Below the pieces are notes generated by a model that ran no database searches, had not been told where the DNA came from, and saw only the letters and a list, made by a program, of their open reading frames with translations. This document shows, piece by piece, positions 1 to 64,000 of a stretch of DNA of 64,000 nucleotides; position 1 is the stretch's first letter, and every line of letters begins with the position of its first letter. The position numbers were made by a program, and so were the translations under genes. Origin of the DNA: Morinoia aosen (taxonomy: Eukaryota; Arthropoda; Malacostraca; Amphipoda; Talitridae); the NCBI GenBank assembly GCA_030386875.1, contig CM059562.1:75078095-75142094 (forward strand). The letters are read 5' to 3'.

Positions 1-958
1 GTATTTTAATTTTTTTCAAGTGTCTCAATGCCGATATAGATAACCATACAACATTTCCAAATCTTCTTTAACAAGCAGTAATTAATTATAAAATGCTACA
101 AAATGAATACTATTTCAGTTTTTAAAAATGTATCAAGATAATTATAAAATTCTTTATTTCAGCGTATACTTGCTTAGAAACTGGGGAGTGATACGAAGAT
201 AAAAATTAAACATGATGATGATATAGTGAAATACAATATAACTCTGAAAGAACCAAATTACATTCAAGGAATAACTTGAGAAATGAGCAGAAATTTTTAT
301 TATTAATACATGTTAACTTGACTTAAAAACACGGAATCCATATCAATTTTGATAACATGACTTGAAAACTAGAAGTCTTTGTGCACTAGACCATAGCTTC
401 AGGTTTCGGCAAAGACTACTCATTGGCAATGAATCATAACCTAAAGACTAGAAATGTTTATGATCATTATCAATCAATGCATCATTTTGAGCATACAGAG
501 TTACCACTCTTTATGTGAGTACAATGTATTGCATCAGCTGAAATGCTCTACAAGTAACTTGCAACACATTTAATACTATTTTCCAGTTCCTATATATTAA
601 TTGAAGGAAAAATGAACAAAACAGAAATATACAGAATGAATTTGCGATGCTTTCAATTACTAATTCCTGCTTTTAACTACAAAATATACATCAATGCTGG
701 GTACAAAAATTATATTTCGCACTCGTAGGTTTCTCATATATATCTGTGCAAACCCTCAATGACTAGATAACATGACGGTATTAGGTGATAGGAATAAATA
801 CGCTGTTTCATACTTAGAACAAAACAATCAACAAAAACATTGCGTATTTTTTTAGATTGCTGAGCAAAGCATTCTAACTCTGTTTTGGTTTACTTTTAGT
901 TTTAAAGAATTATAAATAATTTTTAGCAAAAATTAGAATCGAAGACACCAAAAAAGAG
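1..958. other. AT-rich non-coding stretch
   Basis: I see no open frame with protein-like composition, no RNA gene and no repeat structure in this stretch. It is AT-rich sequence on the far side of the hexamer repeat that ends the gypsy element. It may belong to an intergenic region or to an intron of something outside the window. Confidence 0.5.
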
Positions 959-1205
959 CGACTCCAACCACGACTCTACCACATCCGAATGAACGACTCG
1001 ACTCCGACTCCGACTCCACCACATTCGGAAAAGCGACTCCGACTCCGACTCCGACTCCATCACACTTCAGAGTAGCGACTCCGACTCCGACTCCGACTCC
1101 ACCACACTTCAGAGAAGCGACTCCGACTCCGACTCCGACTCCACCCTAAAACATCCGACTCCGGCGACTCCGACTCCCGACTCCGACTCCGACTCCGCAA
1201 CCCTG
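959..1205. repeat. GACTCC-type hexanucleotide repeat, degenerate
   Basis: The stretch is made of repeated CGACTC / CGACTCC units broken by short spacers such as ACCACATTC and ACCACACTTC. Read on the minus strand it encodes runs of Ser-Glu that extend the gypsy pol frame by about 30 residues after the RNase H domain. The junction with genuine pol sequence is near 1,205. The repeat therefore either replaced or truncated the integrase half of the element. Confidence 0.85.
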
Positions 1206-2998
1206 GTTTGGACAGAGTTGATACAGGAGAGGCAGTCAGCGACAGTATTGTCGAGACCTTTGATGTATCGGATATCAGTGGTGAATTGACTGATGAATGA
1301 CAGGTGTCGAGCTTCTCTTGGGGAATGTCTTTCAGAAGGCATCTTAATCGCTGAGGTCAAAGGTTTGTGGTCTGTGTAGATCACGAACTCCCTTGCCTCT
1401 AGAGCATAGCGAAAGTGTCTCACAGAAAGATAGATAGCAAGGAGTTCCCTACCGAACGCGCTATAAGCACGCTCAGTGGGCGATAGCTTTTTGGAAAAGG
1501 AAGCAAGCGGAGAGATATTAGTACCTACTTGTTGTTGCAAAACAGCACCTACAGCAGTACTTGAGGCGTCCACTACTAGACTGAAATCAGCATTAGCAAT
1601 AGGGTAGGATAATTCAGTCGCGGTAGCCAACTTGTGCTTAATCTCCTCAAATGCTTTTCTCGCATCCTCCGTCCATTTTACCTCAATAGATTTGCCTTTT
1701 TGTTTCGGTTCGAGCAAGTCAGACAAGGGGGCTAAAGTTTGAGCACAGTTGCGTATGAAGCGATGATAGAAGTTAACAGAACCTAGGAACCTTCTAAGTT
1801 CCTTCTGGGTCTGTGGAAGAGGAAAGTTTTTGATCACTTCTACTTTGGAAGGCAAAGGTTTTAGACCTAGGCTAGAGATTTCATGACCTAAGTAAATCAG
1901 TGATGGCTTTCCGAGCTCACATTTTGCAGGATTTACGAGGAGTCCATTGTCGGACAGTCTTTGAAAAACGACCCTAAGATGGTCTTTGTGCAACTCCGGG
2001 GTTGTGGATGCCACTAGGATATCGTCTAGATAGACATAGGCGAAAGTGAGATCAGAGAAAATTTCAGCCATGTGCCTTTTGAACGTCTGAGGAGCGTTCC
2101 TTAAGCCATATGGCATCTTGAGAAATTCAAAGATACCAAACGGAGTGATTACCGCGGTCTTAGCGATAGCACTCTCATCAAGTGGAATTTGATGGAAGGC
2201 GTACTGAAGGTCTATCTTTGAGAAAATTTGAGCTCCCTCTAAATTTGCACTGAAATCATGAAGATAAGGAATAGGGTAGCGATCAGGTAGAGTAACGGCA
2301 TTCAACCTGCGGAAATCCCCGCACGGTCTGAATTCACCGTTAGCCTTGGGTACTAGCAAAAGAGGGCTAGCCCAAGGACTTTTGGAACTGCGGATGATGC
2401 CGCATTCTTGCATGCGCGCAAATTCTTTCTTGGCTAAAGCCAATCGATCAGGCGGTAGTCGCCTTGCTCGGGAATAGACGGGCGGACCAGTAGTTTCGAT
2501 GTGGTGTTTCGTGCTAGTCTGCATTGTTTTAGTAACTAAGTTAGGATTTGTCAGTGCAGGATAATCTGCGAGTACCTGTTCAAACATGCACTCTTCCTTG
2601 AAGGCGATAGCGAAAGAATGCAAGACATTAGCTCTAGTTATGCTACAAGCGGGAATTGAGATCTGTGTCTCCTCGTCCCTAATTCTACGGTTTTTAACAT
2701 CTACAAGAATCCCAAACTTCGCTAGAAAATCCGCGCCAATGATATGCTCTTGGACTTCCGCGACGAGGAAAGTGAAAAGAAAGTTTCGCCTCAATCCCAG
2801 ACTGCACTCTAAAATTCTTTCCCCATAACAGGCTATTGGAGTGCCATTTGCGGCGCGTAGTGTCGCCACAAGTTTATTCTTTTTGTCTTTAGCCGTTGCT
2901 GGGATAATTGACACACTAGACCCAGTATCGATGAGAAAACGATATTTGGTAGTGGGATCCACAATGTTCAAGAGGCGAGTAGTCTGGGAATGAGGCAA
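1205..2998 (-). pseudogene. pol: Ty3/gypsy pol: protease, RT, RNase H (integrase missing)
   Basis: The 629-residue frame holds a retropepsin motif (Asp-Thr-Gly, residues 24-26), then a reverse transcriptase with the catalytic YLDD at 323-326, and an RNase H domain with acidic residues near 477 and 543. The frame ends just after the RNase H tail (Val-Ala-Asp-Cys-Leu-Ser) and then reads into the Ser-Glu hexamer repeat. The zinc-binding and catalytic parts of integrase are absent. The core is uninterrupted and typical of Ty3/gypsy elements in arthropods. It lies downstream of the gag frame with about 90 bases of stop-containing sequence between, so Gag-Pol expression is lost or would have needed frameshifting. 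I read it as a 3'-truncated, non-mobile copy. Confidence 0.9.
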
Positions 2999-2999
2999 C

Positions 3000-3987
3000 G
3001 CAGTACTCGCTACTATGCGTCGCTGTTGGCGTTTCCCGAAGTCATTTCGGTATAACGCGGACAGTGTCTAGAGGCACATTTGCGAGCTTAGTCACCAAAT
3101 TTCATGTGGTACCAGCATAAATTACTACTGGCATCACGAGAGCGCGACCGAAAGCGGCGGTCTTGATTTGACCTATCATAAGATCTACCTCTATCAAAAC
3201 GTTGAGGAGGAGGAAAAGGATGATAGTTGGAGGGATAGTCATAGGGATAGTCGTAGGCATTTTGGTGGCTTTGGAATCTCCCTGGGCCTTGCTGAATGTG
3301 AGCTACACTCTTACCTAACTGGCAATTCTGGAGAGCTTGCTTTATCTCAGCGATGTCTTGCTGCATCTTATCTATTGTGGCTGAGGTTTGGTTTTGAGCA
3401 GTATTTGAGGGGCTAAAATTTGCAGCTGCTACGTTCAAGGACGCTACCTGCGGTGCTTGTGACACGTTTAGGTTGCGCATCACTGTCTCAGTGGACTCTG
3501 CAAGCTTCTCTAAAGTTTGATCAGGGCCTGCTAGCGATAGGAATGGACGCACATTGGGAGGAAGTTTACTCATATACACTTCTTTCAGAAATCCCTCAGC
3601 TACGGCAACACCCGCTGCCAGTTTGCGCAACTCCTTAACCAACGAAGTGGGAGAGAAAGAGACAGAGACAGGTGGAATTGCTGAGGCGTCTACAAGGCTT
3701 CTGAATTTGTCCGCATCGGACATCTGCAACTTCTGCAATATCTTTCTTTTCAAGGTGCCGTACGGATTAATAGCAGGAGGGCTTTCTAGCAATTGATTGG
3801 AGTCATTTAATAATTTTGTGGGAGCTGCGGACACAAGGGCGTAAAATTTGTCATGTTCATCCCTTATTTTATGATACCTAAACATTGCCTCCACTTGGTT
3901 AAACCAAGTGTGACTGTCTTCTGGTATGAAAGGCGGCAGACTAAGAGGTTTTGTGCGCGCTCGATCTTCATTATCTGAGTCAGCCAT
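3000..3987 (-). pseudogene. gag: Ty3/gypsy gag with broken zinc knuckle
   Basis: The 299-residue frame starts at an ATG after a long leader and has the layout of arthropod gypsy Gag: a capsid-like helical region, a Gln-rich linker, then an Arg/Ser-rich tail ending in Cys-Trp-Tyr-His-Met-Lys-Phe-Gly-Asp. A TAA follows at once. The same frame continues with Ala-Arg-Lys-Cys and another Cys, which looks like the rest of the cysteine/histidine nucleocapsid finger, so the TAA falls inside the finger. Two more in-frame stops (TAG TAG) separate it from pol. The order gag then pol on the same strand matches a single element. The stop suggests decay, although a readthrough design cannot be excluded without relatives. 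Confidence 0.8.
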
Positions 3988-4020
3988 GCTAGCAATTTCT
4001 TTCTACGAAAGCGAAAATTA

Positions 4021-4598
4021 AACTATGCTTGCTCGGAATTACGTATTCAACGCCTAATAAATTTTTGACATTAAAGGTGTCGCAGGTTTGCGTTATTACT
4101 TTACCTACTCAATCATTCAAATAAAGTTGAAACGGAAAGAAGAAAATATAAAATTGGAAACGAAAATTTATGCGGTATGCGGCAATTAGCGTAGGCACAA
4201 AAACAGGTGAAAAAAGTTATTTTTCTACCTACTCAATCAATCAATAACGTTGAAAAACGGAGAGAAAGAGAGAATGGAACGAGAATTTTTACGGTAGTCA
4301 GAATAAGCGTAAAGCACGGAAATAGGAGAAAAATTATTTTTCCCACCTACTAAGGCACATGAAACAAACAAGGACAGAATAGCGCTGAAAAAAATTTTTG
4401 TTAGAGCTGCTCAGAGAACATTCATTAACACGGTTAAATCCATAGAAATTCTCAAAGACTACGACATGGGAAACTTATCACTACAATGATATGCCAAAAT
4501 TAACCTCTCTCACAATTTCTCAAACACTTATCGAGTTGAATATTTGTTTTTATTTAAGTTTTAAGGCTGGGGTTTTAATCTTTGGGGTTTTAAACTCT
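4021..4598 (-). repeat. Gypsy 5' leader with two degenerate ~120-bp direct repeats
   Basis: Between the gag start and the candidate primer binding site there are two imperfect direct repeats (about 4,095-4,215 and 4,216-4,345). Each begins with ACCTACTCAATCA and ends with a T-rich run (TTATTTTTC). They probably belong to the untranslated leader of the retroelement. No coding potential is visible. Confidence 0.5.
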
Positions 4599-4610
4599 GG
4601 GTTGTCACCA
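4599..4610 (-). promoter_or_regulatory. Candidate primer binding site of the gypsy element
   Basis: On the minus strand the sequence reads TGGTGACAACCC, directly after a CTAACAC that could end a 5' LTR. TGGTGAC-type primer binding sites are common in arthropod gypsy elements, and the roughly 610-bp distance to the gag ATG is plausible. No second LTR is available for comparison because the 3' end of the element is lost. Confidence 0.35.
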
Positions 4611-5010
4611 GTGTTAGGTTCGGCCGTGGGTAGAGCCAGACCTAAACATACATCGATAAGCATTTGCAGTAAACCATGAGAAGGGTAATGAGGCACTCTG
4701 GAAACTCAGCTTTTTGTCTCGGGTTTATTGAAGGAGCCGGAAAGGACCGCCGAGTCTTGAGCAACTGAAGAACTTGGCTGAAGAGGGTTCGCAGTCCGTG
4801 CAGGCGAAAAGGCTCCGGCTAGTGACGAAGTCGACAGTGTGGGTGTTGTTTGAAAGTGATCTTAGCCCAATTTATAAGACTTTGAAAGACCCGTGGCGTC
4901 GGTAGTCTCAATTTAAGTATCGGCTTATTTAATTTCAAGCCGGGCAATATAGTTATCGTAGTGAAAGCAGGGAGTTGAATTTTAAAGGTAATAGCTTGTA
5001 GTTTTTCAGT
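4611..5010 (-). repeat. Possible 5' LTR of the gypsy element
   Basis: This non-coding segment is more GC-rich than its surroundings and lies just upstream of the candidate primer binding site, where a 5' LTR should be. Its outer boundary is not visible, and no copy exists at the other end. The assignment is positional inference only. Confidence 0.3.
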
Positions 5011-5024
5011 TAAGGCCAGACAAG

Positions 5025-5242
5025 GTAAAGGCCAGTTCAGGTAAGGCCAGTTCAGGTAAGGCCAGTTCAGGTAAGGCCAGTTAAGGTAAGGCCAGTTAAG
5101 GTAAGGCCAGTTAAGGTAAGGCCAGTTCAGGTAAGGCCAGTTCAGGTAAGGCCAGTTAAGGTAAGGCCAGTTAAGGTAAGGCCAGTTCAGGTAAGGCCAG
5201 TTCAGGTAAGGCCAGTTAAGGTAAGGCCAGTTCAGGTAAGGC
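5025..5242. repeat. 15-bp minisatellite GGCCAGTTMAGGTAA
   Basis: About fourteen head-to-tail copies of a 15-bp unit, GGCCAGTTCAGGTAA or GGCCAGTTAAGGTAA, occur here. The two variants fall in paired blocks rather than at random, which suggests expansion by unequal exchange of multi-unit segments. The unit length is a multiple of three, so open frames across the array mean little. Confidence 0.95.
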
Positions 5243-5249
5243 CCAAAAC

Positions 5250-6280
5250 AAGGACCAAAACTAATCCAAGAAAGGTAATCCCATGAAAGGCCCAGGGGAA
5301 AACTGGTGTGTTGGCGTTGGTGATGACGATGAGGTCTGCAAAAAGACGAACGCTGGATGAGCAGTCCAAGGAGACATCAAGGAAAAATTCCACCACTGAC
5401 AGTCCCCAACATCGTAAATGATAAACTCCCACAAGTAGACTCCGAGAAGTCCTACAGATCCGACACGAGCTAATTTAATAATCTCTCTTTTGTCAAGCTC
5501 AAGGAGATAAGACAGATTTTTGTAGCTGGCAAGCCAGTTCACTAATGCCTTTGGCTTTAATATCTGAGCATGAGGTTTAAGAACTTCCGGTAATGAAAAT
5601 CGTTATTCATTACCGAAACCACAGGCAATTAAGCACAAGATCTACGGAATATCATGAAATATCCATAAAACTGCAACTTTTGCAAGAATCTGCAGGACAG
5701 CAAATCCTGTGATTTTTAAGGCAGTAATATCGGTGATTAAATTTATAGAGAGTTATGGAAAACACATGACTTAATAACACATGATTCATGAAGCAGAAAG
5801 AAAAGAAATACAGCAACTAAAAAATTGCATAGAATGCGAATTAATGCTTTTTTAGTTCTCTAGAACATCTCTATAACTGTACGAGAAATAACAGAGAAAA
5901 ATAATCCTAACTTTCATTAATATCAATAATACTGAAAAACACTGACAAGCATCATTGACAAAAATTTAAGGAATAATATCTACACTGAGAAAAGAAACAC
6001 TAAACGTGTTTGCTTGCACAGAAGGAAAATATGCGCAAAACGAAACATGAAAATCAAGGTGACGATGACCCGGCGGTTTTACGCGTCGCCATTTGTAATA
6101 AACCGCCGGCATACATCGTACGCATTCACGAAGGCAGATGCTAGTATGTATTTTTGTCGCAAGAATAAGCAAAATTGATTTAAATTTGTTGATAGTGATT
6201 TATATTGAAATAAGTGCGATTAAACGCAAGATTTAAGGAGTACGAAATATATATAAAATAAAACTAAAAACTTTAGCAGG
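5250..6280. other. No supported gene
   Basis: A 93-codon minus-strand frame (5,261-5,542) has a Leu/Tyr-rich start but no recognisable domain, and it runs into the minisatellite side. I do not call it a gene. The rest is AT-rich and featureless up to the 3' end of the CR1 element. Confidence 0.4.
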
Positions 6281-6298
6281 CATCCTTTGGTCCTTTGG
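6281..6298 (-). repeat. CR1 3' tail (8-bp tandem repeat)
   Basis: Downstream of ORF2 on the minus strand the element ends in CCAAAGGACCAAAGGA, two copies of an 8-bp unit, and then passes into AT-rich DNA. CR1-clade LINEs end in short tandem repeats of this kind rather than poly(A). This marks the element's 3' terminus. Confidence 0.6.
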
Positions 6299-6361
6299 TG
6301 AAGTTCGGACGCTCTGGTCCAGGTCACGCCGAAGGCGCCGCCTCACAGCGCTGTCGCGCCG

Positions 6362-9319
6362 CTACAGTTGTTGCGCCCTTCGGTGGGCGAGCTGCTGCAG
6401 CAAACTGTTGCCTGCAGCAGGCTGATAGTAGTGAGGCAGCGGTGGCTTGTCCGGAACCGTCCTCAAAAATTCATCCAGTGCCCTCTTAAATGCCTCCAGC
6501 GACCCGACATGCTCTCTCAGGGTGCGGGGAAGACAGTTAAAAAGTTTTGGGCCCATGACTGAAAACGACTGCTCATGCCTGCTCCTCACACTTGCTGGGG
6601 CTCTGTTATTCAAGGTCGGGACCACACACAATGTACCGAACCGAATGTGCTGTTTCGTCCGAAGCCCAATTTTGCCGTCCGTGAAGTTCGGAACAAGCCC
6701 CGTCAGCATCTTCCATGTATATATTACTATATACCTCTCCCTACGCCGTTGGAGGGAGTACATCCGATAATGCTCAAGTCGACTCCAATAATCCAGTCGA
6801 CGAGCACCTGCAATCCTGGCAGTAAAGGACCGCTGAATACTCTCCAGCCGCACTATATCTCCCCGCCCACTTGGGCTCCAAAGTTGGCAGCAATACTCTG
6901 CCAGGGGGAGAATTAGCGCTCTGTACAGGGTCAACATTGGGGTCGGCTCTCTGGTCCTAAAGGTCCTCCACACCCACCCCATCTGCCGCCTGCATCTCTT
7001 CACCACACCACTGATGTGCTCGCCGAAGCCTCCTCCCTCCTCCACAACAACCCCCAAGTCTCGAAGAGAAAGCTTTCTCTCAATCGTGAGGTTACCCGCT
7101 GTCGTGTAGGAGAATGCTTCGTCTGGATGCCGGCCGTACCTAATGAGCTCAAATTTAGCCTCATTGAATTTCATGTTATTTTCCTCCGCCCAGACATAGA
7201 TCCTCTCCAAATCCTCCTGTAAGTCGACGCAATCCTCTAAGCTGGCCACCTCCTTAATTATCCTGGTGTCATCAGCAAAAGAGGACGCCCGCGCATGTTG
7301 CAGGTTTAGATCAATGTCTGCGATGTGGATCAAAAACAGTAGCGGGCCCAGCACTGAGCCTTGCGGGACCCCGCTTGCAACCACCGACTCAGACGAGAGG
7401 CACCCATCCACGACCACCATCTGCCTCCGATCTGTCAAGAAACTGGCCAACCATCTCAGCAACGTTCCTCCAATGTGGCAAGCCCGCAGCTTTCGCAGTA
7501 GGACACCGTGGTCCACCTTATCAAAGGCTTTGGCGAAGTCCAAGTACACCACATCGACTGCCCGTCCACTGCCCAGCTCTTCGGTTATTAAGCGGTGATG
7601 CTCTAGGAGCTGCGAGAGGCATGACCTTCCTCTTCTGAAGCCATGTTGATGCTCGTTGAAGAGGTCCGCACTCTGCAAAAGACGCACCAATCTCCTGGCT
7701 ACCACCCTCTCAAAGACCTTAATAACATGTGACGTCAGTACTACTGGTCGATAATTCATTGGGGCGTGCTTTTCTCCGCCCTTGAATATCGGCGTCACTA
7801 AACCATGCTTCAGTGCTTGCGGGACGCTGCCTTCGCTCATCGACGACCTCCACAGCCGAAAGAGTGGCATCTTTAGTTCCTCGCAGCAATTTCGCAGCAG
7901 TACGGCAGGGATTCCATCCGGTCCCGGCGCCGACGTCGGGGACAGTTCTTTTATAGAGACCACCAAATCGTCCTCCGTAAAGCAGATGTCCTCCAACAGT
8001 CCCGGTTCACGGATCCCTCGCAGCAGCTCATCCAAGTGTGACCTCAGGCTCTGGAGTCTCGGTACGCTAAACACGGACTCATATTGCTTTCTCAAGACCT
8101 CACACTTTTCGTCTGGAGCACTGACAATACTATCACCGATGCGAAACGGTCCTACCGTAGACCTTGTCAGGGTTCTCCTTTTGGCGAATGCATAGAAGTA
8201 CTTAGGGTTTCTTTGGATTGCCTTAACGGCCAAATCCTCCTCCCTCAAAGCTTCCTCCTCATGCGAACGCTGGAGCAATACCTCGAGGTCACGCACCATT
8301 GCAACAATTCTCTGCTTTGTCTCTGGAGTGGCTGGTTCTGATAGTCGCTTTAGGAGCCGTCTCCTCTTGCGCATCAAAGTACGGCGATCACTAGGAACAG
8401 ATCTACCTTTATGCTTCCTTCTCCTCGGCACGTACTTTGGGCAGACGTCAGCCAGCACCCCACAGAACTGCTGATACACTTCCTCTGCCACATCCGCATC
8501 TATCCGGTCCTCCCAGTGTATCTCCAACAGGTGTCTCCTCAACCCAGTCCAGTCCACACGATCGCTCATGAAGTTCAGAGAGTCAAGCGCACACCGCTCA
8601 CTTTGGCGCTCCTCACTACGAGACTTTGAGCCTAGGTCAACGGTGGCCAGGATTAACCGGTGATCCGACAGGATAGTGTCTTCGACAGCTAGTCCTCTCA
8701 CCAGGTCCCCATCATTTGTCAGGAATAGGTCCAGTACACTGTCCAACCGCGTAGGCACAGTGACATACTGCTCCAGGGCAAACTCCTCCATAAAGCTCCA
8801 AAGAGCAGCCGCCTGTGTTCTGGTATCATTGGCACCTCCCTCCATCCTACCAGTGGACCAGCACATCCGAGGGAAGTTGAAGTCTCCCAACACCACCATG
8901 GTTGGGGTGGGAGTACCCAGCTCCTCCAACCTCCCAACAAGATGGCCAAGCGCAGTATCGAAGTTTGTCGATTCACATGTAGGAGGTCTGTAAATCACCG
9001 CCAGGACCAGCCTCCTACTGTCGAACCACAACGAAAGGTGCTCCACCACTCCATCAGAACCGCCAGTGAGGACAACAGCTTCAGCGGCTATATCCTCCCT
9101 TACGAACACCGCAACTCCGCCCTTCTTTCGGCCTGGGAGTCGGTCCGATCTAAATAGCTGGAAACCCTCCATGTAGACCTCAGCGTCAAGCACGTCCACG
9201 TTCAGATGGGTTTCCACCAAAGCAATCAACACAGCACCCGCGAGAAGAGCTCTGTCCCTGAGCATTCCGACCTTGAACTTCTTATGACGGGTGCTTAAGC
9301 CCTCCACATTGCACATCAT
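6362..9319 (-). CDS. CR1-like LINE ORF2: endonuclease and reverse transcriptase
   Basis: The 985-residue frame is uninterrupted. The N-terminal apurinic-type endonuclease has Glu36 in Glu-Thr-His-Leu, a Gly-Asp-Phe-Asn-Phe motif at 145-149 and Ser-Asp-His at 218-220. The reverse transcriptase follows, with Ala-Pro-Gly-Pro-Asp-Gly near 464-469, Asp-Phe-Ala-Lys-Ala-Phe-Asp at 594-600, Gly-Val-Pro-Gln-Gly-Ser at 650-655 and catalytic Phe-Ala-Asp-Asp at 681-684. A C-terminal thumb-like and Arg-rich region completes the length usual for CR1 ORF2 proteins. The ATG lies about 20 bases after the ORF1 stop, as expected for termination-reinitiation. Family knowledge says it nicks target DNA and copies its own RNA into it. 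Intact motifs suggest a young, possibly competent copy. Confidence 0.93.
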   Translation of the reverse strand: MMCNVEGLSTRHKKFKVGMLRDRALLAGAVLIALVETHLNVDVLDAEVYMEGFQLFRSDRLPGRKKGGVAVFVREDIAAEAVVLTGGSDGVVEHLSLWFDSRRLVLAVIYRPPTCESTNFDTALGHLVGRLEELGTPTPTMVVLGDFNFPRMCWSTGRMEGGANDTRTQAAALWSFMEEFALEQYVTVPTRLDSVLDLFLTNDGDLVRGLAVEDTILSDHRLILATVDLGSKSRSEERQSERCALDSLNFMSDRVDWTGLRRHLLEIHWEDRIDADVAEEVYQQFCGVLADVCPKYVPRRRKHKGRSVPSDRRTLMRKRRRLLKRLSEPATPETKQRIVAMVRDLEVLLQRSHEEEALREEDLAVKAIQRNPKYFYAFAKRRTLTRSTVGPFRIGDSIVSAPDEKCEVLRKQYESVFSVPRLQSLRSHLDELLRGIREPGLLEDICFTEDDLVVSIKELSPTSAPGPDGIPAVLLRNCCEELKMPLFRLWRSSMSEGSVPQALKHGLVTPIFKGGEKHAPMNYRPVVLTSHVIKVFERVVARRLVRLLQSADLFNEHQHGFRRGRSCLSQLLEHHRLITEELGSGRAVDVVYLDFAKAFDKVDHGVLLRKLRACHIGGTLLRWLASFLTDRRQMVVVDGCLSSESVVASGVPQGSVLGPLLFLIHIADIDLNLQHARASSFADDTRIIKEVASLEDCVDLQEDLERIYVWAEENNMKFNEAKFELIRYGRHPDEAFSYTTAGNLTIERKLSLRDLGVVVEEGGGFGEHISGVVKRCRRQMGWVWRTFRTREPTPMLTLYRALILPLAEYCCQLWSPSGRGDIVRLESIQRSFTARIAGARRLDYWSRLEHYRMYSLQRRRERYIVIYTWKMLTGLVPNFTDGKIGLRTKQHIRFGTLCVVPTLNNRAPASVRSRHEQSFSVMGPKLFNCLPRTLREHVGSLEAFKRALDEFLRTVPDKPPLPHYYQPAAGNSLLQQLAHRRAQQL

Positions 9320-9339
9320 TATAGTGCAATGAGTTTCCT

Positions 9340-10350
9340 TGCTTACCAGACTCGCTTGCAGGTGCAGGTTCGGGCCTCTGTTACCAAAGGACGATGCTCG
9401 TCTCGCCCACTCAGTACTCTCTCCAAAAGCTCCTGGATTGCCTGCACCTGTCTCCGCAACTCTAAAAAAGGAGTCGCATTCTCCAAATTTAGAAGATTAG
9501 TCCTGTCCGACCCAAGGCTCGGCACAGTCGCTGCAGGCGGAGGAACTCCAAAAGCCTCAACTCCGCGGCCGCTCACAGCCTCTCTAAAAGAGATTCTCGC
9601 CGGTGGAGGCGCGCCAACAGCATTCGGAGTCACCTCACTACCCACTGCGTTGGCAGCTTCTCTGACTTTTATTCCCGCCGGATGGAGGAACTTGCACTGT
9701 TTCCTGGTGCAACTCAGACCTTCCACCGCTTTCCAACACAAGGGTGGATGGAAGTACTCACATTTCCGGCCTTTGCTGCATCCCTCCTTCAGTTTTCCCC
9801 CAAACTTCGCGAATTTATAACACACCTTGGGGTGGGAGAACTCACAACCTTCCCCCCTTCTGCCATACTTACACTCCCTCCTCAGGAAGTGCCTACACAC
9901 TTTAGGTCCAGCTTTAGAGAGCCCAGTGGCCGACAACGCCTTAGCTGGTTCAGGCACAGAAACCGCCGCCGAAACCTCCCCCTCCGGCACCATCAACGAA
10001 TCATCCGACACAGATCCAGATCCATGGCCCGGTGTCAGAGGAGCAGGAGGACACTCGACGACGACGGATGGGGCGAGAGTCCCAGATCCGGCATTCCCCG
10101 CTTTCAGCTGCCTCTCAATTCGAGAAGCCATGACGGCAAACTCCTCGCCGCACTTTTTCACGACACACGTCTCACACTTGAATTTGCTGCGGGAGGTCTC
10201 CAACCATACCAGGTGGTACACTGGCAGACCAGAACACCTCAAGTGGACAAAGACTCCGCAGTCTGTACACTTGAGGGCCGATCCCCCCAACTCCTCCCCG
10301 CACAGCCCACAGCACGTCCCACTCGGGACAGTGTGATACATGGCACTCAT
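9340..10350 (-). CDS. CR1-like LINE ORF1: PHD-like plus three CCCH zinc fingers
   Basis: The 335-residue frame is open from ATG to TAA. Residues 13-62 form a Cys/His cluster of PHD/RING-like spacing (Cys-x2-Cys pairs at 14/17, 28/31 and 59/62). Residues 152-223 hold three consecutive CCCH fingers (about 152-173, 177-201 and 205-223), each ending Cys-x-Phe/Tyr-x-His-Pro or similar. A Leu/Gln-rich helix near 300-325 could oligomerise. ORF1 proteins of LINEs bind the element RNA, and CCCH fingers commonly bind single-stranded RNA, so an RNA-binding role is likely. The unusual pairing of a PHD-like module with CCCH fingers is visible directly. Location just upstream of ORF2 on the same strand supports one bicistronic element. 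Confidence 0.88.
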
Positions 10351-12140
10351 TTAGTTTAGAGTTACGTTAGAGACGTGCAGGCTCGCAAACAAAATCCTGT
10401 AAAGCCTGGGTTACTCTGAAACAAACTTTACCAGCCACGTCTCCCGCCAGTAAAAACTTGGTAAAGGGAACAGTGAAAATTCAACAGTGCATATGCATGA
10501 ATAATCTGCGTACTCTATTAATTCGTACGAAATTATTAGAAAGGCATTCCCACTTATTACACGTCAAAACACCTTTAAGAAAAACTAGAAAAAGTATGTT
10601 TGTAAAAAGGAATATTATTCCACATGCGTAACGTATGATTTTAAATCCCAGCGTCAAGACATGAGAGGCAGTTTGTGCTTCGCCATCTTGGAAAACAACG
10701 AGACCGGCAACAACGACGCGAGGAGTTCTGTCGTGCTCTCTCACGAGTATTTTGCGAACGAATTTCAATATCATATGACCGCTGCAAGGTATGACTTTCA
10801 GTAAGGGAAAGGACGTAGTTGAATATTTAATATAAATTACTGACACACGAAATGCACGTGACGTGAAAAGTTCACGCTAAGTCATGTTGAGAAATCCTCT
10901 GAATGAAAACATGCTACATCACAATTCCTACGCATAACTACGTATCCAAATACACAGCACTGTCACTATTTATACTCACTGAACACGAAGAAAGGAACAC
11001 GATAATTTTCTAACACAGATTTACTCACGAGAATTGCTGTAACACCGAGCTAGAGAGAACGCCAATGTGAAAGTGCGTTTTTTAAAAGAGACGCGTCTTG
11101 CGCGGTATTGCCACTCAGGAGGTCCTCTCTCGAAAAATGTCGAGTGTTATTTCATTGTCTCATGCATTTACACAAAAACTTCAATGATTACGAATTAGAA
11201 GTAGAAATAATTAATAATAAATTAGAGTAAGATTTTTAATGCTAATAATTATTTTATTTAAGTACGAATGGGAAAATTTATAATTCCTACGCTCTGTAGC
11301 GAATGCTACATGTTGATCGTCATTACAGTGCATTAACAATGTCACATTGAGATCATGAGCCAATATTAAATTATAACAGAGGAACAACAAAAAGCAGTAG
11401 AATTTCATATATTAACAGAGCTCATGCATGGTTTTTCTTTTTGCGTCATATAGGCTGTACAAATGTTCTGCGCTTTTCTGATTTCTATTCATTTTGCTAT
11501 ATATATGGCATTCCTATGAAAATAAAGCTACTAGCTGGTGCCTTTTCAATATTATTTTAGAAAATGGAATTCATTTTATTGTTCATGCTATATTTACAAA
11601 TGAAACGTTTCTTCCAGTATCATGATATTTCATTCAATTCTAGTCCACACATTTACTCTATCTATTAATTTTCTTAGCAAAACAATGCACTATTTTGAAT
11701 ATCTTAATATTATTTTTATGCATAACAATATATACGTAAAATAAATTGAACAATATTTAATTGAAATTATATTTGATAAATAAAATGTTGCGGTTGCGAT
11801 CGCAATTTTTTTCAAGTTTCTGTTGCGGTTGCATCGCACCTTTTTTCGTGTTGTTGCGGTTGCGGTTGCGCCGCAACATTTTAAAAGTTGCGTGCCCAAC
11901 ACTGGCAATATTAGAATTTGGGAAGTGAGATGCTATACTTTTAAAAGCAATCTCTCTACACAATCTGTTTTTATACTCTGCGAGCTTAACTTTCCATAAA
12001 CACGGAAATTCTTTTCATTTTTCGATTGGTTTAAATTTCTTCCTTGCTCCATAATATGTAAGCCATGACTACACATGCTCTCTATTGTCTCAAGAGCAAC
12101 TGAACGTTGTTGACTGGCAGTGCACGCCACCAATATATAA
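10351..12140. other. CR1 5' flank and AT-rich stretch
   Basis: The first hundred or so bases may be CR1 5' UTR, but its boundary is not visible. The rest is AT-rich without a supportable gene. At 11,784-11,880 there is a cluster of TTGCGG hexamers, annotated separately. Confidence 0.4.
11784..11880. repeat. TTGCGG hexamer cluster
   Basis: Three clusters of GTTGCGGTTGCG-like sequence are separated by T-rich spacers. They look like a degenerate hexanucleotide array, and I see no protein or RNA function in them. Confidence 0.5.
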
Positions 12141-12149
12141 CATGCTGAA

Positions 12150-12630
12150 TGTTGCCGCTCCTTACCGTGAGCGTGGCAATATGGGTCATTTTGCTCTGCT
12201 GTGGGCGGAGCTTATTCGACTGGCGGGATGGAGCGACGATGTGGAGCGCGAAGACATCGTCAATGTAAAGGCCAAAATACACGCACGCTTTTTTCACCGT
12301 CACCGATCATCATGAGCGGCATTAAGCCCCGCCCACCAGTAAGCAGTGAGCGTGAACGGTCACTGCCGAGCTTATACACGCGCGCTCTTCACCGTCACCG
12401 TTCATTGTAATTGACGCTGATTATGGAAAATATCTAACATGCTTGATATGCCGGTGACGGTCATAAGGATCAGTGCCGCTCACGAAATTAGGGTCATTTT
12501 GGCTTGCAGTGGGCGGGGCTTAGCTGCATTGGGTGGGGCTAAGCGACTCTCATAAGGATCGGTGACGGTGATGAGCGATCGTGTATTCGGGCCTAAAAGG
12601 GCCTTTAAGGGCCTTTCACACGATCAGTTT
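12150..12630. repeat. GC-rich block with direct and inverted modules (MITE-like)
   Basis: The module GGGTCATTTT...GTGGGCGG(A/G)GCTTA occurs at about 12,183 and 12,490 in direct orientation, and its core appears inverted at about 12,318 (GCATTAAGCCCCGCCCACC). CACCGTCACCG and its complement recur four times. The last 50 bases (12,577-12,626) are an imperfect palindrome built on GATCGTGT and ACACGATC. This is probably one or two short non-autonomous DNA elements. The family is not recognised. Confidence 0.5.
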
Positions 12631-12639
12631 TCTCGTCAG

Positions 12640-14360
12640 TGACACCACACTCACTGAGTGTGGTCAAAACACTCGCGTTCACACGTACGTTCGCGTGACT
12701 GAAGTGGCGCGTCACTGGCAAGCTTGTCAGTGCTTCACTATGCGTTGTCGAGAAAGATTCGTCGTAGTCAAAGCAAGCATACTCATCGGCTTTGCGGTCA
12801 TAGAGAAGAAAAAACACCGTAAATTAAGCTAGGGGGTATAAGATCCAGTGGGTATAAGATTGGCTGGCTAAACATCCAGAAAATGGCAGTTATAACCAGA
12901 TTTGTAGTAGGTTAGGGCTAAATATCCAAATTTCGCTCACTAATTATTTGTCGCATTCCTTCTTTTTTCAGCATTTGTAAAATTTGGTCACACCAAATCT
13001 AACAAATACTACAACTACTACGAATGTAATAATCTACTTCATAATAACTTCAAGTGCAGGTAATATTTTCCGCTCGTTTTATACAGTTTTGCATGTACCA
13101 GCGTGTAACAGTATAGCTCGTAAATTGAATTTTTTTCTTGAACTATATTCGGTCATTTCCTAGCGACACAGTGACTAGGATATAGAAATTCCAATTGAAA
13201 TCTAGCGCACATTCATTAGAACTGTGTGATAGAATGCATGCGTAAATCTGTCATCCGCAAGCAACTATTATAAAATAAAATAAGCCTCTCAAATTACTGC
13301 GTGATAATATCTAATAATGCATGTGAATGTGACAGCGGTACGGATAAACTAATAAATGTTTAGATTTATTTCAGGAAACATTTTCATGCTGAAATTAAAT
13401 GTTAAGGAGAATTCATGGAAAAAGTTTTTTATTTTATTTGAAAATGCCGAACAAATTGTTGAAATTGCACTTCGGTTAAATATTTAATTTTTACATTATA
13501 ATAAACAAAAATAATATACATTTTCAGTATTTCCAGAGTGAATATTAAATAAGATTGAAAATCCTTTGTAAATGGCGCTGACACTACAACAGGACGAATG
13601 CATTATGATATGCTTGTAAAAATATAAACTATTGTTCCCCGCACCTGTGAATCCAGGTGTTATCCTCGGCTAAATAATAGATTTTTGGAAGCAAATGCTC
13701 TATATTCTTTCCTAAACTATTTTTGATGCGTATTAATTTTTTCCTTCAACCCATTCTCATGTAAACTAATATTGTGTTGATTCATTGCTTCAATAACATA
13801 TTTGAGCTACTTACTTTTTATATCTCTGCTCTTGTAGTCGTTGCTTTGCACTTTCCACAAAGCAGGCTGTTAACGAAAATAGCTAATTAATGATTTAGAC
13901 CAGGTTGAGACCATTTAACACGGGAGAGCGATCGCAACCATCCTTACTAGACGCCGGGTGGGCGAAAACTGACACGCAAATAGAAGCAAACCAGCAGTCA
14001 AACCCGACAGTGGCGAGTGCCGAGTAGAGAGCAAAAGAGAGCACGCATGCCCAAATATGGTGTTGCGGAACCGTGAGTGTCAGTGTTAACTTACGAAAAA
14101 ACTGATCTTGTGAAAGCCCCTTTGGACAGTTTCTAGCCACGACCACGGGTGCGTCAAAGCTTGTGCTCCGCTGGTCATTGGTCAACATTTCCTCGCTACC
14201 TTGGACCTAAGCGTTACCGACCCCTTATAAGGGTGTAAGGCATTTATGTGAATTTTGTGCCCCGTTAAAATTGGGGACTTTCTTGCCACTTTATAGCCGG
14301 GTGGCATCACAATAGAAATTCTCCCACTAGCTCACCCAGATTTGTTTTATTTTTCATTTT
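12640..14360. other. No supported gene
   Basis: Apart from a GC-richer stretch at 12,640-12,830 and another at 13,910-14,210, this is AT-rich DNA with no protein-like frame and no RNA gene. The two GC-richer patches may be pieces of unrecognised transposons. Confidence 0.35.
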
Positions 14361-14369
14361 TTGGATGCT

Positions 14370-14560
14370 GTGGCTTAGTGGTTGAGAGCGTGCAATTTTC
14401 ATGAGAACAGTCGCCGCTTGAATTCTCAGCATTGCTACTCCAGTGAATCTCCCAATAGGGAAAAGGGTGAATTTAGTCAGAATTTCCTGATTCCGCTCAA
14501 GCATCGGAAGTGGTACTGGTTCGACTAGGAGTAACCGTTGTTGATTCTCACTAGTTAGTT
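14370..14560 (+). mobile_element. tRNA-derived SINE copy
   Basis: It begins with a box A-like sequence (TGGCTTAGTGGTTGAGAGC), followed about 30 bases on by a degenerate box B (GCTTGAATTCTC). The 3' part contains TCGACTAGGAGTAACCGTTG, which is shared with a second copy at 27,261-27,450. The promoter boxes and shared tail identify a SINE family. The tRNA of origin cannot be named. Confidence 0.6.
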
Positions 14561-14846
14561 ATACAACACTAAAAAAACAATACACCCGATGATGCACATC
14601 AGACTTATTTTGAATAAAACATTCATTAAAATTTCAGTAACAATAAATATATAGACCACTTGTGGCTCATAGACCACTTGTGGCTTTGCATGTCAGTTTT
14701 TCCATATTTCTTTATTAAGCATATAAAATAATCAATTTTCGCTGCTTACGATAATAATAGAATTTCAACAGCAATTAAATAATTTTCGTACAAAAAACTA
14801 TGATGTATCACAGGGAAATAGTTTATGAAAATATACACTTGTCTCA

Positions 14847-14882
14847 CCGGTTACCGTGGCCGAGTGGTTGAGAGTGCTCTAC
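14847..14882 (+). mobile_element. tRNA-like head fragment
   Basis: GGTTACCGTGGCCGAGTGG followed by TTGAGAGTGCTC resembles the 5' half (acceptor and D arm, box A) of a type II tRNA such as tRNA-Ser or tRNA-Leu. The anticodon and T arms do not follow, so it is a truncated SINE head rather than a tRNA gene. Confidence 0.45.
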
Positions 14883-14899
14883 ATAAGACAACAAACAAC

Positions 14900-16100
14900 A
14901 AACATTGTGTAATATAGCGCAAAACGTAAGTTCTAGTTAGACAGACCTAAAGTTGGCAAAGCTCCTGATGGCAACACGTGCAGCTCAGTCTCTCATTGGT
15001 CTTAGTCCCAACACCAATAAATGTTGGCTAAGTTTGTTTTATATAAGTTACCCAGTTGCCCAGTATAAGTTACCCAGCTGCCCCATTGTTCAGCAGTCCA
15101 GTGCTGGTACTTCCTACAAAAATTGTGCCGGGCTTTGATGTTCTTCGCCGTCAAAAGAGGTTTCTTCGCAGCTCTCCTTAAAGCAAGTCAGGTATCAAAG
15201 AGTCACATGGAGCTAGGATATATGGAGGGAGCATAGCGCACTCTGATCGGGCTCAATTTGGCTTCAAAAGTTGAAAGACTCGGGCACTCTTTAATGCCCG
15301 ACAAGTCACAATTCTGAGCCAACCACAGACGCTTGGCTGAAGTTGGCTCCACCCACCTTCCCTACAACCCCACCTCATTTTCCAAAGCAAGATTAGTCAT
15401 GTACGCAAAGAGTCGACGTCAATCAGTTCACGCAGAGGCACGGAAGGCATTCCTCTCACATTCTAGCGCAAACCCTGAACTGCTGGCAGTCCTTTCCCCC
15501 AACGAGTAGCACACTAAAGCCATATCTTGACGAACCGACGACAATATTTTCCTGCCAGCCAAGATTCCAATATCAGGTCAATAAATAATCATCAACCCAA
15601 TATTGGCCTAATAATTTCTGGCTACCTGGGAGGGGCTGTCTTCGCCACTATGGGTTTTGTCTCGTTGAATTGTTTTACCAATCTGCAGACAGTTGACGAT
15701 AATGCAAGTTGCTTGGGAACGACTTTTTTTGATAGGTCATTCTGATGGAGAAGAATGATGTTTTTCCTAATTTCTTCCGAAATCACCATGATTTTGAATC
15801 TGGTTAATACATTTTTTTAATCTAAAAAAAATAATTAAACATATATTTTAATATACACGCCAATAACCTTGCAAACGATTTTTTCATCAGTTCCAATGCT
15901 CGTATCAGCTTTTAAGCCAGCATAAATAGTTTTCCAGTATTTTAGGAAAATTAAATTGGTCAATTTCCAAGGAAATCTACTTAATTTCTTTTTAAACCTA
16001 ACTTTTAAGCAATTTTGCTAGATTATAGAACTATTTAAGATTAGGCATGGGTATATTCTGAAATAAAAAAGCCTTTTCTCAAAATCATTGGCCACACATG
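14900..16100. other. No supported gene
   Basis: A 22-bp direct duplication (ATAAGTTACCCAG...) lies at about 15,043-15,087. The stretch 14,950-15,520 is GC-richer than its surroundings, with no recognisable coding content. The remainder is AT-rich. Confidence 0.35.
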
Positions 16101-18235
16101 TACATAGAACGTGTGTAAATGTCGCGTTGCGTGCTGTTGAAACACGAATTGAATCGATCCAAAAGCATCGAAATCAATTGAGTTTACTCATGTAAGGGTA
16201 GAGAAAAATGATTACATGAAGTTGCTAGTATTCTGTTATGTCCGATGATTGAAAGCGTCTTCTAAAACCACAGTGCCAAAAAAGTATTGTGCACATGGGG
16301 GATTACGCACTTAGTGAGGGTGTCATTTTCGGAGAGGATTAAATTATGGATGGAAAATATAATGGTAATCTCTACTGAAATTCTATTTTATCGATTTCAA
16401 ATGTTGAGGTTTTTAGCCTAGTTGTATTACGTAATATAAAAAATGTTTTTCATGCTATTTGACAGTTTCCCTTCATCGCAAAGACAAATTGTAAAAATTA
16501 TTTACCTGCTAACGATATTGCAAAATTAAAATAGAGCAGCCGCGTATTTCAAGTTGAAAATCATTTGTTGTACGATAAACCATCGACTTCGTCAATGATG
16601 TTCATAAATGAAGAGGTTGGAATCTAATATGCTGTGAGTAGCGCACGCTCCAAGCCCTTGCGTGACAAGAGATGCCGTACCATGCATGCTTGTATAGTTT
16701 GATCAATGCTATTTGATTCCGTGTTTATTATGCACAACATCAGTTCCTCGACAAAATGAAACCTCCATCAGTGTTTTTTTTTGTTCCTGTAAAAGTGAAT
16801 AGCTTATCACACACGTGCCTCACCATTGTTCAGTGCACATAATTTCAAAAGAAAGCATGAAGGTTTTAACATGAATTACAGTATTTCTCTTTGAATTTTT
16901 ACTGTAGCCTTTTTCTGTTGCCACGTGCATACGAGGAAAAATGATCCAGAAAATTTAGTTGACGAGGATATATATATTTCCTTTTTATGGACAATGAACT
17001 CATAAGTTTTTCGCCCCTGTATGTAACCAAGAATAAAAAATAATTAAATGTTTATTGTTTCATATCTGCTTAAGTGACTTCTGTATGAAAAGTTATTTAA
17101 ATCGGCACTGATCGCTTCTTAAACTATGACCTACAAAAATTCTTTGTGATAGTTCGAAAAACGAATCCTGATCCTAAAGTACTTTTTGGCAAGAATGACT
17201 TTAATTATGAACGCACTGCTTCATGGGAATATGAAGTAGATTATAAACATGAGATATTTCGAAGCTAGAATGCATAATATTTTCACTTTGGGGATTGACA
17301 TGACAAATTCGTCCGAGATAGAGTAAGTGTTTATTCCAGATTCTTTAGCTGCCAATTGAAAGGTGAAAAATAAAACCAGACGTGGCCCTCAACAAAAGCT
17401 TAGCATGAAGTATTAACCACTTTATTCATTGTTCGTTGTTCATTGTTAGGTTTCGTCAAAAGAAAAGGAAATTGAATGTTTTCTGAGTACATTTGTATAC
17501 GTGAATTTTTGCTCCAAAGAGTTTATCATGGTTTATTGAACTTAATTTGAATTTTATAAATTCATCTCCATCTTGCAACATTTTTTCGCTGATGCTTCTC
17601 GAATTTTGTGATACATCGAAAATATTTGTTTAAACAATTGTAGTATGGGGAAGAAAAGAGAGTATCAGTGGAGCTGAAGGCTCAAAATCAGAGTCATTGA
17701 CTCCAACCTTAGTCAACCTGGAACTCTCTTATAGAATATACCGTTGAAACATCGTTTATAAATAATTTCAAGACAGCTATGTTTTACAATATCACTATCT
17801 TGAATTCTAAAAGTGTGATTCATGTTTGCGTAGTGAAATATTCAAGGACCATGCAATTTTTTATATATGTTCAGAAAGCTAATGCGCAGCTTCAGTTGTT
17901 TTATTACTTGAGTGTTCATGGTTTAAACTGTCATATCATAACTTTTTCCCCATGAACAATTCCAACCAGATCGATCAACAGAAGTCGAAAAGCAAAATTT
18001 CCTCTTTGCAAGCATAATTGGGGAATCTTCACTTGAGATCAAGCAAACCAAATGAGGTCGAAACGCAAGTCGTTCTTCAATGATCACATTTGTGTATGAT
18101 AATCTATGAAAATTTTTTCCCAAGAATCATTTATTACTCAATATTAACAAATTCGCTAAGGGCTTTTGAAATTTCAATCATTTGTTTCACAGTTCAGAGT
18201 CTAGTCCCATCTTAACGCTCCTTAAAGAAGCATGT
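16100..18235. repeat. Intergenic block shared with the other IR units (copy 1)
   Basis: The part 16,100-17,090 is clearly related to 29,380-30,125 and to 51,050-51,790. The part 17,095-18,235 is related to 52,880-53,240. Shared landmarks include GTGTTTATTATGCACAAC and TTATGAACGCACTG. In each case the block lies between the 5' end of one IR unit and the 3' end of the next. It is the spacer of a tandem duplication unit, and no conserved frame is seen in it. Confidence 0.7.
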
Positions 18236-18239
18236 GATA

Positions 18240-18780
18240 GTAACCAACTCTCCATCTATTCTGTCTAGTAAAATGGTCAAATTTGAGTATAGCTATCTGT
18301 GGGCCCGAATAAGTGCAGTGACTTCTAGGGCATCATACACCATCAAGGTTATTCTAAGGTATACAATTATATATAGCCTAATTCACTTAACCTAGATGCG
18401 AACTAGACTGATCAATGAATAAGTTCACTCCAGATTCGATGTTTAATTTTCCTAAGTAGTTTGATTGGGCTAGATGTAAACAGTATATTCTAGAAACGAC
18501 TTGAGAACACACTGAAGATCACTGACATTAACCATGGCAAATTACCCTAGTAGGATGATTTATTTCGGAGAAAAGATATGACTTGGTTACCTAACATAAT
18601 TAATATTTCAATAGTAAAAGAGATTCAAGATTCATTTTGAAAGCATCATAAGAATTTTTTTCATGGACCTCTGCAGGGATTGAGTTCCAAGTCTTGGTTG
18701 GACTTGGAACTCAATTCCTGACGAGATCAATGGAAAAATCATTACAAAGCTTTCAAAATGAATCTTGAATCTGTGGTGTT
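18240..18780 (-). mobile_element. LINE 3'-end fragment with terminal foldback
   Basis: The sequence matches, in reverse, the 3' end of the LINE at 59.4-63.1 kb, including the untranslated part around GAGTATAGC...GAATAAGT and the last coding part. At its 5' end (about 18,627-18,775) the fragment is followed by an inverted copy of the same 70 bases, giving a near-perfect hairpin centred near 18,704. It is non-coding. Confidence 0.75.
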
Positions 18781-19400
18781 CTCCCTCAGACTACTTTACG
18801 CTCCGGGCAGACTGTGAATATCAAAGGACTTCGTATATCAATGCCCGAAGCGAGTGCCTGAGGTACCAACGAACCCGACAGGGGAAAAAACACGACTGGA
18901 ATAAATGCCGTTCTATTAGGAATATTGCCAACCGTGATGGCACACGAGGAAAAGATTGCTGTCACGTAGTAACGCACTAAGAGACGTCTTGGAGGTCCGT
19001 CAGGTGATGTGGCGTTGCAGCTCGGATGGCGGTAGAGTGACTATTGAGTGCGAAGCGGCAGTATAGGCAGTTGAGACTGTTGCTGGCGGAGCGTCTTGTC
19101 CCCACGCGTCCCCACGGTTGAGTGCCACTTAGGCTAATCCAAAAAACGCCTCGAAGCCGGCCATTGCGTGAGGTGGCGGCTGTTCACTCGAAGTTTGTAT
19201 GGTGGTGTACAAGCGAACGGCTCGTTGAGACTACCACAAATCCTTATTTAACTTTAATCCCCTCATGCCTAACTTAACTTAAAATATTCATTCACCACAA
19301 TCATGTGACTGACGTGACATTTAAAGTTTCTGAAAGTCGATCGAGCAAAACGTACGGGTCACAGGTATTTATTCTGAAATTTTGCGGTGGTAATGAAATA
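18781..19400. other. GC-richer patch without a gene
   Basis: The segment 18,790-19,230 is GC-rich compared with its neighbours but contains only short frames with no family resemblance. It is absent from the same position in the IRb and IRc units, so it may be an inserted element or a unique remnant. Confidence 0.35.
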
Positions 19401-19603
19401 ATTAATTTTATTCATTTTGATACTTTTCAGGTGAGCATACTTCCATACAAGACAGTGTAATGTTTTTGTCAGGCTACAGCAGGGATTGATTTTTAATTTC
19501 TCTGCAATACGTAAAAGTGAAGCCACTCCCCCAGGAGGACCACCCCGCTAAGGAGGAGGCCCGTCCCCAGCAGCAGAAAAGCAGTGTAGCTCTCAGGCAC
19601 CCC

Positions 19604-19606
19604 CTA
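19604..19606 (-). other. Nonsense codon in IRa exon 12
   Basis: The codon is TAG where IRb and IRc read TTG, just before the M4 segment. The mutation alone would delete M4 and the C-terminal tail. Confidence 0.9.
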
Positions 19607-20140
19607 TGCCAGCGGAGACGACGGGGCGCACGAATCCTGTTTGCTAGTTTTTTTCTTCCATTTAGTGGAGAGCATATGCGGGATCCTGCCTTCCACGAGC
19701 TGTAGCATCCTGCATTCAAATTGAAAGTGGAAGTTTAAGACCAAAAAGTTAAATCTGATATTAGAACAAATGATGGCACGTAAGTAGACAAGTCTGATGC
19801 ATCTACGTAAGCCTTATAAGGCTTGGAATAACATGATGCGTCCTATCCAGGTGAGAAATACTGATTAACAAGTATAGCAGGCAACCATTGTTATAAATTT
19901 TTTTCTTGGGGGTTCGTACTCTTCACTCGTTGTTTCTCTAGAATAGAGTTTGCCTTGAAATTTTCAATCATATTCTTTTAGAATGTACAGGACCATTAAT
20001 CATACGTCATCAGTCACAAGCCATTACCTTGTCCGTATGGTTAGAAATGTAGCATTCATTTAGAAATGAATAAGAATTTAACCTATTTTAGTATTGTTCA
20101 ATTGCAGCACGTCTTACAGCATGAACAGCTAAAGTCTTAC

Positions 20141-20240
20141 TAAGGGTTGATAGTGTGGTTTATCGGACCATTCTTCCTGATTGGAAAACTTGTTATGGTC
20201 TCAAACAAATAATCTGCAGGCAGTTTTGTTGAGCGGCAAA
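20141..20240 (-). pseudogene. IRa exon 11 with deleted splice acceptor
   Basis: Intact copies read a pyrimidine tract then GCGCAG followed by Asp-Cys. IRa goes from TTTCTTTGC directly into CGCTC, a loss of about ten bases that takes away the AG. The donor side keeps GTAAGA but ends the exon with TA, and the next exon begins with G, so a spliced message would carry TAG. The Tyr-Leu-Phe-Glu and Arg-Lys-Asn-Gly-Pro motifs of the second ligand-binding half remain readable. Confidence 0.85.
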
Positions 20241-22109
20241 GAAATATGAATATTACAATACCTGAAAAAATTCCAGACTTTCTTGTTGGTAGATCACGCT
20301 ATTAGTTTGAAGTTTTGACAAAATACTACATGCTCACTCTGAAATAGGAACACTTTTATCCGAGTCAGCTTCACGAAGAAAATGACTTTTGGTTCCCTAC
20401 GAGCGTCTTAGTATCGGCCGAGCATGCCAAACTGGCAGGTCAGAAAAAAAAATACATAGAGCTGCCTTGTTTACAAGCTCAATGTGGACACTAAGTGACT
20501 AGATAAAAAAGGTCTGTTAATATGCATTCAAAAATATTTCTAAACCTAACATATGTATTAAGGAGCTGCAGCTGAATCGCTCACCTCAAAATTGACCTCG
20601 TAGTATTCATGCGCCATGACGGTGACATGGCTAGCGTCGGCCAGACTCCTTTCGATATAAACAGCTTCTGTGGCAACGCTACGTGAGTCAGCTGAGATTA
20701 CGTCTCGCCATACGTTCAAAATCAGGGGGTTCCTCTCATCGGCAAGCTAGTGACGGAAAAGCAGTGAGAAATAATGGTCACCTCCACTGACATTTTTTCA
20801 TTCCCGAAAATGTATTTCCTTTTATTAAACACACAACTCAGTATATTTGACTTGTGGGATCATCGATTGTCACCGAAGGCTGCTGCATAACGTTTTGAAA
20901 TTCTGGCTTTTCTACGAATTTTCCTAGTGTTTATCATCTTTTTGAAACGCAACAGAACAACTAGAAGTGCCAGGAGCATGTCTTAATATTTTTTATGGCT
21001 GCTAGACAATGTTGAATCCAGAATGAGAAATTTAAAAGTCTGCATTAATAACATACTCATTCCTATTCATTGAAATAATCTATCTGATAGTAGATCTAAA
21101 TCCGTTGTTTATCAGACTTGAATCAGTCTAACTTTTACCTCATTAACACTTTGACAGCAATTAGCTAAAGTGCAGAACAATATTAAACTCCAATATAAAG
21201 TCAATAGTTGTAAGTAATTTAAAAAAACATTAACTTGATCGTGCCTTCATTTAGTTCTAATTAAGTACTCATGAAAATAGAGTCTGACTATTGGTCAGTT
21301 AGGAGCATCGTGAAAATCTTCTGCGGGGCTACTGGTTTCTCACGTTGCGGTCAAAGCGTTTAGTGAACGAGTGCTTCCATAGGCCTCGAATGGGAACCTA
21401 ATATTTACCACTCCGAAGAGGTGGTTCTCGGGAATCTTATTTAAATTTCAAAGATCGTAGAATCAGATACCTTGAACTGTTCGACAGCAGCTGTATCCTT
21501 GCTGATTCCCAAAGTATACTCGTGTCTGCGGTCGTAAATTTCCTCGAGGTTGCGGACGGGCAGCACAGTCTCGTCGGACGACAACACTGATATGAGGAAC
21601 GCAGTGTAGAACACGTGCAACAAGATGACCGCCACCAGCTCTGTCAGCAGCCAGATCCTGAGCGACGCGCGGGCTGGGTTCTCGTTAGCGTACCCTGAGA
21701 TTTGAAGTATTACATAAGAAAGCAGGTCGATCGAATAATTTTTTCTCAATTGAGAATATTGCGTATTTAATTTTAAGGTATTTTCTGTTATTGCTAATAT
21801 GCTTGTGACAATCAATGCACCGCATTGTTTCGTAAGATTTCACAGAATTTCAAATCACAGCCACCAATTTTTTATTTCATCACTTTTTTTCATGTCTGGA
21901 AATCTACGTTTCAAAGCATAATCATCCATGGCTGAAAACTATTTGAGCTAGTACAAATGAAAATGATATTATGAATACCCATGTTGCAGAATATTCTGGT
22001 GTTGAGGATGATTAAGTCCGACCATGATTTCGGCTGGTGGATCAATCCACCCAAGACTTTGAGGCAGGCCGCAGAGGCGATGAAGAACACAAACACCATA
22101 AGCCAGCTG

Positions 22110-22412
22110 GAGGGTGAGAATTCTCGTGTGTAGTTGGCGCCGGAGCTCAGAGAGTTGGGCTTCTGAATGACGAACACCAAACTGCAAAGTACTGCGTTAA
22201 GTTATCCGCAAGAGAGTACACTAACTCATGCCAAACATTGTTATGGTTCAAACCGAGGGTGAAGAGGGTGAGAATTCCCGTGTGTAGTTGGCGCCGGAGC
22301 TCAGAGACTTGGGCTTCTGAATGACGAACACCAAACTGCAAAGTACTGCGTTAAGTTATCCGCAAGAGAATACACTAACTCATGCCAAACATTGTTATGG
22401 TTCAAACGAGTT
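22110..22412. repeat. 154-bp tandem duplication covering half of IRa exon 8
   Basis: Two head-to-tail copies (about 22,110-22,263 and 22,264-22,412) share almost every base. Each contains the exon 8 acceptor (TTTGCAG on the minus strand) and the first ~24 codons of the exon. The upstream copy, if used as an acceptor, would reach a stop shortly after Ser-Pro. IRb and IRc have a single copy. Confidence 0.9.
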
Positions 22413-22529
22413 ACCTTAATGATCGTAAGTGTTAGGATTAGCTTAGTGGCATTTGATTGGCTTCTTCGTAACACAGCGGCAGAGCGCCAGAGCTTTCATC
22501 AGAGAGGATTTAGTGTTATAGGGATGCTT

Positions 22530-23085
22530 ATTACCTTCGATTTCAACAGCGCGCCAAAACTAGTAATCCAATGGATTAAGGTTTGGGGAGTTAGGCGGCC
22601 ATAAGTTTGGTGTGACATGATCATGAAAATTCTCGGCCATCCAATCCTGGGTTTTGTTTGAGAACTTTATGGGATGAATCCGAATCTTGTTGGAAGACAT
22701 TGGCCCTTTCTTTGGCTACGCTGTCTATCCAAGGCTTAATTATGGTTTGAAGAGTCGACATGTACATCTGCATTGATTCTAAGTCCCTGTAGAAAAAAAT
22801 GAGTAGGCATGATGTGCAATTCGCTGCTAACAACACCGAAAACAACGCACTCTTCTGACAAACTCACGTGTTCTGAGTGAGCCAGAGCGTTGACAATGCT
22901 GTTTTCTCTTGCTCGTGGCTAATTCATCTCCATTATTTTCATTCAGCTCCTTTCTAACTTTGCAAACGAAAGATCCCGCTGCATTTAGAAATCTTGCAAT
23001 AACTAAATTGCTGTGTTTCCTTTGTATAGACACTATAACAGCGTGTCTTTTCATTTCATTAGTTATAGTAGTATCTGACATGGGA
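22530..23085 (-). pseudogene. mariner-family transposase remnant
   Basis: The N-terminal part (from 23,081) starts Met-Ser-Asp-Thr-Thr-Ile-Thr-Asn-Glu-Met-Lys-Arg and continues with a helix-turn-helix-like region typical of one mariner lineage. Further on come Phe-Gln-Gln-Asp-Ser, which carries the second catalytic Asp, and, in a shifted frame, Trp-Pro-Pro-Asn-Ser-Pro-Asn-Leu-Asn-Pro-Leu-Asp-Tyr. In that last motif the catalytic third Asp is Asn. The part with the first Asp is missing or scrambled. The remnant sits in the intron between IRa exons 7 and 8, a place where IRb and IRc have none. It is dead, and its terminal repeats were not found. Confidence 0.8.
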
Positions 23086-25626
23086 TCCTCTGTAATAAAA
23101 AATACATAAATTATTATCGGGTTAGTTTAAATTTCAAAAATATCAATGTCCGCAGATACCTTACGCTCCCTGTAGTTCTTGAAATCTGACGGCCCTTTTA
23201 AACGCAATAAAAAAGTTTGCTTTGTTCTTAACTCTTCCTTCTCCTCGAAGAGACTAACTCATACTACTAAGCTTAAACCAAAACTTACACTTCCAAAGCG
23301 AGTACGCTATCTTCTACACCGCGGAGGTAACAAGGATGTTGTATAAGCACTTTGAAAGATTTGAAGAACATGATTTTCCACTGCCACACATGGTAGATGG
23401 TTATGAGCGAGACTTGAGAATACAATTAATATGAAACAGACAACCTATAATACATACATGAGTTGAAGGCTTGGGCTTTAAAACACTCACGATTCTCCAA
23501 CCCGATACGGCTGCCTAGAGCCATTCAGCCCTGGTTGATTAACCTCACCCGGACGAGGCAATGTGGTGAGTAAATTCGAAGAATTTTCCTCTTTCCAAAT
23601 TGTGAATGAAGGGCCCAGCGACGACGTCTATGGAGCCATCCTGCAGTCCGCCGAGCATGCCTGACCAGGTGCCCGTCGCCGGGTCGTAGTTGCCCCACTT
23701 ACCGTCCGCAGGCGTCCGGCACTCAAGTCTGGCCGGTCAACCGAGCCAGAAAAGTTATGGCTCATTTCACGACGTAGTGTTTTTGCACAAAATATTCCGG
23801 GGGGCAAATGTCTTGAATAGAAATGTGTTAACCTGTTTCATCTCCGTAACTAACTATGTAAATATAACCTATCCACATCCATTTATTATAACGGTATTAA
23901 AAACACTATGTAAGCCGCGAAGAAAAAATAAGTATTTATAGTGAAATAATTCGGAAATGAACAAGTCTTTTGGGTTATTTTATACATTACGCTAACTGGC
24001 TCATTAAGATTTCAAAGCAATTAAGTTAACCGTCGTGGTCATCAGACGCAGTTCTCAAATTTCTTATTTAAGTTATATTTACCTGAAAGAGAAGTGATTT
24101 TTTAGAATATTCCAGATGTCGCCAGACGTCCCTTCGACCCGTACAGTTCCGTCAGGCTGTGGAACAATCATCGAGAACGGCCGATACTGCGGCTCAAAAT
24201 ATCTGAAATAAATGGCATCATCGAGGCTGTGCGGGATCTAAGGAATTCCATCGTTGTTTAATAACTAATAAACAACCATTTATACGAGATGATTTTAGTC
24301 TCTCATTAAATATTTCTGTGAAACGTGCTTAGAATTCGTCTACGAATCTAAAATGTTTGACCTGTTCCTGTTTAGTTCATCAAAACTGACAGCGTTTGGC
24401 TTTCAAATCTTTGACACAAGGGGGAAATCGCAGGACGCGAGATTCTCAAACACCTGACACAAAGTGGGAATCGTTGTACGAAACGTTCTCAAAAACAAAA
24501 TAAACAAATGCTACGGCTCTTACCTGAAAATCGAAGCATGTATTTTATAAATATAAACGAATTTTGAACACTGAAAAATTATCTGAATGCTCTACTTATG
24601 AGTTTTTTATGCATGACTGATTTTAAAAGCTAAACATATTTTCATACATGTAGTTAAGGGAACAATTTATTCTATCAATATAATTATATGTCCAAAGATT
24701 AATGCTACGGTTCTCAAAATGAAAATATGAAATGTACCATAATCTTACCTTTGTCTAGCAGCAAATTAAAGCAAAACAGTAGCATTTTACAAATTTTCGT
24801 CGCTCTTTCATTCTTTTTCATTACAGCTCTAAATTTGTTCCCACCAACAAAACTAAGGAAATAACTCACGTCTCCAGACATGCAGCGCACCGTGAGCCCG
24901 GTGAGGTTGGTACGTCTGGTCCAGGGGTCCGGCTGCAGTGCCGCGAGCTGATCCTGAAGAGGCTCTACAGATACGGTGCTTAGGAACCGGTACACTGCAG
25001 GTACTGAGGGTCCAACTCGGTACGCTTCCCGTGCCGTCATATCTGTTCCCTCTAATAACAAAAGCACCACCTGAAATGTGTCGACCCATGCTTGCTTTCA
25101 GAGAAAATTTTCAATATTCAATTACGTATACAAGTTTCAGATCAGTCTGAAACATCACGAAATTTGGTGCTTCTGACCATTCTGACTTGCGTTCGATTCA
25201 TGAAAATTTATTTTTTTTTAGTTTAGATCGCTGGTATATTTTCAACGATGTACAAGAGTTAATATATAAAAGAAACATAATAGAGACCGCCGTAATTACC
25301 CTGTTGTTGAGGGGCCATGGCAGATCGTCAATTGCTTTCTGGAAGAAGTCGCGCTTGCATGCAATCACTCGGGACGAAATCCAATCTTCTTGCTGACCAA
25401 ACATAGAAAGCAAAGTTATGTTTAAAATTCTCGTGGAGTGTGCAATCATGTAAAAAATGAGAAAAAATAACTCAAATTCCTTGATGGAAAAAGTTCATTT
25501 TTTTCAGATATTGCATTATTGAATTTCTTTTCAAACTAAACAGTTCTTGCAGCAGTTATAGTTAACCCTCAACTATTCCTGAGGGTTTCGGGTGAGCCAG
25601 AATTTTCAGGAAGCTTAGGACAAAAC

Positions 25627-25880
25627 AGATGGTTGGTTACACAGATGGTTATTTACACAACAGATGGCTACTTACACAACAGATGGTTACTCACACAACA
25701 GATGGTTACTTACACAACAGATGGTTACTTATACAACAGATGGTTACTTACACAACAGATGGTTACTTACACAACAGATGGTTACTTACACAACAGATGT
25801 TTACTTACACAACAGATGGTTACTTACGCAACAGATGGTTACTTACACAACAGATGGTTACTAGCACAACCGATAGTTAC
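25627..25880. repeat. 20-bp minisatellite in an IRa intron
   Basis: Twelve to thirteen copies of a 20-bp unit (ACAGATGGTTACTTACACAA) lie head to tail, with most changes in the first and last units. The array is in the intron between exons 3 and 4. All three plus-strand frames stay open because neither the unit nor its frame shifts create stops, so the 60-100-residue frames here are artefacts. Confidence 0.95.
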
Positions 25881-27260
25881 TAACATGACATACGGCAGTG
25901 TGAAGAATACAGTTAATGATACCAGAAATAATGTATATTGTATATAATTAGGTACATTTTTGGAATTTTCTCCCAAAAAATGTGTGTAAAATTTCTTTAA
26001 TGTATATTTAAAAAGGGGTATTTTGTGAAACTCATGAGTTTTGGTAGAGGTAACACGTTTTCAGTGCTTGAATATAATAATGTGGGATTTGAATCGGATA
26101 AAGTAGTCCATTTATCCGTGTATACGAATGAAAGCTGAAAATGTTTCACCTCTTTCAGATGGTCGAAGTCCATGTCTGAGGTAACGGTCGAGACAAAGAA
26201 TGCTCGATCCAGCCGGCTAGTAGATGCTCAGAGAGAGAATATGACATTATTGACCAATAAAATTTTTCCATTTTTTAATATTTTAACCCTTCGCAGTATT
26301 AAATTTTCTATTCCCTTAATTTATCGTAAAAGCTGTTATGCAGTTTCACGTAGTTAGAAAAAACCCAAAGCTTCGTAAAATTTATACATGATGGTAAATA
26401 TTCAAGATAACAAAAATTTAATTACATGAAGAATAAAATAAAGTACGATAAAATGAGAAAAATATCTAGCTACTTCTTAGTCTGGCAATGGAAAAATTCA
26501 GTCAAAGGGCCTGAAAATTAACTTAAAATACTATGTGCACGTTGAAAATGACGACATAGTTTAGTGAGGAGCCTGCAAGCCAATTTGTGGCTGAAATTAT
26601 TTCAACAAATTATGGAAGCCAAAGCAAGACTGCATAAGCTAAAGGCAAAACGTATAATTTATTATATACAATAAAAACAGAATTAAGCTCAAGCAGACCT
26701 GAATAAAATGCATCAGAAGCAGACTTACGGTTGGACACCAGCCTGCAGACTTGCGTTTGAGGCCGAGGAAGTCGGGCAGATGCTGGGCAACAGGCGGGGC
26801 AGAGTACGCGTCATCTCCGCCAGGTGATCTTCTGCAGCGCTCCTGCCTTCGGTGGGTGTAATTAGTTAGGTGATCTTGAATTGGAGAAAATGTTTAGAAT
26901 TTACTAAGAAAAATTATTTGAAACAATGAGGATAGGTACATATTATTTGAAATTTTGAAATACCTAGCGTGCAGAGTAAAACATCCGAAAGTTAAAATTG
27001 CATTGCTCTTTAAATCACTGAAATTTCAGAAATATTTTGATTGCAAACTAGTTTACCAAATATTGTTAAAAGATAATTAAATCTTGGTTCACATTTCCGT
27101 AGACTTTTCCAAAATTTTCAGCTAAGCCTTCCATCTAGTAAGGTCAAAAGTTCGATTGAGACTCAGTAGATATATTAGTGATAATAATCAACTGAGCCCT
27201 GCAGAATAAAGGAAGTGCTCTTTATGAATGAAATAAGTGCCACAACTTCAAGGCAGGAGG

Positions 27261-27450
27261 TCACTTAGTGGATAGTGTGCTCAGTTTAATGGAAAGGCCG
27301 CTAGTTCGCTTCCCGGCAATGCAAGCCCAGTAATTCTCTTTGTTTAAAAAAACAGATCTTAGCTGCAATTTTTCACTCGACTCAGGTGCCGGAAATAAAT
27401 TTCAGATCGACCAGGAGTAACCATTCTTCTGCTCTAACACTAGTTATAAA
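27261..27450 (+). mobile_element. tRNA-derived SINE copy in IRa intron 1
   Basis: Box A (CTTAGTGGATAGTGTGCTC) is followed by a good box B (CTAGTTCGCTTCCC) at about 27,301, and the 3' part has ATCGACCAGGAGTAACCATT, shared with the copy at 14,370. It is inserted between IRa exons 1 and 2. Confidence 0.65.
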
Positions 27451-28229
27451 GCTTTTAAAGAGCCAAAATAATAGATGCTGAGTCTAAAACATAATTGAAA
27501 GAAAACAAAGTTCATCCCTTACGTCTTTCTTCCGTAAATGTTTCCAAATTTAGCCGTCCGTTTCCAAGAGTGGCTGCTAGCGTGCATAATATATTTGCAA
27601 ATGCTTGGAGGTTCATTATAAATGTGGAGTTTATTACCTCGCGCTGAGGTTTCTGCAATTTTCATGAAATTGAGAGTTTCTTATGACAGAGAATAAATTT
27701 AGAGCTCATTGAGATGATTTTACGACGTGCGACGTTAGACCTAAGTTCAAGTACTAAAATTTGTGTAAATTACCATCAGTGAAATACATTGAAACTGAGA
27801 TTATTATGCACTGTATCAAAAAACAGATCCAGTTTTGGCTTTCGTTCCAACACATGTTCAATTTCGCAATAAATTTTAGTCCAAGTTTGTAATCTTAAGT
27901 GTATTGAAAACATGTTAACATTGCTTGTTGTATTGCATGCGCTATGTTTTGAGCACTATCCTCAGCTACATTTTCTTTAACTAGTGTTACTTATGTTTAT
28001 ACTCATTTTTCTTAAGGATTGTAGGTGGATAACTCATGGAAAATACATTTACTAAAACAAATATTGATGATTGCTCAGAATAATATTTAGGTGACTCCAA
28101 CAATCAGTCATGCCTCAAAGTGCAAGTTTCAAGTGCAAGTTTAGACGTTACATGATCAGGAGATAATTTGAACAATTCTGTAAGCCTGTACGCATAGATA
28201 CTGACCCAATTCTAAATTGATAATAATAA

Positions 28230-29340
28230 TTTTCAGTTACCCGGCTATAAGAAGTCATGGAAGTGTTACATGGATGAATTAAAACACCATCCGAAGTATT
28301 TAATTCAGTTTAAAAACATCAAACAATTTTAATACTACGTAAGAGTAAGAAAATTATTTTCAATCATATTTCATCTACTGTGTTACTCATATTCATTGAA
28401 CTTTGAAAAAAGGTAATGTAGCTATGAATAGTTCCTTTTCTAATATTCAACAAATATATTTACTAGCTTATTTTCCAATCTCTTTTGATCTTCATGCTCG
28501 TTTTGCTTCAGACTGGAGATTTTTTTCTCTGCACGTCAAGCACAATCTCAGAATGCGATTTTCATCCATTAAATAAGTTTAATAATTACTTGGAAACGCG
28601 TTTTAAACACAATTGTAGCTTCATTGAATTATAAGCATCTGAAACTCCTTTGCTGAATTGGAGTATCTGTTAATTAAAGCGGTTCGTCTCACTCACTCAG
28701 GTTATGGTCTGAATGCTCAAATTTTGATAGAAATAAGTGAAATTATTCCAAAAAACAATGTACCAAATGAAAGTTTAAATGAATTCAAATTTGTGACAAG
28801 CAACACGATAAATTAATTAATATCATCGTCAAATGTCGTTATAGTTTAGAAATGTTGTTCTCGAAAAGTCATGCTGGCTGTACAAGCGCCGTACGTAACA
28901 TCAAACACAAGCAGCGTACACACTAGGACGGTCATCGGCATTGCTGAAGAATAAATACGCGTTCAAAATTTATTTATGAATGCAGGTAGTTCTAACATTG
29001 TGTATCTTCCCTGCTGTGAACTTCAGTATAGTCCCAATACCTGTGAAAATTCTGAATAAAATTGCGATTATAAAGACTAGCTGTACTGAAACAACAGACT
29101 TCTTATGTGCTATTTCGAAGGAAATTGGAGCGAAGTGTGAAAGTTTTTAGGATAAGCCCAATTACAGAATACTATCACTATTCCCCCTTGACTCCTCTAC
29201 ACAAGAGCCCTCGACCGTCTGCCTCACTGCTTGACAACTGCACAGTTGCAACAGAACACTCCATACAGCGCGAAGAAAGATAAAGGCGCGGAGTTACGCA
29301 TGTTTACGTTATGAGAATACGTCATGAATGTGCAAACCTA
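28230..29340. repeat. IR upstream block (copy 1), possible promoter region
   Basis: This block upstream of IRa is closely related to 45,600-46,800. Its best-conserved part (about 28,840-28,990) includes TCATGCTGGCTGTACAAGCG and GTAGCGTACACACTAG-like sequence. On the minus strand it opens with an ATG and a hydrophobic run (about 28,942 to 28,850) resembling a signal peptide, but IRa has a stop soon after and no obvious donor. It could be regulatory, an alternative first exon, or a piece of another gene. Confidence 0.5.
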
Positions 29341-29379
29341 GAGAGCAGCCCTTGTAAATCTCTGCTAAAATAAGTATTT

Positions 29380-30125
29380 GGCATTTGTGGATCACGCATG
29401 AAGTATGGATATCGTTTGTGAATGGAAATATATTTCTGAATGAAAAATATGAAGATATTCTTAACCGAAAACGTTATTCATTGGAATGGAATGTTGAGGT
29501 GGTTCTCCTGGTTGGATTGCATTTTATTATTAGACAGTTTTCGCTCTTCGAAACGATAAATTCTAAAAATTATTTTCCTTCTGTCGATTATGCAGTGTTC
29601 AAATTTAACTGCTGCGTACTTCAAGTTGAATATCATTTGTTGAACACAGAAAGCAACGAGACCATCAAAAATGTACATGAATTGAAAGGATGAAGTTTAA
29701 CACGCTTTGAGTAGCGCAAGCTCTAAGCTCCGAACTCTTGCTTGACAGAAGATGCTGTAACATGCTTGTAAGGTTTGATCTGTGCCATTTGCCTTCGTGT
29801 TTATTATGCACAACGTCAGTTCCTCGACAAAACGAAATTAAATTTCACATGTTTCAAGTCTGGTAAAAGTGAATAACTTATCACACACGTGCCTCGCCGT
29901 TGTTCGGTGTAGACTTGGACATGAATTCGGGAATTTCTCTCTGAGTTTTTACAGTAACATTTTTTCTGTGGACGCAAGTGTCAGCATTACAGGAATAATT
30001 CACTTGAAAATTTTGTAGACAGATATATAAACATATGTATGTATCGTTTTTATCGACTATGAAGTCATAAGTTGTTCGTTTCCGCAGGTAACCAAATATG
30101 AAAAATAAAGTTTAAAATATATCGT
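29380..30125. repeat. Intergenic block shared between IR units (copy 2)
   Basis: It is homologous to 16.3-17.09 kb and 51.05-51.79 kb. It is followed at once by a LINE fragment, as in the other units. Short open frames on both strands here are not conserved between the copies. Confidence 0.65.
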
Positions 30126-30127
30126 AC

Positions 30128-30580
30128 CACATGTGTTTAAGCCACATTGAAAATTGAAACCTTCTTTAGCTCGTTAACTATACTCTCGGCAATTAGAAAG
30201 GGATTTTCATTAAGAAGGGCCACAGAGAGCGTGCTGTCATCGGAAAAAAGTAGTAAATTTGATATATGACGTAGATTTAACGATATAGTTGATAAAGTAA
30301 AGGCCAGACCTTTGTGGAACTCCATAGCTAATTATCAGTAGTTCCAATTGTGCATCGTTAATGGCAACGTATTGCTTCCGATTTGTTAGGTGTGATTTGA
30401 ACCAGTCATGCACAACTCCTCTAATGCTATAACAGTGGAGTTTCAAGAGTAAATTGTTATTGTCCACGCAATCGAATGCTTTTCGAACGTCAAGAAACTC
30501 AAAGAAAACAAGTTTTCCTTCATCTCTATTGGAATGAAGGTATTGTGAATGATTTACGTAATATATTGTACAAATCAAGA
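30128..30580 (-). pseudogene. LINE reverse transcriptase fragment
   Basis: On the minus strand it encodes the palm region: Phe-Leu-Asp-Val-Arg-Lys-Ala-Phe-Asp, a Ser-Tyr-Gly-Val-Pro-Gln segment and, past a small deletion, Asp-Asp-Ser-Thr-Leu-Ser. It matches 61.6-62.0 kb of the LINE in the IRc intron. Both ends of the element are missing. It lies between the intergenic block and the IRb last exon. Confidence 0.8.
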
Positions 30581-30735
30581 AAATGGTATTGTACTATTCG
30601 AGTCAAGGGATTTAGTTCTGAAAATTTATGGTGATAATGAAAAATAATTTGATTCATCGCGATATCTTTCAGGCAAGTAAACGTCCATACAAGACAGTGT
30701 GATGTTTACGTCAGGCTATAGCAAGGATTAATTTT

Positions 30736-33700
30736 CTAAATTCGCCGTAATATGTAAAAGTGATGCCACTCCCCCAGGAGGACCACCCCGCTAAGGAGGA
30801 GGCCCGTCCCCAGCAGCAGAAAAGCAGTGTAGCTCTCCGGCAGCCCCAACGCCAGCGGAGAAGACGGGGCGCACGAATCCTCTTTGCTAGCCTTTTTCTT
30901 CCATTTAGTGAAGAGCATCTGCGGGATCCCGCCTTCCACGAGCCGCAGCATCCTGCATCCAAATTGAAAGGGAGAGGTTAAGACCAAAAAATTAGATATG
31001 ATACATTGAATAAACAAACACATTAACAGCCGAGTGGGACGTATCTACGTACGCATTAGTGATGCTTGGAGTGACATGATGCGTCCTACTCAGGTGAGAA
31101 ATACTGGTTTACAAGTACACCAAGCAACCAATGTTGAGAATTTCGTTCATAGAGGCTCCAGCTTCACACTCGTTGTTTTCAAATGAAACAGTTGTACCCA
31201 GAATTATTGAATCAAATTCTGCAACAAATAAAATGACTATTAATCACAATTTAACAGTTACAAGCCCTTTATTTGTCAATGCAGGTAGAAATGCCGCATG
31301 AATATGGAAATATACGATAAAGTAGACCATTTTAGTATTTCACAGCTCCAGCGCTTCACACTGCATAACTAGCTAAAGTCTTACGCGGCGTTGATGATGC
31401 GGTTAACCGGACCATTTTTTTTCAGTGGGTAACTTGTTATGGCTTTGAACAAATACTTTGAAGGCAGGGTGGTCAACTGGCAGTCCTGCGTAAAGAAATA
31501 AAAACATTTCGATACCTGAAAATGTCGCACAAACATTTGATAGCAGATAACGCTATTTCATTAAAGTTTTGGCAAAATACCAAATGCTCATTCTTATATA
31601 GGAACACTATCATTTAAGTCACCTTCACAAAGAAATGAGCTCATGGTTCCAAACGAGAACTAACCAGCCTCGGCCGTACAGGTCAAATTGACTGGTCAGA
31701 AAATGGAGTGCATAACGCTGCTTATTTAAAATTTTTTTCAAATTTGATGTGGTCTCTAAGAACATAAATATAATAAAATCTCTCGAGCAGCACTCAAAAC
31801 AATTTGTAAACATTTTGAACTGTTGAAATTGAATCGCTTACCTTAAAATTGGTCTCGTAGTATTGACGCTCGATGACTGTGATATGGCGGGCGTCGGCCA
31901 GACTCCTTTCGATATTAGCAGCTTCTGTGGCAACGCTGCGTGGGTCAGCTGAGATCATGTCTCGCCATACGCTCGAAACCAGGGGGTCCTTCTCATCGGC
32001 GAGCTAGGGATGAAAAACACAGTGAGAAATTAGTGAATATCCCAATAAAACAATGCAATTTTCCTGAGTGTGCATCATTTTATTAAACACACTACTCAGT
32101 AGCAGTGACTAATGGGAACACCGATTTGATCATGAGGCTGCTGCATGACGTTTTGAAAGTATAGCTTGCTTGCGTTTCCCCTTTGTTTGAAATTCATCAG
32201 GACGACTAGGAATGCCGTGAGCATTTTCTGATTTTATACTACGGTTACGGTTGCTGAATCACGTTAAATCTAGAGCGAGAATTTGAAAGTCTGCAATAAT
32301 AACATACTAATAATCATCTAAATATCACTTCTGATAGAATTTCTAAGTTCGTTTGCTGTGTAACTTGAATGAGTCTGTCAGATACCACATTATGGTATCG
32401 TTCAAAGACCTCAAATGTGACCCTCATCTTTACGCCTCCGAATGAGAGGTTTCCTAACAATCTTATCTAAATTTCAAGTATTTTAAAATCAGATACCTTA
32501 AACTGTTCGACAATAGAAGAATCCTTGGTGATTCCCAAAGTATACTCGTGTCTGCGGTCGTAAATTTCCTCGAGGTTGCGGACGGGCAGCACAGTCTCGT
32601 CGGACGACAACACTGATATGAGGAACGCAGTGTAGAACACGTGCAACAAGATGACCGCCACCAGCTCTGTCAGCAGCCAGATCCTGAGCGACGCGCGGGC
32701 TGGGTTCTCGTTAGCGTACCCTGCAATTTGAAGTATCACATATGAAAGTTATTCGAGCGCCAATTTTTTCTCAACTGAAAATCATACTTAATGAATTTCA
32801 AGTTTTTTCGTGTCACAAATAGGCTCGTGAGAATAAATACACCGAATTGTTTCATAAGATTTCATAGAATCTCAAAGTACTGTCCCCAATTTCTTGCTTC
32901 ATCACAGTATTTAAAATCTAAGAATCTAAGTGTTAAAACGTTATCTGCAATGGATACAAAGTGTTTGAGCTAGAGTAAAATAAAAACATTATAATGGTGC
33001 ACATGATACCCATGTTGCAGAATATCCTGATGTTGAGGATCATTGAGTCCGACCACGATTTCGGCCGGTGGATCAATCCACCCAAGACTTTGAGGCAGGC
33101 CACAGAGCCGATGAAGAACAGAAGCACCATAAGCCAGCTGTAGGGCGAAAATTCCCTCGTGTAGCTGGAGCCGGAGCTTATGGAGTTTGGCTTCTGCATG
33201 ACGAACACCGAGCTGCAAAGTATTGCATTGAATTGTCCGCAAGGGAATACACCAACACAATCCTGAGTTATGATTGGAATGAATTATCTTGATGATCCTG
33301 ATTGTTTAAAATCGCTTATCAATTGCTCATTGGCTTTTGATTGTCTTCTTCGCCTGTTTGCGGCAAAAAGGTACACTGTTAATGAAAAAGTTTTGGGAGG
33401 GATTGCGAATGCGATAGTTTGAAAAAACGAGCAAGGCTATTATGGTAATGAAAAAAAACAGAGAAAACGTTTAGGACAGGTTACTGGGCTACTGAATGAG
33501 CTCGTATTCCACTCTCTCTCTCTCCGGCTACAAATCACATTGTGGTGCAACAAAATCATACTTAATATCATGTATGATTTAGCATCTGTGAATATATTTT
33601 ACATGAAATGATAGTTCTCCAGATTCTGCGATCATTTTAGACAGGTGGATCAAATTTGTAATTATTCCTAACTCGTTCTTCTCCCTGACGGCAGGAACCC

Positions 33701-36700
33701 CGAAACTCAAACCGCTAGGCTCCAACCTAAACTTTACGTTCAAAAGATGAGCGCTCTGTCTTATATACTCCCGCGGAAGCGGCAAGATGGTAGGGAAAGC
33801 ACTCATATATTTTGAATAATAAAATATTATTTACTCGTAGCTTTGCCTCACCCGAAGGAAAAAGTGTCTTTGAAAGATATGGAACTTTTCTTTGCCACAG
33901 GCGCATATAATACATTTGTTATAAGTAAGACGTATGAATGAGCTTTATATCTAACCGCAACATTGTCAGCATTGCAGGTGAATCGAAATTAAGCTACGAG
34001 GTTCCATGATAACTTATCATGTGATGGAGAAACTCGTCAGTAAACTATGGTAAATAACTTTTGAGCGTGAATTATACGTCGAAAGTCAAAGCTATCGTTA
34101 GTAATAAATGCTTTTTACAGTAAGCTTACACGCGGAAAGCGGCCAAAGTCATGCAGCTTCAAAATTTTTAGGTCCTGGAATGAATAATTTCTATACCCGT
34201 TGTTTTCTGAGTTGAAGATCGCTCAGATAACTTTTTTTGTAATGTTTTTCGAATACTCTGTCAGTCACATTTCTCCTCTGTCATGCAAGGCCTCAATGCC
34301 ATCGAATAAACGGATATTTTAGTGCACTGTAAAGGATTTTAGTGCTTATCTTAGTGAGACATGCTTCACATTGTTTGAAATTTTGATGTATTTGACCAGC
34401 TTTAATTATACGTAAGCGATTGATATGGTTTGAAAGGTCAAATTTTCATTTATTATTGATTATTATTCCCTGAAATTTCCAACTGACGGTATCTTGAATT
34501 TTTTACCGCCCATCAAAACGCTAGGAAACGATGTCGTTTTCTTGTATGCCAATTGTACATATTCAGTCTTGTTAACGTTAACTCTGATTTTATTTTCTAC
34601 AAAAAGCGAAACGTTGTTCAATTCCTGATTTGTTTTCGATCTGCTTTGTTTGCAGCGTTTTCATACACGAAATTAGATAGATCAAAGGTCAAATTATGAA
34701 TATGATCCTTGTTAGTTGTAGGAGCTTTCTTTGGTGTATAAAATGCAAGAGATACTGCGAACTTATTACGCTGACCTCAGTTTACCTTCGATGCCTTTTG
34801 ATCATTGCTCGTTAAGATTTAGCTTGATTAAAAAAATCAATCTTACGAGATTTTAAGATTGAAACTATATGATACATAAGTTGAAGAAATGGGCTTCAAA
34901 ACACTTATGGTTCTCCAACCTGATACGGGTGCCTAGAGCCCTTCAGTCCTGGTTGATTAACCTCACCCGGACGAGGCAATGTGATGAGTGAAGTCAAAGA
35001 ATTTTCTTCTTTCCAAATTATGATTGAACGGCCCAGCGACGACGTCTATGGAACCATCCTGCAGTCCGCCGAGCATGCCTGACCAGGCGCCCGTCTCCGG
35101 GTCGTAGTTGCCCCACTTTCCGTCCGCAGGCGTCCGGCACTCAAGTCTGGCCGGACAACCGAGCCGGCAAAGTTATAGCTCACTTCACGACATAGTGTTA
35201 TCGTACCTACATACTGGGGGTAAATTTTTTTAAATAAAAATTGACAAGCGTATTTCATCATTATAATTCAACATGAAAACTATAACATTTCCAGGTTAAT
35301 GCATTATAATGGAATTAAAAACAAAATATATGTCGAAGGGAACAAAAAAGTATTCGTAGAGAAATGTTACTGAAATAAACAAGGCTTTTGGTTTATTGTA
35401 AGTGTTATAATAGCTGGCAAAATAAAACTAATCAAGCTTTTTTGTTGCTCGTGCAGATACAATGATAAACTTTTCATTTCCTTTTAAAATCAGATTTACC
35501 TGAATGAGAAGTGATTTTTTAGAATATTCCAGATGTCGCCAGCCATGCCTTCGACCAGCACAGTTCCGTCAGGCTGTGGATCAATCATCGAGAACGGCGG
35601 ATACTGCGAAAGAAAATACTGAGGCTCAGACGATTTGAAACAAATTATTCTATTGACGTTGTACAGTATCTAATGAACTCCTTGGTTATTTATTAATTAC
35701 CTATGCATCAAAATTTGAAGTGCATGAACGTATGATAAACATAAAATGTCCAGTGTGACTGATTACTGAATAAAGTCATAAGTCATAACCCAATGCGATT
35801 ATGTATTAAAATGATTTTCCCACGGTGGAATTTTCAACCATTGTCGTGCTTGAACGTCGTAATTGTATGGCTGGTTTCAGTGATTAAATCTTTTTTCATA
35901 CATTTATTCGTGTCTCAAATTTATTCTAGCAATCTTGCTTTCAGATCCAAAATCAATGCAACTGCTTTCAAAATAAAATTTTGAAATAGACCGAAATTTG
36001 TATTTCACTGGGCTGCAAATTGGAAAAGAACGGGTGTGTTTTCGCTTTTATTCCCTTTCATCAGCGTTTCAAATTTATTCCTAACAACAAAACTGAATGA
36101 AATAACTCACGTCTCCAGACATGCAGCGCACCGTGAGCCCGGCGAGGTTGGTACGTCTGGTCCAGGGGTCCTGCTGCAGCACCACGAGCTGATCCTGAAG
36201 AGGTGGTACAGATACGGTGCTTAGGAACCGGTACACTGCCGGTACTGAGGGTCCAACTCGGTACGCCTCCCATGCAGTCATATCTGTTCCTTCTAGCAAT
36301 CAAAGCACCACCTGAAACATATCACAGTCTGCTTATGTTTCAGTCAAACCAGAAAGATTCTAATATCGTATGGCTTGGCCCGTTTGAGGCAGATTTTAAG
36401 GAATAACGCAAAATCTTTTGAATTTTAAATTTTTAGCCTGTTGTGAATTAAAGAATAAGTCACAATTTTTATAATTTTGATCTCAATGTCTTTCCCATTT
36501 CTGAAACATGTGCATGTCTGATAAACGAAATATTTTCGCAGTCACACCACCTTACTTACCCTGTTGTTGAGGGGCCATGGTAGATCCTTTATTGCTCGCT
36601 GGAAGAGGCTTCGATTGCATATGATCACTCGAGACAAAATCCAATTTCTTTGCTGAGGAAATGTAGAAGCCAAAGTCAACATGAAAAAGCGCTGAAACCG

Positions 36701-38748
36701 GGGTCCATTCAGTCTTAAAACATTCCTTTGATGATCAGGCTGAATAAAAAAATGACAATCAAAATCATAGCAATTGTAGAACAATTCTTCAAATTTTGCT
36801 CTCACTACACTTTCAAAATATTTAAAAATCGTGAGCATAATATTTGACCATCAAGCTCTCTTAACGACAATTTATTATGATACAAAATTTCTTCACCAAC
36901 GACGATCATTTTTGTAAGCATTGGGTCTTTGAGTCGTTTAATTACTCAAGTTTATACAACTTTACTTCACTTCTTCCTCTGTAAGCTGCTGAATAAATCA
37001 TAAAAATTGTTTAATGTTCTGAAGATTTAGCACGAGGTTCAGGAGAAAGTAAGGTATTGAAAAACGGAAACAAATTTTTAAAAATATTTTCTTAGCTTCA
37101 ACAATACAAAATAATTGTCCAATTTTTATCACAAATGTGAAATTGTACTTTCTTTCAACTTTCAAAACTTTAAAATGACAGTAATTTGAAAAGTAGCACC
37201 ATAAAATCAAAATAATATGAAATTTTACGTTACACAAAACCAAAATGGGACAGGTATTTCATTGCTAATTAAATTCAAGAAGTTAGTCCCAACTAATGGG
37301 GATTTCAGGCTTATCAAGTAGGAGTCTCAGGGCTGTAAAAAATTTCTGGAAGTGTACAGCAAACAAACTCTTGCATTTTCGTAACAAAAAAATAAATATC
37401 TTTGTGATATTTTTAAGGTCAAACTTGTTAGCCTTACGACTTAGTCTTACATTCTTACGTAAAGATTATAAAACTGCTTTTCATAAAAAAATAGTTTATG
37501 TCTTATCAAATAGAAATACACAATCGATAGACGTAATTTATTTTACCTTATTCAGATGAACGAAGTCGTCGCTGGACGTAACAATCGTGACAAAGAATGC
37601 CCGATCTGGCCACCTTTGGGACGCCCGGAGAAATGATTTATTGGTAATAACTTCGATAAAGAATGTTCCCTAATCAGCATAGATCCCGATGTGCCATAAG
37701 TTTGCCTCTCTAATATTTACGGAATGAAACATGATAATCATTTGGAGCGGTATGACACGAGAAATTGTGGCCTTCTTCAAATAGAAAATTTGAAAACCAA
37801 ATTTATAGCAAAAATTATATAAATTACTTGAGAGATTAAGCGCAGCAGATGGAAAGGAATTGTGTATTTTCACCTGGTCTGAATATTTTGGTGCTGTTGA
37901 TATCACGTAAATAAATACTCAAGGCCACTTGAAAGCTGTGTATTAATTACGATTAATGATATTTTTTAATGACAAATTAATACATAGTAACTAATATAAA
38001 AACATTTGTTTGCAAATAGTAATAAACGGATTGTAATGTAATTTGTAAACACAAAATACTTTAACATGTAGAAAATGTGGCCCTTGAATTAGTAGCGGTG
38101 TTGAAGTAAAACAGTAAGACGAGATCCGTTGATGCAATAGTCCTGAAATACACTCACAGATGAACACCGGCCTGCAGACTTGCGTTTGAGGCCGAGGAAG
38201 TCGGGCAGATGCTGGGCAACAGGCGGGGCAGAGCGCGCGTCATCTCCTCCAGGTGACCCTCTGTAGCGCTCCTGTCTTCGGTGGGTCGTTAGTTACTTAA
38301 ATTTGAATGATGCGGAATTCTGAAAGCTTAACTGTTACAAAATTGGCATATAATGTACATTATATTGCTTACTCGTCACATAAATAATGACTTATCCGAT
38401 TTATTCCTTGTTTTTTTCTAACACTAACAATTCTTGAGAGATAGTTAAATATTTGGAGTAATTTCCGTGGACTTTGCTGACATCTTCATGAAAATTTTCA
38501 AGTTAAAAGTTTCCATCGATGAGGCTTCTACTGCAAAAAGCGTGATACAAATTCACCTTTGAACACACATTTCAATTTTAACTCAATGAAAAGCAGAGTA
38601 TAGTATAGGTATTGAGCACGTACAAATAAATTCAACAAACTGGAAGCACATTACCTTTTTCATACAGAAATGTTTCCAAGTGCAGCCGCCCGTTACCGAG
38701 AGTAACCGCTAACGTACATAATAGATTTGCAAATGATTTGGGGCTCAT
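30736..38748 (-). CDS. IRb: divergent ionotropic receptor with one in-frame TGA
   Basis: Exons 1 to 12: 38655-38748, 38158-38275, 37547-37613, 36560-36652, 36111-36311, 35500-35603, 34967-35146, 33010-33212, 32497-32720, 31842-32003, 31385-31485 and 30736-30952. All introns have GT-AG ends and the phases join without loss, giving about 580 codons, a normal IR length. Exon 1 starts at ATG with a signal peptide. Exons 6-7 carry the first ligand-binding half (Asp-Gly-Lys-Trp-Gly, then Gly-Met-Leu-Gly-Gly-Leu). Exon 8 has M1. Exon 9 has the pore end and M3 with Tyr-Thr-Ala-Phe-Leu. Exons 10-11 are the second half, and exon 12 holds M4 and a cytoplasmic tail. Family role: ligand-gated cation channel in chemosensory dendrites, usually with a co-receptor. 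The fourth codon of exon 5 is TGA where IRa has TTG. Either it is a new pseudogene or the stop is read through. Confidence 0.85.
36300..36302 (-). other. In-frame TGA in IRb exon 5
   Basis: The exon begins GTG GTG CTT TGA TTG after the CAG acceptor, while IRa has GTG GTG CTT TTG TTA. The exon 4 donor leaves phase 0, so the frame is fixed. The only other nearby AG (TAG at the fifth codon pair) gives a wrong frame with an early stop. This is the only lesion I found in IRb. Confidence 0.85.
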
Positions 38749-38749
38749 T

Positions 38750-41700
38750 TTTTGAACATAAATGGTGACTCCTGTTTGTGGTTTCCAAAGTTTATAGAAA
38801 ATGGAGAGTTACTTAAGGGACAAGTGCCTACAAAATGTCCTTTCTGCTAGCGCTGTGAATTTTTTCAGAATTCGTCCTTACCATTACTGGTATGGTAATC
38901 TCCAGTATTCTAAAGTACGAGGGTTAACAAAAATTCAGGGACAATTTTGAAAAAGTAATGTGCATATTTCCCTAATTATTATCGGAAACCTCGTTTCTTT
39001 GTGGGATATATTTACGATTCCATTGACAATTCTTCGCCAGATTGTAACGACAACTTGGTGGGGAAAAAGAAAAGATCTGCTAAATGAGCATTTTAAATAA
39101 AATTTTGTTCTATCATAAAACCACATCTTACGTAATGGCCGCGATCAGAGATATTGTGTTTACATCGATGTATTATTACCTTTGCGAGAAAATTGATGTT
39201 TGTAAATGTGTTACGCTCGTGCCAGTACCTGACGACGAGGGACTTGGAGAAAATCCGAGAATGAGCGTCTTGACTTTTTTGCATGCCATATTTTATTCTA
39301 CATTACATCCTCTCACGTGGCAGAGAACGATAAATCCCAAGCCTAATTCCATTCTTAAATGATTTTCCAACATGCAGAATTGGATCTCTGTTTAAGCTCT
39401 CGAAATTATGTTCTGAGTATGATGTGGAACTGAAAATTAAAATTAGTTTTATCGTATCGTAAGAAACTGAATTCAATAAGGGGTTGGGGATTTTTACCCT
39501 ATTGAATATTGCTCCTGAATGAATATTTTACTTATAACTCTTTTACATTGAAATATACAAACCAATTCATTCAAAACTTTGATGAAAATGGTTATGTTGA
39601 ATTTGGAATGAATATTTTGGAATTTCAAATGATGAAACGCACACGAGAACAGTAAGTGTAAGTGAATAAGCAAACAAGAATTATAAGGAAAAATTGAACT
39701 CACTCTTCAATGTTAAAGGGATATATTATCTGTAGAGATCATAATTAAATGATAAATTGCTTTGCGGAAAACAGCCAGAATTTGCCGTAAACACAGAGGC
39801 CAGGAATATATCATATAACCAAATTTCCTCGAATGGAATTCACATTGGAATAATTTGATAAAATTTGCAGTGCTCCCTTTGTTTTGGGATAATTTAATAT
39901 TATTATAATATTCAAATATCCTTCTTTCGCGCTTGGAATATCCTACGCACGAGATCTAAATATCCTTTGTTAGAGTATTAACAACCAATCGTACGAGTGT
40001 AAGATATCTTTCCTTTGAGCATTAACACTTTGACTGCGACTTGAGCCACCGGTAGTACATGGAGAGAATTTTCATAATGCTCTTCACCGACCAGTAGTCT
40101 CAAACATAATTTCCATAAATACTTAATCAAAAACTAAATGAAGGCAAGATCCAGTTAATGTTTGTTATTTTCAACATTGCTTACAACAATTGACTTTAAA
40201 TTTGAGTTGAACATTGAACTTTAGTTTTACCTGCCGCAGTCAAATGTTAAACAGTAATAGAAAAACACTTGGCTGAGAAAGACTACCACTGCAGGCAAAA
40301 GCTAAATTGCAATAGACAGAGTAAGTCTCTGCTGCTTCTGACGAGTGTTCACTCCTCCGCATTATTGACTCCATAATTTACGTCAGTGACAAAAGAAATT
40401 TATAATTCAGTGAGAAGGCTTGCTTGACAAATGACCGTGAATTTTGTTTGTACTGGTCTTTGTCGCCGATACTTCAGAATTTTAAAATTACGAGATCAAG
40501 CTAGATTACACACATATTTGCTTGTCACTCCAAAAAAGTTTTCAAATTCATTATTCATTGATGATTTACAGCGTTGTTTGTAGTTCATTTCCAAATCTAA
40601 CAGCCAATGCGAAAAAGAAAGTGTTGGTCGTAAATGAAAACTCGTTCAAATCATTAACGGTAACACCTCTGAGGTTCTTCGAATATGAATTGAAAATTTC
40701 CCGTGGAAAATTGTCTCGAAATGTTATTGTCTCACTGTATTGTTTGATGACAGCCCTAAAGTTTTCTTCTCACTCTCTGATTAGTTGCTTCACTACAGCG
40801 AGAATTGATATTTTCAAAAAATGTTTCGAATTATTTTTCCATATTGTTATTCTTCCATTTATAATTCACACCTTAAATTTTACTTGCGTTTTCAATCTAA
40901 CACAGCAGACGAGCGTGCAATCAATCACTAGCGATCAGATGAGCAAACAGTGCACAAATGAATCATACAATCGATCTGAAGATGGAGAGCACCTGTCCTC
41001 ATGAGTACCTCATGAGCGTCACTGTCACACCGTCGTAACTTTTACTTCCTTCACATGGTCATGCGGACATAAATATGTTTATCAACAAAATATTTCCCTT
41101 CTGAATTTTAAATCATCGTGCTTTGACCATCTTTATGTGGGTTATGAGAATCATTTTCAAATTCCAAGGACTGACAAGTAAAGTCTGGATCAAGTTTCTG
41201 GTATTTTTTGTCATACCTCATAAGCACGGACAATTTCTATGCGCGCTTGAAAAATTACAAAAAAGTGAACGGCAAACATGGTCTCATTCGGTGATCATTT
41301 CATTCGCGCACTAAGTTGACTAAGTTTATCGCACAATATTTTCTATTACGCACGCGATTTTTTACGCGTTTTGAAAAAAAAATTATTAGTGAAAGATTTT
41401 AAGGAATTTGACCTATTTTTGTCCAAATTGAGGACTATTTCTCGGATTGAATTTAATAGATTAAAGATATCTTCATTCAGAGATATTTTACATCACGTAA
41501 TATTTTTACAGTTTTAAATTTTATTTTGCAAGGAAAATTATATATTCTATGATTCCAAAATTTGATGTTTTAGCGTTTATACTTCATTGAGGCTTGTCAA
41601 TTTATTTAATATTTCTTAGCATCATATTAAATCTGTTATGAGAATTTTCTGACGTTTTGAAAAAAAATGCAACTGCAAAGTTATTTCTCAGTGGGCGAAT

Positions 41701-42850
41701 GATTTGCACTAGAACCAGATAAAATCCCCATAGTATGTTTTGTAATTTTCTTGCGCAGTGTAAATGTCAAAGAAAAATGAATTCTCGCTTTTAACATGTA
41801 TTCGATAGGTTACAGCCTTTCCTTCCACTGGTAAAGCTTTGACGTTGATCGGACAAATTTAAATCAACCGTGAATTTTCAAATACAGCTAAGAAAACATT
41901 GTATATTCAGGCTACCAACGCCATCTACACAAAAAAGGGCCACGTAACTCTATTATATTTCTCAGGAAGGCGCCCAAGTCAATAATGGAACAAAGCCCCT
42001 AAGCAAGGAACAGCCATTGTTGCGTCATCGCCATAGCAGTGGTGCGAGGGAGGCTGGAGCGCAGATATATCATTAACCGAGTTCCAGTGTTGCAGACAAC
42101 GCAATATTCCGCTGAATATTCAGGAAGAATGTACTTGATTGCTCATTATAATCAATGACTGAGTGGTTTTAAGAAAGGTGATACGTCCCAACGAAGTCTT
42201 TGTTCAACTGTTGTCGATAAGATCAATGGTGGTCATTAGTTAATGTGGTGGGTAGCAGAACTGTGACCTCCGATTCCCTTTAATTCCCTTTAATACTACT
42301 GTGCATGAAATAATGGAAACACTTTCCTCAGGACATCAACGAAAGGTTGTTTTATCTCGTATAATTTTGGCCGGATGAATTATTTTGTTAATATTTAAGA
42401 AACTCAGTTGGGGAAAAGTTACCAGTAATATTATTCGCACCTGACTTAAATTGCCAATTGCCTCCTAACGCCAGTCGTTCATTTTACTGAATGTAGTTTA
42501 GAATATGTCTGGAATGTACATGAACAGAAACGAAGTTTGGAAATTTAAATTATGATTCTTTTACCAATGAAATTAAAGAATTTATCCAGGAGTAGAGTGT
42601 ACGAGTACAGCCAGCCATTCTGAAACGAGACTTGAGTCAAATTTCATAGATGCCTCTTTAGTTTTCACCACGTTGTGTGTGTGGACGTGTATCTTTTGAT
42701 GACAATTGCGCTTGAAAGTATTCATATTTTGGCTAACGATTATTATTGTGATGGCTTTAGCTTAGAGCCCTCTGGTGGCAGAAGTAACCGATCTATACTT
42801 ACTTTCTGTATCTCGCAATTTGACAATACTGTACGAAATGTCTCATAAAT
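38750..42850. other. Unique AT-rich stretch upstream of IRb
   Basis: The upstream block found before IRa and in the relic is not recognisable here. The longest frame (40,522-41,004, plus, 160 codons) has two hydrophobic runs but no family resemblance and AT-driven composition, so I do not call it. No RNA gene or repeat was seen. Confidence 0.4.
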
Positions 42851-43664
42851 TTTGAAATAAATCAGAAATTGACCCATTTTACCATTTGTCAGCTCTAGCA
42901 CGTCATACTGCAAAATCATCTAAGTCTTACGCGTGGTTGATGATGCGTTTTACAAGACTATTCTTCCTCAATGTGAAACGTGTTATGGTTTCGAATATTT
43001 ATCTGTAGTCAGTTTTGTTAGTCGGCAATCCTGTCCCCTAAAAAAGACAAATATCACGATAACCGAAAAAAATCCTGAATTTCTTGTTAATAGACAACAA
43101 TATTATTCTAAAGTTTGAACAAAATACTACCGGATCACTTAAACTTAGGAACACTTTTGTTCGAGTCAGCTTCACGAAGAAAAGGTCTCTTGGTTTCCAA
43201 CGATCACTGTAGAATAAAACGAGCCGCAGACAAATTACAAGTTCAACTTTAGTGACTCCATTTCTATGCTAATTTCATTTCACTAGAAGAAATTAAATGT
43301 ACTGTGGAAAGAGGTAACTCCTGTGCTGGGTTTGTGTACCAACAAGCCTAACCCTGAAACATTTGCTGTCCTTGATTACCGTTCTTCTTTTTGAGTCACA
43401 TACAGATTAAGAGTGCAAATGAGCTCAGCCAAAAAATACCAGATTCTGGAGTCTTCGGCACTCGGTCCTCAGGCAAAGAGCTTTCACCAGCATTCCTCGG
43501 TTATCGGGACATCAGCATCGTTACTACTCTGCTACATGGGACCTTACTTTGTATCTCTTTATTGCAAGAATTCTACTTATGTTCATTACACTTCACCATA
43601 AAATGAGATGTTAACAAATTTAAAAGGATGAATTATTCATAAAAAATGTAAGCCCTTTGTGAAA

Positions 43665-43885
43665 CTCCAAGCCGAAGATTGGAGCCGGGACAGCTCTGCG
43701 CTCTCGTGGCCCGGCGCTGCATGGGAAAGCTCCAGCAGCGACTCCGCGCTTTTCTGTCTTCGCCTCACACAGCGTGGCGCTGCGGCGGGCCTGCACTCCT
43801 CGGGTGGCGCGCGCCTCTTGCACTCTACTGCACGGAGGAACGGCCTTCTGAGCACGTCCTTCATGGTGAGCTGGAAAGTAATTTC
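43665..43885. other. GC-rich island of unknown origin
   Basis: About 200 bases of GC-rich DNA stand out inside AT-rich relic sequence. The minus strand reads CTTTCCAG then CTCACCATGAAGGACG, that is, an acceptor-like site with a well-placed ATG, and stays open for about 75 codons of Arg/Ala/Glu-rich sequence. The plus strand is open too, as expected from the composition. It could be a captured exon or a processed fragment. I recognise no family. Confidence 0.35.
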
Positions 43886-44955
43886 AGTGCGATGTCCTCT
43901 ATCCACCTCTGAGCTTCGATTATTTTTAATAGTTGCCAGTGCGAACGGATATTATAACTACGTTTTAGTCTGAGCCGTATAAGACCATGAACTTTGCGCT
44001 CTCATTGGCTTACGCTCTTTTTGCAGCCTCGCTGCCTGTCTAGCTTGTTGGCTAAATGTCATGGTTTGGATTAATTTTAGACTAATATTTTACGAGCTTC
44101 ATGCTCGTAAAATAAATTACTTTAAATTTTTCCAAATGCGTGGAAAATCTTTCCTGAAGTTTTGTGAGCAGTTTCAGCATAACGTTTAGTTTCCTTGCAA
44201 GGCAGTGAAATTTACTATTTCAAATGAGTTTCCTTTTTAAGGTACAAGTATTGGCTCCGATCTCTTGAGACGAGCTGGAGGAGTGCGGAGGACTACCTCG
44301 CTGGCCCTCTTCTAACTCCCACCGCTCCCACCACTACGCTATAGTGGGCGAACCGCACCGGCTGCACTACTCAAATGTTTTCTATTTTTATTACTGATTT
44401 ACACCTATGCTCAGTGAAATTATGGCTGCCGCATGTAGTTTTTGCTCCTTCGGTGACCCTTCTCCAGATTCATTTTCAAGAAGCACTAATCAGTATCGGC
44501 CGAGGAGGAACATTTATTTTATCCTTAGGTTGCTGCATAACGTTCTGAAATTATGCCTTCTTAGAGTATTTTTCAGGCATTTATAATTTGTTTGAAAAAC
44601 AACAAGACAACTGGAAGTACTGGGAGAATTTCTTGACATTTTTATAGTTGCTAGATGATGTCAAATCCAGAGAGATAAATTAAAAAATCTGCATTAACAA
44701 CATGCTCCTATTCATTGAAATAATCTATCTGACAGTAGTTCTCAGTCCGTTGTTTGTATAACTTGAATTAGTCTGGCAGATACCTCATTAACACTTTGAC
44801 CACAATTAGCTGAAGTAAAATGCGATATTCAAACCCAATATAAAATCACTAGTTGTTAGTAACTGTAAAAATAGACAGCATTAACTTGATCGTGGCTTTA
44901 TTTAGTTCAAACTCACAAACTCATGGAAATTGAGTGAGTGGCTACTGGTCAGTTA

Positions 44956-45139
44956 AGCGGCCCATAGACGATCAATTTTATTGTCAATATAATTGTCAAT
45001 AGTGAATATTGACAATTTAATTGATCGTCTGTGGGCTTCATTGACGACCGTCAAATAATTGACTTAGCGGGCAAAAAAAAAATCATCATTATATTGAGTC
45101 AATGATATTGACAATAAAATGGATCGTCTATGGACCACT
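44956..45139. mobile_element. 184-bp MITE, PIF/Harbinger-like (TTA target duplication)
   Basis: Terminal inverted repeats of about 33 bases run from AGCGGCCCATAGACGATC at the left to the complement of AGTGGTCCATAGACGATC at the right, and the interior is further palindromic. It is flanked by TTA on both sides (44,953-44,955 and 45,140-45,142). The paralogous IRa sequence at 21,293-21,310 has a single TTA and no insert, so the boundaries are proven by the empty site. A 3-bp TTA duplication is typical of Tourist/PIF-Harbinger MITEs. It encodes no protein. Confidence 0.92.
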
Positions 45140-46939
45140 TTAGGAACATCGTGACAATCTCCTGCGTGGACACCGGTGGCTCACGTTACGGCTACTGTTG
45201 CTTTGAACGCCGCTACCAGGGTATAATGAATACATGACGTAAGACTACATTTGGTGGCTGATTCATGAAAGTAATCTACAGTATAAGCGTAAATCTAGAA
45301 AAACTATTCATTTCTAATCTGTCTTTTGTCTCAATTGTCTAATTCTAGAATAAATAAATGCTATTATTGCATTATACATTTGTCATTTTGTATCTACATT
45401 GTTTTAGTAAAACTTCAAATTTGCCACTTGGTTCTCATGAGTATATGTAAATTTAAAAAAATTCTTTACTCTTTACACAAAAGCAAAATTAGAAATGAAT
45501 ACAAGTATTTCTTCTGGTTCTCTAGACTTAAGCAAATAAGAAATAACAGTTTCAACTCGAGGACAAAAACTTTTTAACACGGTGCAAATTAATGACCCAA
45601 TTTAACTCTTTCAAGCTACCCGGCAATACGGAGTCCGGGAAGTGATACGAGGATGACTTACGCAATTTTCCGAAGCATTTTAGTTTAAAAGCATCAAGCA
45701 GGTGTAACTCTGCAGGTGTATGAAAATCATTTTAGTAATATTTCATCTATTGTATGATTAAATTAGAGTAAGGAGGATTCGAGAAAGAAAAAAGATACCT
45801 GTATCATGAACCTTGCAGGCACAAAGGAACAAATAGAATGAATGTTGTACGTCGCTCAGCCACAAGCCAAACACAAAATGCGGAAGAGATACACCATTAG
45901 ATTCTGAAGGTATTTTGACCCTACATTTTTCTCGCTAACAAATCCTTATACTAGCAATGTTTTCTTTCGAACGCAACTGTCTAACACGGGTTTGGCCTAT
46001 CATAATCGACTATTCAATAAATTTAATAGGTATTCGAAGAAGAGTTTTAAATACAATTACAGCTTCATTTGATTCAGCATATCCAATGCTGTACTCTTAT
46101 GCTGAATTCGAAAATTTGTTGAACCTATTAGTTTTGTTCACTCTAGCCATGTTCTGAAAACCCAATTTTTATGATAGAAATGTATGAAATTATTTCAAAT
46201 TATACAAGTTATCAAATGAAAGATTAAATGATTTCAAATTTGTCTCGTGAATGTATAACGCAACGATATAAATTCATTAATATCGTTATCAAATGCCACT
46301 GTATAACAGAAATGTTGTGCTTGAAAGGTCATGCTGGCTGTACAAGCGTCGTGCGTGACATCAAACGCAAGTAGCGTACACACTAGAACGCTCATCGGCA
46401 TTGTTGATGAATGAATATTTGCTGTGGAATTAGTTGTTGTAAATGCACGTAGTTATTTATACTGTGTATCTCAACTGCTATAAACATCAATGTAGCTCCA
46501 ATACTTCTCAAAAGCTGAAAAAAGCTGTGATAATATCAAGACTCTCTGCACTGAAGCGACAGACTTCTTATGTGCTGTTTCGAGAGAAATTGGTGCGAGG
46601 TGTAATTGTTTTTATGGTAATCACAGTCACAGAATACTATCACCATTCCGCCTTGACTCCTCTACACAAGAGCCCTCGACCATCTGCCTCATGGCTGGAC
46701 TACAGCACAGTTGCCACATGACACTCCATACAACACGCAGAAAGACGAAGGCGCGGAGTTACGCTTGATATGAGAATACGTCATGAATTGGTAATCATCT
46801 ACTGAGCCACAGTTCGTAAATGAATTATACATGGTACGTTTGTGTAGCGTGCTGCAAAAACACTTAACGAATCGATTGAAAAGTATTGAAAGACTCGTCA
46901 TGTAAAGTTAGGGAAAAGTTATTGCAAGGCATTGCAAAT

Positions 46940-46944
46940 ATGAT
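46940..46944. other. Target site duplication, left (ATGAT)
   Basis: ATGAT lies directly before the TG of the 5' LTR and is repeated at 51,002-51,006 directly after the CA of the 3' LTR. Confidence 0.92.
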
Positions 46945-47498
46945 TGTTAGGCCCACCGCCAGTATGCCAGACGAGATTCTAGCCTTACGCTACCGGCTCT
47001 GTAAATAATGTTCACCGAAATTTAATCCGAGTATCCTAGATACTCGCCAAACCCCCTTGAATCCGGCTGATCTGAAATTTGGCAGAGCGACGAAATACTG
47101 TACGCTCCCTAAACATTAGAGAGCGACGAAATCAACTGTCTGCTCCCCGATAATTCAAGAACGACGAAGCGGACTGTCCGCTCTCTAAAAATTGGAACTT
47201 ATTATTTTGGTCTTGAACGATCTGCAGCCGACCTGCATCTATTAATAAAGGTTGAAAAATAAATCCAAACTTATCATCCCTTGAAGTAAGACCAACGACG
47301 AAAATCGTTCACCTTGGCGTCCCACCGAGGATAAGCCAACTATATTATCTCAGAAATCGGTGTCGACGGACAGCCAACCATAATAATAATAATAATAAAA
47401 CTAACAAAGTGGCACTTGAACTAAGGCCTACCATACGATAATCTAACAAGTGGCTCCCGAACAAGGGACTGCCAAGAATATAATATAATAATCTAACA
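46945..47498 (+). repeat. 5' LTR (554 bp)
   Basis: It begins TGTTAGG and ends CTAACA, a short inverted repeat with the usual TG...CA ends. Compared with the 3' LTR I count three substitutions and one 3-bp difference in a TAA/AAT microsatellite. Two AATAAA signals lie at 47,244 and 47,258, as expected for LTR polyadenylation. The last 90 bases contain two decayed copies of the LTR/PBS boundary. Confidence 0.95.
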
Positions 47499-47500
47499 AG

Positions 47501-47512
47501 TGGCGCCCGAAC
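47501..47512 (+). promoter_or_regulatory. Primer binding site, tRNA-Lys type
   Basis: TGGCGCCCGAAC starts two bases after the LTR end. These 12 bases match the 3' end of tRNA-Lys used as primer by many LTR elements and retroviruses. After that the match stops. Confidence 0.85.
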
Positions 47513-47605
47513 TAAGCGACCAGATCCCTGGAAAAGGTGCATCTCTACTCAGCGACCCAAACTCGGGAAAACTGCAACTATTCTTCAAGCCGGTAAAATA
47601 AAACC

Positions 47606-47905
47606 CGCATCTCCTGCCTCCACAGAAATTCGCTGTTGGAGCAGTGCTAAAGGAACTACGCCTATACTTAAAAATCGAACGCATCTCCTGCCTCCACAGA
47701 AATTCGCTGTTGGAGCAGTGCTAAAGGAACTACGCCTTATACTCAAAAATCGAACGCATCTCCTACCTCCTCAGAAATTCGCTATTGGAGCAGTGCTAAA
47801 GGAACTACGCCTAACCCTCAAACATCGAACGCATCTCCTGCCTCCACAGAAATTCGCTGTAGGAGCAGTGCTGAAGGAACTACGCCTAAGACTACAACTC
47901 GCTAA
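47606..47905 (+). repeat. Four ~75-bp tandem repeats in the retroelement leader
   Basis: Four head-to-tail copies start at about 47,606, 47,680, 47,755 and 47,830, each with CGCATCTCCTGCCTCC and AAGGAACTACGCCT. Unit length near 75 keeps the frame open, so the first 63 codons of the long frame are probably untranslated leader. Confidence 0.85.
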
Positions 47906-47906
47906 G

Positions 47907-49781
47907 ATGAATTGCGTACAAAAAGCGCAACAATATGCTGAAGCGCTGGGAATAACACCAGAACAGCCGGAATACCGAGAGATTTTCCTCGGTCGATTGG
48001 AAAGGCTGGAGCAAGAGGAACGAGAACGAGAGGAACGAGAACGAGAACGAGAAGAACGAGAACGAGAACGAGAAAGAGAACGAGAACGAGAACGAGAACG
48101 CGAGCGCGAGCATGAGATTCGCATTCAACAGCTCAACCAGCCAAGAGCCCCAGAGGCGAGACGCATTAAGATTCCTGAAATCACGCCATTCGAGCCAGAG
48201 AAAGAAGGTATGCAGGAATTTCTACAACGGTTTGAGAACCACTGTACAGCCCAAAGGCTAACCGAATACGAGGTCGTCATTACCCTCGAAACCTTAATAA
48301 CGGCCAAAGAACGAAGGCTCATCCAAACGATACCCGCCGTCGCTCGCTGCCGCTTTAATGAAATCAGGACACTACTATTAGAATCTCATAAAGTCACTAC
48401 AGCTCCACTACGTGATAAGTACTGGAAAGTAAAACCAGGAGAGGCCGCGTCCCGCAGAATGCTGCTCAAGGACGAGCTCTCCACCCTCCAGTCCGAGCCC
48501 TGGTGCACCAACTCCTCCCGCAGCGTCGAAGTGACGAACCGCGAAGAGAACGCCTCAAGGTCTACCTTCACGAACCTGTATCCTATGCCCAACCTCGGTC
48601 GCGGTCCTGTTCCTACCGAGGTTTCTAGAGTGCTGTTATCTACAGTCAGCCCCAGGAATGAAAGTTCCCCTCGCCTGAGATCCAGTGATTTTACTACGAG
48701 TAACGAATCCCCGCGAATGCGACAAGGTTCTTCACTCTTCAATAAGCAGGCAACGCTGCCAATGTATCCAGCTTCTGCAGCCGTGGCATCTATTTCGAAG
48801 TCCCCTTACCGTATGCCGTCTCAGAATTACTTCACAGAGGACGAACGTCCGTCCACTGCGACTACACCGCTGCTTAACAGCCCGTTTAGCTCTTCCAAGG
48901 AAGGTATGTGCAAAACCGAAGGTTCTCCCGATGCCGCTCACTGCCAATTCGTGATAGGGGTCATTGGAGATATACTCACCGAAGAACCCTCGGCTGAGGA
49001 CCCTCTTGGTTCTACTGAAGAATTATTGCTCTTACCATCTGGAGAGGACGATCAAAACCATGGGCTATCGAATAATAGGAGGCTCAATACTGTCTCAGAT
49101 AATACAGCAGGCATAAAGCAATTTTTGGTGCGGAGTGAAGATGGAGCCTTGCAAGCTCTGCACACCGTGGGAGAAGATGGGCTACTAGCTGTCGAGGGAA
49201 CTTGCGGCAGAAATGGGGCGCAACCAAATATCGTTGTCAAAAGTGGCGTCGTTTACGGTCTCGTTGATGATGATGGTGATGACGGTGACACTGAACATGA
49301 TTTAGATTCGAACCTCCTCCTACAAAACAACGAATTAGGTTTGAGTGCTGACAAACCTATTTCTGTGGAGATAACTAAAGAAAATATTCCTAATGATGAC
49401 GAAGAGGAAGAGACTCGTTTGTATACGCGTCGACATTGCGACTTCGTGTACTATTCTATGGGTGTACTGAACCAGCATATGATGGAACAGCAACCTCAGG
49501 CGGTCGAAGAGAAGATCCAAATTAAAGTAAACGTCAAAGATGGTGTTGGTGTTACCAAGCGTTTCTTGTGCAACAAAGAGCGTAGTCCTTCATTCCTTCC
49601 ACAGCATCTCATCGATAAACATCGTATCAAGATAGTTGAAGGTGACTTTTGGAAGTGTCTCAAGTGTGACGAGTTGTGCAACAACGCGGCAGACATGCTC
49701 AGACATGTAGCGTCTCATCGTGCTAATGAGCCGCCAACGAAGCCTACAATTAGGATCAGTGAGCGTGAACCTCCTGAATAA
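47907..49781 (+). CDS. Gag-like protein fused to a zinc-finger-containing segment
   Basis: The frame is open from 47,718, but I choose the ATG at 47,907 because the upstream part is tandem repeat. Residues 1-30 and the segment after the Arg/Glu coiled coil (about residues 28-72) resemble arthropod Gag: Pro-Glu-Ile-Thr-Pro-Phe-Glu-Pro, Phe-Leu-Gln-Arg-Phe-Glu and later Lys-Val-Lys-Pro-Gly-Glu. Near 48,440-48,520 the character changes to Ser/Thr/Pro-rich, then acidic sequence. The C-terminal part has degenerate Cys/His units and one complete C2H2 finger (Cys-Leu-Lys-Cys ... His-Val-Ala-Ser-His, about 49,656-49,710). The frame ends in TAA at 49,779, but the same frame goes on beyond it with more finger-like sequence. 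I infer that a cellular zinc-finger cDNA replaced the 3' half of gag and all of pol. The fusion product, if made, would carry Gag multimerisation and a nucleic-acid-binding part. Confidence 0.7.
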   Translation: MNCVQKAQQYAEALGITPEQPEYREIFLGRLERLEQEEREREEREREREEREREREREREREREREREHEIRIQQLNQPRAPEARRIKIPEITPFEPEKEGMQEFLQRFENHCTAQRLTEYEVVITLETLITAKERRLIQTIPAVARCRFNEIRTLLLESHKVTTAPLRDKYWKVKPGEAASRRMLLKDELSTLQSEPWCTNSSRSVEVTNREENASRSTFTNLYPMPNLGRGPVPTEVSRVLLSTVSPRNESSPRLRSSDFTTSNESPRMRQGSSLFNKQATLPMYPASAAVASISKSPYRMPSQNYFTEDERPSTATTPLLNSPFSSSKEGMCKTEGSPDAAHCQFVIGVIGDILTEEPSAEDPLGSTEELLLLPSGEDDQNHGLSNNRRLNTVSDNTAGIKQFLVRSEDGALQALHTVGEDGLLAVEGTCGRNGAQPNIVVKSGVVYGLVDDDGDDGDTEHDLDSNLLLQNNELGLSADKPISVEITKENIPNDDEEEETRLYTRRHCDFVYYSMGVLNQHMMEQQPQAVEEKIQIKVNVKDGVGVTKRFLCNKERSPSFLPQHLIDKHRIKIVEGDFWKCLKCDELCNNAADMLRHVASHRANEPPTKPTIRISEREPPE

Positions 49782-50200
49782 CCGCGTCCTAGCGCTACTA
49801 AGCAGCCTCCTATCTCGACTTCCAATAATAAATTACGTTGGAAGGTCAGGAAACGTAAGGAGGGTTTTCATCGTGGTGGCATTTGTGATAGCGTCTTCGC
49901 TAGTCGTCGCCGAATCGTACAACATCGGATAACTCACACTAATTTGCGGCCGTACCAGTGCAAGGTTTGTACGGAGGGCTTCCCTTTTCGAAGACCTCGC
50001 ATACGTCACAGGAACTCTTTTCATTCCGAGTTTGCTCTCAGTCTTGCCAGTTCTGCCGACTACTGTACCCGACAGTTTCTGAACTCAAGCGACACAGTTG
50101 TAATGCAAGCCAGAAGAGCGGCTTTCCGTGTCCGTATTGCGATTTTGAAACTAGCATGGACCATTCAGCTGTTCATGCACATCGCGACGCATGGTCGTAG
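49782..50200 (+). pseudogene. Continuation of captured zinc-finger coding region, broken
   Basis: Directly after the TAA and in the same frame there is a basic stretch, then Ile-Cys-Asp ... His-Arg-Ile-Thr-His, a linker-like Thr-Asn-Leu-Arg-Pro-Tyr and Cys-Lys-Val-Cys, the start of the next finger. Near 50,000 the reading continues in another frame with Cys-Gln-Phe-Cys ... His-Ser-Cys and Cys-Pro-Tyr-Cys ... His-Ala-His-Arg, ending at TAG near 50,198. One stop and at least one frameshift therefore interrupt what was a single multi-finger coding region. Confidence 0.65.
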
Positions 50201-50444
50201 TACCAGATATTTCGAGATAAAGCTTATAACTATGTTCCTTGTATAAGATAAGATGTTAAAAGTGCTCTAAGCTAGGGCCTATATCACTTAAGATTCTAGA
50301 ATTAATTAGCATATAACCCCTATGTGTCGAACGGTCTCGAAACCCAATCAGAGACCTAACGGACTTCGATTTCTAATTATTGATCCAACTGGCGTGGGTT
50401 TGTTAAGACTTTGCTTTACAAGTAAAGTCTTGTCATTATGGGCG
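50201..50444 (+). other. Trailer between captured coding region and 3' LTR
   Basis: It is non-coding and may be 3' UTR of the captured transcript. It contains a perfect 8-bp stem hairpin (AAGACTTT ... AAAGTCTT, about 50,405-50,432) just upstream of the 3' LTR. The expected polypurine tract is not evident. Confidence 0.5.
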
Positions 50445-51001
50445 TGTTAGGCCCACCGCCAGTATGCCAGACGAGATTCTAGCCTTACGCTACCGGCTCG
50501 GTAAATAATGTTCACCGAAATTTAATCCGAGTATCCTAGATACTCGCCAAACCCCCTTGAATCCGGCTGATCTGAAATTTGGCAGAGCGACGAAATACTG
50601 TACGCTCCCTGAACATTAGAGAGCGACGAAATCAACTGTCTGCTCCCCGATAATTCAAGAACGACGAAGCGGACTGTCCGCTCTCTAAAAATTGGAACTT
50701 ATTATTTTGGTCTTGAACGATCTGCAGCCGACCTGCATCTATTAATAAAGGTTGAAAAATAAATCCAAACTTATCATCCCTTGAAGTAAGACCAACGACG
50801 AAAATCGTTCACCTTGGCGTCCCACCGAGGATAAGCCAACTATATTATCTCAGAAATCGGTGTCGACGGACAGCCAACCATAATAATAATAATAATAATA
50901 AAACTAACGAAGTGGCACTTGAACTAAGGCCTACCATACGATAATCTAACAAGTGGCTCCCGAACAAGGGACTGCCAAGAATATAATATAATAATCTAAC
51001 A
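50445..51001 (+). repeat. 3' LTR (557 bp)
   Basis: It is the same as the 5' LTR apart from about three substitutions and one extra triplet. It ends CTAACA followed by the ATGAT target duplication. Confidence 0.95.
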
Positions 51002-51049
51002 ATGATATTTTGCACTGCGCGAACACTATGGGCAGCCCCTAAAAACAAT

Positions 51050-51790
51050 CATCAAAAAAACATTTTACATTTGTGGATCACACATGCAGTATGAATATCT
51101 TTCGTGAAAAGAAATATCTTCATGATTGTGAAATATAATGATATCATTTACCGAAAACGTTTTTCACTGGAATAAAGTGTTAAGGTTGTTGTTCTGGTTG
51201 TATGGCATATTATCATAATGTTATCTATATTATTTGACAGTTTTCTTTCATCGCAGCGATTAATTTTAAAATTCTTTTCTTGTAACGAAATTGGAGTTCG
51301 AATTCAACTGCCGCTTACTTCAAGTTGAAAATCAATTGTGTGTTGTACGCAGAGAGCGATGAGTCCATCAGTGAGTACATAAATGGAGATGGTGGAACCT
51401 AATACGTTTTGAATTGCGCACGATCCGAACTCTTGCGTGACATAGGACCCTTAAACGTGCCTGTATGGTGTGATCTATGCTATTTGATTCCATGTTTGTT
51501 ATGCGCAGAGTCGGTTGCTCGACAAAATGAAACCTCAATCGACATGTTTTGGTCTGGTAAAAGAGAATAATTGGTCACAGATGTGCCTCAATATTGTTCG
51601 GTGTAGATAATTTTAAAGGAAAGCTTGACGGTTTTGATATGAATTACTGTATTTCTTATTGAATCTTCACTGTAACCTTTTTCTGCGGCCGCGAGTGACA
51701 GCATACAAGGATAAATGATCTAAAATATTTAGTAGACAAGTATATATATTCTTTTTATGGACAATGAAGTCATGATGAGTTCGTCCTTGT
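51050..51790. repeat. Intergenic block shared between IR units (copy 3)
   Basis: It is homologous to 16.3-17.09 kb and 29.38-30.12 kb, and resumes the unit sequence right after the LTR element. Confidence 0.65.
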
Positions 51791-51799
51791 ATGTGAATG

Positions 51800-52840
51800 A
51801 ATGAACTCTTCACGCTTAATCTAAGTATTATAAAGATAATGGAGGCTGCTGAAACCAATGACTTACGTCTCGAATTTTAAGAGTTTAATTTTGAGAGGTA
51901 TTGACTATTGACAACTGGATACGTCAGCCTCTACATTAGGCTCCTACGTCATCAAGCAAACAACCACTCTGCTAGTTTTAGCCGAGTTTTTGTTGCGTAT
52001 TTTTATTGCGGTTCGAGTGAGTTGTGAGGGTAATAACGACTCACAAATAATCATTAAACATTACTGGTGTGAGAGGCGTAGGAGGGGGGAAGAACACGCG
52101 CGGAGCACCTGCCATACAACAGGGGAATTTTTCAACAGGGACTTTAGCAACACGGTGTTTACTATCCACTCCTTGACTCAAGCTTGACCGATAATAAATT
52201 CTGAAACCAGACCCAGCGAATCTTAGCAGTCGAGAACTATCCAGGAAATCAAACCCTAATAACTGTAGTCTCGCTCCGGTTGAGACCTATCGTCTCACCC
52301 CAATACTTGAGAGCTAGCCGAGTCTATCACTCAAACTTGACATTCTACCCTCTTGCCTCCGTCCGCTCTGTCTCACGATCCAATCCTAAGTGACTGCCTA
52401 ATGTTCTCATCGTAAGAGACTCAAAAACTGGTCACGACCAATGAGGAGGGCTCGAGTCAGAGATGAGGTAACCTCGAGCGGTCACTCATTCTTTGACCGA
52501 TGTTGTGTATAATCAAAAGGGTCGAACAGCACGAGGTGTGGTTTGCTCTCCAATAGTTTATGATCGGCGATATTATGACTCGCTTTGGGGTGGCCTTCAC
52601 TGCCTGCCTGAAGAGCGAGAGTGCGGTTCTTTTTTTATTATGTCATCATAAAATCCGGTCCATCATCTGGCGCTCGCTCATAAACGTATGCCCAGCCCAG
52701 ACTAATGTTTTTCGAGTCCATTCGATACACCTAACTCATGTTAGATACACGCAATTTAAGCCTCCTGCCAGCTTGCGACAGAGACAGAGTAAAATGTATT
52801 TCATTCATTTGTTACAAAAAACGAAAAACTGTTTAAATCT
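51800..52840. other. ~1.0-kb insertion in the IRc spacer, unidentified
   Basis: The unit at 16.1-18.2 kb runs straight through this position, while here about 1 kb of GC-richer sequence intervenes between GTATGTGAATG and TATTGTTTCATACG. It has no long frame, and no terminal repeat was seen. A solo LTR or a non-autonomous element is possible. Confidence 0.45.
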
Positions 52841-52879
52841 GTATTGTTTCATACGTGTCTAAAAGACCCCAATGGGACA

Positions 52880-53240
52880 ATTTATTCAAATCGATTCTAA
52901 AATGAAGATCGACGAAAATTCTTTGTGACATTTATGAAAGAGAATCGTTATTCTAAAGTACTTAATATCAAGAAAGACTTAAATTATGAACGCACTGTGT
53001 CATGGGTCATCTCAATGGAGATCATGACAACCATATGAAGCCGAAATACGAGTCATTCTTCAACGGTAGCATTTGTGTATGATGATCAATCGGAAAAACT
53101 TTTTCAAGAATCGTTTACTATTTACTATTTACGTATCCTGTAAGGACTGATGAAATTCCAATCCTTTGCTTCCCAGATCGGAGTCTCGTCCCACCTTGGA
53201 AGTAACGCTACTTCACAAAGCAAGTGGTAGTAATCAGCTC
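52880..53240. repeat. Second spacer block, shared with 17.1-18.2 kb
   Basis: Common stretches include TTATGAACGCACTG and GCATTTGTGTATGAT. It leads into the LINE fragment exactly as in the IRa unit. No coding content. Confidence 0.6.
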
Positions 53241-53399
53241 TGCATCTAGTCTTTTTGCCTCTCCTAACTTTACCTCAATCCATACTTACCTAAGATAAAC
53301 CCTAATTTACCCTTACTCCTCACTCGATCGAGTCACTTGAAAAATTTATTCACTATTATCCTGTGACTGACTTGACTTTTAAAGCCTTGGAAAGTAAAT

Positions 53400-54915
53400 T
53401 AAACAGAATGAACAATTTAAAGAAGTTAAACAATTTCGCAGAGTTTATAAACAATTTATTTATCACAAGCGATAAGCAGTAATTTCTTGTCTAGTACCAT
53501 GGACACATTTGAGTATTGCTACTTTGGTCCCGAATAAGTTCAGCGACTTCTAGGGTATTCTATCATCAATAATATTCTAGGTGGACAATTATATTTAACC
53601 TAATTTATTTAATCTTATTGTGCTCTATACTAATCAATGAATTGGCTCAATCAAGATTTGATGCTTAACTTTACAAAAATAGTTTATCTAGACTTTACAG
53701 TATTTTCGAGAATAGACTTGAGAACAGGCTTAAGATCTTTGTCATTAATCATGACAAATTACCCTATCTAGATGAGTCATATTGCAGTAAAGACTTGACT
53801 TGATTAATACATGTGATTGATATTCCGAATGAGAGAAGGATTCAAGATTCGCTTTGAAAGCTTTGTAAGAACTTTTTTCAAGTATCTCTGCAGGGATTGA
53901 ATTCCAAGTCCTAGTTCCAATGAACAGGATACTGTGTTGTGACCGAACTTTTGAATAATAAGGAAATACGAAGTTACTTCTATTTCGGGATAAATGGTCA
54001 TGATGGCCGTTTGCGCAATTAATAATTGTTTGAGTTTTTGTCGCCATTAACCATGAACCTGAAATGAAATTACACATGGATAGCTTGAAGAGATCCAAAA
54101 GCTTTTAAGCATTTTTTAACTTTTGAATGAATCATTTACGCGGGTGTTACATTTTAATTTTATTACCGCTCTTATGGCTCTTTTTCTGCTGTTTAAAAAG
54201 TAAATTGGTTGTATTTCTATCATTTCAGTGCCGTGCTTCTATTCCAAATTGTGAATATGTTGAAATGAGAGTTCGACAGTATTTTTTACAAAGATTCTTC
54301 GGACAATACACATTTCATTTTATTGAGGATTCGAACAGATTTTGATAATTTAGTACTGATATGTGCAATATGCTCCTTGAAGGATAGATGTCTAACTATT
54401 TTAATACCCAGGAACTTACATGAGTTGGTTTCTTCAATTTCGCTACCGTCAATATTGATGCGTGAACGAGAGTCATTTCTCTTGTATGAGTATATAATGT
54501 ATCTAATCTCATCGATGTAAAAGGTTATTTTATAAGCTTTAAATCCCATCAAAAATTTTTACAGCTCGTTATTTATATCCTCCGCATTCAGAATATGATT
54601 TTCATTAGAAAGGGCCTTAGAAACGTGCTATCATCAGTACAAAGTACAAATTTGAAGAATTACGTAGATTGAGCTATATCGTTGAATAAAGTTAAAGTAG
54701 CAGCGGCCGAAGGACAATCCCTTGTGGAACCCTATGGCCAATTGTCAGTAGTTCCGATTGTGCACCGTCAATGGCAACGTATTGCTTCCGATTTGTTAAG
54801 TATTAGTTGAATCAATCATATGCAGTTCTTTTAATGCCATTGCATTGGAGAGTAAAATATTGTTCACACGATCGAATGTTTTTCGAAAGTCAAGAAATAC
54901 GGAGAGAACAAGGGA
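53400..54915 (-). pseudogene. 5'-truncated LINE copy
   Basis: On the minus strand it holds, in order, a scrap of the palm region, the segment after it (Ser-Cys-Lys-Phe-Leu-Gly-Ile, then His-Ile-Ala-His-Ile-Ser-Thr-Lys-Leu) at 54,286-54,552, and the C-terminal region (His-His-Asp-His-Leu; Pro-Tyr-Tyr-Ser-Lys) at 53,745-54,098, followed by the 3' untranslated part with AAACAATTT-type repeats. Frames are interrupted between the pieces. It is the same family as 59.4-63.1 kb and sits at the same relative place as the fragments near 18.5 and 30.3 kb. Confidence 0.85.
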
Positions 54916-55040
54916 ATTTATTCTGAAATTGAACGGAAATAATTTAATAATTAATTCGATTCATGCCGATACTTTTCAGGCAAGCATACGTCCATACAAG
55001 ACGGTGGGATATTTTCGTCAGGCCAGCAAGGACTAGTTTT

Positions 55041-58000
55041 CTAAATTCGCTTTAATATGTAAAAATGAAGCCACTCCCCCATGAGGACCACCACGCTGAG
55101 GAGGAGGCCCGTCCCCAGCAGCAGAAAGGCAGTGTAGCTCTCCGGCAGCCCCAACGCCAGCGGGGTCGACGGGGCGCACGAAACCTTTTTGCTCGCCTTT
55201 TTCTTCCATTTAGTGAAGAGCATCTGCGGGATCCCGCCTTCCACGAGCCGCAGCATCCTACATCCAAATTGAAAGGGAGAGTTTAAGACCAAAAAATTAG
55301 ATCTGATAACATGAAATAAACAACACGTAAAGAGACAAGTCTGATGCATCTTTATTCGCATTTATGATGCTTGGAATAACATGATGCGTCCTACTCAAGA
55401 GAGAGATACTGTCTGACATGCACAGTAAGCAACCAATGCTGTAAATTTTGTTCATAGGGGCTCTCACTTTTCACTCGTTGTTTCCATAGGATTCAGTTGT
55501 ACCCAGAATTTTCAATCGTATTCTGTCACAAAGTGAATAACCATTAGTCATACGTTATCTGTGATAATCCCTTAATTCGTTAGTACGGTTAGAAATGTTG
55601 TATTAATTTAGAAATAAATCAGAATTTAGCTCATTTTAGTATTGCTCAATTAAGGCGCCTCCCACTGCATAACCGGCTAAAGTCTTACCCGGCGTTGATG
55701 ATGGGTTTTACCGGATAATTTTTTCTCAATGGGAAACTTGTTGCAGTTTCGAACAAATAATCTGTAGGCAGTTTTGTCAATCGGCAATCCTGCGCAAAGA
55801 AAAGATAAATATTACGATACCCGAGAAGGTTCCAGAATTACTTGTAATTAGACAGGGATATTATTTTGAAGTTTGAACAAAATACTCCCGGCTCATTCTC
55901 ATATAGGAACACTTTTATTCGAGTCTTCACGAAGAAAGGGTAATTTGATTCCCTACGATCCCTAACCAGTATCGGTCGCGGAGGCCAAACTGGCTGGTCA
56001 GAAAAGGGACTGCGAAAAGCTGCCTATTTTACAAGCCCAAAATACAACATTGACACTATATATCTAGGTATAAAAAAATCCTGTGAAAAACATTCAAAAC
56101 AATTTCCAAACATATTAAACGGCTGCAGCTGAATTGCTAACCACAAAATGGGCATCGTAGTAATCATTCGCCATGACGGTGACATGGCTGGCGTCGGCCA
56201 GACTCCTTTCGATATTAGCGGATTCTGTGGCAACGCTGCGTGGTTCAGCTGAGATCATGTCTCGCCATACGCTCGAAATCAGGGGGTCCTTCTCATCGGC
56301 GAGCTAGTGACGAAAAACGCAGCGAAAAAGAAAGATTAATTTCAGTGACACAATGTCATTTACCGCAGTGCATATCGTGTTATTCAACACACAACTTGGT
56401 ATATTTGACTAGTGGGACATAGGTTGAATCCTGAGGCTGCTTCGTGACGTAATGAAACTATGGCTTGTTTGCGTATTTTCCGGACATTTATCATTTGTTT
56501 GAAATACAACAGAACAATCAGAAGTGCCGTGAACATTTTTGGCATTATTTTGTGGTTGCTTTTCATGTTGAATCCGGAGGGAGAAGTTCAAAAGTTTGCA
56601 TTCTTAACATACTACATGGTATTCATCGAAGTAACCTGATTGTAGTTAGTAGTTTGTTGTCCGAGTAGCTTGAATGAGTTTGTCAGATACCTCATTAGGA
56701 GAACAAGTGTTTTCAAATACCTCAAATGAGAACCAAATATTTAACACTCTGAAGAAGTGATTCTCGAGGAATCTTATCCAATTTTCAAACACTGTAGAAT
56801 CAGATACCTTGAACTGTTCGACAGCAGCAGTATCTTTGCTGATTCCCAAAGAATAGTCGTGTCTGCGGTCGTAAATTTCCTCGAGGTTGCGGACGGGCAG
56901 CACAGTCTCGTCGGACGACAACACTGATATGAGGAACGCAGTGTAGAACACGTGCAACAAGATGACCGCCACCAGCTCTGTCAGCAGCCAGATCATGAGG
57001 GATGTGCGGGCTGGGTTCTCGTTAGCGTACCCTGCGGTTTGAAGTATCACATATTGAAACAGTTCGATCGGATATTGTTTCTCAATTGAGAGTCACGCTT
57101 ACTTGATTTTGAATTATTTTCTCCTATAACTAATATTCTTGTGATAACCAATGCACTACTGCATTGTTTCGTAAGATTTCGCCGAATTTCAAATTACCGT
57201 TACCAATTTTTGCTTCATCCCTCCTTTTTAATGCCTTAGAATTTACGTTTCAAAACATAATCATCCATGGGTAAAAATTGCTTGAGCAAGTATAAAATAA
57301 AAATGATATTGCAGTGAAATTAATACCCATTTTGCAGAATATTCTGACGTTGAGGATCACTGAGTCCGACCATGATTTTGGCCGGTGGATCAATCTACCC
57401 AAGACTTTGAGGCAGGCCACAGAGGCGATGAAGAACACAAGCACCATCAGCCAGCTCGAAGGTGAAAATTCCCGTGTGTAGTTGGCGCCGGAGCTCAGAG
57501 AGTTGGGCTTCTGAATGACGAACACCAAACTGCAAAGTACTGCATAAAGTTGACCGCAAGGGAATACACTAACATATGCTAAATATATTTTAGAACAGCT
57601 TATTGGCCTCTGATTGTCTTTTTCGTAACACAGCGGCACATCGGCATGCTATCAATGAAGAAGTTAGGGGTCGGATTTTAAATGCGACAGGTTGAGAAAT
57701 TGGCAAGCTATTATGGTAAGGTAAAAACCAGACAAAACAGTTAAAATAGGTTCTTGTGAAAGCATTGGTCCTCACTTAGCTTCTATTGCATTATTTAGCA
57801 TTTATCAATTCATTTCACACGCTAGTAATTCTTGCCAACACCATTTATTTTATACTGGGGCGTGTCAATGGTTCTCCAAATCACACGTCTTAGAAACGTG
57901 TGAGGGCCCGAGCTAAAGGTTAGGTAGGCTTTCTTTTTTGTTAAAATAACATAGGTTTTTGTTTTGTTACAGACCATCTTTTTTCGGTTCGCTGCTGTCC

Positions 58001-61000
58001 TGTTTTTCAGCACCTACTACTTTCTTCTTCAACTCTGATCTTGTTTCATGAACTACTTTCTCATCTTACTGTTTCTATGCCCTTTCTGCATAGATTCCGC
58101 GTTCCCTTAACTCCATAATAAATGGTGCCTTCTTCCTTCCTCTCTTTGGATCTCATTTGTTGAGGATAGGGAGGCTTAAACTAACTAATAATCTGGTTTT
58201 CCAAATCTAATAACTATTTTACACACATTTATCAAACTGTCCTTTGTCCTTAATTCCTTTTTCTCCCTAAAGCAAGTAACACTGAACTCATACTGCCAAG
58301 CTCGAAACAAGACTTGCATTTCCATAGGTGAACGTCTTCTACTCGCTGCCTTTTACACCGCAGAAATGATAAAGGTTGTTGGAAGAGCACTCAGTTATTT
58401 GAAGAATGATGCACCATTTGTTTTTTGCTTTTTAATCCAATCGAAGGCAAAAAAGATTTGAAAGATTTGAAATACCTGATTTGCCGCCGGCATTTGTGGT
58501 AGATTATTATTGGCGAGACTTAAGAATAAACTTAATTTCTAACAGACAACATATAAGGGAAGAGTTGAATAATTGGCTCCAAAACACTTATGATTCTCAA
58601 ACCCTCTACGGCTGCCTAAAAACATTTAGCCCTGGTTGATTAACCTCACCCGGACCAAGAAATGTGGTGAGTAAATTCAAAGAATTTTCCTCTTTCCAAA
58701 TTTTGAACAAACGGCCCAGCGATGACATCTATGTTGCCATCCTGCAGTCCGCCGAGCATGCCTGACCAGGCGCCCGTCGCCGGGTCGTAGTTGCCCCACT
58801 TGCCGTCCGCAGGCGTCCGGCACTCAAGTCTGGCCGGACAACCGAGCCGGCAAAGTAATCGCTCACTTCACGACATAGTTTTCTCGTAACATATGTAGTA
58901 TACCGGGCGGTAAATGTCTTGAACACAAAATTTTAAACTGTTTCATCTCAGTTATTCTTGATGAATATATAACTTTTCACTTCCATTTATTACAACAGTG
59001 TCAAAATACAATCTAAGCTGCAAGGAAAAAATGAGTATTTGTATTGAAATGATTTGGAAAGGAACAAGTTTTTTGGTTCATTGTACACATTATACTAGCT
59101 GGCTCATTAGAACTTCAAAGTAATTACGTTTAACGTCGTTGTCATCAGACTCAATTTGTGAATTCCTTATTTAAATAATATTTACTCGAACGAGAAGTGA
59201 TCCTTTAGAATATTCCAGATGTCGCCAGACGTGCCTTCAACCCGTACAGTTCCGTCAGGTTGTGGAACAATCATCGAGAACGGCGGATACTGCAAAAAGA
59301 AATACTGAGGCTCAAAATATCCGAGATAACTGACATCATCGAGGCTCTGCGGTATCTAAAGAACTCCGTTGTTGTTTATTAATTAATACCTACTAATGTC
59401 ATAATGGAATTTAGATTTCCACTTTGTTCTCTCTCCCACCTTATTAATTTTTACCAGTATGATCATTATTACGTGTAAATTATACTAGCTGATTAGATAT
59501 GTCATTTTCACCTTAATTTTTAAAACTTAATACCTGTTGTATGAGAACTTTGTGACAACGCCTCAGCAATTTGTACACACCAATGTTGTGATATTGAACT
59601 CCATTATTATTTGCTCATGGACTGAGTATGTGTGTACTCAAGAAATCGCGCTAGATTTTTTTTTTACTCTTTTCTCTCTTACTTCTTAAGTTAGTTTTTA
59701 GACAGGAATATCTTTTTAATCTTGACTCTGTATTTCGTTTTTAAGTAATACTAATTTTAAATTTACTAATTTTAAATGACTCATCACTCTGATGTATTCG
59801 GTGATATAGACCCTGATCTCAATCATTTAAACAGAATATATCCAAACCTTAACGACTCTGATGACTGCATGTATACTAATATCTCGAAATTCAACGAAAC
59901 TATACGAATAACTCGGAATGATTTTTCGCTCCTGTGTTGGAGTTGTAGGTCACTCTATCAAAAATTGGAAGAGATACAATGAACTATTACTGAACTTAAG
60001 TATAACCTAGACGTGATTAGCTTCACCGAAAGCTGGCTAAATGACTCAACCAAAGACATGATTAGATTCGAAAATTATCATGATTACCATTCGCTACGAA
60101 AAAACAAGCGAGGCGGGGGCATCAGTACGTACATATCTAAAGACATAGATAGACTCGAAAATCATATTAAGTGCAACAATGAATCAGGATCATATAGAGT
60201 CACTATTCGTAGAACTGTCTAGAGATGGTAAACGAATAGTGCTTTGAACGGTGTATAGGCCTCCTACAGCCTGTCCTATATCCTTCCTGAATGAGCTCAA
60301 GCGTATTATTTCTCAGTTCAACAGGTCCTTATACAATGATATAATCATTTGCAGTGACTTCAATTATGATCTACTGAAACATGAAAGCTACGAACCAATC
60401 CTAAACCAATTTCCTAAATGCCTTTCAGTCTAAATCTTTCCTTCCGATCATCATAAAGCCTACACGAATAACCTCTGAGTCTGCTACGCTACTTGACAAT
60501 ATCTTTATGACAGACCCAAGTGATTTTCTTGCTGGGAATAATTACTTCTGACTTATCAGATCATTTTCCAGTTTTTCTTATTAAGAAAAATGTATAAATT
60601 TCTTGCACCAAGCCACGGGCTGAAACTTATTCATATCGTAAAGTAAACGAATCAAATTTAGAAGAATTACGCACCGTTTTAGAAGAATCAATACCAACAT
60701 TGCACATCTCTCAACAAAACAATAATGCAACGAGCATTGATGAAGCAGTAGTAAAGTTGACTGAAACTATAATGACCGCATACAATCACTGTTACCGAAT
60801 TGTAACTCGTACAGTTACCCCGAAAAATAAACAAAAGCCTTGGATTACTGAAGCCATTGTAATATATATAAAGAAACGTCAGGCGTACCTAGCCCTCCTT
60901 TGCGAAGGAAGAATATCTAGAGAAACATATAACAGATTCAGAAACAATGTAACAAACCAGATAAGGACATCAAAAAAGAGTTACTTTACGCTCAAGTTTA

Positions 61001-64000
61001 CTCAATTTAAAGCGGACATAATTAGAAAGAAAATTGAATATGTTGTTCAAAATAATCTAAAATACCATGGGAAGATAGAAATTGCAAATCTCTTTAACAA
61101 TTTCTTCGTAGACGTAGGGAAAACTATAGCTGATGGTATTCCAAGTGAACCTACTGATCACCTGGAATACATGGATCATATTCGAGAACACAACTCCTTT
61201 TTCATTACGCCTACCAACTCTTTCGATGTAATTCCGTGCATAAACAACCTGGAAAATATATCGAGTGGGCTACAAACGTTTCTGACTAAAGTACTTAAAA
61301 TTATTGCCGAAATTGTAGCCCCGCTCATATCCAAAATTATTAACCAGTCTTTCTTCCTAGGCACCTTCCCGAACTCCCTCAAAGTTGTTTGAGTAACCCC
61401 TATCTTTAAAAATGGTGAAAAAACCTGTATAAACAATTATCGACCTATCTCCAGGCTACCAATTATTAGCAAAGTATTCGAAAAGATTGTGTATAAAAAA
61501 GTGTACTCTTATTCTGAACGAAAATCATTTCTCTATGATAAACAATACGGCTTTCGCTCTAAAAAATCTACAACCCAGGCTATATTAAATCATTTACAAT
61601 TCCTTTATTCTAATATAGATGAAGGAAAGCCTGTCTTCTCTGTTTTCCTTGACTTTCGTAGAGCATTCGATTGTGTGGACCATAACATATTGCTCTCGAA
61701 ACTACATTGTTATGGCATTCGAGGGGTTGCCCATGATTGGTTCAGATCATACCTAACAAATCGAAAGCAATAGGTTGTCATTGACGATGCAAATTCGGAC
61801 CCACAGACAATTAGCCATGGAGTTCCACAAGGATCTGTCCTTGGGCCTCTCCTATTCCTGATTTTTATCAATGATATTATTAAATCTACTTCATTTTTCA
61901 AATTCATACTTTTTGCCGATGACAGTACGCTTTCTGCAGTCCTTCCAAACAAAAATCCCGCTCTGATTGCGGAGAGTATAAATAATGAACTCCATAAGGT
62001 TTCATTGTGGCTTAAAGCTAATAAAATAAGCCTTAACATAGATAAAACAAAATATATTACATTCTCATACAAGAAAAAAATACCTCTCCCGCGCATTAAA
62101 ATTGGCGAAGGTAAAATCGAAGAAACTAGCTCATGTAAGTTCATGGGTATCATAATAGATTAACATCTGACCTTCAAAGAGCACATCGCTTATATTAGTA
62201 CTAAATTATCAAAATCCATCGGAATCCTAAATAAAGTTAAAAATTTCCTGCCTGAAAAAGCTTTACGAATGCTCTACCGAACGCTCATTTCCCCATACTT
62301 GCAATACGGAATAGAAGCATGGCACGGAACTGATAAAAATAAAACCGATATGATTTTTACTCAGCAAAAAAGAGCCATCAGAGCGGTAAAGAATCTAGAA
62401 TATAATGCTCACACTAATGATTCATTCAAAAATTTACAAATACTTAAACTATCGGATCTCTACAAAATCTTCATCTGTAATTTCATTTACAAAACATTAA
62501 CAAATAATGGCGACAATAGCCTAAAACAACTATCAACTGCACAAACTGGTCACCACGACCATTTACCCGAAATAGAAATAAATTCATGCTTCCTTATTAT
62601 TCAAAGGCCCGTCGTTACACAGTATCCTCTTCGTTGGAACTAAAACTTGGAACTCAATCCCTGCGGAGATCCGAGAAAGTAATTCTTACAAGGTATTCAA
62701 AAGAAATCTTGAGTCTCACTTCCTATCAGAATACTAGTCGTGTAGGATCACCAAGTCAAACCTTGTCTCCTACATGACTGGTCTTAATAATGTAATCTGC
62801 CATGGTTATTATCGTCGATCTCCTGTCTGCTCTTACATCGTTTATCGAATATACTGCTAAATCTGGTCCATATGAACTATATTGTAAAATAAAGCATCTA
62901 ATATCAAGTTAAATTATTTCATTGATCAGTCTAATGTCAAACAAGGTTAAGTGAATTAGGTTAAACATTATTGTACACCTTAGAATAACGTTAATGTTAG
63001 GATGCCCTAGAAGTCGTTGAACTTATTCGGACCCACAGGTTGCTATACTCAAATTTGACCATTGTAACATTCTACCTCTGTATCACCTGTGGGAAATAAA
63101 TTGTTTAAAATTGTTTAAATTGTTTAAATTGTTTAAAATTATTCATGAATGAAGAATTATTTATAAGCCTAGATTTGAGGCGTAATATGCTAATGGAATC
63201 AGAAATTATCGTGAATGGGATAAATAAAAATTAGCTATGGTGATCAAAAGATGTAAAAGTCGAGAGGTCTTCAGATATTAAAATTATTTTCAATTTTTCA
63301 TTCAACGTGCAAACCATTTATATTCTCAACACATATTTTTCTGCAGCGAACTAGGAATGCGTCTGCGAATCTGAAATGTTTGACCTGTGTCCACCTAGTT
63401 CTTTTAAACTGACTTCGTTTTCCTCTCGAATATTCCGTACGAGCTGAACACAGGATGCGAGGACGCGAGGTTGTCAAATACTGTACGTGACAAAAAGTAG
63501 AAATAATTGAACGAAAGGTTCTCATAAACACCACAAATAAAATAACTTCTAGGGCTCAGACCTGAAAATAAAAGTATGGTTATTTATCTTACGCGTGTGT
63601 TAAATAATTTAAAAATGTTTAAATGCTAAAATTCAAAATGTTATTTCTTTATGCACGACTGATTTTTAAAGCTAAATACATCATCATACATTTAGTTAAG
63701 TGATCAATTTATTTTATCAATGTTATTACAGGACTAAAGATTAATGCTATGGTTCTCAAAATTAAAATATGAAATGTACCATAATCTAATCTTCGTCTAG
63801 CAGCAAATTTAAGCAAAACGGGAGCATTTTATAAATTTTCATCGCTCATTCATTCATTTTCATTACAGCTCTAAATTTGTTACCACCAACAAAACTAAGG
63901 AAATAACTCACGTCTCCAGACATGCAGCGCACCGTGAGCCCGGTGAGGTTGGTCCGTCTGGTCCAGGGGTCCTGCTGCAGCGCCGCGAGCTGATCCTGAA
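55041..64000 (-). CDS. IRc: divergent ionotropic receptor, 5' end outside the window
   Basis: Visible exons: part of exon 5 from 63912 to the window end, then 59186-59289, 58650-58829, 57327-57529, 56808-57031, 56142-56303, 55689-55789 and 55041-55257 with the stop. Lengths equal those of IRb exon by exon and phases join, so about 430 codons are open. It has the first ligand-binding half (exons 6-7), M1 (exon 8), pore end and M3 with Tyr-Thr-Ala-Phe-Leu (exon 9), second half (10-11) and M4 (12). The exon 6 donor is GA|GTAAAT and the exon 10 donor GTTAGC, both weaker than in the paralogues. The intron between exons 5 and 6 is 4.6 kb because of a LINE. IR family role: chemosensory or related cation channel. 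This is the only copy in the window without a disabling change, though exons 1-4 are unseen. Confidence 0.88.
59395..63145 (+). mobile_element. Near-full-length LINE in an IRc intron, decayed
   Basis: Inserted opposite to IRc between its exons 5 and 6. The coding part runs from about 59,776 to 62,777. The 3' end has tandem ATTGTTTAA units (63,092-63,135) instead of poly(A), as in CR1/L2-like and jockey-like families. Comparison with the IRa intron at 24.22-24.87 kb shows the insert is absent there. The exact 5' boundary is uncertain. Confidence 0.8.
59776..62777 (+). pseudogene. LINE endonuclease-reverse transcriptase, interrupted
   Basis: The endonuclease region reads Phe-Thr-Glu-Ser-Trp-Leu and Arg-Gly-Gly-Gly-Ile, then Cys-Ser-Asp-Phe-Asn-Tyr after a frame change. 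The reverse transcriptase has Tyr-Gly-Phe-Arg-Ser-Lys-Lys-Ser-Thr, Phe-Leu-Asp-Phe-Arg-Arg-Ala-Phe-Asp, Gly-Val-Pro-Gln-Gly-Ser-Val-Leu-Gly and catalytic Phe-Ala-Asp-Asp near 61,912. In-frame stops occur near 59,980, 60,220, 61,390, 61,771 and 62,161, with frameshifts near 60,250 and 62,600. It differs clearly in sequence from the intact CR1 at 6.3-10.4 kb. It encodes nothing functional now. Confidence 0.88.
63150..63905. other. Rest of the IRc intron 5
   Basis: The sequence is again alignable with the IRa intron (24.3-24.87 kb), for example CTGAAATGTTTGACCTG and AAATATGAAATGTACCATAA. There is no gene in it. Confidence 0.6.

Follow-up and report, generated by a model that had tools for sequence, protein, structure and literature searches.

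Intron-free copy of a cellular WD40-C2H2 gene fused to Gag in an LTR retrotransposon family of the amphipod Morinoia aosen

Introduction

Acutely transforming retroviruses carry spliced host mRNA in place of parts of gag and pol, often as a fusion to Gag, and need helper functions. Such v-onc capture is mentioned in PMC6431247, a source which also describes how LTR elements transduce host genes in animals and plants and how large retrotransposon derivatives are moved in trans. For metazoans, LTR-mediated retroposition was described as template switching at microsimilarities onto packaged mRNA (Tan et al., 2016, as cited in PMC5408686 and PMC8232201). The Bs1 element of maize is an LTR element in which host coding segments form part of a hybrid frame, made of pieces of three genes (PMC13317346, PMC5408686), and in rice and sorghum host genes were found inside LTR elements, some of them expanded by retrotransposition and reported as gene lists with Ka/Ks values (PMC3726574). 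In Plutella, partial PxyMasc host cDNAs were integrated via LTR retrotransposons and form W-linked multicopy tandem arrays which feed silencing RNAs (PMC9674220).

The element considered here occupies positions 46945-51001 of the window, a 64,000-nucleotide stretch of the Morinoia aosen genome (contig CM059562.1). All coordinates are positions in this window.

Structure of the element

Target-site duplications of the sequence ATGAT, to which no strand is assigned, are seen at 46940-46944 and 51002-51006, and all features between them lie on the + strand. The 5′ LTR (46945-47498) and the 3′ LTR (50445-51001) share 99% identity, with 3 substitutions in 555 aligned bases (K2P 0.0054); they are near-identical, as originally predicted. 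The primer-binding site (PBS) TGGCGCCCGAAC, putatively of the tRNA-Lys type, is located at 47501-47512. It is followed by an untranslated leader with four direct repeats of about 75 bp (47593-47893) which is common to two pol-bearing relatives, found on C20 and C17.

The first in-frame ATG of the element is at 47907, and a single frame is open from there to a stop at 49779-49781. This frame begins with the N-terminal 177 codons of Gag (47907-48437), which are 94% identical at the DNA level to those of the C20 and C17 elements. The alignment with these relatives extends to about 48440, which bears out the Gag-like start described in the original prediction. After codon 177, a host segment of 1,776 bp joins Gag in frame and replaces the remainder of gag and the entire pol region. 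It consists of the final 99 bases of host exon A (48438-48536; 93% identity to the host gene on contig C1), a first part of host exon B which is Ser/Pro-rich and acidic (48537-49397; 89%), and a second part of exon B which encodes C2H2 fingers (49398-50213; 91%). The Ser/Pro-rich, acidic and finger-containing region noticed earlier in the Gag frame is therefore host-derived. The host match extends beyond the 49779 stop, in the same frame until about 50030 and in a shifted frame thereafter. Among the 16 copies compared this stop is found in the window copy only, and the frame is lost after about 50030 in 15/15 readable copies. Positions 50214-50444 are 93-95% identical to the C20 and C17 elements and represent the 3′ tail of the parent family, which bears pol. 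No pol was found within 47907-50444, as predicted; Gag start, host cDNA, and element tail together fill the whole of this interval.

Parent gene and parent element

The parent of the host segment is a single WD40-C2H2 gene on contig C1, orthologous to Hyalella LOC108673215, and the orthologous Hyalella protein matches it in seven blocks, in order. Between exons A and B the host gene has a GT-AG intron of 6,970 bp which is precisely missing at the element's exon A/exon B joint (48536-48537). With a slash marking the intron boundaries, the host reads GTGACG/GTCAGT ... CTCACAG/AACCGC and the element reads GTGACGAACCGC. The element carries the end of exon A and exon B of this cellular gene as a copy without the intron. 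A multi-exon host gene for the same protein, with introns missing from the element, had been named in advance as proof of capture; such a gene was found, and its intron is precisely missing.

The element also lacks about 0.8 kb of the large exon B, with the deletion junction at 49397-49406. The exon segment missing here was found at a single place in the genome, inside the host gene. Cryptic splicing was considered as the cause of the deletion and rejected, as the best GT-AG placement accounts for 35/60 bases vs 53/60 for free placement. Candidate similarities at the junctions consist of a short GA-rich similar stretch at this internal jump, about GGAGG between element and host in a three-way comparison of the 5′ junction, and a weak match of only about 2 exact bases in that of the 3′ junction. 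In protein database searches, the host protein returned orthologues and the window's fusion protein returned no match, probably because candidates were limited by length.

Both pol-bearing relatives align with the element over offsets 1-1503 and 3258-4057. They share the LTR (in nearly the same form), leader, Gag start, and 3′ tail with the cargo-bearing element; the host part is absent and the captured protein has no match in them. The search for relatives with the same LTR and pol, proposed with the original prediction, thus yielded elements without the finger part. Given these relatives and the intron-bearing host gene, neither of the two findings that would have marked the finger part as a native element protein (its presence in relatives together with pol, or the lack of an intron-containing cellular homologue) was made within the sequences searched. 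The relatives carry PR, INT, RT, and RNaseH. According to Pfam, the C20 element has PR then INT in L065 and RT then RNaseH in the downstream L007, and the C17 element has RT and RNaseH in L010; INT of the latter was assigned to L066 by a single analysis. The parent element is of the Ty3/gypsy type with the order gag-PR-INT-RT-RNaseH. INT is encoded upstream of RT in this family, as in the Gmr1-like Ty3/gypsy elements of crustaceans, to which it is likened by this domain order; unlike here, no host cargo is described for those elements in the consulted part of PMC3587641.

Copy number and origin of the family

The cargo-bearing element was found at 45 genomic places. The captured region marks all of them because the search was made with this region. 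Ten copies lie within 1.3 Mb on C20, and perfect 5-bp duplications were found in 8/11 separate insertions having both ends. A one-base deletion is common to 15/15 readable copies which, together with the single occurrence of the missing exon segment, points to a single capture followed by spread. The copies compared fit one founding capture event.

Two observations raised the suspicion that cargo-bearing and pol-bearing elements exchange LTR and Gag sequences. Among cargo copies, LTR identity to the window copy over aligned bases drops to 83% (in two of them, only 150-166 LTR bases aligned) while internal parts stay at 92-97%, and pol-bearing LTRs cluster with the window copy. Such exchange was not established, with AU p values of 0.0675, 0.0661, and 0.0665 for LTR clades and 0.137 for Gag. 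In the Gag tree, the 16 cargo copies are split from the 2 pol-bearing ones with support of 100/99.

Selection and state of the zinc fingers

Variants were counted in 16 of the 45 places, with shared and private variants serving as a crude proxy for internal and terminal branches. Gag has 23N/28S shared vs 67N/25S private variants (Fisher p 0.002), and N/S among its shared variants is 0.31 of neutral. Nine of the 52 shared Gag variants recur in Gag of one of the two pol-bearing elements, and the conservation of the Gag start could partly reflect exchange with pol-bearing elements. Stop-making variants make up 0/225 of the shared and 21/429 of the private variants (p 2e-4), and 0/174 and 12/328, respectively, in the captured part alone (p 0.010); the depletion belongs to pooled comparisons, as no single region reached significance (p 0.12 to 1). 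In the captured parts, N/S among shared variants ranges from 0.79 to 1.31 of neutral. With 11 copies, the finger part seemed to be under purifying selection (20N/13S shared vs 38N/9S private), but this was not upheld with 16 copies (32/13 shared vs 53/20 private), where the signal is gone.

The window copy has five C2H2 units in the host-aligned single frame. Their Pfam scores are weak, and all four ligands are present only in the third and fifth; this copy's own stop precedes the fourth and fifth. Across the 16 copies, intact C2H2 fingers were counted in 0/16 for fingers 1-2, 12/16 for the third, 7/16 for the fourth, and 8/16 for the fifth, so that the zinc ligands of a functional C2H2 protein are incomplete in every copy. 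The original prediction of a fusion between Gag and a nucleic-acid-binding protein holds as far as the fusion is concerned; a working binder is less likely, given that all 16 copies compared have fingers 1-2 broken.

Capture model and alternatives

The element is very probably a non-autonomous LTR retrotransposon which arose from one capture of spliced host mRNA. A host mRNA would have been packaged by chance, and reverse transcriptase may have switched templates at the short similarities noted above, near GGAGG on the 5′ side and at the weak match on the 3′ side. A further jump inside exon B would have deleted the 0.8 kb. The shared ends suggest that the pol-bearing relatives, with which the hybrid has LTR, PBS, and leader in common, have since supplied the enzymes for its movement. 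While mobile, the hybrid would have conserved the Gag start and kept the fused frame free of stops, whereas host-derived amino acids drifted and fingers 1-2 lost ligands.

An intron-free copy would also be expected, on general knowledge, from a LINE-made processed pseudogene joined to an existing LTR element. However, the captured stretch begins within exon A, breaks off midway through exon B without poly(A), and is followed directly by the parent's tail. A DNA-level rearrangement would have let the intron survive, and either route is very improbable. The case for a finger region native to the element family is weaker still, and within the sequences searched it was rejected: the region is present at all 45 places, though it was itself the search query, but it is absent from the two pol-bearing relatives, 0 of the 117 RT matches listed lie within 30 kb of any cargo place, the missing exon segment is found only in the host gene, and an intron-bearing orthologous cellular gene exists.

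As to the role of the cargo, the conserved Gag start, stop-free frame, drifting host part, and broken fingers 1-2 suggest that it is most likely a passenger, tolerated as long as translation is not interrupted, rather than a working transcription factor. A selected fusion protein, in which Gag assembly and residual fingers would help the element by binding RNA or DNA or by acting on pol-bearing relatives, is consistent with the open frame in shared variants, the third finger intact in most copies, and a pairwise dN/dS of 0.50 for the finger part (11 copies). The loss of fingers 1-2 in all 16 copies and the near-neutral N/S of the captured parts argue against it, making it unlikely. Equally doubtful is that the chimera would be a maintained product of a long-lived helper-dependent element which, by means of its Gag start and host-derived remainder, enters or biases the particles of pol-bearing relatives; its frame would then have stayed open to translation over many cycles of transposition. 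The copies might instead give rise to small RNAs that target the host gene, by analogy with the LTR-borne retrocopies of Plutella. The DNA identity of 89-91% to host exon B would suit such a role, and the cluster on C20 recalls the multicopy arrays of PMC9674220, but antisense transcription has no support in the genomic sequence examined, and this proposal is more improbable than a selected protein.

Comparison with known systems

In principle, it is well established that LTR elements capture cellular genes; the unusual part is a spread, frame-open animal lineage. Here a single animal genome shows the parent gene and the parent element as well as the splice joint, the switch points, and many descendants that can be dated, and the process can therefore be tested step by step. 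The opposition of a conserved Gag start, an open frame, and a drifting cargo raises the question of which features a helper-dependent LTR element needs to retain to stay mobile. In the open-access literature consulted, this family was not recognized.

The transduction cases in the consulted part of PMC6431247 are alike in that host sequence lies between LTRs and is relocated non-autonomously. None of them joins a parent gene, a splice joint, and a parent element, though the animal originals cited there might. The metazoan accounts of LTR-mediated retroposition likewise concern intron-free copies inside LTR sequence, but in the parts consulted these are retrocopies with LTR signatures, and an amplified single-capture lineage is not described (PMC5408686, PMC8232201). 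Bs1 resembles the present element in that its hybrid frame includes host coding segments; it is a plant element with parts of three genes, whereas here there are one gene, one intact splice junction, a Gag fusion, and 45 places. In contrast to the captured genes of rice and sorghum, the capture here is resolved at the junctions, with its parent gene, in an animal (PMC3726574). PxyMasc offers a multicopy arthropod example of partial host cDNAs integrated via LTR retrotransposons, but as W-linked arrays rather than the dispersed copies with 5-bp duplications seen here. The hybrid is a natural animal parallel to the cancer-gene-carrying retroviruses, alike in the spliced host mRNA in place of gag and pol parts, in the Gag fusion, and in a presumed need for helper functions. 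It differs as an endogenous crustacean LTR retrotransposon, dispersed in the germ line, known from sequence, and with a cargo that is not a known oncogene. This case indicates that endogenous retrotransposons in an invertebrate also follow the v-onc route, and that this route is able to found a successful family.

Structure of the Element and Its Surroundings

The element at 46945-51001 of the window is bounded by two LTRs (46945-47498 and 50445-51001) which differ by three substitutions over 555 aligned bases, and ATGAT is found on either side (46940-46944 and 51002-51006). The PBS lies at 47501, 3′ of the 5′ LTR, and is followed by a leader containing four ~75-bp repeats. A frame begins with the ATG at 47907 and stays open until 49781. 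All features named in the original prediction for this element (LTR pair, ATGAT duplications, PBS, Gag-like start and open frame) were found. The LTR carries two degenerate PBS-like blocks at its 3′ end (47380-47500 and 50883-51001), AGTGGCACTTGAAC and AGTGGCTCCCGAAC, upstream of the real PBS. These look as if the LTR had grown through uptake of PBS copies; LTR length varies among element copies. Elsewhere in the genome, at C25:5954040-6083435, LTR-related stretches hold many repeats of an internal LTR segment (query 140-239), spaced mostly 76 or 114 bp apart, which would represent satellite-like growth of this segment.

Further features lie on the minus strand of the window. Another retroelement at 1109-4002 comprises one frame with reverse transcriptase (RT) and RNase H (1109-3067) and a second with DUF7041 (3088-4002). 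At 6362-10350 an endonuclease/RT-like frame of 1,044 aa and a 335-aa frame with C3H-like motifs, both noted by eye, read like a non-LTR retrotransposon. Between these, at 4819-5376, a frame of a repeated WPYLN unit was seen by eye, a tandem repeat with a 15-base period.

Origin of the Captured Sequence

The finger part of the frame was searched against the 1.99-Gb assembly containing the window, and matched element copies and three blocks on the minus strand of contig C1, two of which lie inside a 1,549-aa open frame. Element positions 48438-48536 correspond to the end of a host exon (exon A, 93% identity) and those from 48537 onward to a second exon (exon B, 89-91% identity). In the host gene these exons are separated by 6,970 bp which are absent from the element. 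The host donor is GTGACG|GTCAGT and the acceptor CTCACAG|AACCGC; the element reads GTGACGAACCGC across the joint, which is the exact spliced joint. The proposal that the foreign part was captured from a cellular cDNA is therefore borne out, as an intron-containing gene on C1 encodes the same protein and the intron is gone from the element at the exact joint. About 0.8 kb of exon B is also missing. GT-AG splicing was ruled out as the explanation of this gap, as its best GT-AG placement matched 35/60 bases vs 53/60 for the best free placement. The captured sequence stops mid-exon B, and poly(A) is absent at that end.

The C1 gene is a cellular gene. Its protein is the ortholog of Hyalella azteca LOC108673215 (64% across the part used as query), two unnamed proteins are of intermediate similarity (48-50%), and Penaeus proteins are more distant (30-31%). 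By these similarities the source of the window is probably an amphipod. PF00400 (WD40) is among the listed domains of the Hyalella protein. The N-terminal part of the latter matched five blocks upstream of exon A, which follow one another on C1 in descending coordinates (17016025 to 17007285) and of which two overlap in query coordinates and one has an internal stop within the match. With exons A and B, the host gene comprises seven blocks over ~26 kb.

The Parent Element Family

Relatives sharing the LTR but retaining pol, which the original prediction had suggested seeking, were found on contigs C20 and C17. Their LTRs are 97.5-98.3% identical to those of the window element over aligned bases, and their end pieces match it at offsets 1-1503 and 3258-4057. 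Their Gag runs on where the window Gag switches to host sequence, and the captured-protein search gave no match in either element. Between the ends lie, in this order, the coding regions for protease, integrase, RT and RNase H; Pfam matches back the pieces other than L066, the middle piece of the C17 element. The placement of integrase before RT is known as the Gmr1-like order and has been reported from other crustaceans (PMC3587641); the pol-bearing family (L065 and L007 on C20, L066 and L010 on C17) shares it.

Copies and Single Capture

The captured-protein search gave 71 matches in 46 clusters, and because one cluster is the host gene, 45 element places were counted. The place on C14 at 21.81 Mb is doubtful: at C14:21811459-21812170 two small matches lie on opposite strands with 65-79% identity, more diverged than most, possibly an old rearranged copy. 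Some places are members of duplicated blocks. Ten copies lie within 1.3 Mb (C20:5164881-6455808), and the six readable ones have the same upstream flank, which points to block amplification rather than repeated insertion; in pairs on C2, C3 and C14 both flanks are identical within the pair. Collapsing the ten C20 places and these pairs leaves ~33 separate insertions, or 32 if a C23 pair is a duplicate. Perfect 5-bp duplications, all different, were found at 8 of the 11 separate insertions with both ends, and three were without. The 117 best RT candidates listed all lay more than 30 kb from every one of the 45 places.

A 264-aa segment missing from the element had a single genome match, the host gene, and a one-base deletion near the end of the captured sequence is common to 15/15 readable copies (the 16th is gapped there). 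As far as the copies were compared, a single founding hybrid which then spread is shown. The window copy has the lowest LTR K2P distance of 11 (0.0054), with the C20 block reaching 0.063; this range omits one C20 member with 0.0715 on only 132 aligned bases.

Selection on the Gag Start and the Captured Part

The variant comparison drew on 16 of the 45 places, with each duplicated block represented once; the other 29 were 12 members of those blocks and 17 outside the comparison. A codon was counted only if complete in at least 10 copies. Shared variants (in at least two copies) were taken mostly as from the mobile phase, and private variants (in one copy) mostly as post-insertion. In the Gag start, shared variants comprised 23 nonsynonymous, 28 synonymous and no stops, at a ratio 0.31 times the neutral one (p 5e-5); private variants comprised 67, 25 and 9, respectively. 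In the same order, counts for shared vs private variants were 80/23/0 vs 139/54/7 in the acidic part, 32/13/0 vs 53/20/4 in the fingers, and 19/7/0 vs 40/10/1 at 49782-50025. Amino-acid change in the captured part is near neutral in both classes.

Stops across the 16 copies numbered 0/225 among shared vs 21/429 among private variants (p 2e-4), and in the captured part alone 0/174 vs 12/328 (p 0.010). Under neutrality the chance of zero shared stops there would be 0.0035 (transition weight 2). Region by region the shortage was not significant (p 0.12 to 1). By inspection of the captured frame to ~50025, multi-copy indels are of 3 or 9 bases and one-copy indels include frameshifts. Past this point, where the sequence has already left the frame, several copies have differences of 1 and 2 bases in common at 50161 and 50183. 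Zinc ligands are complete in 0/16 copies for fingers 1 and 2, and in 12/16, 7/16 and 8/16 for fingers 3, 4 and 5. Among the 16, the stop at 49779 belongs to the window copy only. These patterns suggest that the Gag start is important at the protein level and that translation has to proceed without truncation, while the host amino acids would matter little. Nine of 52 shared Gag variants recur in the Gag of one or the other pol-bearing element, therefore some Gag conservation could stem from exchange. LTR exchange with pol-bearing elements was likewise suspected, and its tests gave no significance.

Proposed Mechanism and Comparison with Known Captures

At the level of sequence, an RNA-level origin, loss of the entire pol together with the remainder of gag, and insertion with 5-bp duplications are shown. 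The host mRNA would have been packaged, with two template switches and one internal jump at short similarities, and pol-bearing relatives would mobilise the hybrid element. As guesses at why an open frame would matter, it might protect the RNA from decay, or there might be a Gag tail tolerant of size.

The v-onc genes are a known case of host gene capture by LTR elements. Capture is also described for Bs1 (PMC13317346) and in plant surveys (PMC3726574), and LTR-mediated retroposition is known in animals from a review whose mechanism fits this capture (PMC5408686). In Plutella, partial cDNAs borne by LTR elements are described as feeding silencing RNAs against the parent gene (PMC9674220). What is unusual here is the combination: an animal LTR family with one founding capture, whose parent gene and parent element are both known, which was amplified with the frame from Gag into host sequence kept open.
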